NCBI RefSeq assembly: GCF_023008545.1 | Contig: NZ_CP095397.1 | Coordinates: 1,550,001-1,614,000 of the forward strand | Direction: 5' to 3' | DNA length: 64,000 bases | From: Natribaculum luteum | GTDB taxonomy: Archaea > Halobacteriota > Halobacteria > Halobacteriales > Natrialbaceae | Part shown: one piece after another, positions 1 through 64,000 of the stretch | How positions within the stretch are numbered: the first letter of the stretch is position 1 | Layout of the letters: each line of letters starts with the position of its first letter | Program-made: the position numbers and the translations under genes | The notes under the pieces: model-generated | Seen by the model: the letters and a program-made list of their open reading frames with translations, nothing else | What the model was told of the DNA's origin: nothing | Database searches by the model: none

Positions 1-84
1 CGAAACAGAAATCCGGCGGCTCGAGTGGGTCAGGGTGCGATTAGCGGCCGAATTTATTTCGGCCACGAATCGACTTATTTTTGG

Positions 85-143
85 ATGGGCCATGACGGAT
101 TCGAACCACGGTCGCAGCGAAGCTGCTCCCTGATTCGAATCCG
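85..143 (-). repeat. tRNA-tail stem-loop downstream of tRNA(CAU)
   Basis: Read on the minus strand, 143-132 and 107-96 form a 12-bp stem with one G-T pair (outer arms CGGATTCGAATC and GGTTCGAATCCG). The stem encloses a 24-nt loop at 131-108. The inner arm and the bases after it, 108-85, repeat the 3' end of the neighbouring tRNA (210-187) with one mismatch in 24. The loop can form a second small stem, GCAGC-TTC-GCTGC. An almost identical loop lies after tRNA-Arg near 9.5 kb. It could be an attachment-site scar, a processed tRNA-like RNA or a decayed repeat. The function is unknown. Confidence 0.7.
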
Positions 144-187
144 CCAGCGTTCCATTCCACACTGCTCGCTGTCGCTCGCAGGTTCCA

Positions 188-262
188 TGGGCCCTGACGG
201 ATTCGAACCATCGACCACTCGGTTATGAGCCGAGCGCTCTAACCAGACTGAGCTAAGGGCCC
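188..262 (-). tRNA. tRNA with CAU anticodon, probably tRNA-Ile2
   Basis: The full cloverleaf is visible: acceptor GGGCCCT pairs with AGGGCCC, and the T-arm carries GGTTCGAATCC. The anticodon loop is CTCATAA, giving CAU. The discriminator base is A and CCA is not encoded. The overall sequence resembles bacterial tRNA-Ile2 (CAU, decoding AUA after C34 modification) more than an initiator tRNA. In archaea this C34 would be modified to agmatidine. An elongator tRNA-Met is the alternative. No intron is seen. Confidence 0.88.
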
Positions 263-352
263 GTGCAAGCGAAGGAAAAACGTGCGTGATAGTTAACCCT
301 TGCTGTCCGACTCGCTCGAGAAAAACGGCCGCTTCAGACGCCGTCTGCGCCG

Positions 353-493
353 TTACATGACGAGCCCGAGTGCGACGAATTTTTCTTTGTCGAGTTCAGC
401 CTCGAGTTCTTCGCGGATGTCGGCCTCGGAGGTGTCTTCCCGTTCCTGTTCTTTCGCGTCGAGTTCGGCAACGTCTTCGTAGTAGTGACACAT
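353..493 (-). CDS. Small acidic haloarchaeal protein of unknown function
   Basis: A 46-residue protein starting MCHYYEDVAEL. It has a charged, probably helical middle (EEL/EAEL repeats) and no membrane segment. The open frame runs further upstream, but the ATG at 493 is preferred because a TATA-like stretch (rc of CATAAATC, about 519-526) lies some 27-30 bases before it, as expected for a leaderless haloarchaeal transcript. The opening MCHYY looks like a conserved small haloarchaeal family, but I cannot name a function. It follows the tRNA gene in the same direction. Confidence 0.6.
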   Translation of the reverse strand: MCHYYEDVAELDAKEQEREDTSEADIREELEAELDKEKFVALGLVM

Positions 494-661
494 GGTAGCA
501 CTACACACTACCCCAGGCAGCATAAATCCTGTTGTGGGTTCGTTGATGATTGTGGCTTTTCTACTCGAATCCGTTCTGGTGAGAACACCTCGAGTCGAAA
601 TGACTACTCGATCGTTCACCAGTTCGGCGAACGGTGGCCGATCGGTCGACGCCCTCTCAAC

Positions 662-1252
662 TCACTCGTCGGATTCGTACTGCGAGAGCGACTGATCGGT
701 CACGTCCGCCCGGTGACTCGTCGCCAGCCCCGCCAGGTGTGGCGCCTCGGGAACGATCAGTTTCTCGCAGGCGGTTCGACACGCGCTCTTGCTCCCCGGC
801 AGACAGAAGACGGGCGTGTCGACGGCGATTCCCGCGGTCGCTCGAGACGCCATCGCCCGCGTGCCGACTTCCTCCCACGAGAGCGAGCGGAAGAGCTCGC
901 CGAACCCCGGCAACTCGCGTTCGAACAGTGCCGAGGTCGCCTCGGGTGAGACGTCGTCTGCGGTGACGCCCGTTCCGCCGGTCGTCACCACGACGTCGAC
1001 GTCCCGTCGAGCGACGAGGCTTCGGACTGCCGTCCGGATCGTCGCGTAGTCGTCGCGTACCAGTTCGCGGACGCGCACCTCGTGGCCGTGCGCTTCGAAG
1101 ATCTCCTCGATCGTATCTCCGCCCGGATCGTCCGGATCTGCCTCCTGTGCGCGAGAACTCGAGACCGTCACGATCGCCACGTACAGCGGATCGATGACGT
1201 CGTGGCCGTGGTCGTCGGTCGAACGCCTGTCGTTCGTATCTTCAGTCGCCAT
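662..1252 (-). CDS. moaB: MoaB/MogA-type molybdenum cofactor biosynthesis protein
   Basis: A 196-residue protein of the MoaB/MogA fold, which binds molybdopterin and adenylates it before metal insertion. The visible signatures are the strand YVAIVTVSSSR (about 24-34), the TGGTG loop (91-95) followed by acidic residues (VTADD, 96-100), and LPGS near 151-154, which sits in the MPT-binding pocket of the family. The N-terminal 20 residues are an acidic, disordered halophile-style extension. It reads on the same strand as the COG0523 gene upstream, with about 60 bases between them. MogA and MoaB cannot be told apart here; archaea usually carry the MoaB form. Confidence 0.9.
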   Translation of the reverse strand: MATEDTNDRRSTDDHGHDVIDPLYVAIVTVSSSRAQEADPDDPGGDTIEEIFEAHGHEVRVRELVRDDYATIRTAVRSLVARRDVDVVVTTGGTGVTADDVSPEATSALFERELPGFGELFRSLSWEEVGTRAMASRATAGIAVDTPVFCLPGSKSACRTACEKLIVPEAPHLAGLATSHRADVTDQSLSQYESDE

Positions 1253-1313
1253 GTGCCTGTCTCGTAGTCCCAGGGCGAAATACTCTCCCCCGCCACCGTC
1301 GCTCGGTTCCGCG

Positions 1314-2567
1314 TCAGTCGATCGTTTCCGTCTCGCGCGACGAGACCGTCATCGTCTCGCCCATCGACGTCGGCGTCGGATTCTCGAACGCACTCCAGTC
1401 GTCGGCCATCTCCGCGTCGGTGAGCAGACACTCGTCCAGCCGCGCCTCGAGTGCGTCCACCTCGAGGTCGCGTCCGATGAGCGCGAGCCGAACCTCGCGG
1501 TCGCCCCACTCGTCGTCCCACGACAGGTCGGGCTGGCTTTGCCGGTAGGTCTCCTGTTGTTGCTCCGAGAAGCTCGCGATCCACCTGCCCGTCACTTCGA
1601 GGGTGGTCTCGGTGCCAGCGTAGCTCATCGTCAGGGCCTGCCGTTCCCGGCCGGCGACCCAGCACAGTCCCTTCGCGCGTACGAGGCCGTCCGGAAGCGT
1701 GGCGAGCAGGTCCACGAACCGTTCGGGGTGGAACGGTCGGGTTCGCTGGTAGGTGTCGACGGTGATGCCGTATCGTTCCGGCGGATGTGCGTGATCGTCG
1801 GCGTGGCTGTGTTCGTATCCGGCGTCGCGGTCGTGGCCGTGACGCTCGGTCGTCGTCTCGTCGTCCTCGATCGCTCGCTTCCAGCCCGCCGACTCGCGCG
1901 CGGCGGTGAGGTCGAACCGCCCGCTCTCGAGCAACTCCGCCGGGTCGAGCCGGCCGTACTCGGTGGTGAGAATCGTCGCACGCGGCTGGAGCGTCTCGAG
2001 CAGCGCCACCACGCGATCGCGTTCGGTCTCGTCGACGAGGTCGCACTTGTTGACCACGAGCAGGTCGCAGAACTCGACTTGCTCGAGCAGCAGGTCCGCG
2101 AGCGGGCGCGTGCCGTCTTCGTCGGGTCCCTGCTGAACCGGTTCTTCGTCGCCGTCGACGAACGCGTCGTAGAACTGTCGCGCGTCGACGACGGTGACGA
2201 CGGCGTCGAGGTCGTACGGGCCGGCGGCGGGCCCGCGGGCGAACTGGTGGGCGATCGGCTCGGGTTCGCCGACGCCCGATGCTTCCACGACGAGCGCGTC
2301 GAAGTCGTACTCTTTCCAGAGGGAGACGACCGATCGCGAGAGTTCCCCGCCGAGGCTACAGCAGATACAGCCGTTCTCGAGCGCGAGGACCTCCTCGCCG
2401 CTCTCGAGGTCGGTTCGGGCCTCGACGAGCGTCTCGTCGACGTTCACCGCGCCGACGTCGTTGACGACGACGGCGACGTCGCGGTCGTCCGTCTCGAGGA
2501 CGTGCGTCATGAGGGTCGTCTTCCCCGCGCCGAGGCCGCCACAGAGTACGGTGACCGGAACTGCCAT
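1314..2567 (-). CDS. COG0523 (CobW/YjiA-type) metallochaperone GTPase 1
   Basis: A G3E-family GTPase of 417 residues, likely delivering or trafficking a metal (Zn, Co or Ni). It has a Walker A (GLGAGKTT, 11-18), the family's metal-binding CICC motif (67-70), the guanine-specificity motif NKCD (173-176), a histidine-rich linker (about 243-261) and a CobW_C-type C-terminal domain. Only four bases separate its start from the stop of a second COG0523 gene, so the two are almost certainly cotranscribed from the promoter next to nikR. The metal cannot be read from the sequence. NikR next door favours nickel or a related divalent ion. Confidence 0.9.
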   Translation of the reverse strand: MAVPVTVLCGGLGAGKTTLMTHVLETDDRDVAVVVNDVGAVNVDETLVEARTDLESGEEVLALENGCICCSLGGELSRSVVSLWKEYDFDALVVEASGVGEPEPIAHQFARGPAAGPYDLDAVVTVVDARQFYDAFVDGDEEPVQQGPDEDGTRPLADLLLEQVEFCDLLVVNKCDLVDETERDRVVALLETLQPRATILTTEYGRLDPAELLESGRFDLTAARESAGWKRAIEDDETTTERHGHDRDAGYEHSHADDHAHPPERYGITVDTYQRTRPFHPERFVDLLATLPDGLVRAKGLCWVAGRERQALTMSYAGTETTLEVTGRWIASFSEQQQETYRQSQPDLSWDDEWGDREVRLALIGRDLEVDALEARLDECLLTDAEMADDWSAFENPTPTSMGETMTVSSRETETID

Positions 2568-2571
2568 TTAG

Positions 2572-3774
2572 CTATCCACGAGCGCTGCGTTCACGTCGTT
2601 CTTCCGGTTCGAACGGATCGGGATACTGTTCCCAGTTCTCGTCGAGCTCGGCGCCGGTGAGCAGACAGTCGTCGAGTCGATCGACCAGCCTGGCTTCGTC
2701 GAATGCTCGACCGATGAAGACGAGCCGGGTCATTCGGTCGCCCCACTCGTCGTCCCAGTCGTCTTCGATACCGGGCTGGGCCGCGAAAAACTGTTCGCGC
2801 TTGGCTTCGGGCAGCGTCGCGAGCCACTGCCCCGACGGTCCTGCCCGAACCGACGTCCCTGATTTGTCGAGCCCCATCGCGACGTCTTCGCGACCTGCAC
2901 TCCAGAAGAACCCCTTCGCACGGATCAGTTCGTCCGGCAGCCTGGGGAGCAATGCGGCGATCCGCTCGGGGTGAAACGGTCGTCGGCGCTCGTAGACGAA
3001 CGAGGTGACGCCGTGTTCTTCTCGTGGGTCGTGGTGATGGTCGTGTTGCAGTTCGTGTTTCCAGCCTGCACTGTTCTGTGCCTCTTCGAAGTCGAACCGC
3101 CCTGTTCCCAGGATCTCGTCGGGATCGACGTTGCCGTGCTCGGTACGAACGACCGTCGCACGAGTCTGGAGGCGTTCGAGGACGGCTTCGATCTCGTCTA
3201 CCGCGTCGTCCGGAACCAGGTCGCACTTGTTGAGTACGAGTACGTCACAGAACTCGATCTGATCGAGCAACACCTCTTCGGGGACACGCCCGGCGTCGGG
3301 CTCGAGTTCGCCGCTCACGAGTGCCGACCCGGCGTCGAACGACTCCCAGAAACTGTGGGCGTTTACCACCGTTACCATCGTGTCGAGGTCGTAGACGTCC
3401 GTCGGATCGAAACTCGCGTCATCGATCCCGAGCGTGAACGTCTGTGCGACCGGGATTGGCTCGGAGATGCCGGATGACTCGACCAGCAGGTAGTCGAACT
3501 CCCGGCGGTCGGCTAAGCGGCCGACCTCCTCGAGCATGTCTCCGCGAAGCCGACAGCAGATACAGCCGTTCGACAGTTCGATGATTTCCTCGCCATCGCC
3601 GAGTGCTGCCCGCCTGGCGACGTGTTCGGCGTCGACGTTCACCTCCCCCATGTCGTTGACCACGACGGCAGTCTCGAGGTCGTGGTCGGCCGTCAACACG
3701 TGATTGAGGGTGGTCGTCTTTCCCGCGCCGAGGCTTCCGCTCAGGATGGTCACTGGAATACGGTCGTCGTTCAT
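2572..3774 (-). CDS. COG0523 (CobW/YjiA-type) metallochaperone GTPase 2
   Basis: A 400-residue paralogue of the next gene, with the same order of motifs: Walker A (GSLGAGKT, 13-20), CICC (71-74), NKCD (182-185), a His cluster (HELQHDHHH, about 240-248) and a CobW_C-type domain. The frame is open 26 codons further upstream, but MNDDRIPVTILSG fits the family start and leaves a promoter with TATA-like bases near 3801-3811. It is the first gene of a two-gene operon and is transcribed away from nikR. A 15-bp perfect palindrome lies just upstream of its TATA region. The tandem pair suggests two metal conditions or two target proteins. Confidence 0.9.
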   Translation of the reverse strand: MNDDRIPVTILSGSLGAGKTTTLNHVLTADHDLETAVVVNDMGEVNVDAEHVARRAALGDGEEIIELSNGCICCRLRGDMLEEVGRLADRREFDYLLVESSGISEPIPVAQTFTLGIDDASFDPTDVYDLDTMVTVVNAHSFWESFDAGSALVSGELEPDAGRVPEEVLLDQIEFCDVLVLNKCDLVPDDAVDEIEAVLERLQTRATVVRTEHGNVDPDEILGTGRFDFEEAQNSAGWKHELQHDHHHDPREEHGVTSFVYERRRPFHPERIAALLPRLPDELIRAKGFFWSAGREDVAMGLDKSGTSVRAGPSGQWLATLPEAKREQFFAAQPGIEDDWDDEWGDRMTRLVFIGRAFDEARLVDRLDDCLLTGAELDENWEQYPDPFEPEERRERSARG

Positions 3775-3813
3775 ACTCCGCAAGCCACTATGATAGCTGG
3801 CTATTTCAATACT

Positions 3814-3828
3814 AGTTATTACATAACT
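3814..3828. promoter_or_regulatory. Palindrome AGTTATTACATAACT between nikR and the COG0523 operon
   Basis: Perfect inverted repeat with 6-bp arms and a 3-bp spacer in the 104-bp divergent intergenic region. It sits 40-54 bases before the COG0523 start, next to its TATA-like bases, and upstream of the nikR TATA. NikR or another metal regulator is the natural candidate to bind. The palindrome is shorter than the E. coli NikR operator, so the assignment is an inference. Confidence 0.5.
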
Positions 3829-3851
3829 CGATCCGAAATCATAACAACACA

Positions 3852-3859
3852 TATTATAA
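3852..3859 (+). promoter_or_regulatory. TATA box of nikR
   Basis: TATTATAA-like stretch in ATATTATAAC, about 20-27 bases before the nikR ATG at 3879. This is the spacing of a haloarchaeal leaderless promoter. Confidence 0.6.
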
Positions 3860-3878
3860 CGAGTAGAGTGTTTAATAT

Positions 3879-4301
3879 ATGGCCGTCGTCAGCGTCTCGA
3901 TGCCCGACGAATTGATCGACCGACTCGACGAGTTCGCGACCAACCACGAGTACACCGGTCGCAGCGAGGTCGTCCGCGAGGGTGTTCGCATCCTCATAAC
4001 AGAGTTCGAGAACGATCGCCTCGAGCGTCGACCCCTCGCGGGCGTCGTCAGCGTCCTCTACGATTACGGGACGACCAGCGTCGAGCGACGCCTCACCCGA
4101 CTTCGACACGAGCACGAAGATCACGTGGCATCGACCGCCCACAGCCACGTCGGCGACCACTGTATGGAGCTGTTCGTCATCGAAGGTGAACTCGAGGATA
4201 TCTCTGCGTTCGTCGGGACCGTGCGCTCGATCGAGGACGTCCGAACCGTCGACTACACCCTGTTACCGTTGGACGCCGTCGATCGACCCGAGACGTCGTG
4301 A
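3879..4301 (+). CDS. nikR: NikR-type ribbon-helix-helix metal-responsive regulator
   Basis: A 140-residue protein with an N-terminal ribbon-helix-helix DNA-binding domain ([18 protein letters not shown], then helices to about 45) and an ACT-like metal-binding domain. The metal ligands of NikR are recognisable: His-rich HEHEDH at 77-82, then H88, H90 and C95, matching the HxH...Cys pattern of E. coli NikR. It is expected to repress its targets when loaded with nickel. It is transcribed away from two COG0523 GTPase genes, so it probably controls them and itself. No nickel transporter or urease is visible in the window. Confidence 0.88.
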
Positions 4302-4475
4302 ACCGCTGGCGGCCACGACGTTCCTCGAGAGCCAACTCGAGGAGAGGCTGCGGTCCCAGCTGTTTCCGACCCTGATCGTAATTCGGTTCGTGGAATCGAA
4401 CGTGAGCCGGTATCGGCTATCATCCGTCAGAAAACGACGACAGCGACCACTCTTGGCGAAGCGGCCGGAAAGAAG

Positions 4476-4548
4476 CGCCGAAGCCAGGACTCGAACCTGG
4501 GACAACCTCGTTAACAGCGAGGTGCTCTACCATCTGAGCTACTTCGGC
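4476..4548 (-). tRNA. tRNA-Asn (GTT)
   Basis: Minus-strand cloverleaf with acceptor GCCGAAG/CTTCGGC, T-arm CAGGTTCGAGTCCTG and anticodon loop CTGTTAA (anticodon GTT). The discriminator is G, CCA is not encoded and there is no intron. A TATA-like run (rc of CGTGTATTTGAT) lies about 20-30 bases upstream. The gene is divergent from the CCA-adding enzyme that would complete its 3' end. Confidence 0.95.
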
Positions 4549-4643
4549 TCATCATCAAGTTGCCGCGTGTATTTGATAGGGCTTTCGTTTTCCCCGCACG
4601 GAGTTCGACACGCTTTCACGCACTGCTCGAGTACGCGCTCGTG

Positions 4644-6035
4644 ATGACTGACGAGGACGGCGAGACGGCGAACGAGTCTCGAGGTGACGAACTGGAGCGT
4701 GTCGTCGCTCGCGTTCGCGAGCGGATCGACCCCGACGAGGAGGAGCGATCGAACCTCCGGCAGGTCGCGAACGCGCTCGTCGCTCGCGCCGAAGCGGCCG
4801 CGACCGAGCTGTGTCCCGACGCCGACGTGGTGCAGGTCGGCTCGACAGCACGCGACACCTGGATCAGCGGCGACCGCGACATCGACGTCTTCGTTCGATT
4901 CCCGCCGGACCTCGACCGCGACACTTTAGAGGAGTACGGCCTCGAGGTCGGCCACGCCACCCTCCCTGACGGTCACGAGGAGTACGCCGAACACCCCTAC
5001 GTGAAAGGCACGTTCGACGGGTTCGAGGTCGACGTCGTCCCCTGCTTTCGACTCGAGTCGGCGACCGACATTCGGTCTGCCGTCGACCGCACGCCCTTCC
5101 ACACCGAGTACTTACAGCGCCGCCTCGACGCCGACCTCGCCGCCGACGTCCGGCTCGCGAAGGCGTTTCTCAAGGGAATCGGCGTCTACGGGAGCGACCT
5201 TCGGACTCGGGGGTTCAGCGGCTACCTTACCGAACTGCTCGTCCTCGAGTCCGGCGGCTTTCGGCCGTTACTCGAGACCGCGGCCGACTGGCACCCGCCG
5301 GTCCGACTCGATCCGGAAGACCACGGCCGGGCGACGTTCGACGACCCGCTCGTCGTCGTCGATCCCACCGATCCGGAGCGCAACGTTGCTGCCGTCTGCT
5401 CGACCGAGAACGTCGCGCGCTTCCAGCACTACGCCCGCGACCTGCTCGACGCCCCTCGTCTCGACCGCTTCGAACCCGCAGACCGCGAACCGCTCTCTGC
5501 GACCACGCTGCGCGATCACATCGAGCGCCGCGGGACGACGCCGGTCGCGATCCGCTTTCCCGCGCCCGACCTCGTCGACGATCAGCTCTATCCCCAGCTC
5601 GACAAGTCCCTCGCGGGCGTCACGCGCGAACTCGACGACCGCGGCTTCGACGTCTTCCGCGCGGCGACGTTCGCCGACGAGACCGCCGTCCTGTTCGTCG
5701 AACTCGCCGTCGCCGAACGGCCGACGGTCGAACGCCACGGAGGGCCGCCGGTCGACGTCCGCCAGCACGCGGAGGGGTTCTACGAATCCTATGCCGGAGA
5801 CGAGGACGTCTACGGTCCGTTCGTCGACGGCGACCGCTACGTCGTCGAACGCGACCGCGAGTTCGACCGCGCCCAGGACCTCCTCGAGAGCGACCGTCTG
5901 TTCGACGTCGGCCTCGGTGCGCACGTCCAGTCGGTACTCGAGGACGGGTACGACCTGCTCGTCGACGAGGACGTCGTCGCCTTGCTCGATGAGTTCGACA
6001 CGGAACTCGCGGCGTACTTCGACCCGCGACCCTGA
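4644..6035 (+). CDS. cca: CCA-adding enzyme (archaeal class I tRNA nucleotidyltransferase)
   Basis: 463 residues, the usual archaeal class I length. It adds CCA to tRNA 3' ends, which is needed here because the tRNA genes in this window do not encode it. The nucleotidyltransferase signature is GSTARDTWISGDRDIDVFV (66-84), with catalytic acids in DRDID; a third acid is likely in FEVDVVPC. The tail and C-terminal regions follow the archaeal pattern (VRLAKAFLKGIGVYGSDLRTRGFSGYL segment). The open frame extends 28 codons upstream, but MTDEDGETAN at 4644 is the likely start since the upstream stretch overlaps the tRNA-Asn promoter and is not acidic. Confidence 0.95.
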   Translation: MTDEDGETANESRGDELERVVARVRERIDPDEEERSNLRQVANALVARAEAAATELCPDADVVQVGSTARDTWISGDRDIDVFVRFPPDLDRDTLEEYGLEVGHATLPDGHEEYAEHPYVKGTFDGFEVDVVPCFRLESATDIRSAVDRTPFHTEYLQRRLDADLAADVRLAKAFLKGIGVYGSDLRTRGFSGYLTELLVLESGGFRPLLETAADWHPPVRLDPEDHGRATFDDPLVVVDPTDPERNVAAVCSTENVARFQHYARDLLDAPRLDRFEPADREPLSATTLRDHIERRGTTPVAIRFPAPDLVDDQLYPQLDKSLAGVTRELDDRGFDVFRAATFADETAVLFVELAVAERPTVERHGGPPVDVRQHAEGFYESYAGDEDVYGPFVDGDRYVVERDREFDRAQDLLESDRLFDVGLGAHVQSVLEDGYDLLVDEDVVALLDEFDTELAAYFDPRP

Positions 6036-6053
6036 CGACGCTCGGTACTCTAC

Positions 6054-7064
6054 TCAGTACTCGAGTCCGTGTGCTTCGGCGACTTCTCCGAGAGTCTCGT
6101 CGACGTCGACGCTGACGTCGCCGTCTGGCTCGATCGGCTCTCGCCCGTCGAACGTCTCGTGGACGAGCGCGACGCTGTCGGCGAGGACTTCGAGACCGTA
6201 TCCACCCTCGAGGACGAACGCGAGCGCGGCGTCGACGTCGTCCGCGAGCGTTCGAATCCTGTCGGTCATGAGTGCGTAGGCTTCCGTCGACAGGCGGATC
6301 CGGGAGATAGGATCGTGGCGGTGGGCGTCGAACCCTGCGCTGACCAGCAGGAGATCGGGATCGAACGCACCGAGGGCGGGTGCGATTACGTCGTCGAGCG
6401 CCGCCAGGTAGTCGACGTCGTCGGCTGCCGGCGGCATGGGGACGTTCATCGTCGTTCCCTCGCCGTCGCCCTCGCCAATTTCGTCGATCTCGCCGGTCCC
6501 TGGATACAGCCCGCCCTCATGAAGCGAGACGAAGAAAACGTCACCACGGTCGTAGAGGATGTCCTGCGTCCCGTTCCCGTGGTGGACGTCCCAGTCGACG
6601 ATCGCGACCCGTTCGGCGTCTCGTTCGTCGATGGCGTACTGGGTCGCGACCGCGACGTTGTTGACGAAGCAAAAGCCCATCGCGTCGTCGAACACCGCGT
6701 GGTGGCCCGGCGGTCGACCCAGCGAAAACGGCGTCTCGCGGCCGTCCGCCCCGTCGAGCGCCGTTTCAGCCGCCCAGCAGGCGAGCCCGGCACTCTGGAT
6801 GGCGGCGTCCCACGTCGCTTCGACCGCGGTCGTGTCTGGATCCCAGTTGCCGCCACCGTTCGCACAGAACTCGCGGACCTCCTCCAGGTACTCCCGGTCG
6901 TGAACCGCTGCGATCGTCTCGAGCGTCGCCGGATCGGATTCGACGTACTCGACGCCGTGTTTACGTTTCAGACCTTCACGGATCGCTCGCAGCCGGTCTG
7001 GTGACTCGGGGTGGCGCGGGCCGGGGTTGTGATCGAGACAGGTATCGCTGTAGCCGAATCGCAT
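6054..7064 (-). CDS. hdaI: Histone deacetylase family protein
   Basis: A 336-residue class II-type (AcuC/HDAC) deacetylase. Catalytic His pair HH (121-122) is in GRPPGHHAV. The zinc site is DWDVHHGNGT with D159 and H161, plus D246 in SAGFDAH. The transition-state Tyr is Y289 in LEGGYG. It removes acetyl groups from lysine or from small acetylated amines. Six bases separate it from the doublet histone gene upstream, so they are likely cotranscribed. This context supports a chromatin-protein or general protein deacetylase, but polyamine deacetylases share the fold and the substrate is not shown by the sequence. Confidence 0.92.
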   Translation of the reverse strand: MRFGYSDTCLDHNPGPRHPESPDRLRAIREGLKRKHGVEYVESDPATLETIAAVHDREYLEEVREFCANGGGNWDPDTTAVEATWDAAIQSAGLACWAAETALDGADGRETPFSLGRPPGHHAVFDDAMGFCFVNNVAVATQYAIDERDAERVAIVDWDVHHGNGTQDILYDRGDVFFVSLHEGGLYPGTGEIDEIGEGDGEGTTMNVPMPPAADDVDYLAALDDVIAPALGAFDPDLLLVSAGFDAHRHDPISRIRLSTEAYALMTDRIRTLADDVDAALAFVLEGGYGLEVLADSVALVHETFDGREPIEPDGDVSVDVDETLGEVAEAHGLEY

Positions 7065-7070
7065 CCGAGT

Positions 7071-7502
7071 TCACTCGAATAGCGAGAAGTACGTCTCGAT
7101 GTCTTCGGCTTTAATCGTTCGTCGGTCGGCGTGACGCGCCAGTTTCGCCGCCGCCCGGGCGACGTTGTCCGCGTAGTCCTCCAAGATGTCCGCGAGCGCG
7201 ATGCGGGCGTCCATCGAGACGCGGTACCGGCCGTCGATGTCGATGCGTGCGATCCGGTCGACGGGCGCGACCGGAAGCTCCAGGTCGTCCTTGTCGACGA
7301 TCGCTTCGACGCCGAAGTCCTGTGCCATCAGCGTCTTCCGACCGTCCTCCGTCGCCTGATCGGCTGCGTCCGCCGCGAGCGTCGCACCGTGTTCCTGGAT
7401 GCGTTTCGCGAGTTCCTCCGACGCGTCGGCGCTCACCCGGAGATTCCCCGCGTTCCGCCGGATGATCGTATCCACCGGGGCGAACGGAAGCTCGACGTTC
7501 AT
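7071..7502 (-). CDS. hstA: Doublet archaeal histone
   Basis: 143 residues forming two tandem histone folds in one chain, a haloarchaeal arrangement. Fold 1 is about residues 4-65 and fold 2 about 75-140. Each begins with a similar ELP-APVD-I-R segment, which shows an internal duplication. The doublet acts as a built-in heterodimer that could bind DNA or act as a regulator. The charge is mixed and strongly acidic, unlike eukaryotic histones. A TATA-like ATTAAG about 25 bases before the ATG suggests its own leaderless promoter, although an RPA gene lies 63 bases upstream on the same strand. Confidence 0.95.
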   Translation of the reverse strand: MNVELPFAPVDTIIRRNAGNLRVSADASEELAKRIQEHGATLAADAADQATEDGRKTLMAQDFGVEAIVDKDDLELPVAPVDRIARIDIDGRYRVSMDARIALADILEDYADNVARAAAKLARHADRRTIKAEDIETYFSLFE

Positions 7503-7565
7503 ACCCTAGCACCTGCAGTTGACACTCTTAATGGTTTTCCTACCTCGATCGGACTCGTGGCCGGT

Positions 7566-9002
7566 TCAGAACACGTCACTGGCCTCGAGCCGTCCGTCGC
7601 GCACGACGCCGCGTGCGGTCACTTCTTCCCCTAGCCCGACGTCGGCGTCCGTCTCGACGCTCATCGTCTCCTCGCCGTCGTCCAGTACGACCGGGTCGCC
7701 GGCCTGCACGACGACGCCCGTAAACTCGCGCTCCTCGCCGTCGGTGACGTCGCTCTCGCTCTCGTCGCCCTCTCCGTCCTCGCCGCTGCGAGCCCCCGTA
7801 GTCTGACTCTCTGACTCGTCGCTTCCGTCGTCGGCGAACGCAGAGAGCCCGGTCGACTCCGCGCTTCGGTCGTCGTCGCCTGCGGCCGTGTCACTTCCGT
7901 CCGTATCGAGGATCGTCACCGTCGACCGCCAGCCGGCAGAGGCCTCGAGGTCGTCCTGCCAGCCGTCTTTGATCTCGACGTCCGCGAGCGCGACCTCGTC
8001 GCCGGGTCCGACGTCGACGTCGGCTTTCTCGCCCCACAGCGCCACGCGGATGTCGCCGGTCGCGTCCTGAACGCGGATGTTCCGGACCTGTCCCTCGGAG
8101 CCGTCATCGCGGTCGAACGTCCGCTTCGGGTCGGCCGAGCGAACGACGCCCGCGATGTCGACCGTCTGGCCGATCTCGAGAGTCTCGATCGATGTGCTCT
8201 CGGGAACGTACTCGACGTCCTCGTCGACGTCCTCGAGTGCGCCGCGGTTGCCGACGTGGAGCTCGAGGTCGCCGTCGCGCTCGCGAACGTAGCCGTCGAT
8301 CACCTCGACCGTGTCGCCAGCCTCGAGGTCGTCGACGCGTTCTGCCTGCTCGTCCCAGAGCGTGACGCGCACGCGCCCGGTCGAATCGCCGAGCGTGAGG
8401 TTCGCGACCTTCCCTTCCGAGCCGTCGTCGCGATCGAACGTTCGCATCGAATCGGTGTCCAGGACGAGTCCGACGAGGTTGACGTTCGAGAGGCCGAGCG
8501 AGAGGTCGTCGACTGTGTGCGTATCCGAGACCTGCACGTCGATCTCCGTCTCGTCGTCCGGTTCGACGTCGTCGACGCTCACTTCGACGCCGCTGAATCC
8601 CTCCTTCGGTCGCCCCACGATTCGCAGCACCTGCCCCTCCTCGAGTTCTTCGACTGCGGCCTCGGCGTGTTCGTCCCAGAACGCGGCACGGATCGACCCC
8701 GTCTCGTCGGCGACCTCGACGTTGACCACGCGGCCGTCCTCGGCGTCGCCGTCGCGTTCGAACGTCCGCACTTCGCCGATGCTCACCACTTTCGCGACGA
8801 ACTTGGCTTCCTCCATTCCCGGTTCGACGTCCGCGACGCCGCCGACCTCGCTCTCGCCGAGTTCGTGAGCGACGAGCATCGCCGCCGTCTCCTCGTCCGC
8901 GAGTCCCCCCATCTGCTCGACTTTCGCCTCGACGGCCTCGCGAAACTCCTCGAGGGAGACGTCGGCCTCGAGGTCTTCGTACACGCCCTCGATGTCGCTC
9001 AT
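7566..9002 (-). CDS. RPA-like single-stranded DNA-binding protein with several OB folds
   Basis: 478 residues. An N-terminal helical segment (MSDIEGVYEDLEADV) is followed by at least three repeated OB-fold units at roughly 60-150, 165-265 and 275-375. Each unit contains the pattern RTF-RDDGSEG-V-N--V-D-TG-IR--LW, typical of archaeal RPA. The C-terminal quarter is low-complexity and acidic (DESESQ type) before a final small strand-rich piece. It protects ssDNA in replication and repair. The ATG at 9002 is chosen over two upstream starts because MSDIEGVYEDLE is the conserved opening. The order RPA, histone, HDAC resembles that known in other haloarchaea. Confidence 0.9.
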   Translation of the reverse strand: MSDIEGVYEDLEADVSLEEFREAVEAKVEQMGGLADEETAAMLVAHELGESEVGGVADVEPGMEEAKFVAKVVSIGEVRTFERDGDAEDGRVVNVEVADETGSIRAAFWDEHAEAAVEELEEGQVLRIVGRPKEGFSGVEVSVDDVEPDDETEIDVQVSDTHTVDDLSLGLSNVNLVGLVLDTDSMRTFDRDDGSEGKVANLTLGDSTGRVRVTLWDEQAERVDDLEAGDTVEVIDGYVRERDGDLELHVGNRGALEDVDEDVEYVPESTSIETLEIGQTVDIAGVVRSADPKRTFDRDDGSEGQVRNIRVQDATGDIRVALWGEKADVDVGPGDEVALADVEIKDGWQDDLEASAGWRSTVTILDTDGSDTAAGDDDRSAESTGLSAFADDGSDESESQTTGARSGEDGEGDESESDVTDGEEREFTGVVVQAGDPVVLDDGEETMSVETDADVGLGEEVTARGVVRDGRLEASDVF

Positions 9003-9347
9003 TCTATGCTCGTGCATGAGTAGCCCGCGCATAAGCGTTATTCATTCGGTGTTCCGGCTGGTACTGTGCGTCGCAGACGACGCTAGAACTCGAGTGGGGG
9101 AGCATACCCCGTCTGGCTGCTCCTCCGTATATAAATGTCAGCGTGACGTTCGGCTCGTCGCGACTGGTGGTGGTGGTCTCGTTCGTGACGCCGTATACCG
9201 GAAAACAGGTTCTCGGAGGTGATTTGGCACCTCGAGTCGGGTCGTAGACGCCGTCGGTAAAATCCGGGAGTACGACAATGTGACGCAGAGTCGTCGACGG
9301 GTCCCTTTCGAAAGTGCTTTAATGTCCACGCGGCTACGAAGAGATGA
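9003..9347. other. Intergenic stretch between the RPA gene and tRNA-Arg
   Basis: No convincing gene is present. Short open frames here have no family features. It holds the RPA promoter (TATA-like rc of GCATAAGC, near 9030-9037), an AT-rich run TATATAAATG near 9128-9137, and a tRNA promoter candidate CTTTAATG at about 9316-9323, 25-32 bases before tRNA-Arg. Confidence 0.5.
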
Positions 9348-9420
9348 GTCCTGATAGGGTAGTGGACTATCCTCTTGGCTTGCGGAGCCAGGGACCGGAG
9401 TTCAAATCTCCGTCAGGACG
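9348..9420 (+). tRNA. tRNA-Arg (GCG)
   Basis: Cloverleaf with acceptor GTCCTGA/TCAGGAC, anticodon stem TTGGC/GCCAG closing loop TTGCGGA (anticodon GCG), and T-arm CGGAGTTCAAATCTCCG. The discriminator is G and CCA is not encoded. No intron is seen. Its 21-base 3' end is repeated exactly 125 bases downstream. Confidence 0.95.
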
Positions 9421-9545
9421 TTTCTGACGCGACAAACCCACGAGCGGCGCGCAGCGTTGCGAGTATCTGTCGCGTCAAAACGGACTCGGGAGATTTGAGC
9501 AGGGAGCTGCTTCGCTGCGACCGTGTTCAAATCTCCGTCAGGACG
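9421..9545 (+). repeat. First tRNA-tail repeat unit after tRNA-Arg
   Basis: A 125-base unit ending in an exact 21-base copy (9525-9545) of the tRNA-Arg 3' end (9400-9420). A 12-bp stem with one G-T pair is formed by 9489-9500 and 9525-9536. Its 24-nt loop (9501-9524) differs at one base from the loop after the CAU tRNA at 131-108. Upstream in the same unit there is another 10-bp perfect inverted repeat, TGACGCGACA (9425-9434) with TGTCGCGTCA (9468-9477). Confidence 0.75.
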
Positions 9546-9664
9546 CTTTCACCGACACAAAACGCCGAGCGAAGCGAGGCGTCTGCGTCAGTATGTAACT
9601 CGAACACGACGATTTGAGCCGGGTGCAGCGTTGCTGTGACCGCGATCGAATGGCCGTCACCAGC
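9546..9664 (+). repeat. Second, degenerate tRNA-tail repeat unit
   Basis: It repeats the pattern of the previous unit in decayed form. GATTTGAGC (9611-9619) precedes a 24-nt loop-like segment (9620-9643) that matches the other loops at about 18 of 24 bases. Then comes a diverged tRNA-tail copy ending in GGCCGTCACC. The inner small stem is kept by a G-T pair (GCAGC with GCTGT). A separate hairpin ACGCC/GGCGT lies near 9562-9582. The unit abuts the stop codon of the convergent permease gene. Confidence 0.55.
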
Positions 9665-10813
9665 TCATCCGGCCAGTGTGAACCAGATCTGGGGGAGATC
9701 GAACAGCTGCCAGAGGACGTGGACTGCACCACCGGCGACGGCGGCGGGGATCACCGTATAGATCGTCGCGAGGATCGCTGCTCGGTAGTCGATCGCCAGC
9801 AGCGGGAAGAACGCATCTCCGTCCTGGCTGATCGCGTTGGCGACGAGCGCCGAAAACGGGATCGCACCTTCGCCGTACGCCGTGGCGATCCCGACGTGGA
9901 CGCCACAGCCTGGTATCGCCCCGACGAGGGCACCACCGATGGGTGCGAGCATCCCTGCAGTCGACAGCTGTGCAAACTGGACGTCAGCCACGGTCGCGAG
10001 TTCGAACACGAAGAGTGCGACTGCGACCCAGAGTACGATCCGACTCGTCGACGCGGCACTCCGCCACAGTGCGGACACGTATCGATGCAGACCGACCCGA
10101 TCGGTCGTCGGTGCCATTCCGCGGCCGTACACGTATCCGGACAGAACGACCCCCGTCACGCCGACGGCCGTGATGACGTCGGTTTCCCAGAGGACGAGCT
10201 GTGGTTCGGACTGGGTGAGGAGTGCCCGCATACTGACGCCCAGTCCAACGAGGGCGATCGTCCACCACGAGACCAGCACGGCCCACGACCACAGGTTCGT
10301 CGCGGTGTCGACCGAACTGGTCGGCCGACGGGTCGTACCACAGGCCGCGTGCCCGGACTGGGTGACTGCGCCGCCGTCGGCGGCCGTCGCTGGCTGTCTG
10401 ACGATCTGATCGATTCGTGCCGTTCCAGTCCCGTATCTCTCTATCAGCAGACCGGAGAGAACTGCCGTTACGAACGCGACCCCGTACGCGATCGGGGCCA
10501 CTTCGGGTGCGACAGCGAGCAAGACGAACGCCGAATCACCGGCTGTCGCCGCCAGTGTGGCGACGACGGTTCCAAACCCGACGACGCCACGACCGTACAG
10601 TGGCATCACGGCGATCGCTCCCCCACAGCCGGGAATCAACCCGAGTAACGCTCCACCAACTGGCTGGAGGTACTCCGAATCGCCGAACCAGGAGACGATC
10701 GTGTCGTCGACGACGAATCGTCCAAGCTCGACTACCAGAACCGACATCGCGACGAGCGACCCGATGATCACCCACGTTTCGATGGCTACCCCCGAGAACA
10801 GCTCTGCTATCAT
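9665..10813 (-). CDS. Putative 10-TM heavy-metal/manganese exporter (ArsP_2-like)
   Basis: A 382-residue, mostly hydrophobic protein with about ten membrane segments in two similar halves. Each half carries a G-IPGCG motif (60-64 in the first half, and GAIPGCGVHVG in the second), the signature of the putative manganese/heavy-metal exporter family related to ArsP. A central soluble linker contains HAACG. It would export a divalent metal across the cytoplasmic membrane. An 18-bp DtxR-type palindrome about 100 bases upstream and the remains of a DtxR-family gene next door support a Mn(II) or Fe(II) role. The substrate remains an inference. Confidence 0.75.
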   Translation of the reverse strand: MIAELFSGVAIETWVIIGSLVAMSVLVVELGRFVVDDTIVSWFGDSEYLQPVGGALLGLIPGCGGAIAVMPLYGRGVVGFGTVVATLAATAGDSAFVLLAVAPEVAPIAYGVAFVTAVLSGLLIERYGTGTARIDQIVRQPATAADGGAVTQSGHAACGTTRRPTSSVDTATNLWSWAVLVSWWTIALVGLGVSMRALLTQSEPQLVLWETDVITAVGVTGVVLSGYVYGRGMAPTTDRVGLHRYVSALWRSAASTSRIVLWVAVALFVFELATVADVQFAQLSTAGMLAPIGGALVGAIPGCGVHVGIATAYGEGAIPFSALVANAISQDGDAFFPLLAIDYRAAILATIYTVIPAAVAGGAVHVLWQLFDLPQIWFTLAG

Positions 10814-10908
10814 CTCAGATCACCAGACTGACGCCCTTCGAAACCGGGACTCCGATGTGAATACCACCACTCGAGCCTGCCTGCAGGAATTATCCGTCGC
10901 ATGTATGG

Positions 10909-10926
10909 TTTTAGGTTGCCCTAAAA
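10909..10926. promoter_or_regulatory. DtxR/MntR-type operator palindrome
   Basis: TTTTAGGTTGCCCTAAAA: perfect 7-bp arms with a 4-bp spacer. It resembles the TTAGG-----CCTAA core bound by DtxR/IdeR-type metal regulators. It sits between the exporter start (10813) and the C-terminal remnant of a DtxR-family gene. Confidence 0.7.
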
Positions 10927-11051
10927 CAACTTAGTCGTTACAGACGGCGACACTGTTTCGGGTTTGAGAAGCGCTCTATCCCTGATTTATGAAATTATCG
11001 CTGCAAATCGGCCGGTGGGATCGCCACTGGAACGTCACTGCTCGGTGGCGG

Positions 11052-11233
11052 TCACGTTACTGGAATATCACAATCGTCGAGATCCGTCGCCTCGCAGTGG
11101 TCTACGCACGGCAGGTCGACTCGGTCGTTGAGTTCGCGAACGTCCTCGTGAGAGAGCAGTCGTCCGATACGATAGGCCTGTTCGCCGTGCAACTGGACGT
11201 GTGACGTAACTTCGAAAAACTGCTGGACGGCAC
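11052..11233 (-). pseudogene. C-terminal piece of a DtxR/SirR-family regulator, cut by IS66
   Basis: Downstream half of a metal-dependent repressor gene. If the IS66 element and one copy of the 8-bp target duplication are removed, the reading frame joins perfectly. The chain ...FRWRRCAV then continues as QQFFEVTSHVQLHGEQAYRI and ends in a TGA at 11052-11054. The piece is rich in possible ligands (His, Cys, Glu, Asp) as expected for the metal-binding and dimerisation domain (SHVQLHGEQA, CVDHCEATD). Full protein length would be about 147 residues, normal for this family. Confidence 0.8.
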
Positions 11234-12810
11234 GTAGTTGGATAGCGTGACCAGGATTCACCGGCCAGTGATGCCTCTCATCCTAATCTGAGTTCTTGCC
11301 CACCGAGGATGGACTGGAGCTGTTCAGGCGGATCAAGTCCTCGTCGTTTCCACGTGGCTAACATGGTCGTAATCGTCTCGTGAATCTGGACCCCTTCGGC
11401 TGAGCGGAGGGTCCGGAACATCTTCCGCAGCACAACTTGCTCGCGCAGAGCGCGCTCTGCGCGATTATTCGTCGAATCGACGTCTGGCTCTGTAACGAAC
11501 GTCAGCCAGTGCCCTAACCCGTTCCTGATCTTCTCGATCAGCTTCTTGACCTCCTGTGCCTCGTAGTCTTCCCTGATCAGGCCTTCCAGATGTAACGACG
11601 CCTCCGCCCGCTTTTGCTCGCGGGCGGAGGCGGACGGATCCTCCTCGTCGAACGCCGTTAAATCGTCATGGAGAGCGTGTAACTCCTCAGACAACCTCTC
11701 TGCTTCCTCGTACCGTTCAGCAACGTACTCCGCCTCCCGCAACAGATGTGCCCAGCACCGCTGGAGCTTCGTGTGATAGCTCGGATACGCTGACCAACCG
11801 TCACAGCTGAGCGTTGAGTCCTCGGCGAAGTCCTCGCCGAGGACGTCCTCTAACACCTGACTTCCACGACTCTCATCAACCCAGAACAGCACTTCTTCGT
11901 CAGTAACGAACGTCCACGCCCAGTGTTGCTCTCCGTCAACAGGAAATCCCGTTTCATCGCAGTAGACGACGTCACTTTCCTGAATACGGGCTTTGACATC
12001 GTCATACGCGGGTCGCAGCCGGTCTGCGACCCGCTTGGTCAGGTTGTAGATCGTCCGATGAGAGATGGGTGTATCGAGTTCCCAGTCAAACAGCTCCGCC
12101 TGTTTACGGTTTGGAAGTCGCTGATGGAACCTACCGAGGGCGGTTTGGGCCATGATATTTGGCCCAAACCGCCCGGTTTCCGGGCAGTCTGGATGTTCAG
12201 CAACGACTTCGTTTCCACAGGAACAGCGGTGTTTGCCGAGTTCGTACTCGACGACAGTGGTTGGAATAGGGAGAGGTATGTCGATAATCGTCCGTGAGAT
12301 GTAGCTGTCCGGGTTAGAGAGGATTTGCTCACAGTCTGGGCAATATCCCTGATCGACTCGAATAGTCTCCTCTGGTTCCGGAGGCGGTCGAGTTGTTCCT
12401 TCGTGACCTTCGTCACGTCCTGGAGAGGAGCCGCTGGCGGCGTCAGCGTCGCCGCCAGCGTCGTCCCCTTGGTCTTCGTTCTCTTCCTCGTCGCTGTCAT
12501 CGTTGCCAGGTGATCCAGCCACGCCACCCTGCTTACTGGGAGGTGTGTTTGGGTTTTCGTACCGCTTGAGGCGAGCCTCAAGTTGTTCGATCTGCTGTTG
12601 TTTTGCAGTGATCTGACGACGAAGAAGTCGGTTCTCAAGCTCTTTGACGACGAGTTGCTGGCGGAGATGCGTACTGTTCTCGGTGCGGATCGTGGAATCT
12701 ATCGATTCCAGCGATCCGCTAACCCCCAGCGACACACTTGATTCACCATTGAGAGACCATTCATGAGACTGCTACGAAATCGGTCTGACGGCAAATCGCT
12801 ATCCAACTAC
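11234..12810 (-). mobile_element. Intact IS66-family insertion sequence
   Basis: 1577-bp element. The ends are inverted repeats (GTAGTTGGATAGCG at 11234-11247, its complement at 12797-12810). It is flanked by the 8-bp direct repeat GACGGCAC at 11226-11233 and 12811-12818, the duplication length typical of IS66. It carries one transposase gene and no accessory tnpA/tnpB. Perfect ends and duplication indicate a recent insertion. It interrupts a DtxR/SirR-type regulator gene in frame. Confidence 0.93.
11278..12735 (-). CDS. IS66-family transposase
   Basis: 485 residues. The N-terminus is a coiled coil (repeated KELENRLLRRQ, KQQQIEQLEARL). An acidic linker follows, then a zinc-finger-like segment (CPDCEQ..., HRCSCGNEV) and the DDE catalytic domain. 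The catalytic residues appear in VYCDETGF, LSCDGWSAY and NNRAERALR, the latter holding the final Glu in the IS66 signature. The length and domain order match an intact IS66 TnpC-type transposase. There is no frameshift. It starts about 75 bases inside the right end of the element. Confidence 0.95.
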   Translation of the reverse strand: MSLGVSGSLESIDSTIRTENSTHLRQQLVVKELENRLLRRQITAKQQQIEQLEARLKRYENPNTPPSKQGGVAGSPGNDDSDEEENEDQGDDAGGDADAASGSSPGRDEGHEGTTRPPPEPEETIRVDQGYCPDCEQILSNPDSYISRTIIDIPLPIPTTVVEYELGKHRCSCGNEVVAEHPDCPETGRFGPNIMAQTALGRFHQRLPNRKQAELFDWELDTPISHRTIYNLTKRVADRLRPAYDDVKARIQESDVVYCDETGFPVDGEQHWAWTFVTDEEVLFWVDESRGSQVLEDVLGEDFAEDSTLSCDGWSAYPSYHTKLQRCWAHLLREAEYVAERYEEAERLSEELHALHDDLTAFDEEDPSASAREQKRAEASLHLEGLIREDYEAQEVKKLIEKIRNGLGHWLTFVTEPDVDSTNNRAERALREQVVLRKMFRTLRSAEGVQIHETITTMLATWKRRGLDPPEQLQSILGGQELRLG

Positions 12811-13080
12811 GACGGCACAGCGCCGCCAGCGGAATTCACGGGCTACGCGCTCGCCATACGCCGTTAGCTCGGCACCGTGGTACGGCTGGTAGGTTACGAG
12901 CCCCCGCTTCTCGAAGCTGTCGAACATTTCGGTAACGCTCGCCGCACTGACCTCGAGGAAGTCGGCGAGTTCGCTGTTGCCAATCGGCGGGTCGTCGGCC
13001 AGCGTCAGGGTCAACAGCCCACAGAGATATCGGCCTTCGCTGAGGCTGAGTGTGCGCTCGTCGTCGCTCGTGGTTGCCAT
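12811..13080 (-). pseudogene. N-terminal piece of a DtxR/SirR-family regulator, cut by IS66
   Basis: Starts MATTSDDERTLSLSEGRY and encodes the winged-helix DNA-binding domain of a DtxR/SirR/MntR-type repressor (GNSELADFLEVSAASVTEMF as helix-turn-helix, then FEKRGLVTY-PY-GAELT--G wing). The frame runs into the IS66 element after RRCAV, adding only a few foreign residues (VVG) before a stop. The DNA-binding half may still be made, but the metal-binding/dimerisation half is detached. It is four bases downstream of another winged-helix gene, probably one operon. Confidence 0.85.
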
Positions 13081-13084
13081 CGTT

Positions 13085-13423
13085 CTAGTTCGTGTTTCCG
13101 TCACTCGCCGAATCGATCGTCACTTTCCCGCGACCGTCTGTTCGCCAGTAGACGACCGTCCGACCCGTCTTTCGTCGACACAACTCGCCTTCGGCGACGA
13201 GTCGATTGAGTTTCCGTCGTGCGGCTTCCGTCGTGATCCCGAGGCCGTCTGCGACGTCGGTCGTCGTGACGACTGGTCCGGCGACGTCGTCGAACACTGC
13301 GAGCACGTCGTCGAACCCGATCGTCTGGACGAACTGGCCGTCCTCGTCACGCAGACGTTTCCGTCGTCGCTTTCGACGGCCGGTCGTTCTCGCTCGTCGC
13401 TCTCGTCCGTGTCCGGATGCCAT
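13085..13423 (-). CDS. Winged-helix DNA-binding protein
   Basis: 112 residues from the ATG at 13423; a GTG three codons earlier is possible. The N-terminus is very basic (RERRARTTGRRKRRRKR), followed by DEDGQF and a winged-helix domain: FDDVLAVFDDVAGPVVTTTDVAD, then GITTEAARRKLNRLVAEGEL as recognition helix and KTGRTVVYWR as wing. This layout recurs in haloarchaeal transcription regulators. It lies just upstream of the broken DtxR gene, so the two were probably cotranscribed. Its target is unknown. The region before it has an inverted repeat GGTAC/GTACC (about 13442-13470). Confidence 0.7.
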   Translation of the reverse strand: MASGHGRERRARTTGRRKRRRKRLRDEDGQFVQTIGFDDVLAVFDDVAGPVVTTTDVADGLGITTEAARRKLNRLVAEGELCRRKTGRTVVYWRTDGRGKVTIDSASDGNTN

Positions 13424-13568
13424 CACGCTCACTATCCGTGGCGGTACCTATACCCTGTTGCTAGTACCAATATTGTATTCGAAACTGCTCTGCGTCCCGA
13501 AAACCTGAAACAGGACTTCGAGTGCGCGCACTCGAGGTTGCGTCGGCACCGACGGACGTCTGCCGGTC

Positions 13569-13928
13569 TCAGAGTTTGTCGAATTCGATGTTGTCTTGAT
13601 CGACGCGGGCCTGCAACGAGTCGTCATCTTCGACGTCGAACTCTCGTTCGCCGGACGGGCCGGATTCGACGTCGACGCTGAGCGTGTGCGTGCCCGACGA
13701 CAGAACATCGTCGTGTTCGAACGCGCCGTCAGGCTCGATGGTCACGTTTTCGGACACCAGTTCCTCGCCGTCGGCGTCGACGAGCGTTACGTCGGCAGTC
13801 AGCTCGTTATCGGTTCGATTGAATACGACAACGTCCGGATTGCCGCCGAACATCCCGCTACAGCCCGCCAGAAGCGTCGTTCCCGAGATTGCCGTTCCGA
13901 CGAGCATCTTTCTTCTGGTAGTTGCCAT
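13569..13928 (-). CDS. Small Tat lipoprotein of unknown function
   Basis: 119 residues. The signal has a twin-arginine start (TTRRKMLVG) and a lipobox LLAGC, so it is predicted to be exported by Tat and anchored by lipid outside the membrane. The mature part is a short beta-rich domain (VVVFNRTDNELTADVTLVD, then VTIEPDGAF, THTLSVDV), the pattern of an Ig-like or cupredoxin-like sandwich seen in haloarchaeal lipoproteins. No metal-ligand motif is evident. It is flanked by AT-rich spacers and lies between a winged-helix gene and a small membrane protein. The function is unknown. Confidence 0.65.
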   Translation of the reverse strand: MATTRRKMLVGTAISGTTLLAGCSGMFGGNPDVVVFNRTDNELTADVTLVDADGEELVSENVTIEPDGAFEHDDVLSSGTHTLSVDVESGPSGEREFDVEDDDSLQARVDQDNIEFDKL

Positions 13929-14034
13929 TGGTCACGTGAAGATGCATAAACAAGTATATTAAAATTACCGAAAACAATTCAACACAGAACAACTTACTTA
14001 ACTCGCCAGTAACTGGCCATCTTGTCGAGAGGGA

Positions 14035-14235
14035 TCAGGTCAGACGGTCGTGAAGGACCAGCAGGGCACCGCCCCCCACGAGGACGACGGCGATAACCGT
14101 CGGTACGAGCTGTCCACTTCCCCACTCCCAACCGAGAAATTGGGTTCCGACGATCGCTACGATCACGATGACGATACCGAGTACCGTACTTAGCGACGAT
14201 TGGCTGTTGAAACCGAGGGACATGCCCATTTTCAT
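14035..14235 (-). CDS. Small two-helix membrane protein
   Basis: About 62-66 residues depending on which of three close ATG codons (14235, 14229, 14223) is used. A TATA box (rc of TATAAAA, 14250-14256) centred near 14253 would place a leaderless start at 14229 or 14223. There are two membrane segments: TVLGIVIVIVAIVGTQFL and VPTVIAVVLVGGGALLVL. Such small proteins can be immunity or accessory factors, but nothing in the sequence proves this. It is divergent from the cysteine-rich fusion gene, with an AT-rich gap between them. Confidence 0.5.
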   Translation of the reverse strand: MKMGMSLGFNSQSSLSTVLGIVIVIVAIVGTQFLGWEWGSGQLVPTVIAVVLVGGGALLVLHDRLT

Positions 14236-14634
14236 GTACGTCAATTCAATATAAAATTCTTTCCTAGAATGACAGAACGTTCATACGTAAATCGCACTGA
14301 TGATCCGACGGCGCCGGTCACTCGAACTCGACAGATCCGTCTTGCTTCTTGCTGTCGCTTCGGTCGTCGACGCTCTCGTAGCGCCTTTCGGTGGAGGTTC
14401 TGGTGATATCGAGTTTCGGGGCTATTGGTAATAAGTAATTCGACTCTCGATAGCTAACCTCCCTCAATTACTGTTGATAGACATTAGGTATCCTGTTGCT
14501 TTTCTCTTTGAATCCGACATCGGTTCTGTGGCTAATTTTATAATCTAAGCCAGACTAGTTCCTAGTCTAGAAAACCAATATACTATTTAAGTATTAGTTA
14601 GATATAAATACATTAACGATTATCTACATTATGC
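14236..14634. other. AT-rich intergenic region
   Basis: About 400 bases with no convincing gene and markedly lower GC than the rest of the window, most strongly from 14405 to 14634. It contains the promoters of the two divergent genes on its edges. The composition suggests acquired DNA or a regulatory island. Confidence 0.5.
14603..14610 (+). promoter_or_regulatory. TATA box of the cysteine-rich fusion gene
   Basis: TATAAATA centred about 29 bases before the ATG at 14635, in an AT-rich region, consistent with a leaderless or near-leaderless transcript. An earlier ATG at 14631 opens only an eight-codon frame. Confidence 0.6.
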
Positions 14635-16053
14635 ATGTCGCGATCAACCCATGCTGAAGGCGAAGCGGCTACAACTGGCGATTCGGCGTCTGTACCGGTC
14701 CTCCTGTACGACGCGAGTTGTACCATGTGCAACGATCTGGCGTACAAGGTCCGCGACCGCGCAGACGAACCACTCCGACTCGTCTCGCTGAGCGATCCCG
14801 AGGCGGACGAACTGCTCGCACCCCACTACTCCGACTCGTGGAGCGAGGACTTCTACTTCGTCAACGGCGACACCGCCCGGAAAGGCAAGCGTGCACTGCC
14901 GAGCGTGATGAAGACTGTCGGTGTCAAAGACTTCGCCGCACTCCTGGGAGACTATCTTCGACACCACCAGAGCCAGTCCCAGGGAGACGACTGTGATCAC
15001 GATCACGATCACGACGATTCCCGTAGTACGGGCGTTCTCTCCAGGCGAAACTTCGTCGGTGCGGCTGCCACGGTGGGAACGGCGCTGTTCGCTAACCCCG
15101 TGCAAGGAGCGTCCTCTCGTGACCGTCCCCCGAAAGGACTCGCAGTCCGCGTCGCTCGCGTCAGACCCGACGGCCAGGGAAGTTACGACGTCACCATCGA
15201 GCGAGAGGACGAACTCGTACGCCAGGAGCGGTGGGAACCGTCTTCACAGGTGGAGAGTACGCAGTCTACGACGAAACAGAAGCCGGTCTCGATGGACTCT
15301 ACGGGAACGAAAACGCTCCTCGACCGGGGAACGTTGCAGGTGCAGCGAGAGGATGTCGATCTGACGCTCGAGACCGACGACGACGTGCTCGAGGCGGCAT
15401 TCGACATGAACCGTGCAGGTCAGTCTCGTGGCGCCCAGATGACCCGGTACGGCGTGCTTGACGACCGCGATCGGTACGGGTTCAGTCTCAACTTCGCGAA
15501 GGGGCCGATGAAAGTCGACGGCAAAGCGAAAGACGGTTCGACGCTCTCCGGGCGAATCAACCACGACGTGGCGCGGAAGACGGTCGACTTCGTCAAGTTC
15601 GAAAGCGAAGAGTCGGCGGACATCGAGACCCACCTTGAGGGGTACGTCGCGGCAATCCGTGCGTATCAACGCCACTACGCCGACAGCGGCGACGCGAAGA
15701 TGGCCCGCCTTTACGGCGAAATCGCAGCCGATCTCGACGGGAACGTCTCGACGATACCTGCCGCCGCCGAAGACGAGTTCGAACCCGTCAAAAACGTGCT
15801 GTCAATCTCGAGCGTGCCGTACTGGACCGAATACGTCGAGTCACCGACGACAGATGGGTCGGACGTCTATCAGACGTCAGATGTTTCTGGGGCGGATTGT
15901 GGCTGTAGTTGCTGTTCGCTCGGTTGCTGTACCGGGTGTGATTGTGGCTGTAGCATCTGTATCGGGACTCCCAAACCTGGCTGTGGCTGTGGGTGCTGTA
16001 TCGGTGGCTGTGGAGCCGGGTGTGGTTGTGGTTGTTGTTACTGTATCGATTGA
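14635..16053 (+). CDS. DCC-thioredoxin-like / internal Tat signal / 20-cysteine tail fusion protein
   Basis: 472 residues with an unusual order. (1) Residues 20-110 are a DCC-type thiol-disulfide oxidoreductase domain with CTMC (29-32) in VLLYDASCTMC. (2) Residues 118-128 are an Asp/His-rich linker. (3) Residues 135-158 look like a twin-arginine export signal (LSRRNFVG, hydrophobic run, then NPVQGAS). (4) Residues 160-420 are an acidic region of no known family. (5) Residues 421-472 are a Gly/Cys tail with 20 cysteines in 52 residues, in two similar halves split by TPKPG. The tail could be a metallothionein-like metal binder, a halocin-like peptide or another modified peptide. I cannot choose. 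The frame is unbroken, so the fusion is real unless translation restarts inside. Confidence 0.75.
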   Translation: MSRSTHAEGEAATTGDSASVPVLLYDASCTMCNDLAYKVRDRADEPLRLVSLSDPEADELLAPHYSDSWSEDFYFVNGDTARKGKRALPSVMKTVGVKDFAALLGDYLRHHQSQSQGDDCDHDHDHDDSRSTGVLSRRNFVGAAATVGTALFANPVQGASSRDRPPKGLAVRVARVRPDGQGSYDVTIEREDELVRQERWEPSSQVESTQSTTKQKPVSMDSTGTKTLLDRGTLQVQREDVDLTLETDDDVLEAAFDMNRAGQSRGAQMTRYGVLDDRDRYGFSLNFAKGPMKVDGKAKDGSTLSGRINHDVARKTVDFVKFESEESADIETHLEGYVAAIRAYQRHYADSGDAKMARLYGEIAADLDGNVSTIPAAAEDEFEPVKNVLSISSVPYWTEYVESPTTDGSDVYQTSDVSGADCGCSCCSLGCCTGCDCGCSICIGTPKPGCGCGCCIGGCGAGCGCGCCYCID

Positions 16054-16164
16054 TAACGCCTGCTGTACCTGTGTCCCGGCGCATCCGCGACCTGTCTGGC
16101 GGTTGGCCCGGGACTGACGTACGGCAGACGTTGTGAGAGACTGCTGATCGAAGCGAGTCGATCC

Positions 16165-16185
16165 AGAGCCGCTTGCGTCGGCTCT
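16165..16185. terminator. Stem-loop next to the RNase P RNA 3' end
   Basis: Perfect 7-bp stem AGAGCCG/CGGCTCT with a 7-base loop, lying between the cysteine-rich gene (ending 16053) and the 3' end of rnpB. It is followed by TTT on the plus strand. It may end transcription or mark RNA processing. Archaeal termination does not require hairpins, so the role is uncertain. Confidence 0.35.
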
Positions 16186-16188
16186 TTC

Positions 16189-16650
16189 GGTTAAACTGGG
16201 TGAGAGGAGTAAGCCCCCTTCTGTTCGTCCCGGCATTCGGCTGAGCGTCCACGCCACCCGCGGAATTCGCGGTGTCTTCGGGCTACCAGCGGCGCGGACT
16301 TGCACCGGTGAGGATTCGCCGTTCCATCGATCCTCGGCCGTCTCTGCACAGTCGATCGCGCCGAGCGCGACCTGCGGTTTCGAACCGCGATACTCGACTG
16401 CGCTCCCTCTGCGGGTCAACTCCCCTTCCTCGCGGTCGGGTTCGCACGCATCATCGGTCGGGTCGAGACGTGTCGTTTCTGTTCCAGAGCCAGCGGTCTC
16501 CCGCTCCGGGCTTGCGCCCGGTCACCTGCCCGAACGGTGGGGGGACTTTCCTCGCGGGCGTGAAACGTCCGGACGGACGATCCACGTTGGACGGGCGCGC
16601 CGTTACCGACGCGTCCGCCGCGGCAGCCAGGCTCTCTCTCCCAACTAACC
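16189..16650 (-). ncRNA. rnpB: RNase P RNA (archaeal type A)
   Basis: Read on the minus strand, the conserved regions are all present: GAGGAAAGTCCCCCC, the ACAGAAACGACACG segment, the GGTGCAAGTCCG segment, and GACGAACAGAAGGGGGCTTA near the 3' end. The ends are placed by the P1 helix, where GGTTAGTTGGGAGAGAG (from 16650) pairs with CTCTCACCCAGTTTAACC (to 16189). This RNA is the catalytic part of RNase P, which trims tRNA 5' leaders. A TATA-like CTTATTC lies about 20-26 bases upstream. The ends are accurate to a few bases. Confidence 0.93.
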
Positions 16651-16746
16651 GTAGGGCCTTCGGCCGAATAAGTGCCTCGGTCGGCAACAATCGCCGCAGA
16701 ACGCGAATGGAAGCGCTTTAGGTCGATAACGTCCACGTACACCTGT

Positions 16747-17349
16747 ATGTCCCAGCGACAGGGCGTCGACCTCTCTTACGAGGACGGCGCACGCGCGGTC
16801 GAACTCGCGCGTGAAGCCGTCGAATCCTACGTACAAAACGGACAACGAGAACATCCAGGTAGCATGCGCGACGCGTTCTACGCGCGAACGGGCGCGTTCG
16901 TCCGTCTCGAGTCGACCTGTGGTCGAGGGAGTCTCCGGGGGTGTGCTGGCGGCTACCGATCGGACGAACAGCTCGGACACGTCATCGTCGACGCGGCGAT
17001 CGAAGCCGCAAGCGACAGTTCCTGTGGCTCCGAGGTCACGCCATCGGAGCTTCCCAATCTCACCGTCTCGGTCTGTGCGGTCAAGAACGTTGTTCTGACC
17101 GACGATCCGCTCGCCGACCTCGAGCTTGGCGTCCACGGCGTCGCGGTCGACGGCGGCGGAAAGAGTGGCTGGCTCTATCCGACCGTTCCCGTGGAAAACG
17201 ACTGGAGCGAACGTGAGTATCTCGACCGCGTCTGCCGAAAGGCACGGCTACCGCCGACGGCGTGGCAGGACGACGACGTGGTCGTCACGCTCTTCGAGGG
17301 ACAGGTGTTCCGCGAGCGCGAGGCCGACGGGAGTATCGAACAGCTTTGA
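16747..17349 (+). CDS. AMMECR1-domain protein
   Basis: 200 residues covering the whole AMMECR1 domain, including the family motif LRGCAG (63-68) and the later VDGGGKSGWLYPTVPVEN region. The family is widespread in archaea and eukaryotes. A catalytic role has been suggested from the conserved Cys and charged residues, but none is shown by the sequence. The start at 16747 follows from the domain boundary; an upstream in-frame ATG overlaps the rnpB promoter. Its TGA stop coincides with the TCA end of an IS200/IS605-like right end on the other strand, so the natural C-terminus may have been altered. Confidence 0.85.
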   Translation: MSQRQGVDLSYEDGARAVELAREAVESYVQNGQREHPGSMRDAFYARTGAFVRLESTCGRGSLRGCAGGYRSDEQLGHVIVDAAIEAASDSSCGSEVTPSELPNLTVSVCAVKNVVLTDDPLADLELGVHGVAVDGGGKSGWLYPTVPVENDWSEREYLDRVCRKARLPPTAWQDDDVVVTLFEGQVFREREADGSIEQL

Positions 17350-17470
17350 CGTCCTCCCCGGCCTGACGGGCGAGGTTTCGCCGAAGGGGGTATTCTGGTT
17401 GCGTGTTTCCTCGATCCTCGAGGTTCACCTACACGTTCGCGTGACCCGTCGACGGTCGCCACCGAACTGT
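17347..17470 (-). mobile_element. Decayed IS200/IS605-type right end with a tnpB remnant
   Basis: The minus strand reads GAGGAAACACGCAACC, then GAAACCTCGCCCGTCAGGCC and GGGGAGGACGTCA. This is the layout of IS200/IS605 (IS1341-type) right ends, where a tnpB C-terminal stretch is followed by a hairpin and a TCA end. The hairpin here has mismatches, and no intact tnpB or left end is found upstream. It compares with the complete right end at 52637-52668. Confidence 0.45.
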
Positions 17471-17844
17471 GACCAACGGGTGTGCTTTCGAGCGCGCGTA
17501 GCCCTTGCGGTGAGACCCTCCACCCCGCGATCTGCGGGCGTCAACGGCGTCGAACGACGCTCACACTCGAGCGGTTAGATGATCGCGCCAAAGACGTCAT
17601 TACTGGCCGATGCGTGCAACAGACCGCGGGGTTTGACGGGTCGTCGATGTCGGTTTCCACTGGTCACTGTCCCATATGCTTCCGTGTTAGCCACCGACGG
17701 TCGTGGCCCCGTAGCGTACCTCGATCCCGGCGTGTGTCGTAGCTCTTCGCTCGCCGGTTCGTTCCTCGGATCACTCGAGCCTACCGCTCGAGTTTCGCCT
17801 CGAGTAAGTCGTCTACCGCTCGAACGCAGACGCGGACGCCGCGT
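17471..17844. other. Non-coding stretch beside pncB
   Basis: No supported gene. It may contain further decayed transposon sequence from the element ending at 17347, but I recognise no motif. Open frames here lack family features. Confidence 0.4.
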
Positions 17845-19014
17845 CTACACGTTCTCCTCGCCGGAGACGCCGAAGCCGACGGCGTCGGCGTCGGCCAGAC
17901 AGCGCTCGCTCGCGGCGTCGAGGTCGAACTCGCGGACGATCTCGCCGTCTCTTATCAGCGGCTCGAGCAGCGACTCGCCGCCCGTCGGCGCGTCGGCGTC
18001 GGCGAGCGCGACGTGGTGGTCGCCGTCTGGCGTCCGGTAGACGTCCTTCTTCCCGGCGAGTTTGCCCCGCTTCGAGACCGCCTCGCCCTCGAGTTCGACG
18101 ATGTCGAGGCTGAAGTCGACGGGATCTGCGCTCGTGATCGCACTGCCGACGCCGAAGCCGTCGGCGACGTCCCGGAGGTTTCGAAGCTGTTCGGGCCCGA
18201 GTCCGCCGCTGCAGAAGATGTCGACGTCGTCGAACCCGCGGGCGTCGAGTTCCCAGCGCACCTCGCGGACGAGGTGGCGGAAGTCGCCGCGGCGCGACCC
18301 CGTGGTGTCGAGTCGAACTCCGTCGAGGTCGTCGCCGAGCGTCTCGGCGGCGAGTAAGCTCTCGGCTTTCTCGTCCCAGAACGTGTCCGTCAGTGCGATC
18401 CGCGGGACGTCCTCGGGGACGGCCTCGTCGAAGGCCTCCCACGCGGCCGCCTGGCTGCCTTCGCCGAAACAGAACAAAAGCGCGTGGGGCATCGTCCCGC
18501 TGGCCTCCCGTTCCAGAATTTCGCCGGCGGCGACGTGCGAGAAGCCGTCGAGTCCCGCGAGGACGGCGGCGCGTTCGACGACCGACGCGATCGAGGGGTG
18601 GACGTGCCGTGCGCCAAAGGAGAGCACGAGCGAGTCGGGCGCGGCGCGCCGTGCCTCGAGTGCGGCCGTCGCGAAGCCACTCGGCTGGGAGAGAAATCCG
18701 AGAAGCGACGTCTCGAGGGCGGCGAACTCGAGATACGATCCCTCGATCCGCAAGACGGGGCCGCCGTCGAACAGCTGGCCGTCGGGCAAGGCGTCGACGT
18801 CGATCGCCCGCCCCTCGAGGAGTGTCGCGACGTCGGCGACGCCGGTGAAGACCTCGAACTCGCCCGTGGGGAACTGGTCTGCGGTCACTTCGGCGACCAC
18901 GTGGGGGTTCTTGCCGGCGTGCTCGAGCGTCGTCTGCGTGCGCTGGAAGTAGGCGTCCGTCGCGGTGCCGTCGAGGATCGCCTCCGGCGGAACGGTTCCG
19001 AACGGATTCGTCAT
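17845..19014 (-). CDS. pncB: Nicotinate phosphoribosyltransferase
   Basis: 389 residues. It joins nicotinate and PRPP to give nicotinate mononucleotide in NAD salvage. Recognisable blocks are the N-terminal TDAYFQRTQTTLE, the active-site loop SFGARHVHPS, the phosphate-binding DTTGSRRGDFR region and the late barrel motif FCSGGLGPEQL, with GVGSAITSAD near the end. The length is that of the short archaeal form. A nicotinamidase-like gene lies 3 kb away past two surface-protein genes, which would complete the salvage route from nicotinamide. Confidence 0.92.
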   Translation of the reverse strand: MTNPFGTVPPEAILDGTATDAYFQRTQTTLEHAGKNPHVVAEVTADQFPTGEFEVFTGVADVATLLEGRAIDVDALPDGQLFDGGPVLRIEGSYLEFAALETSLLGFLSQPSGFATAALEARRAAPDSLVLSFGARHVHPSIASVVERAAVLAGLDGFSHVAAGEILEREASGTMPHALLFCFGEGSQAAAWEAFDEAVPEDVPRIALTDTFWDEKAESLLAAETLGDDLDGVRLDTTGSRRGDFRHLVREVRWELDARGFDDVDIFCSGGLGPEQLRNLRDVADGFGVGSAITSADPVDFSLDIVELEGEAVSKRGKLAGKKDVYRTPDGDHHVALADADAPTGGESLLEPLIRDGEIVREFDLDAASERCLADADAVGFGVSGEENV

Positions 19015-19092
19015 ATCTCCGCTTTCCGTCGGAGGGCGAAAAAGCTACCCGTCTTCGGAAACGGACGTTCTGTCCGGTATGAGGGCTGTCGC

Positions 19093-20532
19093 TTACGGAT
19101 TTACCGGCACCGACGCGTCGGCCGGCGCTCCTGTCCGTGAGGTCGCCTCGGGCGTCGGTGCCGTCGGCGGGGCCGCAGGCGCGATCGCGGTCGACGTCGG
19201 CGAGGGCCTGTGGATCGCCTCGAGGTCCGTCACCGTGGGTGCGCCGACGATCACGACCTCGTCGCCCTCGAGGTCGACGCGGTACGCGCCGGCGAACTCC
19301 TCGTCGTCCGGAATCCGGTAGACGCCGTCGGCGGAATCGACGGCGTCTGCGCCCTGGCTCTCGAGCACCTCGACGTACGCGTCGCGAAACTCCCTGGCGT
19401 CGCCCTCGCTCTCCCAGGCGAGTTTCCAGACGTGTCCCGTCTCGTTGCCGTCGCCGTAGGCGACGAACGTGTCGCCGGCCCAGCCGTCGGTGGCTGGGTG
19501 AGAGTAGTTGTACCGCGAGTACTCTCCAGATCCCTCGCCGAGTGGTCGGCCGATCACGCCGTTCGACCAGAGCGTCGCGAACAGGGTCGCCTCACCGACT
19601 GTCTCCGTTCGCCGCTCGCCGTCGTCGGTCAGCGGCTCCCACTCGCTGGTCGATCGGTCCTCGACTGTCACGTCGGCTGGTCGAGCCTCCGGGTATCGCT
19701 CGGGGTGGATGAGCTGTGCCGTACTCGTGGGCGGATCTTCGTGTACGGCGTCGACGCCCTCCCAGCCGGTCGTCTCGTGGCGGTGGGCGACGAACGTGGG
19801 CCCCTCGGCGTACGGTGTGTAGACCGAGAGGAACAGGCCGGCGTTGAACGATCTCTGGTCGGGCGGTGCGGTGTCCGGCGTGGCGGCGTCGAGACACTCC
19901 CACTGCTCGCCACAGCGCTCGTCGTACAGCGACGGGACGTACTCGGCCTCGCCCTCGGCCAGCCCGGTCGTCGCACGCCGTTCGTCGATCGTTGCGCCGC
20001 CACTCCCGAGGCCGAACTGCTGGTCTTGCAGGGCGTGGACGAGTTCGTGGACAAGCGTCGTCCGGTCGATTCGGTCGTCGTCGTCGACGACGAGTACGAT
20101 ACGCCCGTCCGAGTAGTAGCCGAGTATCGAATCGCCGTAGAGCTCGTCGAACGCCTCGTTGACGTCCGTCTCGCCGTCGACGACGAACGCCCCTCGCCAC
20201 AGTTCGTTCGTAAACTGCGACGCCGGGTCTCGATCCTGTTGCCAGCGTTCTCGATACTCCTCGCGGTTCACGACCTCGAGTTCGACGTCCTCCTCGAACT
20301 CGAGGCCGCGTATTTCCTCGATTCGGGCCATCGCGCGGTGTTTGACGGCCTCGCGTTCGTCCTCGGTGAGCGGGCCGCTGCCGTCTATCTCGATCGTGTC
20401 GGTTGCGTTGTAGTCACCGACGCGTCCGAGTTCGCGGTCGCCGTCCAGTTCGTCCTCGGCGTCCGAAATCGGGGCCGTACAGCCCGCGAGTACGACGAGC
20501 GCGACGACGACGACGAGAGAGACCCGTCGCAT
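19093..20532 (-). CDS. Hvo_1808-type surface lipoprotein with HELVH metallopeptidase-like motif
   Basis: About 479 residues from the ATG at 20532. The signal is MRRVSLVVVVALVVLAGC, with a lipobox, so the protein is lipid-anchored outside the cell. The core carries TTLVHELVHALQDQQFGL, a HExxH-type zinc site, and a later GEAEY that could give the third ligand, as in gluzincins. It resembles the neighbouring gene across its whole length (HELVHALQDQ, GEA(V/E), TDGWAGD blocks), so the two arose by duplication. It is best described as a haloarchaeal Hvo_1808-type surface protein with a predicted but unproven protease fold. Confidence 0.75.
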   Translation of the reverse strand: MRRVSLVVVVALVVLAGCTAPISDAEDELDGDRELGRVGDYNATDTIEIDGSGPLTEDEREAVKHRAMARIEEIRGLEFEEDVELEVVNREEYRERWQQDRDPASQFTNELWRGAFVVDGETDVNEAFDELYGDSILGYYSDGRIVLVVDDDDRIDRTTLVHELVHALQDQQFGLGSGGATIDERRATTGLAEGEAEYVPSLYDERCGEQWECLDAATPDTAPPDQRSFNAGLFLSVYTPYAEGPTFVAHRHETTGWEGVDAVHEDPPTSTAQLIHPERYPEARPADVTVEDRSTSEWEPLTDDGERRTETVGEATLFATLWSNGVIGRPLGEGSGEYSRYNYSHPATDGWAGDTFVAYGDGNETGHVWKLAWESEGDAREFRDAYVEVLESQGADAVDSADGVYRIPDDEEFAGAYRVDLEGDEVVIVGAPTVTDLEAIHRPSPTSTAIAPAAPPTAPTPEATSRTGAPADASVPVNP

Positions 20533-20574
20533 TAGCACAGTAGACGGCCGCCGGAGGCAAAGCGTTTCTGTCGA

Positions 20575-22212
20575 CTACCGCCGGCGTGCAACCGTCACGG
20601 CGATCAGCACCGCGCCGAGGGCAGCGCCGACGCCGAACCCGGGCAGTTCGTCGCTCTCGTCGTCGGCCCCCGAACGTTCGTCTGTGCCGTCGGTTTCGTT
20701 TGCGTCTTCGAACACAAGGGTGTCCTCGCCGGCAGGTGCCGCGCCTTCGCGGATCTCCGGCAGTTCGTCGACCGAGGGTGCTCTGACGATCGTCACCGTC
20801 GTCCCGTCGTGGTCGACGTAGTACGCGCCGGGATAGCCGTCGTCGATCACGACGGTGTCCTGCCGGCCGTCGACGGGATCTGCGCCGTGGATGTCGAGCA
20901 ACTCGAGGTAGCCGTCGAGGAACTGTTCGGCCTCGGAGTCGCTGGTCCACTCGGTTCGCCAGACGTAGCCGCTCTCCTCGATCGTCCGTTCGTCGGTCGC
21001 GTACACGACCAGCCTGTCGCCGGCCCAGCCGTCCGTGTAGGGCTGGTCGTAGTCGATGTCGGCGACGTACCCGTCGTCGTCGAACGTGACGAACTCCCCG
21101 GCTCCGACGACGGAGGACTCGAAGGGTGCGATCGCTCCGTCGGCGAACATTGCCGCCATCGTCGCCTCGCCGAACGACGAGTAGTCCGGCCCCTCGTCGG
21201 TCTCGAGACGCTCCCAGCGGTCGGTCGATCGATCCTCGATCTCGAGGTCGGCCGGTTCGCGCTCCTCGCCGGGACGGATGACCTCGGAACTGCTCGCCGG
21301 CGGGTCGTCGTGGGCGGCGTCGACGGCGTCCCAGCCGCCCTGCTCGAGAAGGTAGTCGACGTAGTCGGGGCCGTCGTCGTAAGGCTGGAAGACGGTGAAG
21401 TAGATGCCCCAGTTGAGCTGTGGTGGCTCCTCGCTTCGCTGCTCGTCCGGGAGCACGCAGTCCCACTCGCTCTGACAGCGATCTTCGTACTCGGTGTCGA
21501 CCCAGACGGCCTCGCCCTCGATGAGCCCGTTTCTGGCGTTTGCCTCGTCCCGGGTCTCGTTTTCGTTGCTCTCGAGACCGACGTACTGGTCCTGTAACGC
21601 GTGGACGAGTTCGTGACCGAGCGTCACCTCGTTCGTCGCGGGCGTCTCGGGCGTATCCGAGACCAGGACGATCTCGTCGGTCGCCGGATCGTAGTAGCCC
21701 GCGACGGAACTGTCGTACATCGCCTTGTACTCCTCGACCGCGTCGGTGTCGCGGTCGACCATGAACAGCGACTCGAATCGGACGTTGTGATAGAGCCGTT
21801 CGTCGTCTTCGAACTCGCCGAACATGTCGCCGTTCTCCGCTTCGAACTCCTCGCGAGTGATGACGTCGACCGACACCGCCTCCTGGAACGGCTTCTCGCG
21901 GATGACCTCGACGCGGGCCATCGCGCGGTAGACGACCGCCTCGAGTTCGTCTTCCTCGAGGACGCCGTCGTCGCGGTCGTCGGCGGGCAGCGAGTCGTTG
22001 TACCAGTAGCCTTCGACGTAACCGATCGTTCCATTGGTCGTCGGTTCGTCAGTACCGGTTTCGACCTGCGGAAGGGGCGTCGCGGTCGACGGCTGGGTCG
22101 CCTCGACGGACGTGGAGGTGGAGGTTGCGGCGGACCCCGCCGCTGCCGCCGGGGCCGTGATCGTCGACAACACGACGACTGCGACGAGGACGAACGCGCG
22201 GGTTGCCTTCAT
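20575..22212 (-). CDS. Hvo_1808-type PGF-CTERM surface protein with HELVH motif
   Basis: 545 residues. It has a Sec-type signal (MKATRAFVLVAVVVLSTITAPAAAA cut point), a low-complexity Ser/Thr spacer, and a core with VTLGHELVHALQDQYVGLE followed by GEAVW. The C-terminus is LPGFGVGAALGAVLIAV and then ARRR, a PGF-CTERM signal for archaeosortase-dependent surface anchoring. It is upstream of the lipoprotein paralogue on the same strand with about 40 bases between them, so likely one transcript. One copy is anchored by lipid and the other by archaeosortase. The catalytic role is inferred from the HExxH motif only. Confidence 0.8.
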   Translation of the reverse strand: MKATRAFVLVAVVVLSTITAPAAAAGSAATSTSTSVEATQPSTATPLPQVETGTDEPTTNGTIGYVEGYWYNDSLPADDRDDGVLEEDELEAVVYRAMARVEVIREKPFQEAVSVDVITREEFEAENGDMFGEFEDDERLYHNVRFESLFMVDRDTDAVEEYKAMYDSSVAGYYDPATDEIVLVSDTPETPATNEVTLGHELVHALQDQYVGLESNENETRDEANARNGLIEGEAVWVDTEYEDRCQSEWDCVLPDEQRSEEPPQLNWGIYFTVFQPYDDGPDYVDYLLEQGGWDAVDAAHDDPPASSSEVIRPGEEREPADLEIEDRSTDRWERLETDEGPDYSSFGEATMAAMFADGAIAPFESSVVGAGEFVTFDDDGYVADIDYDQPYTDGWAGDRLVVYATDERTIEESGYVWRTEWTSDSEAEQFLDGYLELLDIHGADPVDGRQDTVVIDDGYPGAYYVDHDGTTVTIVRAPSVDELPEIREGAAPAGEDTLVFEDANETDGTDERSGADDESDELPGFGVGAALGAVLIAVTVARRR

Positions 22213-22303
22213 TGGCGGATCGATGGTAACTGGTTAGAAAGCGAACCTGAAAAACGCCCCGGTCGTCGGGGACGTTTTGGGAACAGCGTTCGTAGGATCG
22301 CGT

Positions 22304-22876
22304 ATGCAACTCGAGCCAGACACCACCGCCGTCGTCGTCGTCGACATGCAAAACGGCTTCTGCCACCCCGACGGCTCGCTGTACGCCCCTGGCAGCGAGG
22401 CGGTCATCGAACCGATCGCCGAACTCGTCGAGCGGGCCCAGGATGCCGGCGCGACGATCGTCTACACGCGCGACGTCCACCCGCCCGAGCAGTTCGAGGA
22501 CACCCACTACTACGACGAGTTCGACCGCTGGGGCGAGCACGTCCTCGAGGGCTCGTGGGAGGCCGAGATCGTCGAGGAACTCCCCGACGAGGAGGCCGAC
22601 CTGATCGTCGAGAAACACACCTACGACGCGTTCCACGAGACCGAACTCGAGGGGTGGCTGAACGCCCGCGGTATCAAGAACCTCGTGCTCTGTGGCACGC
22701 TCGCGAACGTCTGCGTGCTCCACACCGCCGGCAGCGCCGGCCTGCGGGACTTCCGGCCGCTTCTGGTCCACGACTGTATCGGCGCGATCGAAGACGACCA
22801 CCACGAGTACGCCCTAGAGCACGCCGACTTCCTGTTCGGCGAAGTCGTCGAGAGCGACGACCTCGAGTTCGTCTGA
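22304..22876 (+). CDS. Isochorismatase-family hydrolase, probable nicotinamidase
   Basis: 190 residues of the cysteine-hydrolase fold. The catalytic triad can be seen as the Asp of VVVDMQNGF, the Lys of VEKHTYDAF and the Cys of LANVCVLHTA. The DMQNGFCHPDGSL opening is close to archaeal nicotinamidases, and pncB lies in the same neighbourhood, so conversion of nicotinamide to nicotinate is the most likely reaction. Other amide or isochorismate hydrolases share the motifs. The start at 22304 fits the first beta strand; nine upstream codons are also open. Confidence 0.85.
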   Translation: MQLEPDTTAVVVVDMQNGFCHPDGSLYAPGSEAVIEPIAELVERAQDAGATIVYTRDVHPPEQFEDTHYYDEFDRWGEHVLEGSWEAEIVEELPDEEADLIVEKHTYDAFHETELEGWLNARGIKNLVLCGTLANVCVLHTAGSAGLRDFRPLLVHDCIGAIEDDHHEYALEHADFLFGEVVESDDLEFV

Positions 22877-22905
22877 CAACGTCGGTTGCGCTGGAACTGA
22901 CGTAC

Positions 22906-23364
22906 TCAATCCTCGCGGAACAACCGATACGCGCCCTGTCCGATCGCCACCTCCTTCGGCCCGTCGTCGGGCGTCGGACTCTCGACGACGACCTCGCTCA
23001 CGCCGACGCTCGAGCCCGCACGAATCACGGTCGCCGTCGCGGTGAGGTCGCCCGTGGCCGGACGCAGGTAGTTGACGTTCAGGTTGATCGTCGCGACGCC
23101 GGCGGCGAACGGCTCCTCGAGTTCGGTCCGCAGCGCCAGGCCGCCGACGGTGTCGACGAGCGTCGCGGCGACCCCGCCGTGGATGTCCGGCGTGCCGTCT
23201 GCCGTCGGTCGGACGTTGGTGAGCTTCTCGTCGTAGGGGACCGTCATCGTCATCGTCCCCTGGTCGACGTCGTCGACGGTCGCGCCGAGCCACGAGAGGA
23301 ACTCGTGGTAGTCGTCGATGTACTCCTGGAGGAACGTCTCGAGTCCGTCGAACTCGTCTGTCAT
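22906..23364 (-). CDS. PaaI-type hotdog thioesterase
   Basis: 152 residues with the hotdog-fold signature PDIHGGVAATLVDTVGGLA, in which HGG and the following Asp mark the PaaI group active site. Strands NLNVNYLRPATGDLTATATV follow. It would hydrolyse acyl- or aryl-CoA thioesters. It is a single gene, convergent with the nicotinamidase-like gene and divergent from the serpin gene. The substrate is not evident. Confidence 0.85.
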   Translation of the reverse strand: MTDEFDGLETFLQEYIDDYHEFLSWLGATVDDVDQGTMTMTVPYDEKLTNVRPTADGTPDIHGGVAATLVDTVGGLALRTELEEPFAAGVATINLNVNYLRPATGDLTATATVIRAGSSVGVSEVVVESPTPDDGPKEVAIGQGAYRLFRED

Positions 23365-23530
23365 GTTCGCCTGTCTGCGAGCCAGCGGTTTGTGTGCGTC
23401 GCTTGCCGCGTCTCGCCCGTTGACTGGCGTTTACTCGGCTGGCCGGCGGGTGAGAGACGTGCTGACCCCACGCTAAAGCGCGCGTTTCACTCTACAGAAA
23501 GCGTTTATTTCGATTCGACGACGTTCGCGT

Positions 23531-24949
23531 ATGTCGACTGACAGACGAACCGTCCTGGCGCTGACTGGTGCGTTGCTGGCCGGCGCTGCTGGTTGTCTCG
23601 GCGACGATCCCGACAGAACGGAAGACGAGCCGAACGAGAACGGGAACGGAAACGGAACCGGTGACGGCTTCGGCGAGTACGACGCCCCCGAGTTCCCCCA
23701 ACTCGAACTCGTGACCGACCCCGAGATCGGCGACGACGCACTCGCCACGCAGGTCCGCGGCAACGTCGCGTTTTCGCTGGACTTGCTCGAGGAGTTGCGA
23801 GCCGACAGTCCCGACGAGAACCTCTTTTTCTCCCCGTACAGCGTCTCCGTGGCGCTCGCGATGACCTACGCCGGCGCACGCGGCGAGACGGCCGCGGAGA
23901 TGGCCGACGCACTGCGGTACGAACTCGAGGACGGCGACCTCCACCCCGCCTTCGGTGCACTCGAGGCGGAGTTCGCCCGCCGTAACGAGGACGGCGAAGC
24001 GCGTGGTGCCTCGAATGGCGAGCGGACGGCGTCCGCGAGTGACGACCAGGAGGGCGACGACGGCCCCGCGTTCCAGTTTACGACCGCCAACTCCCTGTGG
24101 GGTCAGGACGGGTACCCGTTCCGCGAGGACTTCCTCGACCTGCTCGAGGCCTACTACGGCGCGGGGATGCAACTGGTTGATTTCTCGGGGGGTCCCGACG
24201 AGGCGCGCCGGCAGATCAACGAGTGGGTCGAAGCACAGACGAACGATCGGATCGAGGACCTGCTCCCACAGAACTCGATCGACGCCTCGACCAAGCTCGT
24301 CCTGACGAACGCGATCTACTTCGTCGCACGCTGGAAGTACCCCTTCGCCGAGGACGAGACCGAACCCCGGACGTTCACCGGTCTCGACGGCCAGCAGACG
24401 GACGTCGAGACGATGCACCAGTCGATCGAGGTGCCCTACGCCGAGGTCGACGGCCACCAGCTGGTCGAACTCCCGTACGTCAACGACGACACCAGCATGG
24501 TGATCGTGCTGCCGGCGGACGGCGAGTTCGAGGAGTTCGAGGCGACGTTTACCGTCGACCGGCTGGCGACGATGCTCGGAGAGACGTCGGTTCCGGAGGT
24601 CGACCTCGCCCTCCCGAAGTTCGGCGTCGAGTCGAATTTCAGCCTCGTCGAGGTCATGCGGCGACTCGGCATGGAGCGGGCGTTCGGTCCCGGTGCGGAC
24701 TTCAGCGGGATGACCGACGACGGCGACCTGTTCGTGAGCGAAATTATCCACCAGAGCTTCGTCGAGGTCGACGAACGCGGCACCGAGGCGGCGGCAGCGA
24801 CGGCCGTCGCCATGGAGGACAGCGCGCCGATGGAGCACGTCGAGATGACCGTCGACCGACCGTTCCTCTTCTATATCCGGGATCGACCGACCGAGACGCC
24901 GCTGTTCGTCGGTCGGGTCGTCGACGGGGCGACGTTACAGGAGAACTGA
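23531..24949 (+). CDS. Secreted serpin (serine protease inhibitor) lipoprotein
   Basis: 472 residues. The signal STDRRTVLALTGALLAGAAGC has an arginine pair and a lipobox, then an Asn/Gly/Glu-rich linker, then a full serpin domain from about residue 75. Family motifs include NLFFSPYSVSVALAMTYAGA, TANSLWGQ, LVLTNAIYFVARWKYPF and the C-terminal DRPFLFYIRD. The reactive loop has an inhibitory hinge (E415-R-G-T-E-A-A-A-A-T-A) that places P1 near Ser431 by counting. A TATA-like TTTATT about 26 bases before the ATG suggests a leaderless mRNA. It could inhibit proteases outside the cell, possibly competitors' or the host's own. Confidence 0.92.
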   Translation: MSTDRRTVLALTGALLAGAAGCLGDDPDRTEDEPNENGNGNGTGDGFGEYDAPEFPQLELVTDPEIGDDALATQVRGNVAFSLDLLEELRADSPDENLFFSPYSVSVALAMTYAGARGETAAEMADALRYELEDGDLHPAFGALEAEFARRNEDGEARGASNGERTASASDDQEGDDGPAFQFTTANSLWGQDGYPFREDFLDLLEAYYGAGMQLVDFSGGPDEARRQINEWVEAQTNDRIEDLLPQNSIDASTKLVLTNAIYFVARWKYPFAEDETEPRTFTGLDGQQTDVETMHQSIEVPYAEVDGHQLVELPYVNDDTSMVIVLPADGEFEEFEATFTVDRLATMLGETSVPEVDLALPKFGVESNFSLVEVMRRLGMERAFGPGADFSGMTDDGDLFVSEIIHQSFVEVDERGTEAAAATAVAMEDSAPMEHVEMTVDRPFLFYIRDRPTETPLFVGRVVDGATLQEN

Positions 24950-24965
24950 CGGCCCACGCGACTCG

Positions 24966-25823
24966 TCACGCCGACTCGAGGCGAACCCGCACCCGCTGGC
25001 CGACCTCGAGCGGCCGATCCGGACAGATCAGCTTCGCCCCGAAGTCGGCGTCTCGAGCGCAGAACAAGGACAGCCCGGTGATCGGCTCGCCGTCGACCGT
25101 CACGGTCACGTCGTCCCACGTGACGGTCCGGTCGCTGGCGACGCCGAGTCGGTCGCCGTTCAGCGAAACCGGTCCGTCCGTCCCGTCGAGCAGCCCGCCG
25201 CCGTCGTAGTGCGGGAGGCCGCCGTCGAGGACGCCGCCGCCGTCCGCGCGGACGCCGACGAACTCGGTGCCTGGATTCGGGTGGACCGGCGCGTCGAGAG
25301 CCGCGTAGGTCTCGCCGGTCGCGACGACCGTCCCCGTTCCGTCCCACTCGAGCGGACGCACCGCGACGCCGGGGTCGATGGGAAGCGACCCCGACGCCCG
25401 GTAGGGGTTCTGTTCCGGTCGGCGGAAGCCGACGTGGAGGTGGTTGTCGACCCACGGGGCGAAGAAGCCGGCGCGGACGAGCGTGCCGAGTCGCTGACCC
25501 CGTTCGATCCGGTCGCCCGCCTCGACTGTGGGGTCGACGTGGAGGATGCGGGCGGTCAGCCCCGCGACGGACGCGGGTTCCGAACACTCGAGTACGATCA
25601 GGTGGTCGTGTGCCGGTGCGTACGGCTTCGGCGGCGCACGGACCGTCTTCGTCTCGAGGACGGTCCCGGCGACGGGGCTCGGGGCCGCGGTCGTCCGTCC
25701 GTCGGTCGGCGTTCCGGGATAGAGGTCGACCGCTCGCCCCTCGTCGTGAGCGGAATACGGCGAGTTGTACAGCGTGAACCGTTCGTACTGTCCCAGAATC
25801 TCCTCGCCGAGCGTGACGGCCAT
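24966..25823 (-). CDS. M23-like (duplicated hybrid motif) protein
   Basis: 285 residues from the ATG at 25823; the open frame runs further but overlaps the promoter region. The N-terminal half resembles the LytM/M23 beta fold: SAHDEGRAVDLYPG (the H--D pair of the zinc site), SPVAGTVLET, and DNHLHVGFR (the HxH motif). Because both parts of the zinc site seem present it may be active, but haloarchaea lack peptidoglycan, so the substrate is unclear. The C-terminal half holds repeated beta segments of no known family. It is divergent from the lipoate ligase gene, with 137 bases between the starts. Confidence 0.65.
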   Translation of the reverse strand: MAVTLGEEILGQYERFTLYNSPYSAHDEGRAVDLYPGTPTDGRTTAAPSPVAGTVLETKTVRAPPKPYAPAHDHLIVLECSEPASVAGLTARILHVDPTVEAGDRIERGQRLGTLVRAGFFAPWVDNHLHVGFRRPEQNPYRASGSLPIDPGVAVRPLEWDGTGTVVATGETYAALDAPVHPNPGTEFVGVRADGGGVLDGGLPHYDGGGLLDGTDGPVSLNGDRLGVASDRTVTWDDVTVTVDGEPITGLSLFCARDADFGAKLICPDRPLEVGQRVRVRLESA

Positions 25824-25960
25824 CGATGTCGCTGGTCGGTTGCGAGGACGTTTATACTCCCGGATACCGGTCCGTGACTGCCCGATCGCGTCTCGCGTGC
25901 GATCGGTGTGTGAACCGTGGTATCCGGCAGTATTTGGTCCGTCGGCTCCAACCGCCTGCC

Positions 25961-26668
25961 ATGCCCGCACGCGTCTTCCGGGGTCGGGCCGGAACGATCG
26001 ACGCCGACCGCGAGGTCAGCGAGCGACTGCTCGACGTCGCCGCGGCCGGCGACCCCGCGATTCGCGTCTGGATGCCCCACCGCCAGGTCGCCTTCGGCCG
26101 TCGCGACGCCTGCCTCGAGGGGTACGGCCGCGCACAGGACGTCGCCCGCGAGCGCGGGTTTCCGCCGGTCGAGCGCAGCGTCGGCGGTCGAGCGGTCGCC
26201 TACGACGGGGCGACGACGCTGGCGTTCGCCCGCGCGGAACCAGTCGCCGACTTCCGGCGCGGCACCGACGAGCGATACGAGCGACTGACGAGCGACGTCG
26301 AGTTCGCACTCGAGGACCTGGGCGTCGCACTCGAGCGCGGCGAACCCGCAGACTCGTTCTGTCCCGGAACCCACTCGCTGCAGGCCGGAGGCGTGGCCGC
26401 AGGCAAACTCGTCGGCATCGCCCAGCGCGTCCGCAGCGATGCCGCAGTCGCCTCCGGCATTCTGATCGTCGACGACCGGGAACTCGTCGACGTCCTCGAG
26501 GCGGTCTACGACGCGCTCGCGGTGCCGTTCGACCCGGACTCGGTCGGCAGCGTCGCGGCTGCGGGCGGGCCGTCCGACGCCGACCGCGTCCGCGAGGCGC
26601 TCGAGGACGCTCTCGTCGGCGGGCGGCAACGGGTCGCCGAACGCGTGGCCGTCGACGACCGATCCTGA
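25961..26668 (+). CDS. Lipoate/biotin protein ligase family protein (LplA-like)
   Basis: 235 residues of the BPL/LplA fold. Visible blocks are IRVWMPHRQVAFGRRDA, VERSVGGRAVAYDG (the RRxxGGRxxxH-like region, here with Tyr-Asp in place of His) and HSLQAGGVAAGKLVGIAQRV, which carries the catalytic lysine of LplA/B ligases. It would attach lipoate, octanoate or a similar cofactor to a carrier domain. Archaeal LplA often needs a separate C-terminal partner, which is not seen here. The start MPARVF is chosen because the upstream open stretch lacks coding character. Confidence 0.8.
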   Translation: MPARVFRGRAGTIDADREVSERLLDVAAAGDPAIRVWMPHRQVAFGRRDACLEGYGRAQDVARERGFPPVERSVGGRAVAYDGATTLAFARAEPVADFRRGTDERYERLTSDVEFALEDLGVALERGEPADSFCPGTHSLQAGGVAAGKLVGIAQRVRSDAAVASGILIVDDRELVDVLEAVYDALAVPFDPDSVGSVAAAGGPSDADRVREALEDALVGGRQRVAERVAVDDRS

Positions 26669-26740
26669 CGGAGGGAGGACAAGATTTTTCCCGCCGACCG
26701 TCCCCGACTCGAGCATGCACGGACGATCGGGAGGGAGTCG

Positions 26741-27202
26741 ATGACCGACGACCCTCTGGAAGACGGTCCCGACACCGAACTGTGGGACGACCTGCTCGCG
26801 GATGCGGAAGCGTTCGCGACGGAATACCGCGAGGAGGGGTGGGAAGTCCTCACCGTCCAGCCGAGCGACGTCTCGCTCGCCGCGGACGACGATCGGATCG
26901 GCCTCGTCGTCTTCGTTTCCGACGACGAGTACGACGACCTCGAGGCGGTCGTCGAACGCGAGGCCGCGTCGTTCGAGGCGGCGGAGGTCTACCGCCGGAT
27001 CGCCGACGACACCGCTGCCGTCGTCGCGATCGAACTCGACGAACGGACCCAGACTGCGGTCGTCGTTCCGATGCAGTACTCCCTTTCGCAGGTCGCGTCG
27101 CCGCTCGAGGTGGACGACCTCCTCGTTCACGTTCGGCCCTCCTCGCTCGAGAACTGGGTGACGTTCTCGCACGACGATCCGTCGTTGTTTTTCCCGGACT
27201 GA
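26741..27202 (+). CDS. Haloarchaeal protein of unknown function, paralogue of 33987-34532
   Basis: 153 residues, acidic, no signal or membrane segment. It has an alpha-beta pattern: EGWEVLTVQPSDVSL, then VVFVSDDEYDDLEAVV, VVAIELDERTQTAVVVPMQYS and a closing HVRPSSLENWVTFSHDDPSLFF. The same blocks, in the same order, occur in a second gene at 33987-34532, which shows common descent. The pattern ends in a conserved VRP-S...V-FSH--P--FF. I do not recognise a biochemical role. It sits after the lipoate ligase gene on the same strand. Confidence 0.7.
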   Translation: MTDDPLEDGPDTELWDDLLADAEAFATEYREEGWEVLTVQPSDVSLAADDDRIGLVVFVSDDEYDDLEAVVEREAASFEAAEVYRRIADDTAAVVAIELDERTQTAVVVPMQYSLSQVASPLEVDDLLVHVRPSSLENWVTFSHDDPSLFFPD

Positions 27203-27227
27203 CCGGTGGCCGACCGGTCGCGATCGG

Positions 27228-27581
27228 TCACGCGATCGCGGTCGCGATCGAGACACCGACCATCCCGCCCAGGCCGAACGCACAGAGCAACAACATTGCC
27301 CGGCGGGACTTCGCTTCCGTCCAGTCGCTGCCGGTCTCGAGGTGTCGGTGTGCGGCCTCGAGGCCGCGCCCGGCCAGGACGGCGGTCGACCAGCCGAGCA
27401 ACGCGGCACCGAAGACCAGCGCGCCGAGCGAGAACACCCGTGCGCTCGCGTCGGCGTCGGTTCCGACCGCGAGCGCGACGACCGTCACTGCGCCGGCGAC
27501 CGCACCTACGGCGAACATCGCACCGAGTCGAGAGAGCGGGGGATGCGGCGATTCGGCGCCTGCGGGGCCGTCTGCGTCCAT
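27228..27581 (-). CDS. Small four-helix membrane protein
   Basis: 117 residues with four hydrophobic segments (MFAVGAVAGAVTVVALAV, VFSLGALVFGAALLGWSTAV, and two more to the C-terminus, MLLLCAFGLGGMVGVSIATA). The short N-terminal region is acidic. It starts three bases after the stop of the DppC-like permease and shares its strand, so it is probably cotranscribed with the peptide transporter. No family function is known to me. Confidence 0.6.
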   Translation of the reverse strand: MDADGPAGAESPHPPLSRLGAMFAVGAVAGAVTVVALAVGTDADASARVFSLGALVFGAALLGWSTAVLAGRGLEAAHRHLETGSDWTEAKSRRAMLLLCAFGLGGMVGVSIATAIA

Positions 27582-27584
27582 CGA

Positions 27585-28547
27585 TCAGTCGACGGCCTCG
27601 CGCATCCGCGGATCGAGCGCGTCGCGCATCCCGTCACCCAGCAGGTTGAACCCGAGCACGGTGAGCGCGAGCAACAGGCCGGGGAAGAACGACCACCACC
27701 AGTGGCCTGACAACAGCCCCTGTTCGACGCCGTTCGAGAGCATCAGCCCCCAGGAGGGCGTGCCAGCGGTCGCCCCGAAGCCGAGAAACGAGAGCGCGGC
27801 GATGTCGATGATCGCCAGCCCGTAGTTCAGCGTACTCTGGACGGTGATCGGCGCGATGGCGTTCGGCAGGACGTGTCTGAGGATGACGCGCCTGTCGCGT
27901 GCGCCGAGCGAGACCGTCGCCTCGATGTACTCGTCCTCGAGTACCTTCAACGCGGCACCGCGAACGACACGGGCGAACCGCGGCGTGTAGACGAGCGTGA
28001 GCGCGATGACGGCCTTCCAGAGGCCGGCACCGAAGATGGCTACGAGCGCGAGCGCGAGCAGCAGGCTGGGAAACGCCAGCAGGACGTCCATCGTCCGCAT
28101 GATGAGGTTGTCGATCCAGCCGCCGTAGTAGGCCGCGATGGTCCCGAGGCCGACGCCGAGTGCGGTCGACGCGGCGACCGTGATCGTCCCGTACTTCAGC
28201 GCCAGCCACGCGCCGTAACGAACGCGGTCGAAGATGTCCCGTCCCTGGATGTCGGTCCCCATCGGGTGTGCACAGGAACCGGCAGACTGGATCGCCGCGA
28301 TCGCGCTGCGTTCGCCACATGGCCCCTCCATCGACGGGTTCGTCCCGAGCTGGGTGGCCGTGATCGCCTCGAGGTCGAGGAACAGTCGCGCCTGCACCGC
28401 GACGACGACGATCAGCAGGATGATCCCCAGTCCGAGGAGGGCGAGGCGGTTCGACAGCAGCTCGGAGAGAAACGGCGACTGGCGGAGTCGCTCGAAGAAC
28501 CCTCGGCGGTACTGGTCTGTTCGTTGAGAGGTAGTTTCGGAGCTCAT
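27585..28547 (-). CDS. Peptide/nickel ABC transporter permease (DppC-type)
   Basis: 320 residues. An N-terminal membrane helix (LGLGIILLIVVVAVQARLF) is followed by a cytoplasm-facing or periplasm-like loop with paired cysteines, then five helices of the BPD_transp_1 domain. The EAA loop for ATPase contact is EATVSLGARDRRVILRHVLPNAIAPI. It starts inside the stop codon of the DppB gene (ATGA overlap), so the two are translationally coupled. The partner membrane and ATPase genes are adjacent, and together they form a Dpp/Opp importer. Whether the ligand is a peptide, nickel or another solute is not clear. Confidence 0.9.
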   Translation of the reverse strand: MSSETTSQRTDQYRRGFFERLRQSPFLSELLSNRLALLGLGIILLIVVVAVQARLFLDLEAITATQLGTNPSMEGPCGERSAIAAIQSAGSCAHPMGTDIQGRDIFDRVRYGAWLALKYGTITVAASTALGVGLGTIAAYYGGWIDNLIMRTMDVLLAFPSLLLALALVAIFGAGLWKAVIALTLVYTPRFARVVRGAALKVLEDEYIEATVSLGARDRRVILRHVLPNAIAPITVQSTLNYGLAIIDIAALSFLGFGATAGTPSWGLMLSNGVEQGLLSGHWWWSFFPGLLLALTVLGFNLLGDGMRDALDPRMREAVD

Positions 28548-29557
28548 TGGTCAATCCTCGGATCGAGTATCGAGTAAGTGACGTCGACGCCCAGGTTCAC
28601 CAGCGTAAACAGGAACGCAAACAGCAGGACGGTCCCCTGGACGAGCGGGTAGTCGCCGACACTGATCGCGTCGACGAGCAGGATACCGATGCCCGTGATA
28701 TTGAACACCGTCTCCGTGAGGACGGCCCCGCCGAGCAGGGAGCCAAACTGGATGCCGATGATGGTGACCACCGGAATCAGTGCGTTCCGGAAGCCGTGTT
28801 TCATGACCGTGATCTTCGCCCCCTGGCCTTTCGCGCGGGCGGTCCGCATGTAGTCCTGGCGGATCACCTCGAGCATCGACGAGCGCATCATCCGGGAGAT
28901 CAGCGCCATCGAGTAGACGCCGATCACCAGCGAGGGCAACAGCATGTGCTGGACGGCAGAGAGGAAGGCGTCGAGGTTTCCGGACAGCAGCGCGTCGACG
29001 GTGATCAGCCCGGTCACCGCATCGATCGAGTAATTACTCGAGATGCGCCCGCTGGTCGGGAGCACGTCGAGCACCGTTGCGAACACCAGGATGAGCAGCG
29101 GCCCGCTCCAGAAGATCGGGATGCTGATCCCGGTGAGCGCGCCGATTCGGGTCAGGTGATCCGTCACGGAGTCCTGTTTGACGGCGCTTAAAATGCCAAG
29201 CGGGATCCCGAAGACGATCCCCGCGAGCTGTCCGTAGATGGCCAACTCGAGGGTGACCGGGAACCGATAGCGCAACACGTCGGTCACGGGCGTTCCCCTG
29301 CGAATGACGTAGGAGTTACCGAAGTCGAGCTGGATTGCGTTCCAGAGGAATCGCCCGTACTGGACGTAGATCGGATCGTTCAGTCCGAGGTCGTTCTCGA
29401 TCTGGCGGACGAACTCCTCGGAGGCGCGCTGTCCGGCGATCGTCCGGGCCGGATTCCCCGGCGACAGATGGAGGATGGCGAAGACGACCGTGGCCACTCC
29501 CAGCACGACCGGAACGAGCAAGAGCAGCCGCTTGAGCAGAAATCGCTTACTAATCAT
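28544..29557 (-). CDS. Peptide/nickel ABC transporter permease (DppB-type)
   Basis: 337 residues. Its first helix (LLLLVPVVLGVATVVFAIL) and HLSPGNPARTIAGQRAS block are standard for the OppB/DppB group. The EAA loop is YMRTARAKGQGAKITVMKHGFRNALIPV. Six membrane helices are expected. It overlaps dppC by four bases and follows the solute-binding gene by about 60 bases on the same strand. It forms the inner channel with the DppC-like protein. Confidence 0.92.
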   Translation of the reverse strand: MISKRFLLKRLLLLVPVVLGVATVVFAILHLSPGNPARTIAGQRASEEFVRQIENDLGLNDPIYVQYGRFLWNAIQLDFGNSYVIRRGTPVTDVLRYRFPVTLELAIYGQLAGIVFGIPLGILSAVKQDSVTDHLTRIGALTGISIPIFWSGPLLILVFATVLDVLPTSGRISSNYSIDAVTGLITVDALLSGNLDAFLSAVQHMLLPSLVIGVYSMALISRMMRSSMLEVIRQDYMRTARAKGQGAKITVMKHGFRNALIPVVTIIGIQFGSLLGGAVLTETVFNITGIGILLVDAISVGDYPLVQGTVLLFAFLFTLVNLGVDVTYSILDPRIDQ

Positions 29558-29616
29558 GTGCTACCTGTCGTCGTTACGTACGTTCATACTGAACTAGCAG
29601 TTGCTCGGTTCGACCG

Positions 29617-31296
29617 TTACTCCCCGAGCTCGACGAGGTTGAGGAACGGGCCGCCGATCGCCTCGATGACGTAGCCGTCGACGCGTTCGTGTACCCCGCG
29701 GAGCTCTTCCGTGTGGGTCATGAAGACCCACGGCGCTTCCTCGTGGACGATGTCGGCGGCCTCGAGGTACATCTCCTCGCGCTCGGCCTCGTCGTAGGTC
29801 TGCTGGGCGTCGGTGACGAGTTCCATGAACTCGGTGTTCGCCCATGCCGATCGACTGCCGTCGTTGTATCCTTCGGCGTCGAAGCTCACCCAGTCCTGGC
29901 CGTCCGGGACGTCCTCGACGGCGACGCCGGGGTGGAGCAGCGGACTGTAGAAGTTGTCCGGGTCGGCGTTGTCGGAGATCCAGCCGAGGAAACAGGCGTC
30001 GTGTCTCCCTTCCGCGGTGTAATCGAGATACGCGTCCCACGTGGACTGTTCGTTGATCTCGACGTCGATACCGACGTCGGCGAGGTTCGAGCGAACCGTC
30101 TCTGCCGTCTGGACCGGCGAGGCGAAGTACGGCCGCGGGTTCGTCATCGTCGCGAGCTCGAACGAGAAGCCGTCTCCGAGGTCGGCCTCGTCGAGCAGTT
30201 CCTGGGCCCGATCGGTGTCGTACTCGTAGGGGTCGAGGTCCTCGTTGTGGCCCATCACCGTCGGGGGCAGCGGCTGACTGGACTGGATCGCCAGGCCGCG
30301 GTAGATGTTCTCGACGATCGCCTGGGTGTCGATCGCGTGGCTGATCGCCTGACGGACCCGCCTGTCACGGAACTCCTCGACGCGGTCCATGTTGAACGCC
30401 ATGTAGCCGATGGTCATCCCAGGGGTGCGCTCGAGGGCGGCGTTGTCGTAGCCCTCGATGACGTCCGACTGGGCGGCACCGACGCCGTCGATGATGTCCA
30501 CCTCGCCGTTGCCGAGTGCCTGGGCGCGCGAGGAGTTCTCGCCGATCGCCTCGAAGACCAGTTCGTCGACCGTGGGTGTCTCACCCCAGTACTCCTCGTT
30601 CGGCGACAGCCGGATGCGCTGGTTGCCGGTTTCCCAGGTGTCGAACGTGAACGGGCCGGTGCCGATCGGATCGGTTCCGAAGTCGTGGTCGTTCTCGATC
30701 TCGCTTTTCGGCAACACGGCCATCGCGAACACGGCGAGCGAACGGAGGAACGGCGCGTAGCGCTTCCCGAGTTCGATCTCGAGTTCGTAGTCGCCGGTCG
30801 CCTCGACGGACTCGACCGGACCAAAGAGGTACGGACCGTAGAACGACTGGGTCGCTCCGTCCTCTTCCTCGTCTCCCGTTCCGATGAAGTAGTCGTACTC
30901 CTCGTCGACGAATCGGCGGTACGTGGCGATGAAGTCCTCGGCCGTGAGTTCGTCGCCGTTGCTGAACGTCACGCCCTCGCGAAGCGTGAGCGTGGTCGTG
31001 GTCTCTTCGAGGCCGTAATCCTCGGCGAGACCCGCGACCAGGGTGGACTCGCCGGCTTCGAAGTGGACGAGCCGATCGTACACCTGGTTGATGACCTTCG
31101 CGTCCTCGCCGGAACTGGTCGCCTGCGGGTCGAGCGTCGCCGAGTCCGCCCCGCGGCCGTACACGAGGAGCCCATCGCTGCTCCCGCCGTCGTCGCTGTC
31201 GTCGCCGCCCAGACATCCCGCGACGGCCATCGTCGCTGCAGCACCACCGGCCGCCTTCAGAACGGACCGACGATCTACTGTAGGTTCCTGTGACAT
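29617..31296 (-). CDS. Peptide/solute-binding lipoprotein (DppA-type)
   Basis: 559 residues. A Tat lipoprotein signal (DRRSVLKAAGGAAATMAVAGC) with lipobox, a Asp/Ser-rich linker, then an SBP_bac_5 domain: LDPQATSSGEDAKVINQVYD, LREGVTFSNGDELTAEDF, the GTGPFTFDTWETGNQ block and later SHAIDTQAIV. It captures the ligand outside the cell for the DppBC permease. The TATA (rc of ATTATAAT, about 31320-31327) lies some 25-30 bases before the ATG, suggesting a leaderless mRNA with a palindrome at the very start of transcription. It is the first gene of the transporter operon after the fused ATPase gene. Confidence 0.92.
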   Translation of the reverse strand: MSQEPTVDRRSVLKAAGGAAATMAVAGCLGGDDSDDGGSSDGLLVYGRGADSATLDPQATSSGEDAKVINQVYDRLVHFEAGESTLVAGLAEDYGLEETTTTLTLREGVTFSNGDELTAEDFIATYRRFVDEEYDYFIGTGDEEEDGATQSFYGPYLFGPVESVEATGDYELEIELGKRYAPFLRSLAVFAMAVLPKSEIENDHDFGTDPIGTGPFTFDTWETGNQRIRLSPNEEYWGETPTVDELVFEAIGENSSRAQALGNGEVDIIDGVGAAQSDVIEGYDNAALERTPGMTIGYMAFNMDRVEEFRDRRVRQAISHAIDTQAIVENIYRGLAIQSSQPLPPTVMGHNEDLDPYEYDTDRAQELLDEADLGDGFSFELATMTNPRPYFASPVQTAETVRSNLADVGIDVEINEQSTWDAYLDYTAEGRHDACFLGWISDNADPDNFYSPLLHPGVAVEDVPDGQDWVSFDAEGYNDGSRSAWANTEFMELVTDAQQTYDEAEREEMYLEAADIVHEEAPWVFMTHTEELRGVHERVDGYVIEAIGGPFLNLVELGE

Positions 31297-31311
31297 ACAC
31301 TCACAAGTGTA
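31296..31311. promoter_or_regulatory. Palindrome at the DppA-type gene start
   Basis: TACACTCACAAGTGTA, 6-bp perfect arms and a 4-base spacer, lies between the start codon and the TATA box of the solute-binding gene. It covers the expected transcription start. It is a candidate repressor site or a short leader hairpin. Confidence 0.45.
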
Positions 31312-31434
31312 GTAGTGACATTATAATAGTATCGGATCGACCTCGCTCGAAACCGCAGTACACGCCGGTCATCGTCGGGAAGAACGTCCGGTTACACCCT
31401 CGAGAAGTCCGATCGCTACCTGTCCTCTCTCCCG

Positions 31435-33897
31435 TCAAATATTGTCTAGATGGCAAGCGGCGGGGTGAACGTCTTCCTCGAGCGAGGGCTGCTCACGTTC
31501 ACAGACCGACTCGAACTCCTCGCGAAGCAGGGTGGCCGCGTCGTCCCACTGATCGGCCAGCAGGAGGTCGACCGCCTCGCTGATCGTCGCCTCGACGTCG
31601 GCCGGCAGCGGTTCGTCGAAGAACCTGTCGACGACGGCAGCCCCGTTCGGTTCGCCGCCGTCGGCGACCGCCTCGACGTCGGCGGGTTCGGTGGACTCCT
31701 CGCCGTGAGCGTAACTCTCGAGGGCGAGATTCCCGTCCTCGACTCGGTCCCGGAAGTTCATCACCTCGCGGTAGGCCGCCTGGTCGACGTCGAGATCCGC
31801 CGGCGGGATGACCTTCGGACAGCGGGTCCGGAACCGACAGCCAGATGGCGGGTCGATCGGACTCGGAACGTCGCCCTCGAGGATGATCCGGTCCCCGTCC
31901 GCACTCGGGTCGGGTTCGGGAACCGACGAGAGCAACGCCCGGGTGTAGGGGTGTCTGGGATCGTCGAACAGTTCGTCGGTCTCGGCGATCTCGACGACCT
32001 CGCCGAGGTACATCACGGCGACGCGATCGGAGATGTGCCGGACCACCGAGAGGTCGTGGGCGATAAAGAGGTAGGTGAGATCGAACTCCTCCTGGAGGTC
32101 CTCGAGCAGGTTGATGATCTGTGCCTGCACGGAGACGTCCAGCGCCGAGACGGGTTCGTCGGCGACGATGAAGTCGGGGTCGACCGCGAGCGCCCGCGCG
32201 ATGCCGACGCGCTGGCGCTGGCCGCCGGACATCTCGTGGGGGTAGCGACTCCGCTGGGAGACGTCGAGTCCGACGGCCTCGAGCAGTTCGTCGACCCGCT
32301 CCTGGCGGCGTTCGCGCTGGGAGCGGTCGTCGCCCGCCTCGGATTCGGGCAGCCCGTGGACCTTCAGGGGCTCGGCGATGGTCTGGGCGACCGTCATGCG
32401 GGGGTCGAGCGACGACATCGGATCCTGGAAGATCATCTGTATGTCCTTTCGTCGCTCCCGCAACGCGTCGTCGTCGAGGTCGGCGAGGTCCGTCCCCGAG
32501 AAGACGACGGTTCCGTCCGTCGGCTCGAGGAGCCGCAGGATCGTCCGTCCCGTCGTCGACTTCCCACACCCGGACTCGCCGACCAGTCCCAGCGTCTCGC
32601 CCTCGTAGATGTCGAAGCTCACACCGTCGACGGCCTTGACGTGGCGCTGCTCGTCGCCGAGCCAGCGATCGAGGACGCCTTCGGCCTGCGAGAAGTGCTT
32701 TTTCATCCCCTCGACGGAGACGAGCGTCTCGTCGAAACTCGCCTCGGTCCTCGCGGCGATTCCGTCGTGTTCGTCCGCGTAGACCTGCTCGTCGAACTCC
32801 TCGTGGATGCACTTCGCGTGGTGGTCGACGCCCTCCGGACCGTGCTGGCGGTCGGGTACCTCGGCGCGACACGCCGGTTCGGCCCACGGGCACCGATCGG
32901 CGAAGTGACACCCTTCCGGCAGGTCGATCAGGTCGGGGACGTTCCCCTCGATCGGCGTGAGTCGCTCCTTGTCCTCGGTGGGGATCGACTCGAGGAGCGC
33001 GTAGGTGTACGGGTGCGAGGGATTCTCGAAAATCTCCTCGACCGGTCCCTCCTCGACGATCTCGCCGGCGTACATCACGGCGACCCGGTCGCAGGTCTCG
33101 GCGACGACGCCGAGGTCGTGAGTGATAAATAGCACGGACATCCCCAGCTCGTCTTGCAACTCGTTTACGAGGTCGAGGATCTGCGCCTGGATGGTCACGT
33201 CGAGTGCCGTCGTCGGCTCGTCAGCGATGAGCAAGCGCGGCCGACAGGCCAGCGCGATGGCGATGAGCACGCGCTGGCGCATCCCGCCGGAGAACTCGTG
33301 GGGGTACTGGTCGATCCGGGACTCGGCTTCGGGGATGCCGACCTGCTCCAGAATGTCGACGGCCTCGGCCAGGGCTTCCTCCTCGACGTCGTCGCGGCCG
33401 ATCGACGGCGCGACCTCGCGAACCGCGTTCAACCAGTTGTCCGACCGCTGGCGGTCGTACTGGTGCAACAGCAGGCTCTCGGCGACCTGCTCGCCGACGG
33501 TCACGGCCGGGTTGAGCGACGTCATCGGATCCTGGAAGATCATGCTCATCTCGCTGCCGCGGATCTCCCGCATCGCCGGTTCGGGTGCCGCCGTCAGGTC
33601 GACCCGTCCCGCGTCGACGTCCACGAACTCGGCGGCGCGATCCGAATACGACTCCATGAGCCGGTCGGCGAGGGCGGCGTCGTGGAACTCGACCGACCCA
33701 CCGACGATCTCGCCGGGATCGTCGACCAGTTGCATCGCCGAGAGGGCAGTCACGCTCTTGCCACTGCCCGACTCGCCGACCAGTCCGACCGTTTCCCCTT
33801 CCCGGATCGTCAGGTCGATCCCGTCGACCGCCTTGACCGTTCCGCGATCCGTCCGGAAGTGGGTCTGCAGGTTCGAAAGAGAGAGTAAGGACGTCAC
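31435..33897 (-). CDS. Fused DppD-DppF dual-ATPase of the peptide ABC transporter
   Basis: 820 residues from a GTG start at 33897, where the sequence (V)[13 protein letters not shown] matches a DppD opening; the frame stays open 75 codons further. Two ABC domains lie in one chain, each with Walker A (GESGSGKS and GESGCGKS), signature ([18 protein letters not shown]) and an oligopeptide C-terminal motif ([23 protein letters not shown]) with the cysteines of DppD/F. These would normally be two proteins. A C-terminal acidic tail follows. Next on the strand come DppA, B and C. It supplies ATP hydrolysis for import. Confidence 0.9.
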
Positions 33898-33986
33898 TAC
33901 AGCCGTGAATGTGGTCTGTGAACTAATATCTTTATTTTCCACCCGTGAGAGGAATGCTTTTGACACTCGCACGTCCCTGACTGGAC

Positions 33987-34532
33987 ATGAACAGCGCGGG
34001 ACTGCCGGACGCCGTTCTCGAGCAGTGGGAGGCGTTCGTCGACGACGTCGAGGCGACTGCCGACCAGTATCGCGACGAGGGGTGGTCGGTGCTTCAACTC
34101 CACCCGGGAGACGTGACGCCACAGCCGGGCCCCCAGGACCGCCGCTTCGACGGGTCGACTGGCGGGGACGAGGGTCGCGACGAACGGCCGACGGACGAGG
34201 ACGACCTCGAGCGCGTCGGCTTCGACGTGGTCGTCCCCGACGACGAGTTCGAGGACCTGGCGGGCCTCGTCGACGCTGGCTTCGAAGTCACGCGCTACGA
34301 ACTCTACCGGGGCGACGGCGATGCGAGCGCGTTCTCGCTCGTCGTCGAACTCGACGAGTCGACCCGGCAGGCCGTGCTCGTCCCGCTGTACTACCAGCCC
34401 TCGGACGTGGCGACCCTCTCGCGGCTGGCCGACGAGCGCGGCGAACTCGAGACGCACGTCCGTCCGCTCTCGCGTCGTCGCGTGATCGCGTTCTCACACC
34501 GGGAGCCGGAGACGTTCTTCGGCGAGAACTGA
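33987..34532 (+). CDS. Haloarchaeal protein of unknown function, paralogue of 26741-27202
   Basis: 181 residues, soluble and acidic. It shares blocks with the earlier protein: [52 protein letters not shown] and the end [22 protein letters not shown]. It has a longer insert (about residues 45-75) of Gly/Asp/Arg. The two paralogues flank the whole Dpp transporter block. It is divergent from the fused ATPase gene, and its promoter shares that intergenic space. The function is unknown. Confidence 0.7.
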
Positions 34533-34615
34533 GACTGTCGGTCGTGACTGTGGATGCAACCGCGAACCGTCGTGCGGTTGCGTCGGAGGTGACTCACAAC
34601 CGTCGGTACGAGCGT

Positions 34616-35293
34616 TCAGCTCTCGAGATCGGCTTCCTCGCCTTCCTCACGCAGTTCCTTGCTCGCCTCCCGAACCTCTCGCATCACCGTCGAGATGCGC
34701 TCTTCGGCCTCGAGTTCTTCTTCGACGGAGAGGTCGACGCCCTCGACCTCGAGTAAGAACTTCGCGACCTCGGTGGCCTCGTACATCACGTCGTCGAGTT
34801 CCTCGGCGGTGAAGAAATCGCACATCGCGCCGTAGAGAAACGTCGCGCCGGCTTTCCGGACTTTCTCCTCGAAGCTCGCCCGGGCCTGGTTGACCGCCTG
34901 GGGGGTGTAGGTGTCGGTCATGAAGGGGACGAGTTCCGGCAGGTTCTCCCCGATCTTGGTCATCTCGACGCCGGTCTCGGTCCGGAAGTCGGAACAGAGC
35001 CGGGCGATGGCCCACTCGCGGGCCGTGACGTACGTTCGATCCCGGAGGAACTCGTTGACCCGCTCGTACTGTGCGCCATCCATCTTCTGGAAGCGGGCGT
35101 ACTTCTGGACGTCCGCCGGGACCTCGTCGTCTGCGTCGACCGCGTCGGGGTCGGGGACGCCCGGCATCGGCCCGTCGTCGCCATCTGCGTTCGCAGTCGT
35201 CGCCGACTCGCTCGCCGCGTCGGTCCCATCGTCGTCCGGCGTGTCGTCACCGTCGTCGACCGTCTCCCGTTCCCGTGCCGCGTTCTCGTCCAT
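34616..35293 (-). CDS. Conserved haloarchaeal DUF5806-type protein
   Basis: 225 residues. The first 60 residues are an acidic, low-complexity stretch (DDGDDTPDDDGTD). The remainder is a helical domain with conserved-looking patterns (VQKYARFQKMDGAQYERVNEFLRDR, WAIARLCSDFRTETGVEMTKIGENLPELVPFM) and a charged C-terminal coiled region (EEELEAEERISTVMREVREASKELREE). No catalytic motif is visible. The WAIARLCxDF-like pattern suggests a family widely kept in Halobacteria, but the DUF number is from memory. It is transcribed as a single gene. Confidence 0.7.
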   Translation of the reverse strand: MDENAARERETVDDGDDTPDDDGTDAASESATTANADGDDGPMPGVPDPDAVDADDEVPADVQKYARFQKMDGAQYERVNEFLRDRTYVTAREWAIARLCSDFRTETGVEMTKIGENLPELVPFMTDTYTPQAVNQARASFEEKVRKAGATFLYGAMCDFFTAEELDDVMYEATEVAKFLLEVEGVDLSVEEELEAEERISTVMREVREASKELREEGEEADLES

Positions 35294-35370
35294 AGGAACG
35301 TATTACGAAACCGACCGAATAAGGGTTGTCCTCGGCGGAGACGACGTTTGCCGTTCTGCTCGAGCGTCGA

Positions 35371-37302
35371 CTACAGCTCGAGGTACGTCTCCTCCTCCCA
35401 GGTCGTCTCGTCGACGACCACGAGTTCGTCCTCGCCGAAGACGTAGAGGTAGTCGTCGAGGTAGGTCGCCCGCATCGCGGGGCCGTTCGTCTCGACGGTC
35501 GTCACTCGCTCGAGGCCGTCCTCGTAGGCGACGACGTGTCCACCCTCGCTGCCGGGGAGGAAGAACACGCCGTGGCGCTCGTCGATGAGGAAGGCGTTGT
35601 GTGACTCCCGGATCGCAGACCACCGGTCGTCGAGGACGAGGTCGTCTTCGACCACCGGATTCTCGGGGTCGGCGACGTCGAACGTGACGGCTTTCACCTG
35701 TCCGTCTTCCTCGCCGATGCCGAGCACGCGGTCGTCGCCGAGCGGGTGCATGTACGTCGAGAAGCCCGGCAGCTTGAGTTCGCCCTCGAGTTGCGGATTC
35801 TCGGGGTCGGAGACGTCGATCACGTGGAAGGGGTCGATCTGACGGAACGTGACGACGTAGGCCGTCTCGCCCTCGTAGCGCACCGAGTAGATGCGTTCGT
35901 CGACGCCCATGCCCGTCACGGAGCCGACGGTTTCGAGGTCGTCGTCGAGGACGTAGAGGTCGTTCTCGGCGTCGACGCCCGGCGCACGCACCGTCGTCGC
36001 GATGCGGAGGTGGCCGTCGTGTTCGTCCATCGACCACTGGTTCAGCGGCGTTCCGGGGACGGAACCGGCGGCGTCGACCGCCAGGTCGCCGTCGATGCCG
36101 ACCTCGACGACGCCAGTCCGGCTGAACTGGCGCAGGTTCTCGGTCGCGTACGACTCCCAGGCCTCCTCGAGGTCGCGCTCTGCAGTCCGGCGTTCGCTGC
36201 GCTCGAGGCCGGCGCGCCAGTCGTCGAGAACCGCCCGGATCTCGGCGCGCGTCGCCGCCTCCGAGAGGTCGTACGAGCGCAGTTGCTCGAGGCGGTCGAT
36301 CGCCTCGTCGTCCAGGTGAGCGCGGCCGTCGGAGAGCAGGAACTCGAGGCGGAGATCGGCACGCGAGGGTGCGTCGGCGTACGTGAGGTAGACCGCGTTC
36401 TCGGAGACGTAGGTCGCCGTCGTCCGCGAGGAGCCGAGGAAGCTGACCGCGTCCTCGACCTCGCCGCTTTCGGGATCGACACGCATCGTCGTGTAGACCG
36501 TGTTCGCGTCGTTTTGCTCGGTCGGGTAGTGGACGTCGGTGCACGCGACCTCGGGACCGTCGTCGCCGGCTGGCTCGATCGGACAGGGATCGTCCGGCGA
36601 GACGCGGTCCGCGACGACGAGATAGACGTCGCCGTCGTAGAGGCGCGCGGCCTCGACGTGGCCGTCGATCGCGGTGGTCCAGGTCCGCTCGGGGTCGGAC
36701 CGGTCTGTCACGTCGTAGCCGTAGATCGCCGACCGTTTGAAGACGACGAGCGTGTCGTCGGCGAGCAACAGCTCTCCGCCCGTGTTGATCTCACCGATTA
36801 CCGACGGATTGGCCGGCTCAGACGCGTCGACGACGGCCGTCGAGCCGAGCGTTCGGCGGTGTCGCCGATCGGCGTAGTAGATCGTCTCGCCGTCGGTCTT
36901 GAGTACGTCCGGTTCGTCGAGGGCCGCCTCTTGGACGTTCGTCTCGGCGTACCTGTCTGCGCCACCGCCGCTACTACTGGCCGCGGCGTCACCGTCGGCA
37001 GTCGTCGTCGCCCGGTCGCCTTCGGCCATCTCCTCTTCGACGGCGGCGTCGTCGGTCTCGATCGCGACGTCCGGCGTCTGGAACGTGGCCATCCCGCCCG
37101 AGGAACGGGAGTCGCGAAGGTAGGCGGCGAACTGTTCTCTCGAGTCGAATCGGTCGATCGTCGGGTCGTCGAAGGCCGTCGTACTCTCGGGGTCGTCCGC
37201 GGCGACCGGCGAGTCGAACCCGCCGGCGAACGCGAACCCCACCGTCGAGCCGACGACGAGGGCGACGAGGGCGATCGCCGCGAGCTGTCGATTGTCCGTC
37301 AT
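35371..37302 (-). CDS. Secreted beta-propeller domain protein
   Basis: 643 residues. A signal peptide (LAAIALVALVVGSTVGFAFA) and acidic spacer lead to a propeller of the Beta_propel family: YAETNVQEAALDEPDVLKTDGETIYYA, then VVDASEPANPSVIGEI, VTDRSDPERTWTTAIDG, VSDPENPQLEGEL, VADPENPVVEDDLVLDD. The D-(S/A)-(D/E)P--P---GE repeats mark blade edges. It would sit outside the cell or be membrane-anchored by the N-terminal segment. The enzyme or ligand role is unknown. It is an isolated gene facing the thiolase. Confidence 0.8.
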   Translation of the reverse strand: MTDNRQLAAIALVALVVGSTVGFAFAGGFDSPVAADDPESTTAFDDPTIDRFDSREQFAAYLRDSRSSGGMATFQTPDVAIETDDAAVEEEMAEGDRATTTADGDAAASSSGGGADRYAETNVQEAALDEPDVLKTDGETIYYADRRHRRTLGSTAVVDASEPANPSVIGEINTGGELLLADDTLVVFKRSAIYGYDVTDRSDPERTWTTAIDGHVEAARLYDGDVYLVVADRVSPDDPCPIEPAGDDGPEVACTDVHYPTEQNDANTVYTTMRVDPESGEVEDAVSFLGSSRTTATYVSENAVYLTYADAPSRADLRLEFLLSDGRAHLDDEAIDRLEQLRSYDLSEAATRAEIRAVLDDWRAGLERSERRTAERDLEEAWESYATENLRQFSRTGVVEVGIDGDLAVDAAGSVPGTPLNQWSMDEHDGHLRIATTVRAPGVDAENDLYVLDDDLETVGSVTGMGVDERIYSVRYEGETAYVVTFRQIDPFHVIDVSDPENPQLEGELKLPGFSTYMHPLGDDRVLGIGEEDGQVKAVTFDVADPENPVVEDDLVLDDRWSAIRESHNAFLIDERHGVFFLPGSEGGHVVAYEDGLERVTTVETNGPAMRATYLDDYLYVFGEDELVVVDETTWEEETYLEL

Positions 37303-37500
37303 CGTACTGACGTGCGAGAGCCAGTATCAAGGCGCTACCCCTAGCTCAAATAGTCATTTCACCCTCGTCCGCCGTCCGTCTCGCGTCGAACGAACGGCTC
37401 GCGTCTCGAGCGCCTTCGGGTCGCGAGAGCACCGTAAACTCCGTCCGCGTCACCTGCAGTTCTACCGCCATTTAAGTTCGTGAGGTTCGTTCGAGAGTGT

Positions 37501-38643
37501 ATGACACAGACGCCAGTGATCGCGAAAGCGGTTCGCACGCCACAGGGGAGAGAAGACGGTGTCTTCGCCGACGTCCGCAGCGAGGACCTCTCGATCCCGC
37601 TGATCGACGAAATCCTCGCCGAGACCGGCCTCTCGAGCGAGGACGTCGACGACCTCATGTGGGGGGTCGCCCAGCAGCGCGACGAGCAGTCGAACAACCT
37701 CGCTCGCGTCATCGCGCTCCTGTCGGAGCTGGGCGAGTCCGTGCCGGCGACGACGATCAACCGCTGGTGTGCCTCCTCGATGCAGGCGATCATCTCCGCC
37801 TCCGACGCGATCCGCGCCGGCCAGCGCGAGTGCATCATCGCCGGCGGCGTCGAGAACATGTCGCGCGTCCCGATGGGCGAGGCCACCGGCTACCTCCACC
37901 CGGAACTCGCCGCGGAGTACAACGTCGCCGAACTCCAGATGGGGATGACCGCGGAGAAGGTCGCCGAAGAGTACGACGTCTCCCGCGAGAAACAGGACGA
38001 GTACGCCCTGCAGAGTCACCAGCGCGCCGCCGCCGCGACCGAGGAGGGCCGGTTCGACGACCAGATCGTCCCCATCGAGACCGACGACGGACTCGTCGAG
38101 GAAGACGAGGGCATCCGCCCCGACACCGACCTCGAGACGCTCGCCGGCCTGCCGACCGTCTTCAAGTCCGACGGGACGGTCACGCCCGGCAACGCCTCCC
38201 AGATATCCGACGGCGCGGCCGCCGTCCTCGTGACCAGCGAGGCGTTCGCGGAGGAACACGACCTCGAGATCATGGCCGAGGTCGGCTCGAACAACGTCGC
38301 CGGCGTCGATCCCACTGTGATGGGGATCGGTCCCGTTCCGGCGACGCGGGGCTTACTCGAGCGCACGGGCCGGGAGATCGACGACTACGACCTCGTCGAG
38401 TTGAACGAGGCGTTCGCGAGCCAGACCGTCTACTCGCGAGACGAGCTGGGTGTCGACCCCGAGAAGTTCAACGTCAACGGCGGCGCGATCGCACTCGGCC
38501 ACCCGCTCGGGGCCTCCGGCGCACGCTTGCCCGTGACGCTGATCCACGAACTCCGCCACCGCGGCGGCGGCCGCGGACTGGCGACGCTCTGTGTCGGCTT
38601 CGGACAAGGTGCGGCGATCGACTTCGAAGTCCACGGCGAGTAG
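37501..38643 (+). CDS. Acetyl-CoA acetyltransferase (thiolase)
   Basis: 380 residues. The acylated cysteine is C90 in [10 protein letters not shown]. The C-terminal catalytic His is in [16 protein letters not shown] and the second Cys in [11 protein letters not shown]. It either cleaves 3-ketoacyl-CoA or joins two acetyl-CoA units, as in beta-oxidation or mevalonate/PHA supply. The start ATG at 37501 is preferred over one seven codons upstream by alignment of [11 protein letters not shown]. No MaoC, HMG-CoA synthase or dehydrogenase partner lies nearby. The last 40 or so bases are repeated 119 bases downstream. Confidence 0.92.
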
Positions 38644-38766
38644 ACGCCCGATCGTTCGCGTTTTGGTCCAGATTTTGCGAGGGAAGCCGCGACGCGGCTG
38701 ACCGAGTCAAAAGGTGGTCGCGACAGGGAGCGGCGATCGACTTCGAGGTCCACGGCGAGTAGACGC
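38605..38766 (+). repeat. Direct repeat of the thiolase 3' end
   Basis: A 43-base stretch at 38605-38647, including the last codons and stop of the thiolase gene, recurs at 38724-38766 with three mismatches. The second copy is not attached to any gene and keeps the stop codon (GAGTAGACGC). It looks like the tail of a duplicated thiolase that was otherwise deleted, or a recombination scar. Confidence 0.8.
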
Positions 38767-38838
38767 TCGACTGTTCCCGCATCGATTCGCGTCTCGAGCG
38801 GGCAGTCGATTTACGGCCGATGGGTGCTAGCTACCATC

Positions 38839-39099
38839 ATGAACGACGTACTGCTGTTGCTCGTCATCGTCGGGATTCCGCTCGCGTGGCTCGTCGGCCT
38901 CTCCGTGTTCACCTACTACGACGCGGGCAGAGTCGGGATGAGGCCCGAAAAGTGGGCCGCGATCGTTCTGCTGGTGCCGATCTTCGGCTTCTTCATGTAC
39001 CTCTTCGAGCGCAGCGAACTGTCGTACGATGCGGAGTCTGATCCCTACGCCGGTGGTGCGTACAACGTCCACGAGTCGCGCGCCGACGACGAGGAGTAG
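38839..39099 (+). CDS. Small two-helix membrane protein with PLDc_N-like pattern
   Basis: 86 residues from the ATG at 38839. Two membrane segments (LLLLVIVGIPLAWLVGLSVFTYY and AAIVLLVPIFGFFMYLFER) are joined by a short basic loop (DAGRVGMRPEKW). This resembles the N-terminal segment of cardiolipin synthase or the PLDc_N domain but no catalytic domain follows. An acidic C-terminal tail ends in SRADDEE. Other in-frame ATGs upstream are not favoured. The function is unknown. Confidence 0.6.
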   Translation: MNDVLLLLVIVGIPLAWLVGLSVFTYYDAGRVGMRPEKWAAIVLLVPIFGFFMYLFERSELSYDAESDPYAGGAYNVHESRADDEE

Positions 39100-39144
39100 C
39101 GACGAATACTTACTCGAGCCCGACTGCCACGCTACGAAAGTGAC

Positions 39145-39151
39145 TTTTATA
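39145..39151 (+). promoter_or_regulatory. TATA box for the glyS transcript
   Basis: TTTATAC about 25-31 bases before the ATG at 39176. This spacing predicts a leaderless transcript starting at the small upstream ORF rather than at glyS itself. Confidence 0.65.
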
Positions 39152-39175
39152 CCGCGTTTCACGTTACGCGTACGT

Positions 39176-39280
39176 ATGATCAGTATCGCCGAGCATCGTT
39201 CGCAGCGGTCGACCGACGAGCGGTCGAGCCGGTCGAACGGCCGCCGAACGAGTCCCGACAGCACCGTCGAGGTACGATGA
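39176..39280 (+). CDS. Predicted 34-residue leader ORF overlapping glyS
   Basis: Starts MISIAEHRSQRST, rich in Arg and Ser (nine Arg), and ends at a TGA that overlaps the glyS ATG (ATGA). The TATA box points to this ATG as the 5' end. It could couple translation to glyS or be a small protein. No glycine-codon run is present, so classical attenuation is unlikely. The alternative is that it is a chance frame in a leader. Confidence 0.45.
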   Translation: MISIAEHRSQRSTDERSSRSNGRRTSPDSTVEVR

Positions 39281-41031
39281 GCGACGAACCGACGAACACG
39301 AGCGAGAAGCTGGTCGAACTCGCCAAGCGTCGCGGCTACTTCTTCCAGTCTGCGGGCGCCTACGGCGGCGTCGGCGGCTTCTACACCTTCGGACCACAGG
39401 GTGCCGCGCTGAAGGGCAACCTGGAGGACGCCTGGCGCGAGCGCTACGCCGTCGGCGAGGGGCACATGGAGATCGACGCGCCGACGATCATGCCCGAACC
39501 GGTCTTCGAGGCCTCGGGCCACCTCGAGGGCTTCGACGACATGCTCATCGAGTGTCCCGACTGTGGCCAGAGCCACCGCGCGGACCACCTCGTCGAAGAC
39601 AACACCGAGTACGAGGACGCAGAGAGCCTCCCGATCCCGGAGGTCGAGGAGATCGTCGCCGAGTACGAACTCGTCTGTCCCTCCTGTGGTGCGGGGCTGG
39701 CGGGCGTCGCCGTCGAGAACTTCAACCTGATGTTCGCGACGAACATCGGCCCCGGCGACTCCCAGCCCGGCTACATGCGCCCGGAGACCGCTCAGGGCAT
39801 CTTCGTCGAGTTCCCCCGGCTCAAGGAGTACGCCCGCAACCAGCTGCCGTTCGGCGTCACCCAGATCGGGCGCGCGTACCGCAACGAGATCAGTCCCCGG
39901 CGCTCCATTATTCGAACGCGGGAGTTCACCCAGGCCGAACTCGAGTTGTTCCTCGACCCCGAGGAGGACGAACCCGACCTCTCGGCCGTCGCCGACGTCG
40001 CGGTGACGCTGTATCCGGCGAGCGAGCAGCAGGCCGACGACGGCACGACCGTCGAGACGACGATCGGCGAGGCCGTCGACGACGGGACGATCGCCGACCC
40101 GTGGATCGGCTACTTCCTCGGCATCTCCCAGGAGTGGTACGAGTCGGTCGGCGTCGACATGGACCGGTTCCGGTTCCGCCAGCACCTCTCGGGCGAGCGC
40201 GCCCACTACGCGAGCGACTGCTGGGACGCCGAAAGCGAGATCGACGGCAACTGGATCGAGATCGCCGGCTTCGCCCACCGTGGCAACTACGACCTCTCGA
40301 AACACCAGGCCCACTCCGACGAACGGTTCACGATCTTCAAGCAGTACGACGAACCGAAGACCGTCGAGCGCGCCACCGTCGACCCCGACATGAGCTACCT
40401 CGGGCCGGAGTTCGGCGGCGACGCCGGCACGGTCGTCGAGAAACTCGAGGAACTGGCCGAACGCGACCGCGCGGCGTTTGACGGTGACACCGTCGAGATC
40501 GACCTCGAGGGCGAGACCCACGAGATTCCCGTCGAACGATGCGGCTTCTCCGTCGACGAGGAGACGATCGCCGGCGAACACATCGTCCCCAACGTCGTCG
40601 AACCCTCCTTCGGTGTCGACCGGCTCGTCTACACCGTCCTCCACCACGCCTACCGCGAGGACGAGGTCGACGGCGAGGAGCGGACCTACCTCGAGCTCGA
40701 CCCCGAAGTCGCTCCGACCTTCGTCGGCGTCTTCCCGCTGCAAAGCGACGACGACCTCGAGCGGGAAGCCCAGGCGATCGCCGCCGAGTTGCGCGCCGAG
40801 GGTCTGTCGGTCACCTACGACGACTCGGGCAACATCGGCCGGCGCTACCGCCGCCAGGACGAGGTCGGTACGCCCTTCTGCGTGACGGTCGACTACGAGA
40901 GCCTCGACGACGAGGCCGTCACCGTACGCGAACGCGACTCGACAGCCCAGAAGCGACTGCCGATCGACGAGCTTCCGGAGACGCTCGCGGCGCTGCGGGC
41001 GGGCGACCTCGCGTTCGACGACCTCGAGTAA
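39277..41031 (+). CDS. glyS: Glycyl-tRNA synthetase (archaeal-type class II)
   Basis: 584 residues, the length of the eukaryote/archaea-type alpha-dimeric enzyme. It attaches glycine to tRNA-Gly. It begins KLVELAKRRGYFFQSAGAYGGVGGFYTFGPQGAALKGNL and includes motif 2 (RPETAQGIFVEF, QIGRAYRNEISPRR) and motif 3 (IVPNVVEPSFGVDRL). A zinc-like cluster CPDCGQ and CPSCGAG lies in the insert after motif 1. The C-terminal anticodon-binding domain starts near FVGVFPLQ. Its start overlaps the small leader ORF, and its stop overlaps the next gene by one base (TAATG). Confidence 0.95.
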   Translation: MSDEPTNTSEKLVELAKRRGYFFQSAGAYGGVGGFYTFGPQGAALKGNLEDAWRERYAVGEGHMEIDAPTIMPEPVFEASGHLEGFDDMLIECPDCGQSHRADHLVEDNTEYEDAESLPIPEVEEIVAEYELVCPSCGAGLAGVAVENFNLMFATNIGPGDSQPGYMRPETAQGIFVEFPRLKEYARNQLPFGVTQIGRAYRNEISPRRSIIRTREFTQAELELFLDPEEDEPDLSAVADVAVTLYPASEQQADDGTTVETTIGEAVDDGTIADPWIGYFLGISQEWYESVGVDMDRFRFRQHLSGERAHYASDCWDAESEIDGNWIEIAGFAHRGNYDLSKHQAHSDERFTIFKQYDEPKTVERATVDPDMSYLGPEFGGDAGTVVEKLEELAERDRAAFDGDTVEIDLEGETHEIPVERCGFSVDEETIAGEHIVPNVVEPSFGVDRLVYTVLHHAYREDEVDGEERTYLELDPEVAPTFVGVFPLQSDDDLEREAQAIAAELRAEGLSVTYDDSGNIGRRYRRQDEVGTPFCVTVDYESLDDEAVTVRERDSTAQKRLPIDELPETLAALRAGDLAFDDLE

Positions 41032-41621
41032 TGGCCGACGAGCTCAAGCGCCGACTGGTCCACGCGAGCGGGTCCGGTCTGGTCGCGCTGTACTTGCTCG
41101 CGAACTACCTCGAGCTCCCGCTGTCGTGGGTCCGGTTCCAGGCACTCATGGTCGTCCTCGCGACCGGGACGCTCGTCCTCGAGTTCATCCGGCTGCGGAT
41201 CGGCCTCGACTGGCGGCTCTACGACGTGCTCACCCGCGAGTACGAACAGGACAACCCGGCGGGCTACTGCCTGTACATGACCAGCATGGCGATCGTCGTC
41301 GTGATCTTCGATCCCCACGTCGCCCTCCCCGCAATGTTGATGCTCTCGCTCGGCGATCCGATCAGCGGCGCGCTGTCGGACGATCGGCTACGACAGATCA
41401 AGAGCCCGAAGGTGCTCGCCACGATGTTCGTCGTCTCGACGGTCATCGCCCTGCCGTTTCTCTACGACCGCCCCGTCGCCGCTGTCGCCGCCGCAGTCGG
41501 TGCGACGATCGCCGACGGCGTGACGCTCTCGGTTCGCACCTACATCATCGACGACAACCTGACGATCCCGATCTACGCCGCCGTGCTGGCCTGGGTCGCA
41601 CTCGAGTTCGTCCCCGCATGA
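41031..41621 (+). CDS. Dolichol kinase/CTP-transferase-like membrane protein
   Basis: 196 residues with about six hydrophobic segments, starting MADELKRRLVHASGSGLVALYLL. The pattern RRL-HA-G, LTREYEQDNPAGYCLYMTSM and the acidic LSLGDPISGALSDDR loop fit the SEC59/VTE5-type prenol kinase family, which phosphorylates dolichol or similar lipids with CTP. It shares the TAATG overlap with glyS, so it is translationally coupled to it. The family link is from the motifs; substrate and cofactor are inferred. Confidence 0.75.
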   Translation: MADELKRRLVHASGSGLVALYLLANYLELPLSWVRFQALMVVLATGTLVLEFIRLRIGLDWRLYDVLTREYEQDNPAGYCLYMTSMAIVVVIFDPHVALPAMLMLSLGDPISGALSDDRLRQIKSPKVLATMFVVSTVIALPFLYDRPVAAVAAAVGATIADGVTLSVRTYIIDDNLTIPIYAAVLAWVALEFVPA

Positions 41622-41655
41622 ACGCGACCACGGACGACCGGATCGACGCGAACGT

Positions 41656-42564
41656 CTAGCCGACGAGTGTGATCAGAACGAACAGCGTCCCCATGGACGC
41701 GAGCGTGCTGGCGAAGACGTTCAGCGACGCGAACTCCGCGTCACCGCCGAGTTCGTTCGCGAAGACGAACGTCGAGACTGCAGTCGGCGTACCGAACATT
41801 ACGACGGCGGCGGTGAACGTCGCGCCGTCGACGCCGAGCAGCGAGAAGACGGTCCACGCGAGGATCGGCATGCAGCCGATCTTGAGCGCGACGACGGAAC
41901 TGACCGCGCCGAGGTCGATTGCGGGGAGATCGACCTCGAGTGCGGCCCCGACACAGAGCAGCGCGAGTGGCAGAGCGAACGACCCGAGGACGTCGAGGCC
42001 GGTGACGACGGGCGACGGTGGTGTGATTCCTGCCGTCCCGACGACGATACCGGCGATCAGCGCGATCAACACGGGATTCGTCGCGAGCCGTCCAAGCTCG
42101 CGTCCGAGCCGGGAGCTGGCGTCGTTTACGAGGACGAGAATCAGCACCGTCAGCGGCACCTGAACGAGCGAACCGACGCCGAGGATCACGCTCGCGATCG
42201 CGGTCACCTCGGCGTCGAACGTCGCGGCGACCAGCGGCAGGCCGAGGTAGCCGAGATTCGAGTGGTACGACTGGACGATAGCCACGCTCTGGCGCGGTCC
42301 CGACGAGCGATTTCCGTGCACGAGTCGGGCGACCCCCGCCGTCGAGAGCAGGACGAACAGGATCCCCGCCATCAGCGCCGGTGAGAGGAGTTCGCCGATC
42401 GCCTGGTCGTACGTCGAGACGAAGATGAGTGCCGGGAGGGCGACGTAGTAGGTGGTCGCGTTCAACTGGGCCGTCCGCCGCTCGTCGAGCACGCCCGACG
42501 TCCGCAGACCGGTCCCGACGAGCAACACGGCGAGCAGCGCCAGCAGTCGACCGAGGACCTCCAT
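41656..42564 (-). CDS. AEC-family transporter (auxin efflux carrier-like)
   Basis: 302 residues from the ATG at 42564, with about ten membrane helices in two five-helix repeats, separated by a soluble linker (VNDASSRLGRELGRLATNP). The opening LLALLAVLLVGTGLRTSGVL and the second-half GTAGITPPSPVVTGLDVLGSFALPLALLCVGA are typical of AEC proteins. It may move organic anions or amino-acid derivatives. The gene is convergent with the dolichol-kinase-like gene and divergent from hef. Confidence 0.85.
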   Translation of the reverse strand: MEVLGRLLALLAVLLVGTGLRTSGVLDERRTAQLNATTYYVALPALIFVSTYDQAIGELLSPALMAGILFVLLSTAGVARLVHGNRSSGPRQSVAIVQSYHSNLGYLGLPLVAATFDAEVTAIASVILGVGSLVQVPLTVLILVLVNDASSRLGRELGRLATNPVLIALIAGIVVGTAGITPPSPVVTGLDVLGSFALPLALLCVGAALEVDLPAIDLGAVSSVVALKIGCMPILAWTVFSLLGVDGATFTAAVVMFGTPTAVSTFVFANELGGDAEFASLNVFASTLASMGTLFVLITLVG

Positions 42565-42702
42565 ACTGCCCTCGAGTCGACTCGCCTTCTTACGCCGTTC
42601 GATCACGATTGCGGTGTGTGTGAACTCCTCGAATACGGCAGGATTTTCACTTTCACCGCGGTACGAGAACCCTTAACCGCGGCGCTCTCGAATCCTCCGC
42701 AA

Positions 42703-45144
42703 ATGGCTACGACGGACGAGGAGGTCCCCACTATCGAGCATCCGCTGCTCGAGCCTGACTTCCTCGAGAGACGCCTCTACCAGCTGAAACTCGCGGGAAC
42801 GGCGGCGAACGACCACACGCTCGTCTGTCTCCCCACGGGGCTGGGGAAGACGACGGTGAGCCTGCTGGTGACCGCCCGCAGGCTCGAGGAGGTCGGCGGC
42901 AAGTCGCTGATGCTTGCCCCCACGAAACCGCTCGTCTCCCAGCACGCCGACTTCTACCGGGAGGCCCTCCAGCTCCCCGACGAGGAGATCGTCGTCTTCA
43001 CCGGCGACGTTAGCCCCGACGACCGCGCCGAACTGTGGGCGGAGGCGACGGTCGTGATGGCGACGCCGCAGGTGATCGAGAACGACCTCGTCGGCTCCCG
43101 GATCTCGCTTGTGGACGTGACCCACTGCACGTTCGACGAGTGCCACCGCGCGACCGGCGACTACGCCTACAACTACATCGCCGAACGCTACCACGCGGAC
43201 GCCGATGATCCGCTCGTGACGGGAATGAGCGCCTCGCCCGGCGGCGACGAGGAAGCGATCCTCGAGGTCTGTGAGAACCTCGGCATCCACGAGGTCGAAG
43301 TGATGACCGAGGAGGACGCCGACGTCTCGGAGTACACCCACGACACCGACGTCGAGTGGGAGCGCATCGACCTCCCCGAGGAGGTCCTCGAGATCCGCGA
43401 CGCGTTGAACGAGGTGATCACGGACCGTCTCGAGAAGCTCAAGGAACTCGGCGTCGCGCGGTCGACCCAGCCGGATCAGTCCCAGAAGGACCTCAACCGG
43501 ATGCGCGCCGAGTTACAGCAACTGATCGAAAACGACCAGTCGGAGGGGTACAAGGGGATGTCCGTCCACGCGGAGGTGATGAAGCTCCGCCAGGCCGTGA
43601 CACTGGTCGAAACCCAGAGCGTCGAGGCCGTTCGCCGGTACTTCGACCGCCAGCGCAACCAGGCTCGCAGTTCGGGCGCGTCGAAGGCGAGCCAGCGACT
43701 CGTCTCCGACCCGCGCGTCCGCGAGGCGATGCGCAGGGCGGAGTCGTTCGACCAGCTCCACCCCAAGTACCGCAAGACGCGGATGCTGCTGGCCGAGACC
43801 CTGGGCCTCGAGGGCGGCGAGCGCGTGATCGTCTTCACCGAGTCCCGGGATACGGCCGAGGCGCTGACGGACTTTCTCTCCGAGAGCTTCGACGCCAGAC
43901 GGTTCGTCGGCCAGGGCGACCGGGAAGGGAGCGACGGCATGACCCAGAAACAACAACAGGAGGTCCTCGACGACTTCCGCGCGGGGGAGTTCGAGGTCCT
44001 GATCTCGACGTCGGTCGCCGAGGAGGGTCTGGACGTGCCGGAGGTCGACCTCGTGCTCTTCTACGAACCCGTCCCGACCGCCATCCGCTCGATTCAGCGC
44101 AAGGGCCGGACCGGCCGCCAGTCGGAGGGGCGGGTCGTCGTCCTGATGGCCGACGACACCCGCGACGAGGCGTACTTCTGGATCTCCCGACGACGCGAGA
44201 AGAAAATGGAGTCCGAACTGCGCGACCTGAAAGGGATGGCCGACGACCTGGAGGCGGAACTCGACGCGAGCCAGCAGTCGCTCGACGCGTTCGAGAGCGG
44301 GGCGAAAGTAGACGGTGACGGGGACGAATCGCTGGACGGAAGCACGGTCTCGAGTGGAAGCGAGGGGGTTCCAGGTCAGCCCGGGTTACAGGAGTTCGCC
44401 GACGCTGCTGCCGATCCAGACGATGGAGCCGACGCCACCGACGAGTCCGACGCCAGCGAAGGCGAGACGCCAGCGCCGAGCGGCGAGGGCGAGACGATCG
44501 AGGTCGTTGCCGACCAGCGCGAGATGGACGCCGACATCGCCCGCGACCTCTCGAGGCGCGACGAGATCGAGGTTCGCCTCGAGACGCTCGCGGTCGGCGA
44601 CTACGTCCTCTCCGATCGCGTCGCCGTCGAACGAAAATCCGTCGCAGACTTCGTCGACTCGCTGGTCGGCGGCGACCGATCCGTCTTCGAGCAGGTCGGC
44701 GACATGGCCCGCCACTACTCGCGTCCGATCGTCGTCGTCGAGGGCGAGGGCCTCTACGAGCAGCGGGACGTCCACCCGAACGCGGTTCGTGGCGCGCTCT
44801 CGAGTCTCGCCGTCGACTTCGGCGCGAGCGTCTTGCGAACCGAGAGCGAGGCCGACACGACCGAACTGCTCGCGGTCGTCGCGGGCCGCGAACAGGACAC
44901 CGCCGGACGGGCAGTCTCGGTCCACGGCGAGAAGCAGTCGAAGACGCTGGGAGAGCAACAGGAGTACGTCGTCTCCTCGATCGCCGACATCGGCCCCGTC
45001 ACCGCCCGCTCGTTGCTCGCCGAGTTCGGGAGCGTCGAGGCGGTGATGACGGCCTCCGAGGAAGAGCTGATGGAAGCCGACGGCGTCGGGCAGGTGACGG
45101 CCGAACGGATCCGCGACGTCGTGGGAAGCGACTACGCCGGGTGA
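42703..45144 (+). CDS. hef: Hef-type helicase/nuclease
   Basis: 813 residues. The N-terminal SF2 helicase half has Walker A (LPTGLGKT, 43-50), a DEAH-type box (TFDECHR), and motif VI (QRKGRTGRQSEGR). An acidic, low-complexity linker (about 560-630) is followed by an XPF-type nuclease domain (VADQREMDADIARDL, then VERKSVADFVDSLVGG as the ERKxxxD signature) and a C-terminal HhH pair (VTARSLLAEFGSVEAVM, MEADGVGQVTAERI). It processes stalled forks and related branched DNA. The preferred start is MATTDEEVPT. Confidence 0.95.
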   Translation: MATTDEEVPTIEHPLLEPDFLERRLYQLKLAGTAANDHTLVCLPTGLGKTTVSLLVTARRLEEVGGKSLMLAPTKPLVSQHADFYREALQLPDEEIVVFTGDVSPDDRAELWAEATVVMATPQVIENDLVGSRISLVDVTHCTFDECHRATGDYAYNYIAERYHADADDPLVTGMSASPGGDEEAILEVCENLGIHEVEVMTEEDADVSEYTHDTDVEWERIDLPEEVLEIRDALNEVITDRLEKLKELGVARSTQPDQSQKDLNRMRAELQQLIENDQSEGYKGMSVHAEVMKLRQAVTLVETQSVEAVRRYFDRQRNQARSSGASKASQRLVSDPRVREAMRRAESFDQLHPKYRKTRMLLAETLGLEGGERVIVFTESRDTAEALTDFLSESFDARRFVGQGDREGSDGMTQKQQQEVLDDFRAGEFEVLISTSVAEEGLDVPEVDLVLFYEPVPTAIRSIQRKGRTGRQSEGRVVVLMADDTRDEAYFWISRRREKKMESELRDLKGMADDLEAELDASQQSLDAFESGAKVDGDGDESLDGSTVSSGSEGVPGQPGLQEFADAAADPDDGADATDESDASEGETPAPSGEGETIEVVADQREMDADIARDLSRRDEIEVRLETLAVGDYVLSDRVAVERKSVADFVDSLVGGDRSVFEQVGDMARHYSRPIVVVEGEGLYEQRDVHPNAVRGALSSLAVDFGASVLRTESEADTTELLAVVAGREQDTAGRAVSVHGEKQSKTLGEQQEYVVSSIADIGPVTARSLLAEFGSVEAVMTASEEELMEADGVGQVTAERIRDVVGSDYAG

Positions 45145-45156
45145 CGCAACCGACAG

Positions 45157-45828
45157 TCAGCGCCGGAGCGCCGCCAGCGCCTCGCTCGCCTCGCGGGCCG
45201 CCTCGAGGCACTCTTTCGCGTACCGTGGATCGTCGGTCTCGGCAGCCTCGCGGGCGAAGCGCTCGAGTGCGGCCGCGAGTGCGGCCCGTCCGCCCTCGAG
45301 GTCGCCGTCGACTCGCCGCGTCGTGGCGGGCCGGTCACTCGAGCCGGATCGACGGTCGACGGCGTCGGCACTGCTCTCCGCACCACGCGAGTCGGACGCT
45401 TGCGACGGCGGTGTTCGGACGCCCTCCCACGTCGACGTTTCCCGCGAGCGCGTCTCCGTCGTAGCCTGTTCGTCCGCGTCGGTGGGTTCGGCCGCTGTCG
45501 CGTCGGCGTTCGTCGCTGGCTCGGTGGCGTCGACGTTCGTCGTCGACTCGGTGGCGTCGGCCGTGGCCACCGAGTCGTCCGCTGCAGTCGCGTCGCTCTC
45601 GAGGTCGGTGCCCTGGACGGCCTCCGGACTTCCGTGACAGGACGGACAGAACGTCTGTCCGTTTTGCTTGAACAGCGGGTCGCCGCAGGTGTCACAGTGG
45701 ACGTTCGTCATCGTCGCCCCCTTCAACAGGAGGTCGCTCATCCGCTGGGTGGCTTCTCTGTCGGCCTGGTCGCGCTCGTACTTCTCGCGAAGTTTCTCGC
45801 GTTCGGCTTCCTTGTCGAAGTCGCTCAT
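45157..45828 (-). CDS. Sjogren's/scleroderma autoantigen-1 (p27) family zinc protein
   Basis: 223 residues from the ATG at 45828. A charged N-terminal helix ([39 protein letters not shown]) leads into a zinc ribbon [21 protein letters not shown] long low-complexity Ala/Thr/Asp stretch follows, then a short helical domain at the C-terminus ([32 protein letters not shown]). This is the archaeal autoantigen p27 layout. The function in archaea is unknown. It is convergent with hef. Confidence 0.8.
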
Positions 45829-45887
45829 GTTCACCTAGAGGAACTACGACGTCGAAAAGGCTGCGAAGGAGCGAGTCCCAGGGGCGG

Positions 45888-46340
45888 TCACTGAAGCACT
45901 GCCTGCCTCGTCTCGCCGCGGCGTCCACCGAAGCGGACGGCGACGTGGCCGGCCACCGCGGCGGTGACGAGGCCGGCGGGGAGTCCGACGAACAACATTC
46001 CGCCGGCGAGGCCGCCGCCCCAGAGTGCGAACGCGGCGGTTCCGACGCCGCCGCCGACGACGAAGCCCGCGATGGCTCCGAGCGCCGCCCGGAGGCGAAC
46101 GGCCGTCCGCCGCGAGACGCCTGTCTCGGTCCCGCGTTCCTCGTAGTAGTTCGCGCCGAGGAATGTGAGCACGGCCGCGGCGACGCCCGCCACGACCCCG
46201 GCCGGCAGGCCGACCAGCAGCGACGGCCAGACGTACGGCTCGAGCCCTTCGGTCACGAGCACCGTGATCGCGACGAACGCGACGAGTCCGCCGACGATAC
46301 TTCCAGCGACCGTGACCAGCGTTTTGACGGAACTATTCAT
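45888..46340 (-). CDS. Multi-helix membrane protein of unknown function
   Basis: 150 residues with four hydrophobic segments, rich in Gly, Ala and Val ([44 protein letters not shown], then [21 protein letters not shown] and [20 protein letters not shown]). The two halves look alike, so an internal duplication is likely (LVGLPAG appears twice). Its position is downstream of a LOG-type gene and upstream of the p27-type gene on the same strand. No family or function is recognised. Confidence 0.65.
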
Positions 46341-46400
46341 ACGCTAGATATGCCTTCCGGGCGGATAAGTGTGCACTCGACTCCCTGCCGCCGAGACGGA

Positions 46401-46844
46401 CTACCGGTCGGCCGCCTCGAGTGCGTCCACCGCCGCCGCCGGCGTCTCGACGCTCTCGACGCCGGGGACGTCGTGGGTATCGATCCCGACGACGGGTCGG
46501 TCGTAGACGAGTCCGAACCCGATCTCAGAGAGCGTCCCCGGGCCGCCCGAGAGGGCGATCACGCCGTCGCCGTTCAGTGCTACCAGCGCGTTTCTGGCGT
46601 GGCCCATCCCGGTCGCGATCGCCGTGTCGACGAACTCGTTTGCGGCCGACCGATCCTCGCCGGGTACGATGCCGATCGTCTCGCCGCCTTCGGCGTTCGC
46701 GCCGCGACAGACCGCCTCCATCGTCCCGCCGAGACCGCCACAGACGACAGTGTGTCCGCGCCGTCCGAGTTCTCGGCCGATCGCCTCCGCGACTCGAGTC
46801 TCCTCGTCGGTGATCGTCCCGCCGCCGATGACGCTCGCGCGCAT
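46401..46844 (-). CDS. LOG/lysine-decarboxylase-like (TIGR00725-type) protein
   Basis: 147 residues from the ATG at 46844. The Rossmann-like nucleotide-binding pattern is present: [40 protein letters not shown] and [19 protein letters not shown]. The last is close to the PGG(x)GTxxE motif of LOG cytokinin-activating enzymes, here GGPGTLSE. It may hydrolyse a nucleotide 5'-monophosphate or act on a related ligand. It is a short form, without extra domains. Confidence 0.8.
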
Positions 46845-47021
46845 ACTCGAGTTAGCACGTCGGATCCCAATGAGCGTACCGAGTCGGTATGGTGTACCTG
46901 CCGGTATCGGTGTACCCCGTCTCGAGCGCGTTCGACGAGCGACGAAACACGTGTCGTTGCCTCGTGCGAAATCGCGGGATCCGACGGATTTAACGCGTCG
47001 CCGGTTGACCTCCCACCTGGT

Positions 47022-47939
47022 ATGACGAAAGTTAGCGTGATCGGTGCAGCCGGGACGGTCGGTGCCGCAGCAGGGTACAACATCGCACTGCGAGAGGTCG
47101 CGGACGAACTCGTCTTCGTCGATATTCCGGACAAGGAAGACGACACAGTCGGACAGGCCGCGGACGTGAACCACGGAGCAGCGTACGACTCGAACACCGT
47201 CGTCCGCCAGGGCGGTTACGAGGACACCGCGGGTTCCGACGTCGTCGTCATCACGGCCGGCATTCCGCGCCAGCCCGGGCAGACGCGGATCGACCTCGCG
47301 GGCGACAACGCGCCCATCATGGAGGACATCGGCTCCTCGATCGCCGAGCACAACGACGACGACTTCGTCACGATCACGACCTCCAACCCCGTCGACCTGC
47401 TCAACCGTCACCTCTACGAGTCGGGCGACCGGGCACGCGAGAAGGTGATCGGCTTCGGCGGCCGACTCGACTCCGCCCGGTTCCGGTACGTCATCTCCCA
47501 GCGCTACGACGCGCCCGTCCAGAACGTCCAGGCAACGATCCTCGGCGAACACGGCGACGCGCAGGTCCCCGTCTTCTCGAAAGTGCGGGTCGACGGCCAG
47601 GACCTCGAGTTCGACGACGGGGAGAAAGAGGAGATCCTCTCGGAACTGCAGACCTCGGCGATGAACGTCATCGAGAAGAAAGGTGCGACAGAGTGGGGAC
47701 CAGCGACCGGCGTCGGCCACATGGTCGAGGCTATCCTCCGTGACACTGGCGAGGTGCTGCCCGCGAGCGTCAAACTCGAGGGCGAGTACGGCCACGAAGA
47801 CGTCGGACTCGGCGTTCCTGTCAAACTCGGCACAGACGGCGTCGAGGAGATCGTCGAGTGGGACCTGACCGAGTTCGAGCGCAACGAGCTCGGCGAGGCC
47901 GCAGACAAACTCTCCGAGCAGTACGAGAAGATCGCCTGA
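47022..47939 (+). CDS. mdh: Malate dehydrogenase (LDH-like, haloarchaeal)
   Basis: 305 residues. The NAD-binding loop [16 protein letters not shown], the active-site [13 protein letters not shown] with Arg for dicarboxylate specificity (ITAGIPR), and the catalytic His in [17 protein letters not shown] fit the haloarchaeal malate dehydrogenase of the LDH-like group. It interconverts malate and oxaloacetate. The start [14 protein letters not shown] follows a typical short leader. The insertion-sequence nest begins about 150 bases downstream. Confidence 0.95.
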
Positions 47940-48095
47940 ACCGGCCGACACCGTCGCTCGCCGATTTTCGCGGTACGCAATCCGCTACCAGGACCAGGCC
48001 CTGCAATCTTTGCTCGAGCCGTCGCGGTCGTCTCGACTCGGCGGAAACGCCGCTCGCGTTACACGAAATCGAGGAGAAAGGCCACGACTTCAGTC

Positions 48096-49758
48096 CTGTC
48101 TCTTACCCATAACTCAGCACCAGCGAGAAAAATCAAGTAGATGCGTCTGAAATCAAAGAATTAGTCGGGATGTTTTCATTATCTGGACTGGCTCACCGTT
48201 TCTGAGGAGTGGTCAGTCTGTAAAATTGGAACGAAGTCTGAATTCACGTTGAGGTCCGCTGAATGAGTCGCCGTTGGCGCTCATTCAGCACCGAGTTCGT
48301 ACCCTTCTGCCCACATGCGTAGCTTCTGGAGGCCTTTCCACATCGTTTCCCATCCTGGAGGAGGATCTGATCCGCGGTCCAGATACCCGCCAAGCTTCGC
48401 TACACTCACAGCGTAGGCTTTCCCGTTCTGGTCTTGCAGTTCTGGAAATTTTGTTTCCAGAACTGCGCGCTCTGCTTCGCTCAACAAGACATCAGGTGCA
48501 GTCGAGGTCTCTCCCCGAGCAAGCTCTCGTAACTCCAGGACCTTCCAGGCAATCACCGAGTACAGACTTAGCAAGACTTCCATTCGTTCCCAAGTCTGGA
48601 GTTGCCGTTCTTCGATGTTACAGCCACTCTTCAGCACTTTGTGCCAGTCTTCGATTCGCCAGCGAAGACCATAATAGTCGATGACAGTCAGCGTCTCGTT
48701 AAACTCTTCGACCGATTCAGTGGTGAGTAACACCCACTGAATCGGGTCGTCAGTTTCACCGATCTCATCGACTCGTACGACATTTACTGCCACTGAACCG
48801 TCTTGATCAGGATTATTCCGCGGCGCACGCAACTCACAGGTTCCCGTTGCAATCGACAGCTCTGCTGTCCTGGCTTCTCGCCCACTTGCCTGTTGAATCT
48901 CGATCGTTTTGCGACCTTGCTCGGCAAGGTCGCTGCTCCAGTCAAAGAGTTTCCCAGATTCATCGTTTTCTGTCCAAATCCGTCGGTTTTGGTTGGCTCG
49001 AACGATGAATCCAGCGTTCTCTATCTCTTCGACAACGTCTGTATAGAACGCGAATGCATCTGCTCCTCGATCATGAACAAACAACGGGCGAACATCGTCG
49101 GCAAGCCAGTTTCTGGCTTGCCTGTCACCACGAGCCCACTTCTCCTGTTCACTCTCCAACGGAATTGGCTCTGATTTCCCGTTTGTCTCATACTTTTTGT
49201 CAGCCTGTTGGTCCTCGATCAGCGCCTGCTGATCGAGGACCCCTGTCATTCGATGTGTTTGTGGATGAATGCCGATCGTTGAGTGGACTTTGACGCCCTC
49301 AAGGTCCATCTCAGAGTTACCAATGTCGCCGAGTCCGTCCTTGGATGGATGTCTCGGAAAGACAAGTTCAGTGGTATCGGAGACGATCACGAGTTCGTCT
49401 AACTGACTCACTCGTGATCGTTGTGCTTGCTTGTGAGCGGAGAGGATCTCGTTTGGTTCCACATTCTCATTATCGCAAAATCGGTACGTAGCCTTTGTGG
49501 AGGCCCAGTCTTCGCAGGCAGTTGGGATGGACTCGGCAGGTGAACTGCCGAGTTCATCCCCAAGTTGCACCAGTCGATCGGTGAGGCGCTTGTCTCCGAG
49601 ATTAGCTGAGCGAAACTCTGTTCGAATCCAACCTGATACATCCATGTCACACAACTCTCCGTCATCGTCTAAATCAGGCTGCCAACTCCGTGACCCCCGT
49701 CCCATTTTCCCGTCTCAATTCGTCAGCTACGGGGTTAGAACTTGTGGGTAAGAGACAG
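48096..49758 (-). mobile_element. IS4-family (ISH8/Tn5-like) element inside the IS605 left hairpin
   Basis: 1663-bp element with ends CTGTCTCTTACCCA (left) and its near complement GGGTAAGAGACAG (right), close to Tn5/IS50 outer ends. It is flanked by the 10-bp direct repeat GACTTCAGTC at 48086-48095 and 49759-49768. The target was the loop and stem of the IS200/IS605 left-end hairpin. It carries one transposase gene. The clean duplication suggests a recent insertion. Confidence 0.92.
48281..49705 (-). CDS. IS4-family (Tn5-like) transposase
   Basis: 474 residues from the ATG at 49705; an ATG at 49645 (MDVSGWIRTEF) is an alternative that matches the Tn5 N-terminus. It has a Tn5-type N-terminal domain (FRSANLGDKRLTDRLVQLGDEL, WASTKATYRFCDN) and a catalytic core with acids in VSDTTELVF, LFVHDRGADAF and the Y-(2)-R-(3)-E-(6)-K motif at YYGLRWRIEDWHKVLKSG. 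The frame is intact, so the element may be active. Confidence 0.93.
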   Translation of the reverse strand: MGRGSRSWQPDLDDDGELCDMDVSGWIRTEFRSANLGDKRLTDRLVQLGDELGSSPAESIPTACEDWASTKATYRFCDNENVEPNEILSAHKQAQRSRVSQLDELVIVSDTTELVFPRHPSKDGLGDIGNSEMDLEGVKVHSTIGIHPQTHRMTGVLDQQALIEDQQADKKYETNGKSEPIPLESEQEKWARGDRQARNWLADDVRPLFVHDRGADAFAFYTDVVEEIENAGFIVRANQNRRIWTENDESGKLFDWSSDLAEQGRKTIEIQQASGREARTAELSIATGTCELRAPRNNPDQDGSVAVNVVRVDEIGETDDPIQWVLLTTESVEEFNETLTVIDYYGLRWRIEDWHKVLKSGCNIEERQLQTWERMEVLLSLYSVIAWKVLELRELARGETSTAPDVLLSEAERAVLETKFPELQDQNGKAYAVSVAKLGGYLDRGSDPPPGWETMWKGLQKLRMWAEGYELGAE

Positions 49759-49870
49759 GACTTCAGTCGTGGGATGAATCCGCCCACACACGACACAAAC
49801 CATCCTCGATAGCCGACCGAGTGTTGATGGATTCATAACATGTAATATATATTGACTTCTATCTACTCGT

Positions 49871-50260
49871 ATGCCACGCGGGTACAGTCGAGAGCGAACG
49901 TCGGTTCACAACCTCCACTACCACTTCGTGTGGTGCCCGAAGTACCGCAAGCCGGTGCTGACCGACGAGGTTGCCGACCGCCTCGAACAACTCATCGAGG
50001 AGAAAGCCGACGAACTCGACCTCGACATTCTCCGACTGGCAATCCAGCCCGACCACGTACACCTGTTCATCACTGGCGACCCGAAACTTGCCCCGAACAA
50101 AATCATCCAGCAGGTCAAGGGCTACACTTCGCGGAATCTCCGCGACGAGTTCGACTTCGGCCTCCCCTCGCTGTGGACACGCTCGTACTTCGTCTCCTCG
50201 GCAGGAGAGGTGTCGAGTCAGACCATCGAGGAGTACATCGAAGCACAGACCGGACGATAA
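49871..50260 (+). CDS. tnpA: IS200/IS605 transposase TnpA (HUH Y1)
   Basis: 129 residues. The HUH motif is DHVHLFI and the nucleophilic Tyr is in TIEEYIEAQ near the C-terminus. The opening VHNLHYHFVWCPKYRKPVL is standard. It makes single-strand cuts at the hairpin ends of the element. A TATA-like TAATATAT stretch lies about 25-30 bases before the ATG. Two bases separate its stop from tnpB. All catalytic motifs are intact. Confidence 0.95.
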   Translation: MPRGYSRERTSVHNLHYHFVWCPKYRKPVLTDEVADRLEQLIEEKADELDLDILRLAIQPDHVHLFITGDPKLAPNKIIQQVKGYTSRNLRDEFDFGLPSLWTRSYFVSSAGEVSSQTIEEYIEAQTGR

Positions 50261-50262
50261 CG

Positions 50263-51435
50263 ATGCATCGAGAAGTCACCACCACGGTACGGGTCAAACT
50301 CCACTCGCTCACCGAACGTAAAGCCCGACTCGTCGAACGCGAGTACGGCGCGTTCCAAGATGCCGTTCACGGTGACGACAAAGCGAACCTCTACTCCGCC
50401 ACCAAACAACAGGCGGGCAAAGTCCGGTCGAACAAGAACCCGCGAGAGGACACCGAGCAACCTGTCGTTCTCCGCAACGACTGCATCACCATCGAACACG
50501 ACGAGGACACAGTTCTCTCGTCGTGGTGGTTCAAACTCCCCGTCTACAATCCCGAGAAGGAACGCGGGGATAGCATCTGGGTACCCGTCCGCATCCCCGA
50601 GAAGGACACGCACCTCCTCGAAGACGAGTACATCCGCGACTCGGAACTCGTCCACTGGGACGGCGAGTGGTACGTTCACCTCGTCTGCAAGCGGTCTGTG
50701 GCCGTCGCAGACGAATACGATGACGTTCTCGCCGTCGATATGGGTGCGAAGTGGATAGCCGTCAGCACGTTCATCGCCGACCGAAACATGCAGTTCCACG
50801 GAGCGGAAGTCCGTCGCGTCCGTGAACACTACAAGCAACTCCGCAAGAGCATCGGGAAGGCGAAGGTGCGTTCGGGAGCGCAGGTCATCGAACGCCTCGG
50901 GGACAAGGAATCCAGAACGGTCGAACACGAACTGCACCAAGTGGCGACCGAACTCGTCGCTCGCGCTCGGGAGCGCAACGCTGTCATCGTGTTCGGTGAG
51001 ATGACTGGGTTGCGCTTCGACAACGACAAGGGTCGGTACGTGAACGACAAGACCCACAAGATGCCATACGCGAAGATGGCGAACATCCTCACGTACAAAG
51101 CCCATCTCGACGGGCGAGAGTGCCTCCCCGTGAACGAGTACGACACGTCTGTGACGTGTTGGCGGTGTGGGTCGCAGAACACATCGCGGGAAGTGCAGGG
51201 GCGTGTCGAGTGCCACGACTGTGGACTGGACGACAACGGCGACAAGAATGGTGCGACGAACATCGGCAAACGAGCCGTCGGTAAGAACATTCAGAGTCCG
51301 CTATCGACGGTGGGGGCTGTTGTGGCTCAGCCCGAAACGCAGGTCGTACTCGAAGGAACCACCGGTGAGATGGAACCTGCGAACTCCCCAGACGACGTGG
51401 GCCTAACCCTCAGTACCTTCCCAAGCGTCAAGTGA
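50263..51435 (+). CDS. tnpB: IS200/IS605 TnpB (RNA-guided nuclease) with altered C-terminus
   Basis: 390 residues from the ATG at 50263; the frame is open upstream but overlaps tnpA. The RuvC-like residues are in AVDMGAKWIAVS, IVFGEMTGLR and DKNGATNIG, and the zinc ribbon is CWRCGSQ...CHDCG. TnpB is an RNA-guided DNA nuclease whose guide RNA comes from the tnpB 3' end and element right end. An IS630-type element is inserted in the last codons, at TA 51414-51415. The native ending ...LTLSTQ has been replaced by LTLSTFPSVK. Catalysis could survive, but the guide RNA region is broken in two. Confidence 0.93.
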   Translation: MHREVTTTVRVKLHSLTERKARLVEREYGAFQDAVHGDDKANLYSATKQQAGKVRSNKNPREDTEQPVVLRNDCITIEHDEDTVLSSWWFKLPVYNPEKERGDSIWVPVRIPEKDTHLLEDEYIRDSELVHWDGEWYVHLVCKRSVAVADEYDDVLAVDMGAKWIAVSTFIADRNMQFHGAEVRRVREHYKQLRKSIGKAKVRSGAQVIERLGDKESRTVEHELHQVATELVARARERNAVIVFGEMTGLRFDNDKGRYVNDKTHKMPYAKMANILTYKAHLDGRECLPVNEYDTSVTCWRCGSQNTSREVQGRVECHDCGLDDNGDKNGATNIGKRAVGKNIQSPLSTVGAVVAQPETQVVLEGTTGEMEPANSPDDVGLTLSTFPSVK

Positions 51436-52068
51436 CTAGTCCTCAGCCTCCTCGACAGTCGGATAGAGGCGGTGTAGTTTCGTTCGAGCGTCCTCGTTTG
51501 TGAATTGCCAGTTGACCGTGACATCCAACTCATTGCGCTCAGCTTCCCACGCAGCGACCTCCGACTGGAGCGTCGCTGCGTCCGGAATTCGGCGGTTGAG
51601 GCACTGGGTCTGGAGCGTGCTCCAGACGAGTTCGGCCATATTCAGCCAACTTCCGTGCGTGGGCGTGTAGTAGAACTCGAACCGATCGAGATACTCGCGT
51701 GCTTTCACGGGCGGGAAGAACCGATAGAAGGCGGCCGGATTGTGTGTGCTGAGATTGTCCAAGACTACCCGGATGCGGTCTGCATCCGGGTAGTCGTCGG
51801 CAATCGCCTGCATACAGTCGATCCATTCACAGGTCCGCCGTCGTTCAGTCACATGGAAGCGGCACCAGCCAGTCAACGGTTCAGTCGCCAGGTGAAGCCT
51901 TCGTTTCCCATTACGTTCGTAGTGGTGATCTGTGCGAGCGACCGCTCCCGGTGACGCCGGGAGCGGGTCGCGGACGTGTTTTCGAAGTGCTTTGCTGGAC
52001 TCGTCGAAACAGATGACTGGACGGGCCTCGTCGTACGGTTCTTCGTAGAGCGAAAGGATCGTTTCCAT
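51436..52068 (-). CDS. IS630-family transposase, C-terminal part
   Basis: The DDE catalytic domain in a second frame: VICFDESSKAL, VLDNLSTHN and LNMAELVWSTLQTQC hold the three acids. Homologous IS630 transposases have PHRSEYWLIPPKENAEFVYRM in one frame between the halves. Here that piece lies in the C-terminal frame, before its first ATG at 52068. Joining to the upstream half needs a +1 (or -2) shift at seven A residues (rc of 52139-52145). That may be slippage or an indel. Confidence 0.85.
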   Translation of the reverse strand: METILSLYEEPYDEARPVICFDESSKALRKHVRDPLPASPGAVARTDHHYERNGKRRLHLATEPLTGWCRFHVTERRRTCEWIDCMQAIADDYPDADRIRVVLDNLSTHNPAAFYRFFPPVKAREYLDRFEFYYTPTHGSWLNMAELVWSTLQTQCLNRRIPDAATLQSEVAAWEAERNELDVTVNWQFTNEDARTKLHRLYPTVEEAED

Positions 52069-52114
52069 CCGATAGACGAACTCTGCGTTCTCTTTGGGCG
52101 GAATAAGCCAGTAC

Positions 52115-52567
52115 TCAGAGCGGTGTGGCTTCAGGTCGTTTTTTTAGCCGCTGTCGGACGGTTTCCTCGGAGATCGAGTCGAACTCGATCTCCTCAAGCG
52201 TGACAAGGCGGTCTGCGAGAAGCGCATACGTCCAGCGCGTTCGGCCTTCTGGTGGGTCTGAACAGGCGAGAGCAACGAGATGTGCTTCAGCACGACCGTC
52301 AAGCTTCGGCGTGTAGTCTCTGTCGGGTTTGCGGCGATGAATCGCCGCAATCCCTCGCTCGGAGTACGCTTTGCGGGTCCGATGGGGTGTCCCAACCGAA
52401 CACCCGACGTGCTCACAGATGGCCTCATCTGTGAGCCCGTCATCAGCCTTCAGGAGGATCCTTGCGCGGTTGATTGCTTCTGCCCGGTGTGTGCCCTTCG
52501 TAACGAACTCTTCGAGTTCAGTGCGTTCTTCGTCTGAGAGATCGACGATGTACTTCTTCCGGCTCAT
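52115..52567 (-). CDS. IS630-family transposase, N-terminal part
   Basis: 150 residues holding the helix-turn-helix region of IS630 transposases: LSDEERTELEEFVTKG, AINRARILLKADDGLTDEAI, VGCSVGTPHRTRKAYSERGI, then a segment leading to LKKRPEATPL. The frame ends just past a run of seven A residues. If one A were absent, it would join the catalytic half. So this protein alone lacks the DDE domain. Confidence 0.85.
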   Translation of the reverse strand: MSRKKYIVDLSDEERTELEEFVTKGTHRAEAINRARILLKADDGLTDEAICEHVGCSVGTPHRTRKAYSERGIAAIHRRKPDRDYTPKLDGRAEAHLVALACSDPPEGRTRWTYALLADRLVTLEEIEFDSISEETVRQRLKKRPEATPL

Positions 52568-52636
52568 TCCTGTAGGTACGCGCCCAGAGGAGATAACCTA
52601 GCTGTCCACGATTGGGACGGTACTCAGTGAGGGAAG

Positions 52637-52659
52637 CCCACGACCTGTTTAGTCGTGGG
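52637..52659 (+). other. IS200/IS605 right-end hairpin
   Basis: CCCACGAC (52637-52644) and GTCGTGGG (52652-52659), perfect 8-bp stem with a 7-base loop, recognised by TnpA and part of the expected TnpB guide RNA. The bases that follow, GAAGTCAC, put the TCA of the cut site on the aIF1A stop codon. Confidence 0.8.
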
Positions 52660-52664
52660 AGAAG

Positions 52665-52952
52665 TCACTGGATGTGCCCTTCGCGGCGGAGCTGGTCGGC
52701 CTCGCTTTTCTCGTAGCGCCACGTGATGTCCGCCTTCTCGTCTTGCCAGTCCCAGGGTTCGACGAGGACGACGTCGTCTTCGCGGATCCAGATGCGTTTT
52801 TGCATCTTGCCGGGAATGCGCGCGGTGCGCTCTTTCCCGTCGGCACATCGTACTTTGACGCGGTTTGCCCCCAGCATGTTCGTGACGATCGCGAAGACCT
52901 CGTCGTCGTCTGGCATTCGGAGGTTCTTGCGACCGCCCTCGTCGTCACTCAT
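52665..52952 (-). CDS. eif1A: Translation initiation factor aIF1A
   Basis: 95 residues. It is an S1/OB-type factor that helps the initiator tRNA and mRNA bind the small ribosomal subunit. The signature is [69 protein letters not shown] in order. The length and C-terminal EGHIQ are normal for the family. Its stop codon overlaps the end of the IS200/IS605 element, so the element sits exactly behind it in the opposite direction. Confidence 0.95.
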
Positions 52953-53124
52953 GGACCGTGGTTGGGGTTCGAGGCGTTTAACACTTTATTGATGGTGTGG
53001 CGTTTCGCCCGCCGGCGATCGATTCGCCCGGAGGTTTCCGGCCGGTCACGTCTACTCGAGGGGGTTCGCCGTCCGGCAGTATCGAACCACGGCGTTTATC
53101 TCCCTCGCCCGTCCAGACCGGTCC

Positions 53125-53304
53125 ATGCTCAGGAACCTCGGTCCGGTCGGAATTATCGGAATCGTGATCGTCCTGGTCGGTATCGTGCTCGTCGCCCTCG
53201 AGAGTCTGCAGATCGCCGCCGGAATCGCGCTCGTCCTCGGCGGCCTCGGACTCGTCGTGAAGGCCCTCGTCTCGGGGATGCTCAGGGCCTGGGGGATGGC
53301 CTGA
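53125..53304 (+). CDS. Small two-helix membrane protein
   Basis: 59 residues, MLRNLGPVGIIGIVIVLVG and so on, with two membrane segments (GIIGIVIVLVGIVLVAL and IAAGIALVLGGLGLVV) and a short basic loop and end. Short haloarchaeal proteins of this form are common and have no known function. It lies in the gap between the aIF1A gene and another small membrane protein gene, with its own start and stop codons. Confidence 0.6.
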   Translation: MLRNLGPVGIIGIVIVLVGIVLVALESLQIAAGIALVLGGLGLVVKALVSGMLRAWGMA

Positions 53305-53382
53305 TCTCTCCTCCGGTCGCCTGGCGAGACTGTCACCCGGCGCGCTCCGAACGGTTTTCACGGTCGAGTTCGTATCGAACGC

Positions 53383-53640
53383 ATGGCCTACTCGTTGCAG
53401 TACTACGATCTCGTACTGATCTGCATCGCTGTGAGCCTCGCCGCTGGCGCACTCATCGGGATGGTGACGTCGATCACGTCCGCCGTGGCGGTGCCTGCCC
53501 TCGGCCTCGTCGCGGCCGCGTTCGTCGGCCACGCGCTGTTCGTCAACGGTCCGATCGACCAGACCGACGACCTCACCGACGAGGTCGAACTCGAGGAGGT
53601 GCCACAGGTGCTGTCGCCGCTCGAGTCGTCGGTCGAGTAA
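53383..53640 (+). CDS. Small two-helix membrane protein with acidic tail
   Basis: 85 residues. Two helices (LVLICIAVSLAAGALIGMV and AVPALGLVAAAFVGHALFV) lead to an acidic C-terminus (DQTDDLTDEVELEEVPQ). No catalytic motif. It is on the same strand as the preceding small protein, and convergent with the DUF460 gene. Confidence 0.65.
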   Translation: MAYSLQYYDLVLICIAVSLAAGALIGMVTSITSAVAVPALGLVAAAFVGHALFVNGPIDQTDDLTDEVELEEVPQVLSPLESSVE

Positions 53641-53663
53641 TACCGGTTGGGACCGTTTCCTGA

Positions 53664-55637
53664 TCAGGCCTCGTTGTCGCCCGCCCGGTGTTCGCTGATG
53701 AGTCGGTCGACCATCGCGGCTTTCTGCTGTTTCTGTCGCTCTCTGGCCCGCTCGTGCCAGTCGTCGATGACCGCTTCGACGTCGTCCTCGCGGGCGACAG
53801 CGAGCTCGTCGACCTCCTGCATGGCGACGTCGCCGGCCGGCCCGACAGGCACCTCACGCTCGAAGAGGATCTCGTCGGCGATCTCCGAGAGACCGCCCTC
53901 TTTGAGGATCACGCGCGGTTCGAAACTCGCGAGGAGTTCGGCCGTCGACCGCCCGGCACCGCTGGCGTCGGGCAGGTAGACCACGTCACCCGCGGCGATG
54001 CCGTACTGCTCGTCTGCCGTCCGGATCGCGCCCTTGGTGAACTTCTCGACGACTTTCACCGGCACCAGTCCCTCCTTTTTCGCCGAGATGTCGCTGAAGT
54101 TCGAGTGGTCGAGCTTCCAGAGTGCCTTCATCCGCTCGACCTTTTTCTCGAGCGCTTCGACCTCCTCGCGGGCCTCGTCGCGCTCGCGCTCGAGGCGGTT
54201 CGCGCGCCGCTCGAGGCGGCTCACCTCGCGTTCTTTCCTGATCTCCCGGCGCTCTTCGCTTCTGACCGCCGCGAGTTCGGCCTCGAGGTCGTCGATCCGC
54301 TCGTCGCGGTCCTCGAGTCGGTCCTCGAGCGTCCCGACGTGTGACTGGAGGCGCTCGACCTGTCGTTTCAGGTCGCGGATGCGTTTTTCCTCCGCGGTGA
54401 GTTCTCGCGGCTGGTGGTCGGGTTCGTCCTCTTCGGGTTCGTCCTCGTCGGTGAGGTCCCGGAGGACGGCCTCGACGCTCTCCTCGTCGCTGACGACGCG
54501 GGCGATCACCTCGCCGCGGTCGATGCCCGGCGGGAGTTTGCGGGCGATGCGCTCGAACTGGTCTTCGTGGTCGTCGAACGCCGACAGCGCCGCCGCCATC
54601 GCGTCACGCTGGTGGTCGTCGTCGTAGGGGTGCTCGCGCGTGCGATGCTGTTTCTCGTCGATCGGCAGGTCGCGGGTGGGCGTCCAGCCCGCGGCGTCGA
54701 AGCTCCGGCGGAACTTCTCGACCGTCTCGGGCATCGGCGTCACGTCCGCGGCGACGATCACCGGCTGGCCGCGCTCGACGATCCACTCGGTCACGTCGGC
54801 GGTGTCGCTCGTGCGCGAACTCCAGACGTCGAGGACGGTGCCGTCGAGGTCGACGATGGCGACGGCGGTCGTCGTCCCCGGGTCGATCCCGACGATGACG
54901 TGATCGCGTCGCTTCACGAGCGGGCGGAACTCGATGCCGTCCCGGCGCAGCCGCTCGATCTCGACTCTGACGTCGCCGGATCGTTCCCGCGAGACCGGAA
55001 TGTCAGACGGACGCGCTTCGACCGTAAAGACCGCGTTGGCGTAGCCGCCGTAGCTCTCCCGGACCTCCTTCTCGTACTCGAGGTTTGCCGCCTCGAGTTC
55101 CGACTCGACCTCGCGGGCCCGGCGCTTGACGGCCCCGTGGATGCGGCGGGTGTACCGATCCTCGCTCCAGCCGCCTTTGCCGGTCGAGCGGCCCCGCGAG
55201 ACTTTCACCTCGGTCGTGTCGGTAAACGCCGACACCTCGTGGCCGACGTTGTGGGCGGCGAGTCTGGCGGCCGCCTCGGCTTCCCGCATCGGCTTTTTGG
55301 CGTAGGGGATGCCGTGGCGTTTGGCGACTCGAGAGAGCGGTTCGGGTTGTTCGGCTCCAGTCACCTGGACCAGCTTCGTCTCCGAGGGGAGCGTGCCGAG
55401 AAAGTGGACGAGCTGGTCTTTGTCGGCCGCGAGCTCGTACATGTTGTCCGTCGCGACGATCGCCGGCTGCTCGTCGTCGATCAGTCGGCGGAGTTTCCGG
55501 TGGGAGACGACGTCACGTTCCACGTCGTCGCCGTCGTAGACGACCAGTGCGTAGGACGGCGCGTCCCCGCGCACGTCACCGCTCTGGACGTCGACACCGA
55601 AGACGACCGCGTCCAACGCACTCGTTCGCGTGCTCAC
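53664..55637 (-). CDS. DUF460 (COG2433-type) RNase H-like protein
   Basis: 657 residues from a GTG. Two acid-bearing RNase H-like segments (VVFGVDVQSGD near the start and VIVGIDPGTTTAVAIVDLDG around 250) form a RuvC-like core. The middle is a long coiled coil with charged heptads (about 400-530, KRIRDLKRQVERLQSHVGTLEDRLE). The C-terminal domain is another small fold with LPDASGAGRSTAELLASF. The family is widespread in archaea. A role in DNA or RNA processing is suggested by the core but not demonstrated here. Confidence 0.85.
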   Translation of the reverse strand: MSTRTSALDAVVFGVDVQSGDVRGDAPSYALVVYDGDDVERDVVSHRKLRRLIDDEQPAIVATDNMYELAADKDQLVHFLGTLPSETKLVQVTGAEQPEPLSRVAKRHGIPYAKKPMREAEAAARLAAHNVGHEVSAFTDTTEVKVSRGRSTGKGGWSEDRYTRRIHGAVKRRAREVESELEAANLEYEKEVRESYGGYANAVFTVEARPSDIPVSRERSGDVRVEIERLRRDGIEFRPLVKRRDHVIVGIDPGTTTAVAIVDLDGTVLDVWSSRTSDTADVTEWIVERGQPVIVAADVTPMPETVEKFRRSFDAAGWTPTRDLPIDEKQHRTREHPYDDDHQRDAMAAALSAFDDHEDQFERIARKLPPGIDRGEVIARVVSDEESVEAVLRDLTDEDEPEEDEPDHQPRELTAEEKRIRDLKRQVERLQSHVGTLEDRLEDRDERIDDLEAELAAVRSEERREIRKEREVSRLERRANRLERERDEAREEVEALEKKVERMKALWKLDHSNFSDISAKKEGLVPVKVVEKFTKGAIRTADEQYGIAAGDVVYLPDASGAGRSTAELLASFEPRVILKEGGLSEIADEILFEREVPVGPAGDVAMQEVDELAVAREDDVEAVIDDWHERARERQKQQKAAMVDRLISEHRAGDNEA

Positions 55638-55724
55638 GGATCGGTATAGGGCCGAGTCGCGTATAAATCCGACGCGGGTTCCAGCCCGCCGGGCGGCCCG
55701 GTCGTGGCGACTCGCAGGGCTGCG

Positions 55725-56657
55725 TTACTCCTCGGCGTCCGGGTACGGAATCTCGAGTGCGTCGCCGTCGTCGGGGACGAACGCCTCGCCGTGGAAGACG
55801 TCCCTGGCCTGTGTGACGTGGTCGGAGACGTCGCCGGCGTACCGCGAGGAGATCTGGACCAGCGCGAGCCGTCTCGCCCCCGTCTCGGCCGCGATCCGTG
55901 CAGCCTGGCGGGCCGTCGAGTGGGCGGTCTCGGCCGCCCGGTCGGTCCGGTCGTCGGTGAAGGTGGCGTCGTGGATCAGCAGGTCTGGTTCGTCGACGAC
56001 GTCGACGGTGGCGGCGGTCGGGCGCGTGTCGCCGGTGTAGACGACGCTCCGGCCGGGCCGGGAGTCGCCCACGACCTGCTCCGGCTGGACGACGGTGCCG
56101 TCCTCGAGTTCGACCGACTCGCCTTCGTGGAGTTTCGAGAACTTCGGGCCGACGGGGACGCCGAGTTCTTCGGCGCGTTCGCGGTCGAACCGACCCTTGC
56201 GCTCGTCTTCGACGAGGGCGTAACCGACCGCGCGGGTGTCGTGGTCGGCCTCGAAGACGCGCACCTCGTACTCGTCGGCGCGGTAGGCGACGTCGCCGGG
56301 GCCGACCTCGTTGATCCTGACGGGAAACGACGGCCGATTGCCGAGGGTGTAGACGAGCGACTTCATCTGTCGTCGGGTTCCCTTCGGGGTGTGGATCGCG
56401 AGCGGTTCCTCGCGGTCGTTGAAGTCCCACGTCTGCATCAACCCGGGAATCCCGAGGACGTGATCGCCGTGGTGGTGCGTGACGAACAGGTGCGAGACCG
56501 AAAAGCCGGTCCCGAAGCGCATCATCTGTCGCTGGGTTCCCTCGCCCGCGTCGAACAACAGCTCGTCTCCCTCTCGAGCGACGAAGATCGAGATCGGGTT
56601 CCGTTCGGTCGTCGGAACGGCCCCGCTGGTCCCCAGAAACGTCACGCGCAGTGGCAT
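55725..56657 (-). CDS. rnz: Ribonuclease Z
   Basis: 310 residues from the ATG at 56657. The metal site HHHGDH (61-66) follows FVT, and the opening VTFLGTSGAVPTTERNP and the later FTDDRTDRAAETAHSTARQAA with HST are typical of tRNase Z. It cuts tRNA precursors at the 3' end before CCA addition, which matters here because the tRNAs lack CCA. The 3' tail copies near tRNA-Arg could in principle be substrates. It stands alone between DUF460 and a divergent surface protein gene. Confidence 0.95.
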   Translation of the reverse strand: MPLRVTFLGTSGAVPTTERNPISIFVAREGDELLFDAGEGTQRQMMRFGTGFSVSHLFVTHHHGDHVLGIPGLMQTWDFNDREEPLAIHTPKGTRRQMKSLVYTLGNRPSFPVRINEVGPGDVAYRADEYEVRVFEADHDTRAVGYALVEDERKGRFDRERAEELGVPVGPKFSKLHEGESVELEDGTVVQPEQVVGDSRPGRSVVYTGDTRPTAATVDVVDEPDLLIHDATFTDDRTDRAAETAHSTARQAARIAAETGARRLALVQISSRYAGDVSDHVTQARDVFHGEAFVPDDGDALEIPYPDAEE

Positions 56658-56850
56658 CGGCAACGTCTCCGTTCGCCGTGGCTAAACCGGCTTCGATACC
56701 GACGGCCGTCCATTCGATCCGTACTCCACCGCTGAACTGTTGTAGTTACCAACTAGTCGGCCGAATGGTCGGCTTGCGGGTGCAACGGTGGGAGCGTTTT
56801 AGGTCGGCCGTCCCGTAGGTATCGCTCGAGACTACCTCGTCTTCCGACAG

Positions 56851-57633
56851 ATGAACACGACATCGACGTTCGGCACGGTCAAACGGATCCTCGCGATCCT
56901 GATCGCGGTCGCGGTCGTCCTCGCTGCGGGCGCGATCGTCGGTCAGGCACCCGCGATCTTCGGCTCGGAAGTCGCCAAAGACTACGACGCATCGATCGAG
57001 TTCTCGGACCAGAGCGGTGACGGGACCAACGTGACGATCAACAACGTATCGCTGTCCGACGGCGGCTTCGTCGTCGTCAAAGATGGATCCGACACGATCG
57101 TCGGTGTCTCCGACTACCTCGAGGATGGCGACCACGAGAACGTCACCGTCGATCAGCGCGACGACACCGAGATGCTCGGCCAGCTCACGGCGGTCGTCCA
57201 CCGGGATACGACGAACAACGAGACGTTCGCCTACGAGGAGACCGACGGCGAGGAAGACAGACCCTACCTCGAGGACGGCTACCCCGTAAGCGACACGGCG
57301 ACGGTCACTGCCACGGAACGGGCGGCCGACGGCACCGCGAACACGTCGTTCCTCGTCGAGTCCGTCGACGCACCGTCGTCGGTCGGGAGCAACGAGACGA
57401 TCACGGTCGAGGCGACTATCCGCAACCCCAACGCGTTCGATACCCGCCAGCACGTCGAGTTCCGGATCGATGGCGAAGTCCTCGAGCGACGGGTCCTCGA
57501 CCTCGCGGCCGACGAGACAACCGACGTCACCTTCGAGGTCGACGTCGTCGGCGTCGAACCCGGCAACCACACCTACGGGGTGTACACGACCGATCACGGC
57601 GAACTGGGCGATCTCGAGGTCGTCGACGAGTGA
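56851..57633 (+). CDS. Secreted or membrane-anchored protein with CARDB/Ig-like domain
   Basis: 260 residues. One N-terminal membrane helix or signal (KRILAILIAVAVVLAAGAIVG) is followed by a first beta-rich domain (VTINNVSLSDGGFVVVKDGSDTIVGVSDYLEDGDHENV, with a repeated DG- pattern) and a second Ig-like domain (VGSNETITVEATIRNPNAFDTRQHVEFRIDGEVLERRVL ... ADETTDVTFEV) resembling CARDB. It is probably outside the cell. The first domain resembles the DUF7282 family. No enzyme motif. Confidence 0.7.
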   Translation: MNTTSTFGTVKRILAILIAVAVVLAAGAIVGQAPAIFGSEVAKDYDASIEFSDQSGDGTNVTINNVSLSDGGFVVVKDGSDTIVGVSDYLEDGDHENVTVDQRDDTEMLGQLTAVVHRDTTNNETFAYEETDGEEDRPYLEDGYPVSDTATVTATERAADGTANTSFLVESVDAPSSVGSNETITVEATIRNPNAFDTRQHVEFRIDGEVLERRVLDLAADETTDVTFEVDVVGVEPGNHTYGVYTTDHGELGDLEVVDE

Positions 57634-57781
57634 TCCCCGATCCCACGGCCATCGAGTCTTCCGGCCGACCGTGACCTCGCTTTCCGCGGCGGGGATCGTC
57701 GACGTCGAGACCGCCGCAGCCGAGATGACCGGGATCGGACAATCGACCGATTCTTACCCGTCCCGTCCCTACTGGCGGTCG

Positions 57782-58783
57782 ATGGACGCGCCGCTGTGGA
57801 CCGAGACGCATGCGCCCGATCTCGACGAGTTGCCACAGGACGACGCTCGCGAGTACCTACAGCGAGCCGTCGAGGAGCCGATCAACCTCGTCCTGCAGGG
57901 ACCGCCGGGAAGCGGGAAGACGGCCGCGGCGCGCGCGCTGGCCAGGGAGGCACACGCGGATCCCGACAACGACCTGATCGAGATCAACGTCGCCGACTTC
58001 TTCGGCCGGACGAAAACGGAGATCAAGAACGATCCCCGCTTCGAGCACTTCCTCGTCGGCAAGTCCAGCCTCTCGAAACGCGACATGATCAACCACGTCC
58101 TGAAGGAGTCTGCGAGCTACGCCCCCGTCTCGGGCAACTACAAGACGATCCTGCTCGACAACGCCGAGGACGTCCGCGAGGACTTCCAGCAGGCGCTGCG
58201 CCGGATCATGGAGCAACACCACCGGACGACGCAGTTTATCGTCGCGACCCGCCAGCCCACGAAGCTCATCCCGCCGATCCGCTCGCGGTGTTTCCCCGTC
58301 TCGATGCGCGCACCCACGAGTGAGGAGACCGTCGCCGTCTTAGAGCGGATCGTCGAGGCCGAGGACGTCGCCTACGACCCCGACGGCCTCGAGTTCGTCG
58401 CCGGCTACGCCGACGGCAACCTCAGGCAGGCGATCCTCGCCGCCCAGACGACCGCCGAAGAGGAAGGCGAGATTACGATGAGCGCGGCCTACGAGACCCT
58501 CGGTGCGGTCGGACTCGACGAGGAAGTCGAGTCGATGCTCGCGGACGCCGAGGCCGGCGACTTTACGGACGCCCGCAAGACCTTGGACGACCTGCTCGTC
58601 GACGAGGGACTCGACGGCGAGGAAGTCCTCGAGGTGATCATCGACGTCGCCCGGTCGCGCTACCAGGGTGCCAAACTCGCTCGCGTCCACCGGCTGGCGG
58701 CGGACGTCGAGTTCGAGATGACCGAGGGGACGAGCGACCGGGTTCACGTCTCGCATCTCCTCGCCGAACTCGGCCGAGAGTGA
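57782..58783 (+). CDS. Replication factor C small-subunit family ATPase
   Basis: 333 residues. Walker A GPPGSGKT (40-47), Walker B ILLDNAED with Asn where many RFC have Glu, and the sensor/SRC motif PIRSRCF. A C-terminal collar domain follows. It acts in the clamp loader that places PCNA on DNA. The opening MDAPLWTETHAPDLDELPQ is typical. The DNAED change may be a feature of one RFC paralogue, so ATPase activity could depend on partners. I think it is the third haloarchaeal small-subunit type. Confidence 0.88.
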   Translation: MDAPLWTETHAPDLDELPQDDAREYLQRAVEEPINLVLQGPPGSGKTAAARALAREAHADPDNDLIEINVADFFGRTKTEIKNDPRFEHFLVGKSSLSKRDMINHVLKESASYAPVSGNYKTILLDNAEDVREDFQQALRRIMEQHHRTTQFIVATRQPTKLIPPIRSRCFPVSMRAPTSEETVAVLERIVEAEDVAYDPDGLEFVAGYADGNLRQAILAAQTTAEEEGEITMSAAYETLGAVGLDEEVESMLADAEAGDFTDARKTLDDLLVDEGLDGEEVLEVIIDVARSRYQGAKLARVHRLAADVEFEMTEGTSDRVHVSHLLAELGRE

Positions 58784-58884
58784 TAACGTCTGTTGTGACT
58801 GGGTCCCGATCCGGCCGAATCGATCGCCAGCTCCGACCGGAGTCGTCTGACCACAGTTATCTTGCTCTGGGCTAACTTCCGACT

Positions 58885-59322
58885 ATGCCGACGCTACTCG
58901 AGACGCGCATCCGGAATCGATTCCGCGTCCAGCCGAACCACGCGAACAACCTCGAGACGCTCCACGGCGGAAACCTGATGAAGTGGCTCGACGAGGTCGG
59001 GGCGATGGCTGCGATGCGCTTTGCCGGCGAGACCTGCGTCACCGCACGGGTGAACGAACTCGACTTCAAACGGCCGATTCCCGTCGGCGAGACGGCGCTC
59101 GTCGAGGCGTACGTCTACGACGCAGGGACCACGAGCGTCCACGTCGCGCTCCGGGCCTGGCGCGAGGACCCCCGAAGCGGCGACCTCGAGGAAACCACCA
59201 GTTCGTCGTTTACGTTCGTCGCAGTCGACGACGACGGGCGGCCGACATCCGTTCCCGACCTCTCGGTCGAGACCGACGAGGGCGAGCGGCTTCGCGACCG
59301 GGCGCTCGAGACCACGGCGTAA
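58885..59322 (+). CDS. Acyl-CoA thioesterase of the YciA/hotdog type
   Basis: 145 residues. The hotdog signature is LETLHGGNLMKWLDEVGAMAAMRFAG with the catalytic Asp of this group in KWLDEVG, and NELDFKRPIPVGETALVEAYVY as the second half. It would hydrolyse acyl-CoA, with long-chain acyl groups most likely. It is on the plus strand between rfc and the tRNA methyltransferase. Confidence 0.88.
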   Translation: MPTLLETRIRNRFRVQPNHANNLETLHGGNLMKWLDEVGAMAAMRFAGETCVTARVNELDFKRPIPVGETALVEAYVYDAGTTSVHVALRAWREDPRSGDLEETTSSSFTFVAVDDDGRPTSVPDLSVETDEGERLRDRALETTA

Positions 59323-59338
59323 CGCACAGCCGACAGTT

Positions 59339-60400
59339 TCACTCGAGGACGAGCACGTACCGCGTCAGCGACCGGTGGACCCGTCGTTCGAACGCGGCGT
59401 CGATCTCCCAGCCCGCGTCACGTGCCTCGTCGACCCACGGTCGATCCGCGACGACGACGGCACGCGAGGCGACCCGGTGGGCCTCCGAGAGCGCCCCCGA
59501 GACGAGGTCCTCGAGTCGGTGCGTGGCGATCTTCGACTGGCGGCCGTAGGGGGCGTCGAAGACGACGCCGTCGGCCGCGTCGTCCCGGATGGGTAGCCGG
59601 GTCGCGTCGCCACGGCCGACGTGCCACTCGCCGGCGGGGACGTCCGCGTCCGTGGGCGACGCGCCCGCGAGGTAGTGTGCGAGGTTCTCTCGAGCGCCCC
59701 GGACCATCTTCGCCTGTGCGTCGGTGCCGATCACGTCAGCGCCGACGAGGCCGGCCTCGACGAGGACACCACCGGTACCACACATCGGGTCGAGAATCGT
59801 CCGACCGGGGCGTGCGCCGGCAACGTTCGCGACGGCGCGTGCGAGCAGCGGGTCCATGCTGCCGGGCTGGAAGAAGGGTTTGTCCGTCGGTTTTCGCGTC
59901 CCGAAGTCCCGGACGCTCTCGGCTTCGAGCCAGCCCAGCGCACAGACCGAGACGCGCTCGCCGCGGGATTCGTCGTCGACCGTCACCAGGTCGTCCCCGT
60001 CCTCGAGTCGCCCCTCCGAGAACGCCGCCCGCAGGACGTGGTCGGGCTCTTCGAGGTCGACCTCGAAGCCCCGGTCGACGAGCACGTTCCCGAGGGCGCG
60101 CTCGGCTTCGGTCGTGCTCACGCCGCTCGAGCCGTGGACGTCCGTCGCGCGGACGGCGACGGTTCCCGTGCGGTCGATCGTGGCCGCCTCGAGCAGCGCC
60201 GTCGCGCTCGCGACGTCGGCGTCGGTGCGCCCGACGAGGTCGCTCACGCGGTGGGTGTAGGCGAGACCGCGGATTCGCCCGGGAACGATCGCCGTGGCGA
60301 CGGCGAGCCCGGGCGCGATCCGGCGGACGTCGGCCGCACCGCTCCGGGCTTCACAGGCTGCGAACGCGTCATCCTCGCCGCCGAGCTCGAGCAGGTACAC
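59339..60400 (-). CDS. trmG10: tRNA (guanine10-N2)-dimethyltransferase
   Basis: 353 residues from a GTG start. A THUMP domain (roughly 45-150) is followed by an SAM-binding Rossmann fold with LDPMCGTGGVLVEAGL and DAPYGRQSK. It methylates G10 of tRNA. The pattern (DPMCGTGG ... FDAPYGR) is the TrmG10/Trm11 type. The gene is convergent with the thioesterase and divergent from tbp. Confidence 0.92.
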   Translation of the reverse strand: MYLLELGGEDDAFAACEARSGAADVRRIAPGLAVATAIVPGRIRGLAYTHRVSDLVGRTDADVASATALLEAATIDRTGTVAVRATDVHGSSGVSTTEAERALGNVLVDRGFEVDLEEPDHVLRAAFSEGRLEDGDDLVTVDDESRGERVSVCALGWLEAESVRDFGTRKPTDKPFFQPGSMDPLLARAVANVAGARPGRTILDPMCGTGGVLVEAGLVGADVIGTDAQAKMVRGARENLAHYLAGASPTDADVPAGEWHVGRGDATRLPIRDDAADGVVFDAPYGRQSKIATHRLEDLVSGALSEAHRVASRAVVVADRPWVDEARDAGWEIDAAFERRVHRSLTRYVLVLE

Positions 60401-60554
60401 GTCGTCTTCTGGCCGCGCGCGAGGTATGAGCCTACCGCTTTCGACGGGGCTCGCCGGCGACGTCGTCGCCGACCGTAACTCCGAAAATCGCGTGAACGGA
60501 CGCCTGTGGGTCGATACGTCGACATACCGGACAGATCAGGTGGTGGTACCAACC

Positions 60555-60562
60555 TTTATAAA
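60555..60562 (+). promoter_or_regulatory. TATA box of tbp
   Basis: TTTATAAA centred about 31 bases before the tbp ATG, a strong haloarchaeal box giving a very short leader. Confidence 0.65.
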
Positions 60563-60589
60563 CCTTAAATACGTCTTTTTAAACGACGA

Positions 60590-61150
60590 ATGACGGATCC
60601 GAAGGATACCATCAACATCGAAAACGTGGTGGCGTCGACCGGCATCGGACAGGAACTCGATCTCCAGAGCGTCGCGATGGACCTCGAGGGGGCCGACTAC
60701 GACCCCGAACAGTTCCCCGGTCTCGTCTACCGTACGCAAAACCCCAAGTCGGCAGCACTGATCTTCCGCTCGGGCAAGATCGTCTGTACCGGCGCGAAAA
60801 GCACCGACGACGTCCACGAGAGCCTGCGCATCGTCTTCGACAAGCTGCGCGAACTCCAGATTCAGGTCAACGAGGACCCCGAGATCGTCGTCCAGAACAT
60901 CGTCACGTCGGCGGACCTGGGACGGAACCTCAACCTGAACGCGATCGCCATCGGGCTCGGCCTGGAGAACATCGAGTACGAACCCGAGCAGTTCCCCGGC
61001 CTCGTTTATCGCCTCGACGAACCCGAAGTGGTGGCCCTGCTCTTTGGCTCGGGCAAACTCGTCATCACCGGCGGCAAGAAGCCCGAAGACGCCGAACACG
61101 CCGTCGACAAGATCGTCTCGCGACTCGAGGACCTCGGACTGCTCGAGTAA
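60590..61150 (+). CDS. tbp: TATA-binding protein
   Basis: 186 residues made of two repeats (residues about 5-90 and 97-180), each with the saddle pattern INIENVVAS..., EQFPGLVYR and then SGK. It binds the TATA box to start transcription with TFB. Haloarchaea often have several TBPs; this copy is full-length with a short acidic end. The promoter has a clear TATA box, so it may bind its own promoter. Confidence 0.97.
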   Translation: MTDPKDTINIENVVASTGIGQELDLQSVAMDLEGADYDPEQFPGLVYRTQNPKSAALIFRSGKIVCTGAKSTDDVHESLRIVFDKLRELQIQVNEDPEIVVQNIVTSADLGRNLNLNAIAIGLGLENIEYEPEQFPGLVYRLDEPEVVALLFGSGKLVITGGKKPEDAEHAVDKIVSRLEDLGLLE

Positions 61151-61252
61151 CGCTCCGTCGTCGTTCGCGTCGGTCTCGCGCGTCGACGTTACCCACGACA
61201 TCTGGCGGATCGCTTTCGGCAGGCACAAATCGGCGGACTCTGAACCTCCGGC

Positions 61253-61636
61253 ATGGTCGTCGCACAGGTCGCACCCGAGGCGCTGGATCCAGCTACTGGT
61301 GGCCCGATCGCGTATCTGGGAACGTTTCTCGTCTCGACGCTGTTCTACGGCGTGACGCTACACATCGCTGCACGGTACGTTCTCGGCGACGTCGGGGTGA
61401 GACAGGCGTTCACCGTCGCGCCGGCGCTCGGTCTCGTGTCGATCCTGCTCCAGCAGTGGGGGCCCGTGGTCGTCATCCCCGTGACGTTCGCCGTCGCGTA
61501 CGTCGCGATTCGCGTCGTCTACGACCTGAGCTATCGAATCACGCTGCTCGTCACTGTCGTCTACTACACCGTCGCGGTGCTCGTCGGGCTCACGATCTTC
61601 AACTTCGTGCGACTGCTCGGGACCGCACCGGTGTAG
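61253..61636 (+). CDS. Four-helix membrane protein of unknown function
   Basis: 127 residues. There are four hydrophobic segments (YLGTFLVSTLFYGVTLHIAARYVL, AFTVAPALGLVSILLQQW, VVVIPVTFAVAYVAIRVVYDL, ITLLVTVVYYTVAVLVGLTIFNFV). It is a compact haloarchaeal membrane protein after tbp on the same strand. I do not know the function. Confidence 0.7.
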   Translation: MVVAQVAPEALDPATGGPIAYLGTFLVSTLFYGVTLHIAARYVLGDVGVRQAFTVAPALGLVSILLQQWGPVVVIPVTFAVAYVAIRVVYDLSYRITLLVTVVYYTVAVLVGLTIFNFVRLLGTAPV

Positions 61637-61671
61637 GTCTGTCCTCGTCGAGAACTGACGCCGACGGCCGA

Positions 61672-62526
61672 TCACTCGACGAGCCGTTCGATCTCCGTCA
61701 CCAAGATGTCGCTCGCGCCGCAGTTTTTGACCTCGGTGATCGTCTCGAAGACGTCCCGCTCGTCGACGACGGCGTGGACGGCGACCTTCTCGCTCCCGCC
61801 GTTTGCGATGTCCATGATCGTCGGTCCGCCGAGTCCCGGGATGACCTCGCGGACCTCCTCGAGTCGGTCCTCGGGGACGTTCATCATCAGGTAGCGTTTC
61901 CCGTCGGCGGCGAGCACCGACGAGAGCGCCGTTCGGATCTCCTCGACTTTCGGGTCGTCGACGACGTCCTCGCGGGCGATCAGTCGAACCGAACTCGAGA
62001 GCACCTCCTCGACGATCGCCAGGCGATTGACCGCGAGCGTCGTGCCCGTACTCGTGATGTCGACGATGGCGTCGGCCATCTCGACGTGCGGCGTGAGTTC
62101 GGTCGCGCCGGTGACCTCCACGACGTCGGGCTCGATGCCCCGCTCGGCGAAGAACTCGCGAGTGACGGTCGGAAACTCCGTCGCGACGGTCTTGCCCGCC
62201 AGGTCCGCGACCGACTCGATGTCGCCGTCTTCCGGCGCGGCGAGGACGAGCCGACAGCGGCCGAACTCGAGGTCGAGCAGGTCGACGACGCCGTCGACTG
62301 CGGCCTCCTGGACCTGGTCGTAGCCCGTCACGCCGACGTCGGCTGCCCCGTCGGCGACGTACTCGGGGATGTCGGCCGCACGGGCAAAGAGGACGGTGAC
62401 GTCGGGATCGACGGTCTCGGCGTAGAGTTTGCGGTCGGCTCCGTTCTCGAGATGAAGCCCCGCCCGCTCTAGAAGGTCGATCGTCGGCTCGTGCAGGCGG
62501 CCCTTGTTGGGGACGGCGATTCGCAT
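61672..62526 (-). CDS. hisG: ATP phosphoribosyltransferase (long form, HisG)
   Basis: 284 residues. It is the first enzyme of histidine synthesis and takes feedback from histidine. The start [23 protein letters not shown] is typical, with [35 protein letters not shown] and a C-terminal regulatory domain (about 210-284, [27 protein letters not shown]). The presence of that domain means the long HisG_L form that does not need HisZ. No other his gene is visible. Confidence 0.95.
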
Positions 62527-62615
62527 GTGGCGCTATTGGGCCGGCGGTGGGAACTGTCTTTCCATCGTGCTCTCCCGTGTCGCTGGCGACCGGCGTCAAC
62601 CTGCTCGCAGAGCGG

Positions 62616-63287
62616 TTACTGCGACTGGGGCTGTGTCTCCTCGTACGGCTGAACGATGACGAACCCGTCGGTCCCCGTGAACTCGAGCTGGTAGCGCTCG
62701 TCGGAGGACTGTCCGATCATGTCCGAGAGGTTCCGGTTGACGCTCGCACTCGGCGACAGCGACCCGCTCCAGGCGACCGTCGCGTCCGGGTCGGTCTTGA
62801 CCGGCGGCGTCAGGACGAGCGGGTCGCCGTGGGTCGTGATCGCGACGCTGCCGGGGCCCTCGAGGAAGACGTTCGTCAGTCCGCCGGACATGGTCGCGCC
62901 GAGACTCCCGACGGTCCCGATCTCGTAGTCGATTTGCGCCTCGAACGCGAGGACGTCGTTGCCGTTGACCGAGAGTCGCTGTCCTGGATCCAGATCGAGC
63001 ACCTGGATCTCCTTTCCCTGGTCTGCGACGTAGACGTGACCGGTCCCTTCGGCTTCCATCACCGGCGTCCCCTCGCCCGTCGCCTTCTCTTTGAGGAAGC
63101 CGGTGATCCCTCCTTCCGCGGATCCTTTGCCGGTAAACGTCACGTCGCCCGTGTACGCGACCATCGACCCGGCTTTCAGCATCGCAGAACCGTCGAGATC
63201 GACGTCGAGGAGCTTGCTGCTTTCCAGTTGAAACCGCTCGGTGCCGTCCTCGGGCGCGTTGGCCGCGGCGAATTCTTCGAGTTCCAT
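62616..63287 (-). CDS. AIM24-family protein
   Basis: 223 residues from the ATG at 63287. The family TRAP-like beta-barrel pattern is ESSKLLDVDLDGSAMLKAGSMVAYTGDVTFTG, then GGITGFLKEKATGEGTPVMEAEGTGHVYVADQGKEI. Repeated beta strands follow to the end (NVFLEGPGSVAITTHG). It is a conserved protein of unknown role in archaea and bacteria; no active-site motif is visible. Confidence 0.82.
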   Translation of the reverse strand: MELEEFAAANAPEDGTERFQLESSKLLDVDLDGSAMLKAGSMVAYTGDVTFTGKGSAEGGITGFLKEKATGEGTPVMEAEGTGHVYVADQGKEIQVLDLDPGQRLSVNGNDVLAFEAQIDYEIGTVGSLGATMSGGLTNVFLEGPGSVAITTHGDPLVLTPPVKTDPDATVAWSGSLSPSASVNRNLSDMIGQSSDERYQLEFTGTDGFVIVQPYEETQPQSQ

Positions 63288-63617
63288 GTGTCTCTCGAGT
63301 CGTGACCGAAATCGACTCGACATTCTCGTTACTGCGACGTTTGGAAAACACTACCGGTTCTCGCCGCCCGGCTGTTGCCGTCGTTCGACCTCGCTCGCGT
63401 TTGCTAACGACAAACGTGCGCCGGAACACGGCCACAGCCGGCGGTATGAGCCGTCGGGGTCGTGTGAATGAATAACAATTGTTGTTCGTCTGACCCCCGA
63501 TTTACCTTCGATTCTTCGACCACTGACTCCCTGCGACTTTGTTTCGAAAATATACTGTGGGTCAATCCTGGTTTGTAACGCACAAACCGCTTGAATAGCC
63601 AGTCCTTATCTACCCGT
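63288..63617. other. Intergenic region before copA
   Basis: 330 bases without a supported gene. It becomes AT-rich from about 63465 to 63605 and holds the divergent promoters of the AIM24 and copA genes and a palindrome at 63470-63487. Confidence 0.5.
63470..63487. promoter_or_regulatory. Palindrome upstream of copA
   Basis: GAATAACAATTGTTGTTC, 18-bp inverted repeat with one mismatched pair. It lies about 130 bases before the copA ATG, so it is a candidate operator for copA or the AIM24 gene; the distance to both starts leaves the assignment open. Confidence 0.45.
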
Positions 63618-64000
63618 ATGGAACAGAGACGGGCACACCTCGAGATCACGGGGATGTCGTGTGCGACGTGTTCGGGGACCGTCGAGGACGCCCTCGACGA
63701 CCTCGAGGGCGTCGCCTCGGCGAGTGCCAACTACGCGACCGACGAGGGGACAGTCGAGTACGACCCGACGGAGACCTCCCTCGAGGAGATCTACGAGACG
63801 ATCGAGGAGGCGGGGTACGAAGCGGCCTCCGAGACGCGGACGATCACCGTCATGGGGATGTCGTGTGCGACCTGTTCGGAGACGGTGGGCGAGGCCGTCG
63901 CGGACCTGCCCGGCGTCGTTCGCGCCGACGTGAACTTCGCTGCCGACGAGGCCAGAGTCGAGTACAACCCCGCTGACGCCTCGCTCGAGGCGATCTACGA
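63618..64000 (+). CDS. copA: Copper-transporting P1B-type ATPase, N-terminal part (cut by window end)
   Basis: 127 codons to the window edge, with no stop. There are two heavy-metal-associated domains in tandem, each with the GMSCATC copper motif (residues 12-18 and about 79-85). This is the usual start of a CopA-type copper ATPase that pumps Cu(I) out of the cell. The ATPase core lies beyond the window, so export rather than import is an assumption from the family. Confidence 0.88.
   Translation, partial: MEQRRAHLEITGMSCATCSGTVEDALDDLEGVASASANYATDEGTVEYDPTETSLEEIYETIEEAGYEAASETRTITVMGMSCATCSETVGEAVADLPGVVRADVNFAADEARVEYNPADASLEAIY

Follow-up and report, generated by a model that had tools for sequence, protein, structure and literature searches.

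How does a stem-loop behind the tRNA-Arg(GCG) gene of Natribaculum luteum come to have a stem that repeats the end of that very gene? The locus lies in a stretch of 64,000 nucleotides (contig NZ_CP095397.1, positions 1,550,001 to 1,614,000; hereafter the window). An earlier note on this DNA had described an exact copy of the tRNA-Arg end, an arm that pairs with it and a loop almost identical to the one behind tRNA-Met(CAU), and all of this could be read again directly from the letters. The tRNA-Arg end at 9400-9420 (GTTCAAATCTCCGTCAGGACG) recurs exactly at 9525-9545, the arm at 9489-9500 pairs with 9525-9536 including one G-T pair, the Arg loop at 9501-9524 differs from the tRNA-Met(CAU) loop at one base on direct comparison, and the inner GCTGC/GCTGC stem of the Arg loop contains a T-T mismatch. 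The features at the two tRNA genes are the following.

9348-9420, + strand: tRNA-Arg(GCG) gene (ARAGORN, Rfam); tRNA positions 54-73 (9401-9420) form the target end, T
9421-9488, + strand: S (cap J1), hairpin spacer that separates the tRNA end from the inverted arm, with the inverted repeat 9422-9434/9468-9480
9489-9500, + strand: A' (T'), T-arm of tRNA-Arg in inverted copy, from sequence and arm pairing
9501-9524, + strand: L1 loop (cap J2), (C)AGGGA-stem-GACCGTG, in which the inner stem is short and G.A/A.G stand opposite each other
9525-9545, + strand: direct copy of the tRNA-Arg 3' end, an exact 21-base repeat that starts at G53^T54
9546-9610, + strand: S of a second, older unit (9400-9457 repeated at 9525-9582 with 76% identity)
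9611-9659, + strand: decayed remainder of the second unit, comprising inverted arm, loop and end copy (78% identity to 9492-9540)
188-262, - strand: tRNA-Met(CAU) gene (ARAGORN, Rfam)
86-187, - strand: unit behind tRNA-Met, with spacer 187-144, inverted arm 143-134, L1 loop 133-106 and end copy 105-86

Compared with shuffled sequences, the predicted fold of the hairpin at 9485-9540 gave z values of -4.72 with RNA and -5.08 with DNA parameters, and that of the spacer hairpin at 9421-9488 a z value of -2.77. The loop pattern, with up to three mismatches allowed, matched twice in the window, where 0.02 matches were expected. The decayed unit at 9611-9659, which is absent from the earlier note, is the third in the window. 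Elsewhere on the minus strand, an archaeal RNase P RNA gene (16198-16642, 158.6 bits) and a 485-residue frame with the look, by eye, of an IS66-type transposase (11278-12735) were found, and positions 1-85, behind tRNA-Met, resemble the left end of an SNJ2-type provirus.

Anatomy and distribution of the unit

Behind a tRNA gene the parts follow one another in the order spacer hairpin S, inverted T-arm copy, loop L and direct 3'-end copy, with a median unit length of 124 bp. When all loci were pooled, 83 of 140 tRNA genes carried a unit (110 distinct units), a fraction that is biased because the loci were mostly picked by loop. The module is a repeating unit, which also occurs at a few protein-gene ends. 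The loop had been thought to be nearly constant; this holds in so far as the L1 form (CA-GGGA-stem-GACCG-TGG) recurs, but L1 belongs to a set of several loop families whose tips vary, the others sharing a common GTCGCAG ... ACCGTC core around a variable tip hairpin.

The border of the copy is sharp. For 82 first units, identity to the tRNA was 1.0 at G53 and at least 0.98 at positions 54-61, while one base before G53 it was 0.65 and farther out near random; at the other side the end copy fades past position 73, the mature tRNA end. G53^T54 is not universal, since the units of tRNA-Pro(GGG) and tRNA-Ser(GGA) use other points of the tRNA. For tRNA-Arg(GCG), 30 family genomes revealed two more kinds of unit (types II and III), which copy the last 13 bases only. 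The inverted copy of tRNA units is clear for the T-arm and weak beyond it (mean score 3.64, compared to a maximum of 3.50 after re-dealing).

Within the genome of the window, 51 tRNA matches were reduced to 37 distinct genes. A search for arm and end copy, which is independent of the loop, found at least one unit behind 18 of these 37 genes and 26 units altogether, a tally of threshold counts that includes an apparently spurious second unit at tRNA-Met. Applied upstream of the tRNA genes and to reversed downstream sequence, the search returned 0/37 in both cases, and the units are consequently not due to chance, in agreement with the earlier note. The L1 loop pattern (up to three mismatches) occurs at 12 places in the 4.6-Mb genome. 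Eight of them lie behind tRNA genes (Met, Arg and Ser twice each, Thr and Lys once); the remaining four are at aspS (L011), 2.2 kb behind tRNA-Arg(TCT) (L006) and at two chance-like places.

The recurrence of units in the genome and in the order likewise bears out the view of the earlier note that the module is real. Of 293 genomes of the order, 72 had the L1 loop when one mismatch was allowed, compared to 3 of 293 for a reversed control pattern. In a phylum-wide draw of 246 genomes, 16 had the loop; these all belong to the 43 genomes from the order, and the count for the 203 outside was 0. The 46 named L1 loci are all haloarchaeal by record title, and in 39 of them a same-strand tRNA gene lies within 1.5 kb upstream. 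The other seven comprise aspS (L041), two starts of protein genes (L023, L049), L030, and three loci (L045, L050, L053) where a tRNA-like tail is present and a tRNA gene was not found within the locus. The minus strand of L050 (2190-2450) has a partial tRNA-Arg copy that holds a hairpin at G53^T54; this hairpin is framed by L1 but has another, long inner stem, and the end of the tRNA copy is not restored. Around position 1501 of L076 a minimal unit lies outside any tRNA and reads TCTCG, 14 bases, CGAGA, loop, TCTCG. Nothing like these units was found described in the open-licence literature of PubMed Central.

Arm pairing and the copied gene ends

Covariation of the arms had been named in the earlier note as a sign of a real structure, and it was observed. 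In 43 units with a 28-base L1 loop, arm positions 57-65 were Watson-Crick pairs in 321 of 387 cases, whereas 2000 trials in which the 3' arms were re-dealt among the units averaged 254 and never exceeded 281. Each pair of the L1 inner stem was formed in 42 or 43 of the 43 units, with three two-sided changes, whose number is limited because this set was chosen by loop sequence. The arm mismatches (positions 1-10) displayed no wobble bias, with 29 G.T compared to 26 A.C. The tRNA-sense strand folded better in 90 of 105 units with RNA parameters and in 84 of 105 with DNA parameters, the set of 110 having been reduced to 105 rows by leaving out atypical units in second or later position at L001, L038, L044, L055 and L065. 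A kink-turn reading of the G.A pairs was abandoned on inspection, as the three-base bulge is absent.

At L023, L049 and L059 the start region of a protein gene is copied and the unit is oriented against the gene; according to the best models the genes encode a HAD-type hydrolase and two aminotransferases, the latter below cut-offs. Orientation of the unit follows the G^T motif and not transcription, which speaks for a rule at the DNA level. Together with the missing wobble bias, these three units leave selection for RNA structure in the arms unsupported.

L011 adjoins a gene that matches aspartate--tRNA(Asn) ligase models above cut-offs, and the aspS end encoding FPRDRQRLSP is copied behind its loop, with the inverted copy located between stop codon and loop. 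From the family 30 aspS loci were fetched, of which 21 were readable; the other nine, being off the codon pattern, were left out of the counts. Further end copies were found in 15 of the 21 readable loci (two of them weak), and six had no second copy. The readable loci and two others yielded 26 pairs of successive copies with a unit between them. Ten of these 26 pairs encode the identical ten residues FPRDRQRLSP in both copies and differ in DNA, so that both copies seem to have been working gene ends. When T' was compared with the reverse complement of the end copies, the upstream T fitted better in 21 of the 26 units, both equally in one and the downstream copy better in four. Judging from this fit, the unit seems to bring its own target end, T-J1-T'-J2. 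By eye, the serine codons of successive aspS copies (L196-L225, L041) switch in most cases between AGY and TCG; recombination may have removed neighbours that were identical, or something else is responsible.

Gains, losses and loop exchange became apparent from a second genome of the genus, G208. At its tRNA-Val(GAC) gene precisely one unit is missing, the first one, which adjoins the tRNA; the array is otherwise the same. Its tRNA-Arg(TCT) gene has neither the unit nor the provirus found there in N. luteum, the flank being joined directly to the tRNA. At tRNA-Val(CAC) and aspS, flanks and arms are kept and the loop is different. Units are thus gained or lost and loops are swapped between the two genomes, with an ambiguous direction of change: the polymorphisms at Val and Arg are explained equally well by gain and by loss through recombination between the 20-bp copies, and the swapping of caps could be gene conversion.

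A cassette reading and its alternatives

Taking the sharp border, the fitted arms and the aspS ends together, we lean towards the reading that the units are very small, gene-free, non-autonomous and site-specific hairpin cassettes which restore the gene end that they enter. An inserted unit would read T - J1 - T' - J2 with the older T behind it; here T is the target gene end (tRNA positions 54-73 or the last aspS codons), T' is its inverted copy, and the hairpins S and L are the caps J1 and J2. Opening a single-stranded dumbbell circle, with the target end as stem and S and L as caps, would give such a unit. The folded single-stranded form would insert at G^T(T)C through site-specific recombination; the incoming T would replace and thereby restore the target end, and the old end of the host would be pushed outward. 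The arms might be fitted to a new target by fold-back copying of that target. Evidence against the cassette reading comes from the second units of L003, L084 and L118, where the inverted arm agrees at single positions with the downstream and not the upstream copy, and from the four of 26 aspS units that favour the downstream copy as well. The weak reach of the inverted copy past the T-arm in tRNA units, the readings of the G208 differences as loss or gene conversion, and the other points used in tRNA-Pro(GGG) and tRNA-Ser(GGA) also count against it. More tentatively, and with considerable doubt on our side, the units may represent a new category of mobile DNA: dumbbell circles with a host-end stem and exchangeable caps, which enter as single strands at G^TTC, have their stem refitted to any gene end and accumulate in arrays behind tRNA genes.

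Among the alternatives, scars or parasites of SNJ2-family tyrosine integrases were considered, the hairpin being a form of attP and the units deletion derivatives moved in trans, an origin that we judge to be rather unlikely. It would suit the array of L050, which is adjoined by an SNJ2-type integrase with 43% identity to SNJ2 Int, and the unit types II and III, which copy only the last 13 bases of tRNA-Arg like SNJ2 cores. It would also suit the attP of Haloferax virus LSV-48N (PP151251.1, L190, about 780-865, minus strand), whose arms fit the T-arm of tRNA-Pro and enclose a small inner hairpin; a link between this attachment hairpin and the mover is possible. However, 18 integrase queries against the 46 named 8-kb loci matched in one locus and in none of the other 45, as is the case for non-autonomous units. 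In seven of eight viral records no unit-like hairpin was seen by eye at the att core, and the viral cores, where visible, start later in the tRNA and mostly comprise its last 13-15 bases. Furthermore, provirus and unit are separate at tRNA-Arg(TCT) in N. luteum, since a provirus remnant sits there between the tRNA and an older unit. This 2.2-kb insert, which lies in L151 (G000:C1:1493500-1498500), had been tried as a gene cassette and was rejected: it ends in an integrase piece of 124 residues with 69% identity to SNJ2, which identifies it as a decayed SNJ2-like provirus.

A viral or plasmid home of the units was likewise rejected. The L1 pattern had 0 matches in the viral contigs searched, the phage matches of the Met unit were limited to four records via short pieces of 21 or 30 bases, and a plasmid search with window positions 9421-9600 gave zero matches. 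Single-protein scans for further viruses with an SNJ2-type integrase found none, and an alignment-based virus scan returned two contigs only (15010 and 16159 bases), which fit HHPV4 and HRPV9 and were already covered.

Template switching at gene ends is an unlikely source in our estimation. A stalled fork would switch strand and back and leave T-T'-T, with the hairpin caps copied from other units, and a dedicated enzyme would be unnecessary. The direct-inverted-direct order at aspS, where the axis is the stop codon only, the arms without wobble bias and the exchange of caps between units having the same flanks are all consistent with such a process. Local copying would, however, hardly be expected to produce the synonymous differences between successive aspS ends, and both the same G53^T54 start in 82 first units of many tRNA genes and a conserved loop with arms fitted to different tRNA genes argue against it.

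The units could also form an RNA structure in the 3' trailer of the tRNA, such as a signal for processing or termination, and be preserved by selection on RNA, which appears quite improbable: the conserved inner loop with its G.A pairs, the better folding of the tRNA-sense strand and the two-sided inner-stem changes would agree with it, whereas the unit is missing behind 19 of the 37 tRNA genes in this genome, patchy between close relatives, free of wobble bias in its arms and opposite to transcription at three protein genes.

Relation to known mobile elements and consequences

The proposed cassettes share features with several known systems. The attC site of integrons is a hairpin with complementary arms and a variable tip, which is joined at G^TT. 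In layout the units look integron-like, with an arm-matched hairpin and variable tip, a putative join at G^TT, arms matched within one unit, a tandem array and a fixed entry site. Unlike integron cassettes, they have no reading frame, their arms are the host gene end and they enter at the ends of tRNA and other genes. A search for the integron integrase (TIGR02249) gave 0 of 61 family genomes above the cut-off, the best match reaching 73.5 bits compared to 265. The units are therefore not regarded as integrons. SNJ2-type viruses also use and restore tRNA 3' ends of haloarchaea, but they are kilobase-sized, carry an integrase and have a core of mostly the last 13-15 bases, whereas the units are too short for an integrase gene.

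In the account of the small mobile repeats of Haloquadratum, SMR-A is a conserved sequence without target duplication that occurs in IS605-type elements and their derivatives, and its mobilisation is termed enigmatic by the authors (PMC3119063). As far as that description goes, SMR-A resembles the units in its length of about 110 bp, its inverted arms, the lack of genes, the haloarchaeal host and the link to a palindrome, and is set apart by the target-fitted arms and the target-end copy of at least 20 bases that the units have. Casposons, as described in PMC6614799, have inverted ends, a Cas1-type integrase and a duplication of 14-15 bp that starts about 8 bp behind TCAAATC, the motif that the A. 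boonei casposase needs upstream of the insertion point. Like the units, they target the 3' end of a tRNA gene (PMC6614799), but the copies of type I units begin at T54, in front of the TCAAATC motif. The units are moreover too short to code, and the single Cas1 match of the genome lies on contig C2, the window on C1.

If the cassette reading is right, mobile units would make up much of the DNA that directly follows haloarchaeal tRNA genes, and they would have been overlooked because each copy resembles the neighbouring gene. A mobile element could then switch its target and yet leave the target intact. The aspS ends would represent a new route by which horizontal transfer could renew the ends of tRNAs and proteins, and the search for the archaeal recombinase would be made concrete by a given substrate and cut point.

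Follow-up and report, generated by a model that had tools for sequence, protein, structure and literature searches.

A rare haloarchaeal protein that joins a DCC-like domain, an internal twin-arginine signal, and a cysteine-rich tail in one chain

A gene for a putative self-oxidizing secreted precursor was found in the window, that is, in the whole analyzed stretch of 64,000 nucleotides from Natribaculum luteum (NZ_CP095397.1, positions 1,550,001 to 1,614,000). From the N- to the C-terminus, the encoded protein consists of a DCC-like CxxC domain, a linker with Cys, His, and Asp residues, a twin-arginine signal, a Cys-free acidic domain, and a Cys-rich tail (Table 1). This architecture is real, conserved as a unit, and rare. 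The protein is interpreted here, with not quite an even chance of being right, as the precursor of a secreted, disulfide-rich, halocin-like peptide, the DCC domain of which would act in cis to oxidize the tail, ahead of Tat export, and would then be cut off. Secreted Cys-rich precursors with a dedicated oxidoreductase are already known; the novelty is the placement of the predicted enzyme and its substrate in a single chain, on either side of the export signal.

Table 1. Features of the precursor gene and its surroundings (coordinates of the window)
Feature	Coordinates	Strand	Details
Small lipoprotein-like gene (Tat/lipobox)	13569..13928	-	also beside the G342 remnant; no Pfam family
Small two-helix membrane protein	14035..14244	-	candidate immunity or escort factor; homologues adjacent in G142 and G342
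Segment missing in G137 (empty site)	14393..16180	.	right boundary uncertain, about 16170-16197
TATA-like box TATAAATA	14603..14610	+	25-32 nt 5' of ATG; read from the sequence by consensus only
Precursor gene	14635..16053	+	472 aa; DCC-Tat-middle-Cys-tail; full-length homologues in three other genomes, C-terminal remnant in one
DCC-like thioredoxin-fold domain	14686..14937	+	residues 18-101; CxxC at 29-32; predicted from PF04134, hhalign, AF2
Linker	14980..15027	+	residues 116-131; conserved Cys120 and HDHDHD run; from alignment
Internal twin-arginine signal	15028..15108	+	LSRRNF and hydrophobic stretch; RR at residues 137-138
Cys-free acidic middle domain	15109..15879	+	residues 159-415; 18% Asp+Glu; no known family
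Cys-rich tail	15889..16050	+	residues 419-472; 20 Cys; almost uncharged; two similar halves

The preliminary description of this DNA had listed a 472-residue frame with C29 and C32, an Asp/His-rich linker, a twin-arginine pair, and a 20-Cys tail. All of these were recovered; the His/Asp-rich run of the linker follows C120, and C29, C32, and C120 are the only Cys residues outside the tail. AT-rich DNA upstream of the gene and an adjoining gene for a small membrane protein were likewise found as described. The start at 14635 is supported by the TATA-like TATAAATA, the spacing of which suggests leaderless transcription from this position. A pair of genes joined by a sequencing error is ruled out, because the identical order of parts recurs in three other genomes; four full-length fusions are thus known.

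Full-length relatives with identities of 45, 28, and 29% were found in three other haloarchaea, and a fourth has kept a C-terminal remnant. Searching 391 genomes from the class revealed the relatives in G142 (45-46% identity) and G345 (29-31% identity) as well as the remnant in G342, which spans residues 353-470. The fourth full-length protein, that of G487, came from a profile search in an additional family. All four full-length proteins are 28-50% identical and retain the four-part order unchanged. The gene was found in only 4 of the 391 genomes in the class sample, remnant included, and its members belong to three families. A phylum sample of 286 genomes contained the window's own gene only, and a sample drawn evenly in this way can overlook rare members. 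Scans of other families yielded no further members, and a pattern scan of GTDB genomes for relatives outside Halobacteria returned only a MAG member already found. No family match for the precursor or its tail was found in Pfam, NCBIfam, PHROGs, or PADLOC, and none to halocin C8. The earlier statement that no described family has this domain order is upheld, and no profile in the searched libraries covers the precursor. Among the DCC loci fetched from two families, no other DCC fusions with different tails were seen. The weak matches L117-L124 were inspected and rejected as relatives, as they look like low-complexity, frame-shifted, or unrelated ORFs. A phage or plasmid origin was also rejected: tblastn gave no match in phages or plasmids, and none was found in viral contigs.

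The homologues form two subgroups. The first one includes the window protein, the G142 protein, and the G342 remnant, all having 20-Cys tails, with the HDHDHD linker in the window and G142 proteins. The second one includes the proteins of G345 and G487, in which the tail has 14 Cys, the linker has DCxC in place of HDHDHD, and the DCC domain carries one more Cys at position 81. When the window and G142 proteins are compared, identity is 65% in the tail, 50% in the DCC domain, and 38% in the middle domain. Since the middle domain is less well conserved than either the tail or the DCC domain, these two are the constrained parts of the precursor. The cis-acting role proposed earlier fits this pattern, as the DCC domain and the tail are kept together in all four full-length members.

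The N-terminal domain matches PF04134 (DCC1-like) at residues 23-74 with E=0.013 in the window protein, and the E-values are 2.6e-4 in G142 and 1.4e-4 in G345. Whole-protein scores in these three scanned fusions are 17.2, 22.6, and 23.5 bits, respectively, all under the curated Pfam cut-off of 27.8 bits, which speaks against the preferred explanation; a stand-alone haloarchaeal relative (L060) likewise scores only 25.1 bits. Stand-alone haloarchaeal DCC proteins, compared by hhalign as two sets, matched with 97% probability. The YDxxCxxC motif is invariant in the full-length members (YDASCTMC in the window, with C29 and C32), and its DxxCxxC core lies at the start of a predicted thioredoxin-like fold, as in DCC1-like proteins. 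In the AF2 model, residues 20-100 fold as beta-alpha-beta-alpha-beta-beta-alpha with a pLDDT of about 55-80 (overall pLDDT 40), and the CxxC is located at a helix start. VIA-align matched residues 18-101 to NrdH, glutaredoxin, and GST N-domains, the highest Z being 7.6; Foldseek returned nothing under E 0.001. Taken together, the PF04134 match, the profile-profile comparison, and the structural matches support a thioredoxin-like DCC domain, predicted to be an enzyme and related to the stand-alone haloarchaeal DCC proteins, so that the original DCC assignment stands. The domain differs from typical DCC1-like ones in its score, in the absence of the C-terminal part of the family profile, and in its fusion to a putative Tat-exported protein. 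To our knowledge, thiol-disulfide exchange activity has been poorly tested even across the whole DCC1-like family.

In every full-length member, the CxxC is followed by at least one linker Cys. The internal Tat signal of the window protein matches TIGR01409 at residues 135-154 with 14.4 bits, slightly under the cut-off of 16.7. An SRR[NTA]F motif followed by a hydrophobic segment, as is typical of Tat substrates, was found in 4/4 full-length members, which upholds the earlier recognition of a Tat signal within the chain. The middle domain is present and devoid of Cys in all four of these proteins. No match to it was found in Pfam, NCBIfam, PHROGs, PADLOC, or PDB sequences. Modeled alone by AF2 from four sequences, it reached a pLDDT of 53, and the best Foldseek E-value was 0.5, with no confident fold match. 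Right before the tail, Gln 413 and Gly 419 are invariant in 5/5 sequences; the region around them is a possible processing region.

Cys accounts for 20 of the 54 tail residues, all of these Cys lying within residues 422-470. If Cys is taken to have a background frequency of 0.8%, at least 20 Cys in 52 residues would occur by chance with p of about 1e-28. The two similar halves of the tail, also pointed out before, are real as well. Two copies of 67 nt each (15898-15964 and 15982-16048) are 72% identical and 84 nt apart, and the half-to-half score is 97; shuffled tails averaged 58, and none of the 2000 shuffles scored as high. In the 20-Cys subgroup, the tail is thus a duplicated 28-codon unit. 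Variability or loss of the tail among homologues had been named as a finding that would refute the observation; the tail is missing in none of them and varies just between 20 and 14 Cys. The count is even at all five loci (20, 20, 20, 14, and 14), and in the full-length proteins the Cys residues of the putative exported part are confined to the tail. Tail Cys codons are mostly TGT despite the GC-rich genomes (TGT:TGC of 17:3 in the window and 18:2, 10:4, and 14:6 in relatives).

The tail is nearly uncharged, and the rest of the protein is 15-18% acidic. Near-absence of charge would be unusual for a haloarchaeal surface protein, and the tail is far better conserved than the middle domain. Both facts weigh against a structural disulfide-rich protein, the middle domain and tail of which would remain joined at the cell surface for adhesion, matrix formation, or protection, with the DCC domain as only a folding aid. 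Such a protein is unlikely, even with the middle domain, less conserved as it is, retained in 4/4 full-length members, the processing site only putative, and the gene accessory.

Architecturally, the closest known system is the halocin C8 precursor (ProC8, TIGR04449), also a single haloarchaeal gene with a Tat signal, an acidic pro-domain, and a low-charge Cys-rich C-terminal peptide. The same succession of a Tat signal, an acidic pro-domain, and a Cys-rich end was seen in the fetched HalC8 precursors, and the precursor described here shares it without sequence homology. Halocin C8 differs in having 10 Cys in 76 residues, compared with 20 or 14 in about 50, and the present precursor carries an N-terminal DCC domain in addition. 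The resemblance to halocin C8-type cores suggested in the preliminary description did not extend to sequence, as hhalign aligned the Tat signal alone. TIGR04449 (halocin_C8_dom) gave no match at E<=1 in the protein. The genome of the window likewise yielded no match at E<=0.01, and the same model does find true HalC8 precursors in relatives. Membership in the halocin C8 family is thus ruled out by profile and profile-profile tests, and no sequence relation of the precursor to known antimicrobials was detected. One halocin C8 precursor was found in the relative G004 (L134:1498-2718), and its C-terminal 76 residues appear identical to published HalC8; no DCC or two-helix gene was found within about 1.5 kb of this locus. 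Additionally, a short Cys-rich ORF with 10 Cys in 60 residues, resembling a halocin-type tail and having no significant Pfam match, was observed in G091 (L019:5694-5987).

The CxC, CC, and CxxC arrangement of the 20 tail Cys also suits metal binding, and this too counts against the preferred explanation. Animal metallothioneins have a similar Cys density and share the CxC and CC motifs. The protein could accordingly be an exported metallothionein-like one, in which the tail would bind soft metals delivered by the His, Asp, and Cys residues of the linker, the DCC domain would keep the thiols reduced, and Tat, known for metalloprotein export, would export the loaded protein. The HDHDHD linker in two members and an ArsP_2 metal exporter about 4 kb away agree with such a role, which we nevertheless regard as rather unlikely. 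The 14-Cys subgroup lacks the His/Asp run, no metal gene is common to the loci, and extracellular chelation would be unusual. Unlike classic metallothioneins, moreover, the tail is nearly free of Lys, moderately hydrophobic, and part of a large putative Tat-exported precursor.

The Cys/Gly-rich repeat composition of the tail resembles that of azole-forming peptides, and YcaO is encoded in every genome tested. Enzymatic modification of the tail to azoles, thioethers, or similar RiPP structures, with the DCC domain taking part in that chemistry or serving as a leader, is nevertheless very improbable. As noted earlier, no YcaO-type enzyme is near: PF02624 has no match in the vicinity of the precursor. 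One distant YcaO copy was found in all five genomes, the precursor-less one included; this single chromosomal copy is present in both G137 and Haloferax volcanii. Since a core YcaO occurs even without the precursor, its presence is uninformative on azole modification. For a YcaO-dependent azole peptide (TOMM), modification enzymes encoded together with the precursor would be expected, and here none was recognized beside it.

The Tat system exports folded proteins, and residues ahead of a Tat signal stay cytoplasmic according to the known Tat topology. If this holds here, the DCC domain, N-terminal to the internal signal, would stay on the cytoplasmic side and could act on the tail only before export. 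The preference of Tat for folded substrates and a cytoplasmic DCC domain would together point to oxidation in cis before export, with the enzyme then removed together with the signal. In the preferred reading, the DCC domain would oxidize the Cys residues of its own tail, perhaps via the linker cysteine(s), and all of them would presumably become paired. Tat would export the folded, oxidized middle and tail part, signal cleavage would take the DCC part off, and a protease would later separate the tail from the acidic pro-domain. The tail, near-neutral and rich in Cys and Gly, would most likely be a halocin-like antimicrobial, with the two-helix membrane protein, and perhaps the lipoprotein too, as a candidate immunity or escort factor. 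A self-maturing peptide in this full sense, with 14-20 Cys oxidized before export by its own cytoplasmic-side oxidoreductase and the enzyme removed by export cleavage, is a possibility that we hold with some doubt.

Disulfide-rich secreted peptides normally depend on separate oxidoreductases, which are often extracytoplasmic. If the proposed mechanism is true, it would show how very Cys-rich peptides come to be folded in archaea that export proteins in a folded state, and it would provide a single-gene route to secreted disulfide-rich peptides, one gene doing the multi-gene job of bacteriocin clusters. The precursor and its homologues would then form a new family of candidate halocins, invisible to current profiles. 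Release of active C-terminal fragments from precursors is known for halocins H4 and C8 (PMC12893001). Thiol oxidoreductases devoted to one secreted Cys-containing peptide are likewise represented by PedC for pediocin PA-1 (PMC4919988) and by TmcD for TMcin, the cluster of which also requires the two-helix protein TmcE (PMC13252029). Both PedC and TmcD are encoded by separate genes and act in trans, whereas here the predicted enzyme and its substrate form one chain with the export signal between them.

This analysis gives a first genetic context for the precursor, including the tail, the predicted enzyme, a candidate immunity gene, and a natural empty site. In the sister species G137, the locus is 93-97% identical on both sides and lacks about 1.78 kb corresponding to the precursor gene and its upstream region. 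A second precursor-less locus with matching neighbors was found in G096. Gain in the window's lineage would be the simplest explanation, and two losses are possible. The right edge of the segment abuts the 3' end of an archaeal RNase P RNA gene located just beyond it (16198-16642, minus strand; RF00373, 158.6 bits). Rarity and a clean empty site would fit an accessory antagonism gene.

All three loci of the 20-Cys subgroup carry a member of the two-helix family no more than about 400 bp away from the precursor, in agreement with the small membrane gene noted before. This gene diverges from the precursor in the window, lies downstream in the same direction in G142, and converges on it in G342. 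Because adjacency is constant while orientation changes, a functional link between the two genes can be argued for. A homologue of the lipoprotein gene, about 40% identical, was found near the G342 remnant (L013/L080). The two-helix protein is a candidate immunity or escort factor and nothing more, and the lipoprotein is perhaps another one. It is also quite conceivable, if somewhat doubtful to us, that both genes are an unrelated chromosomal pair with no part in immunity, beside which the precursor merely landed; this would be compatible with the mechanism preferred above. Both genes are kept in G137 and G096, where the precursor is missing, and dN/dS of about 0.2 between the window and G137, for the two-helix (62 codons) and lipoprotein genes alike, points to purifying selection. 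Two-helix relatives were found in 143 of 391 haloarchaeal genomes and so are not specific to the precursor, which most of these genomes lack; they mostly sit at a conserved position beside ligA- and ArsA-like genes, without Cys-rich genes in roughly 30 loci examined. No such relative was found near the 14-Cys members, either within about 9 kb on each side in G487 or on the 5.3 kb G345 contig. Against an unrelated pair stands the adjacency in three lineages and three orientations, for which the chance is about 1e-3 or less per genome, as estimated from genome size.

Several other genes were observed around these loci. In G487 (L141:6798-8674), a pair of genes for an ABC transporter ATPase and permease is located directly upstream of the precursor and co-directional with it; one may speculate that this pair is an alternative immunity or export system. 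In the window, an IS66-type transposase gene (11278-12735, minus) splits a DtxR/MntR-like regulator into an N part (12799-13104) and a C part (11052-11261); the regulator is intact in G137 (154 aa) and G096 (147 aa). The gene for the ArsP_2 family exporter, with 10 TM segments (9665-10813, minus), adjoins a tRNA gene (9348-9420). Two adjacent similar ORFs for secreted or anchored proteins, each with an HExVHxLQDQ-like motif, were found on the minus strand at 19093-20538 and 20575-22212, perhaps representing a tandem pair of metallopeptidase-like proteins.
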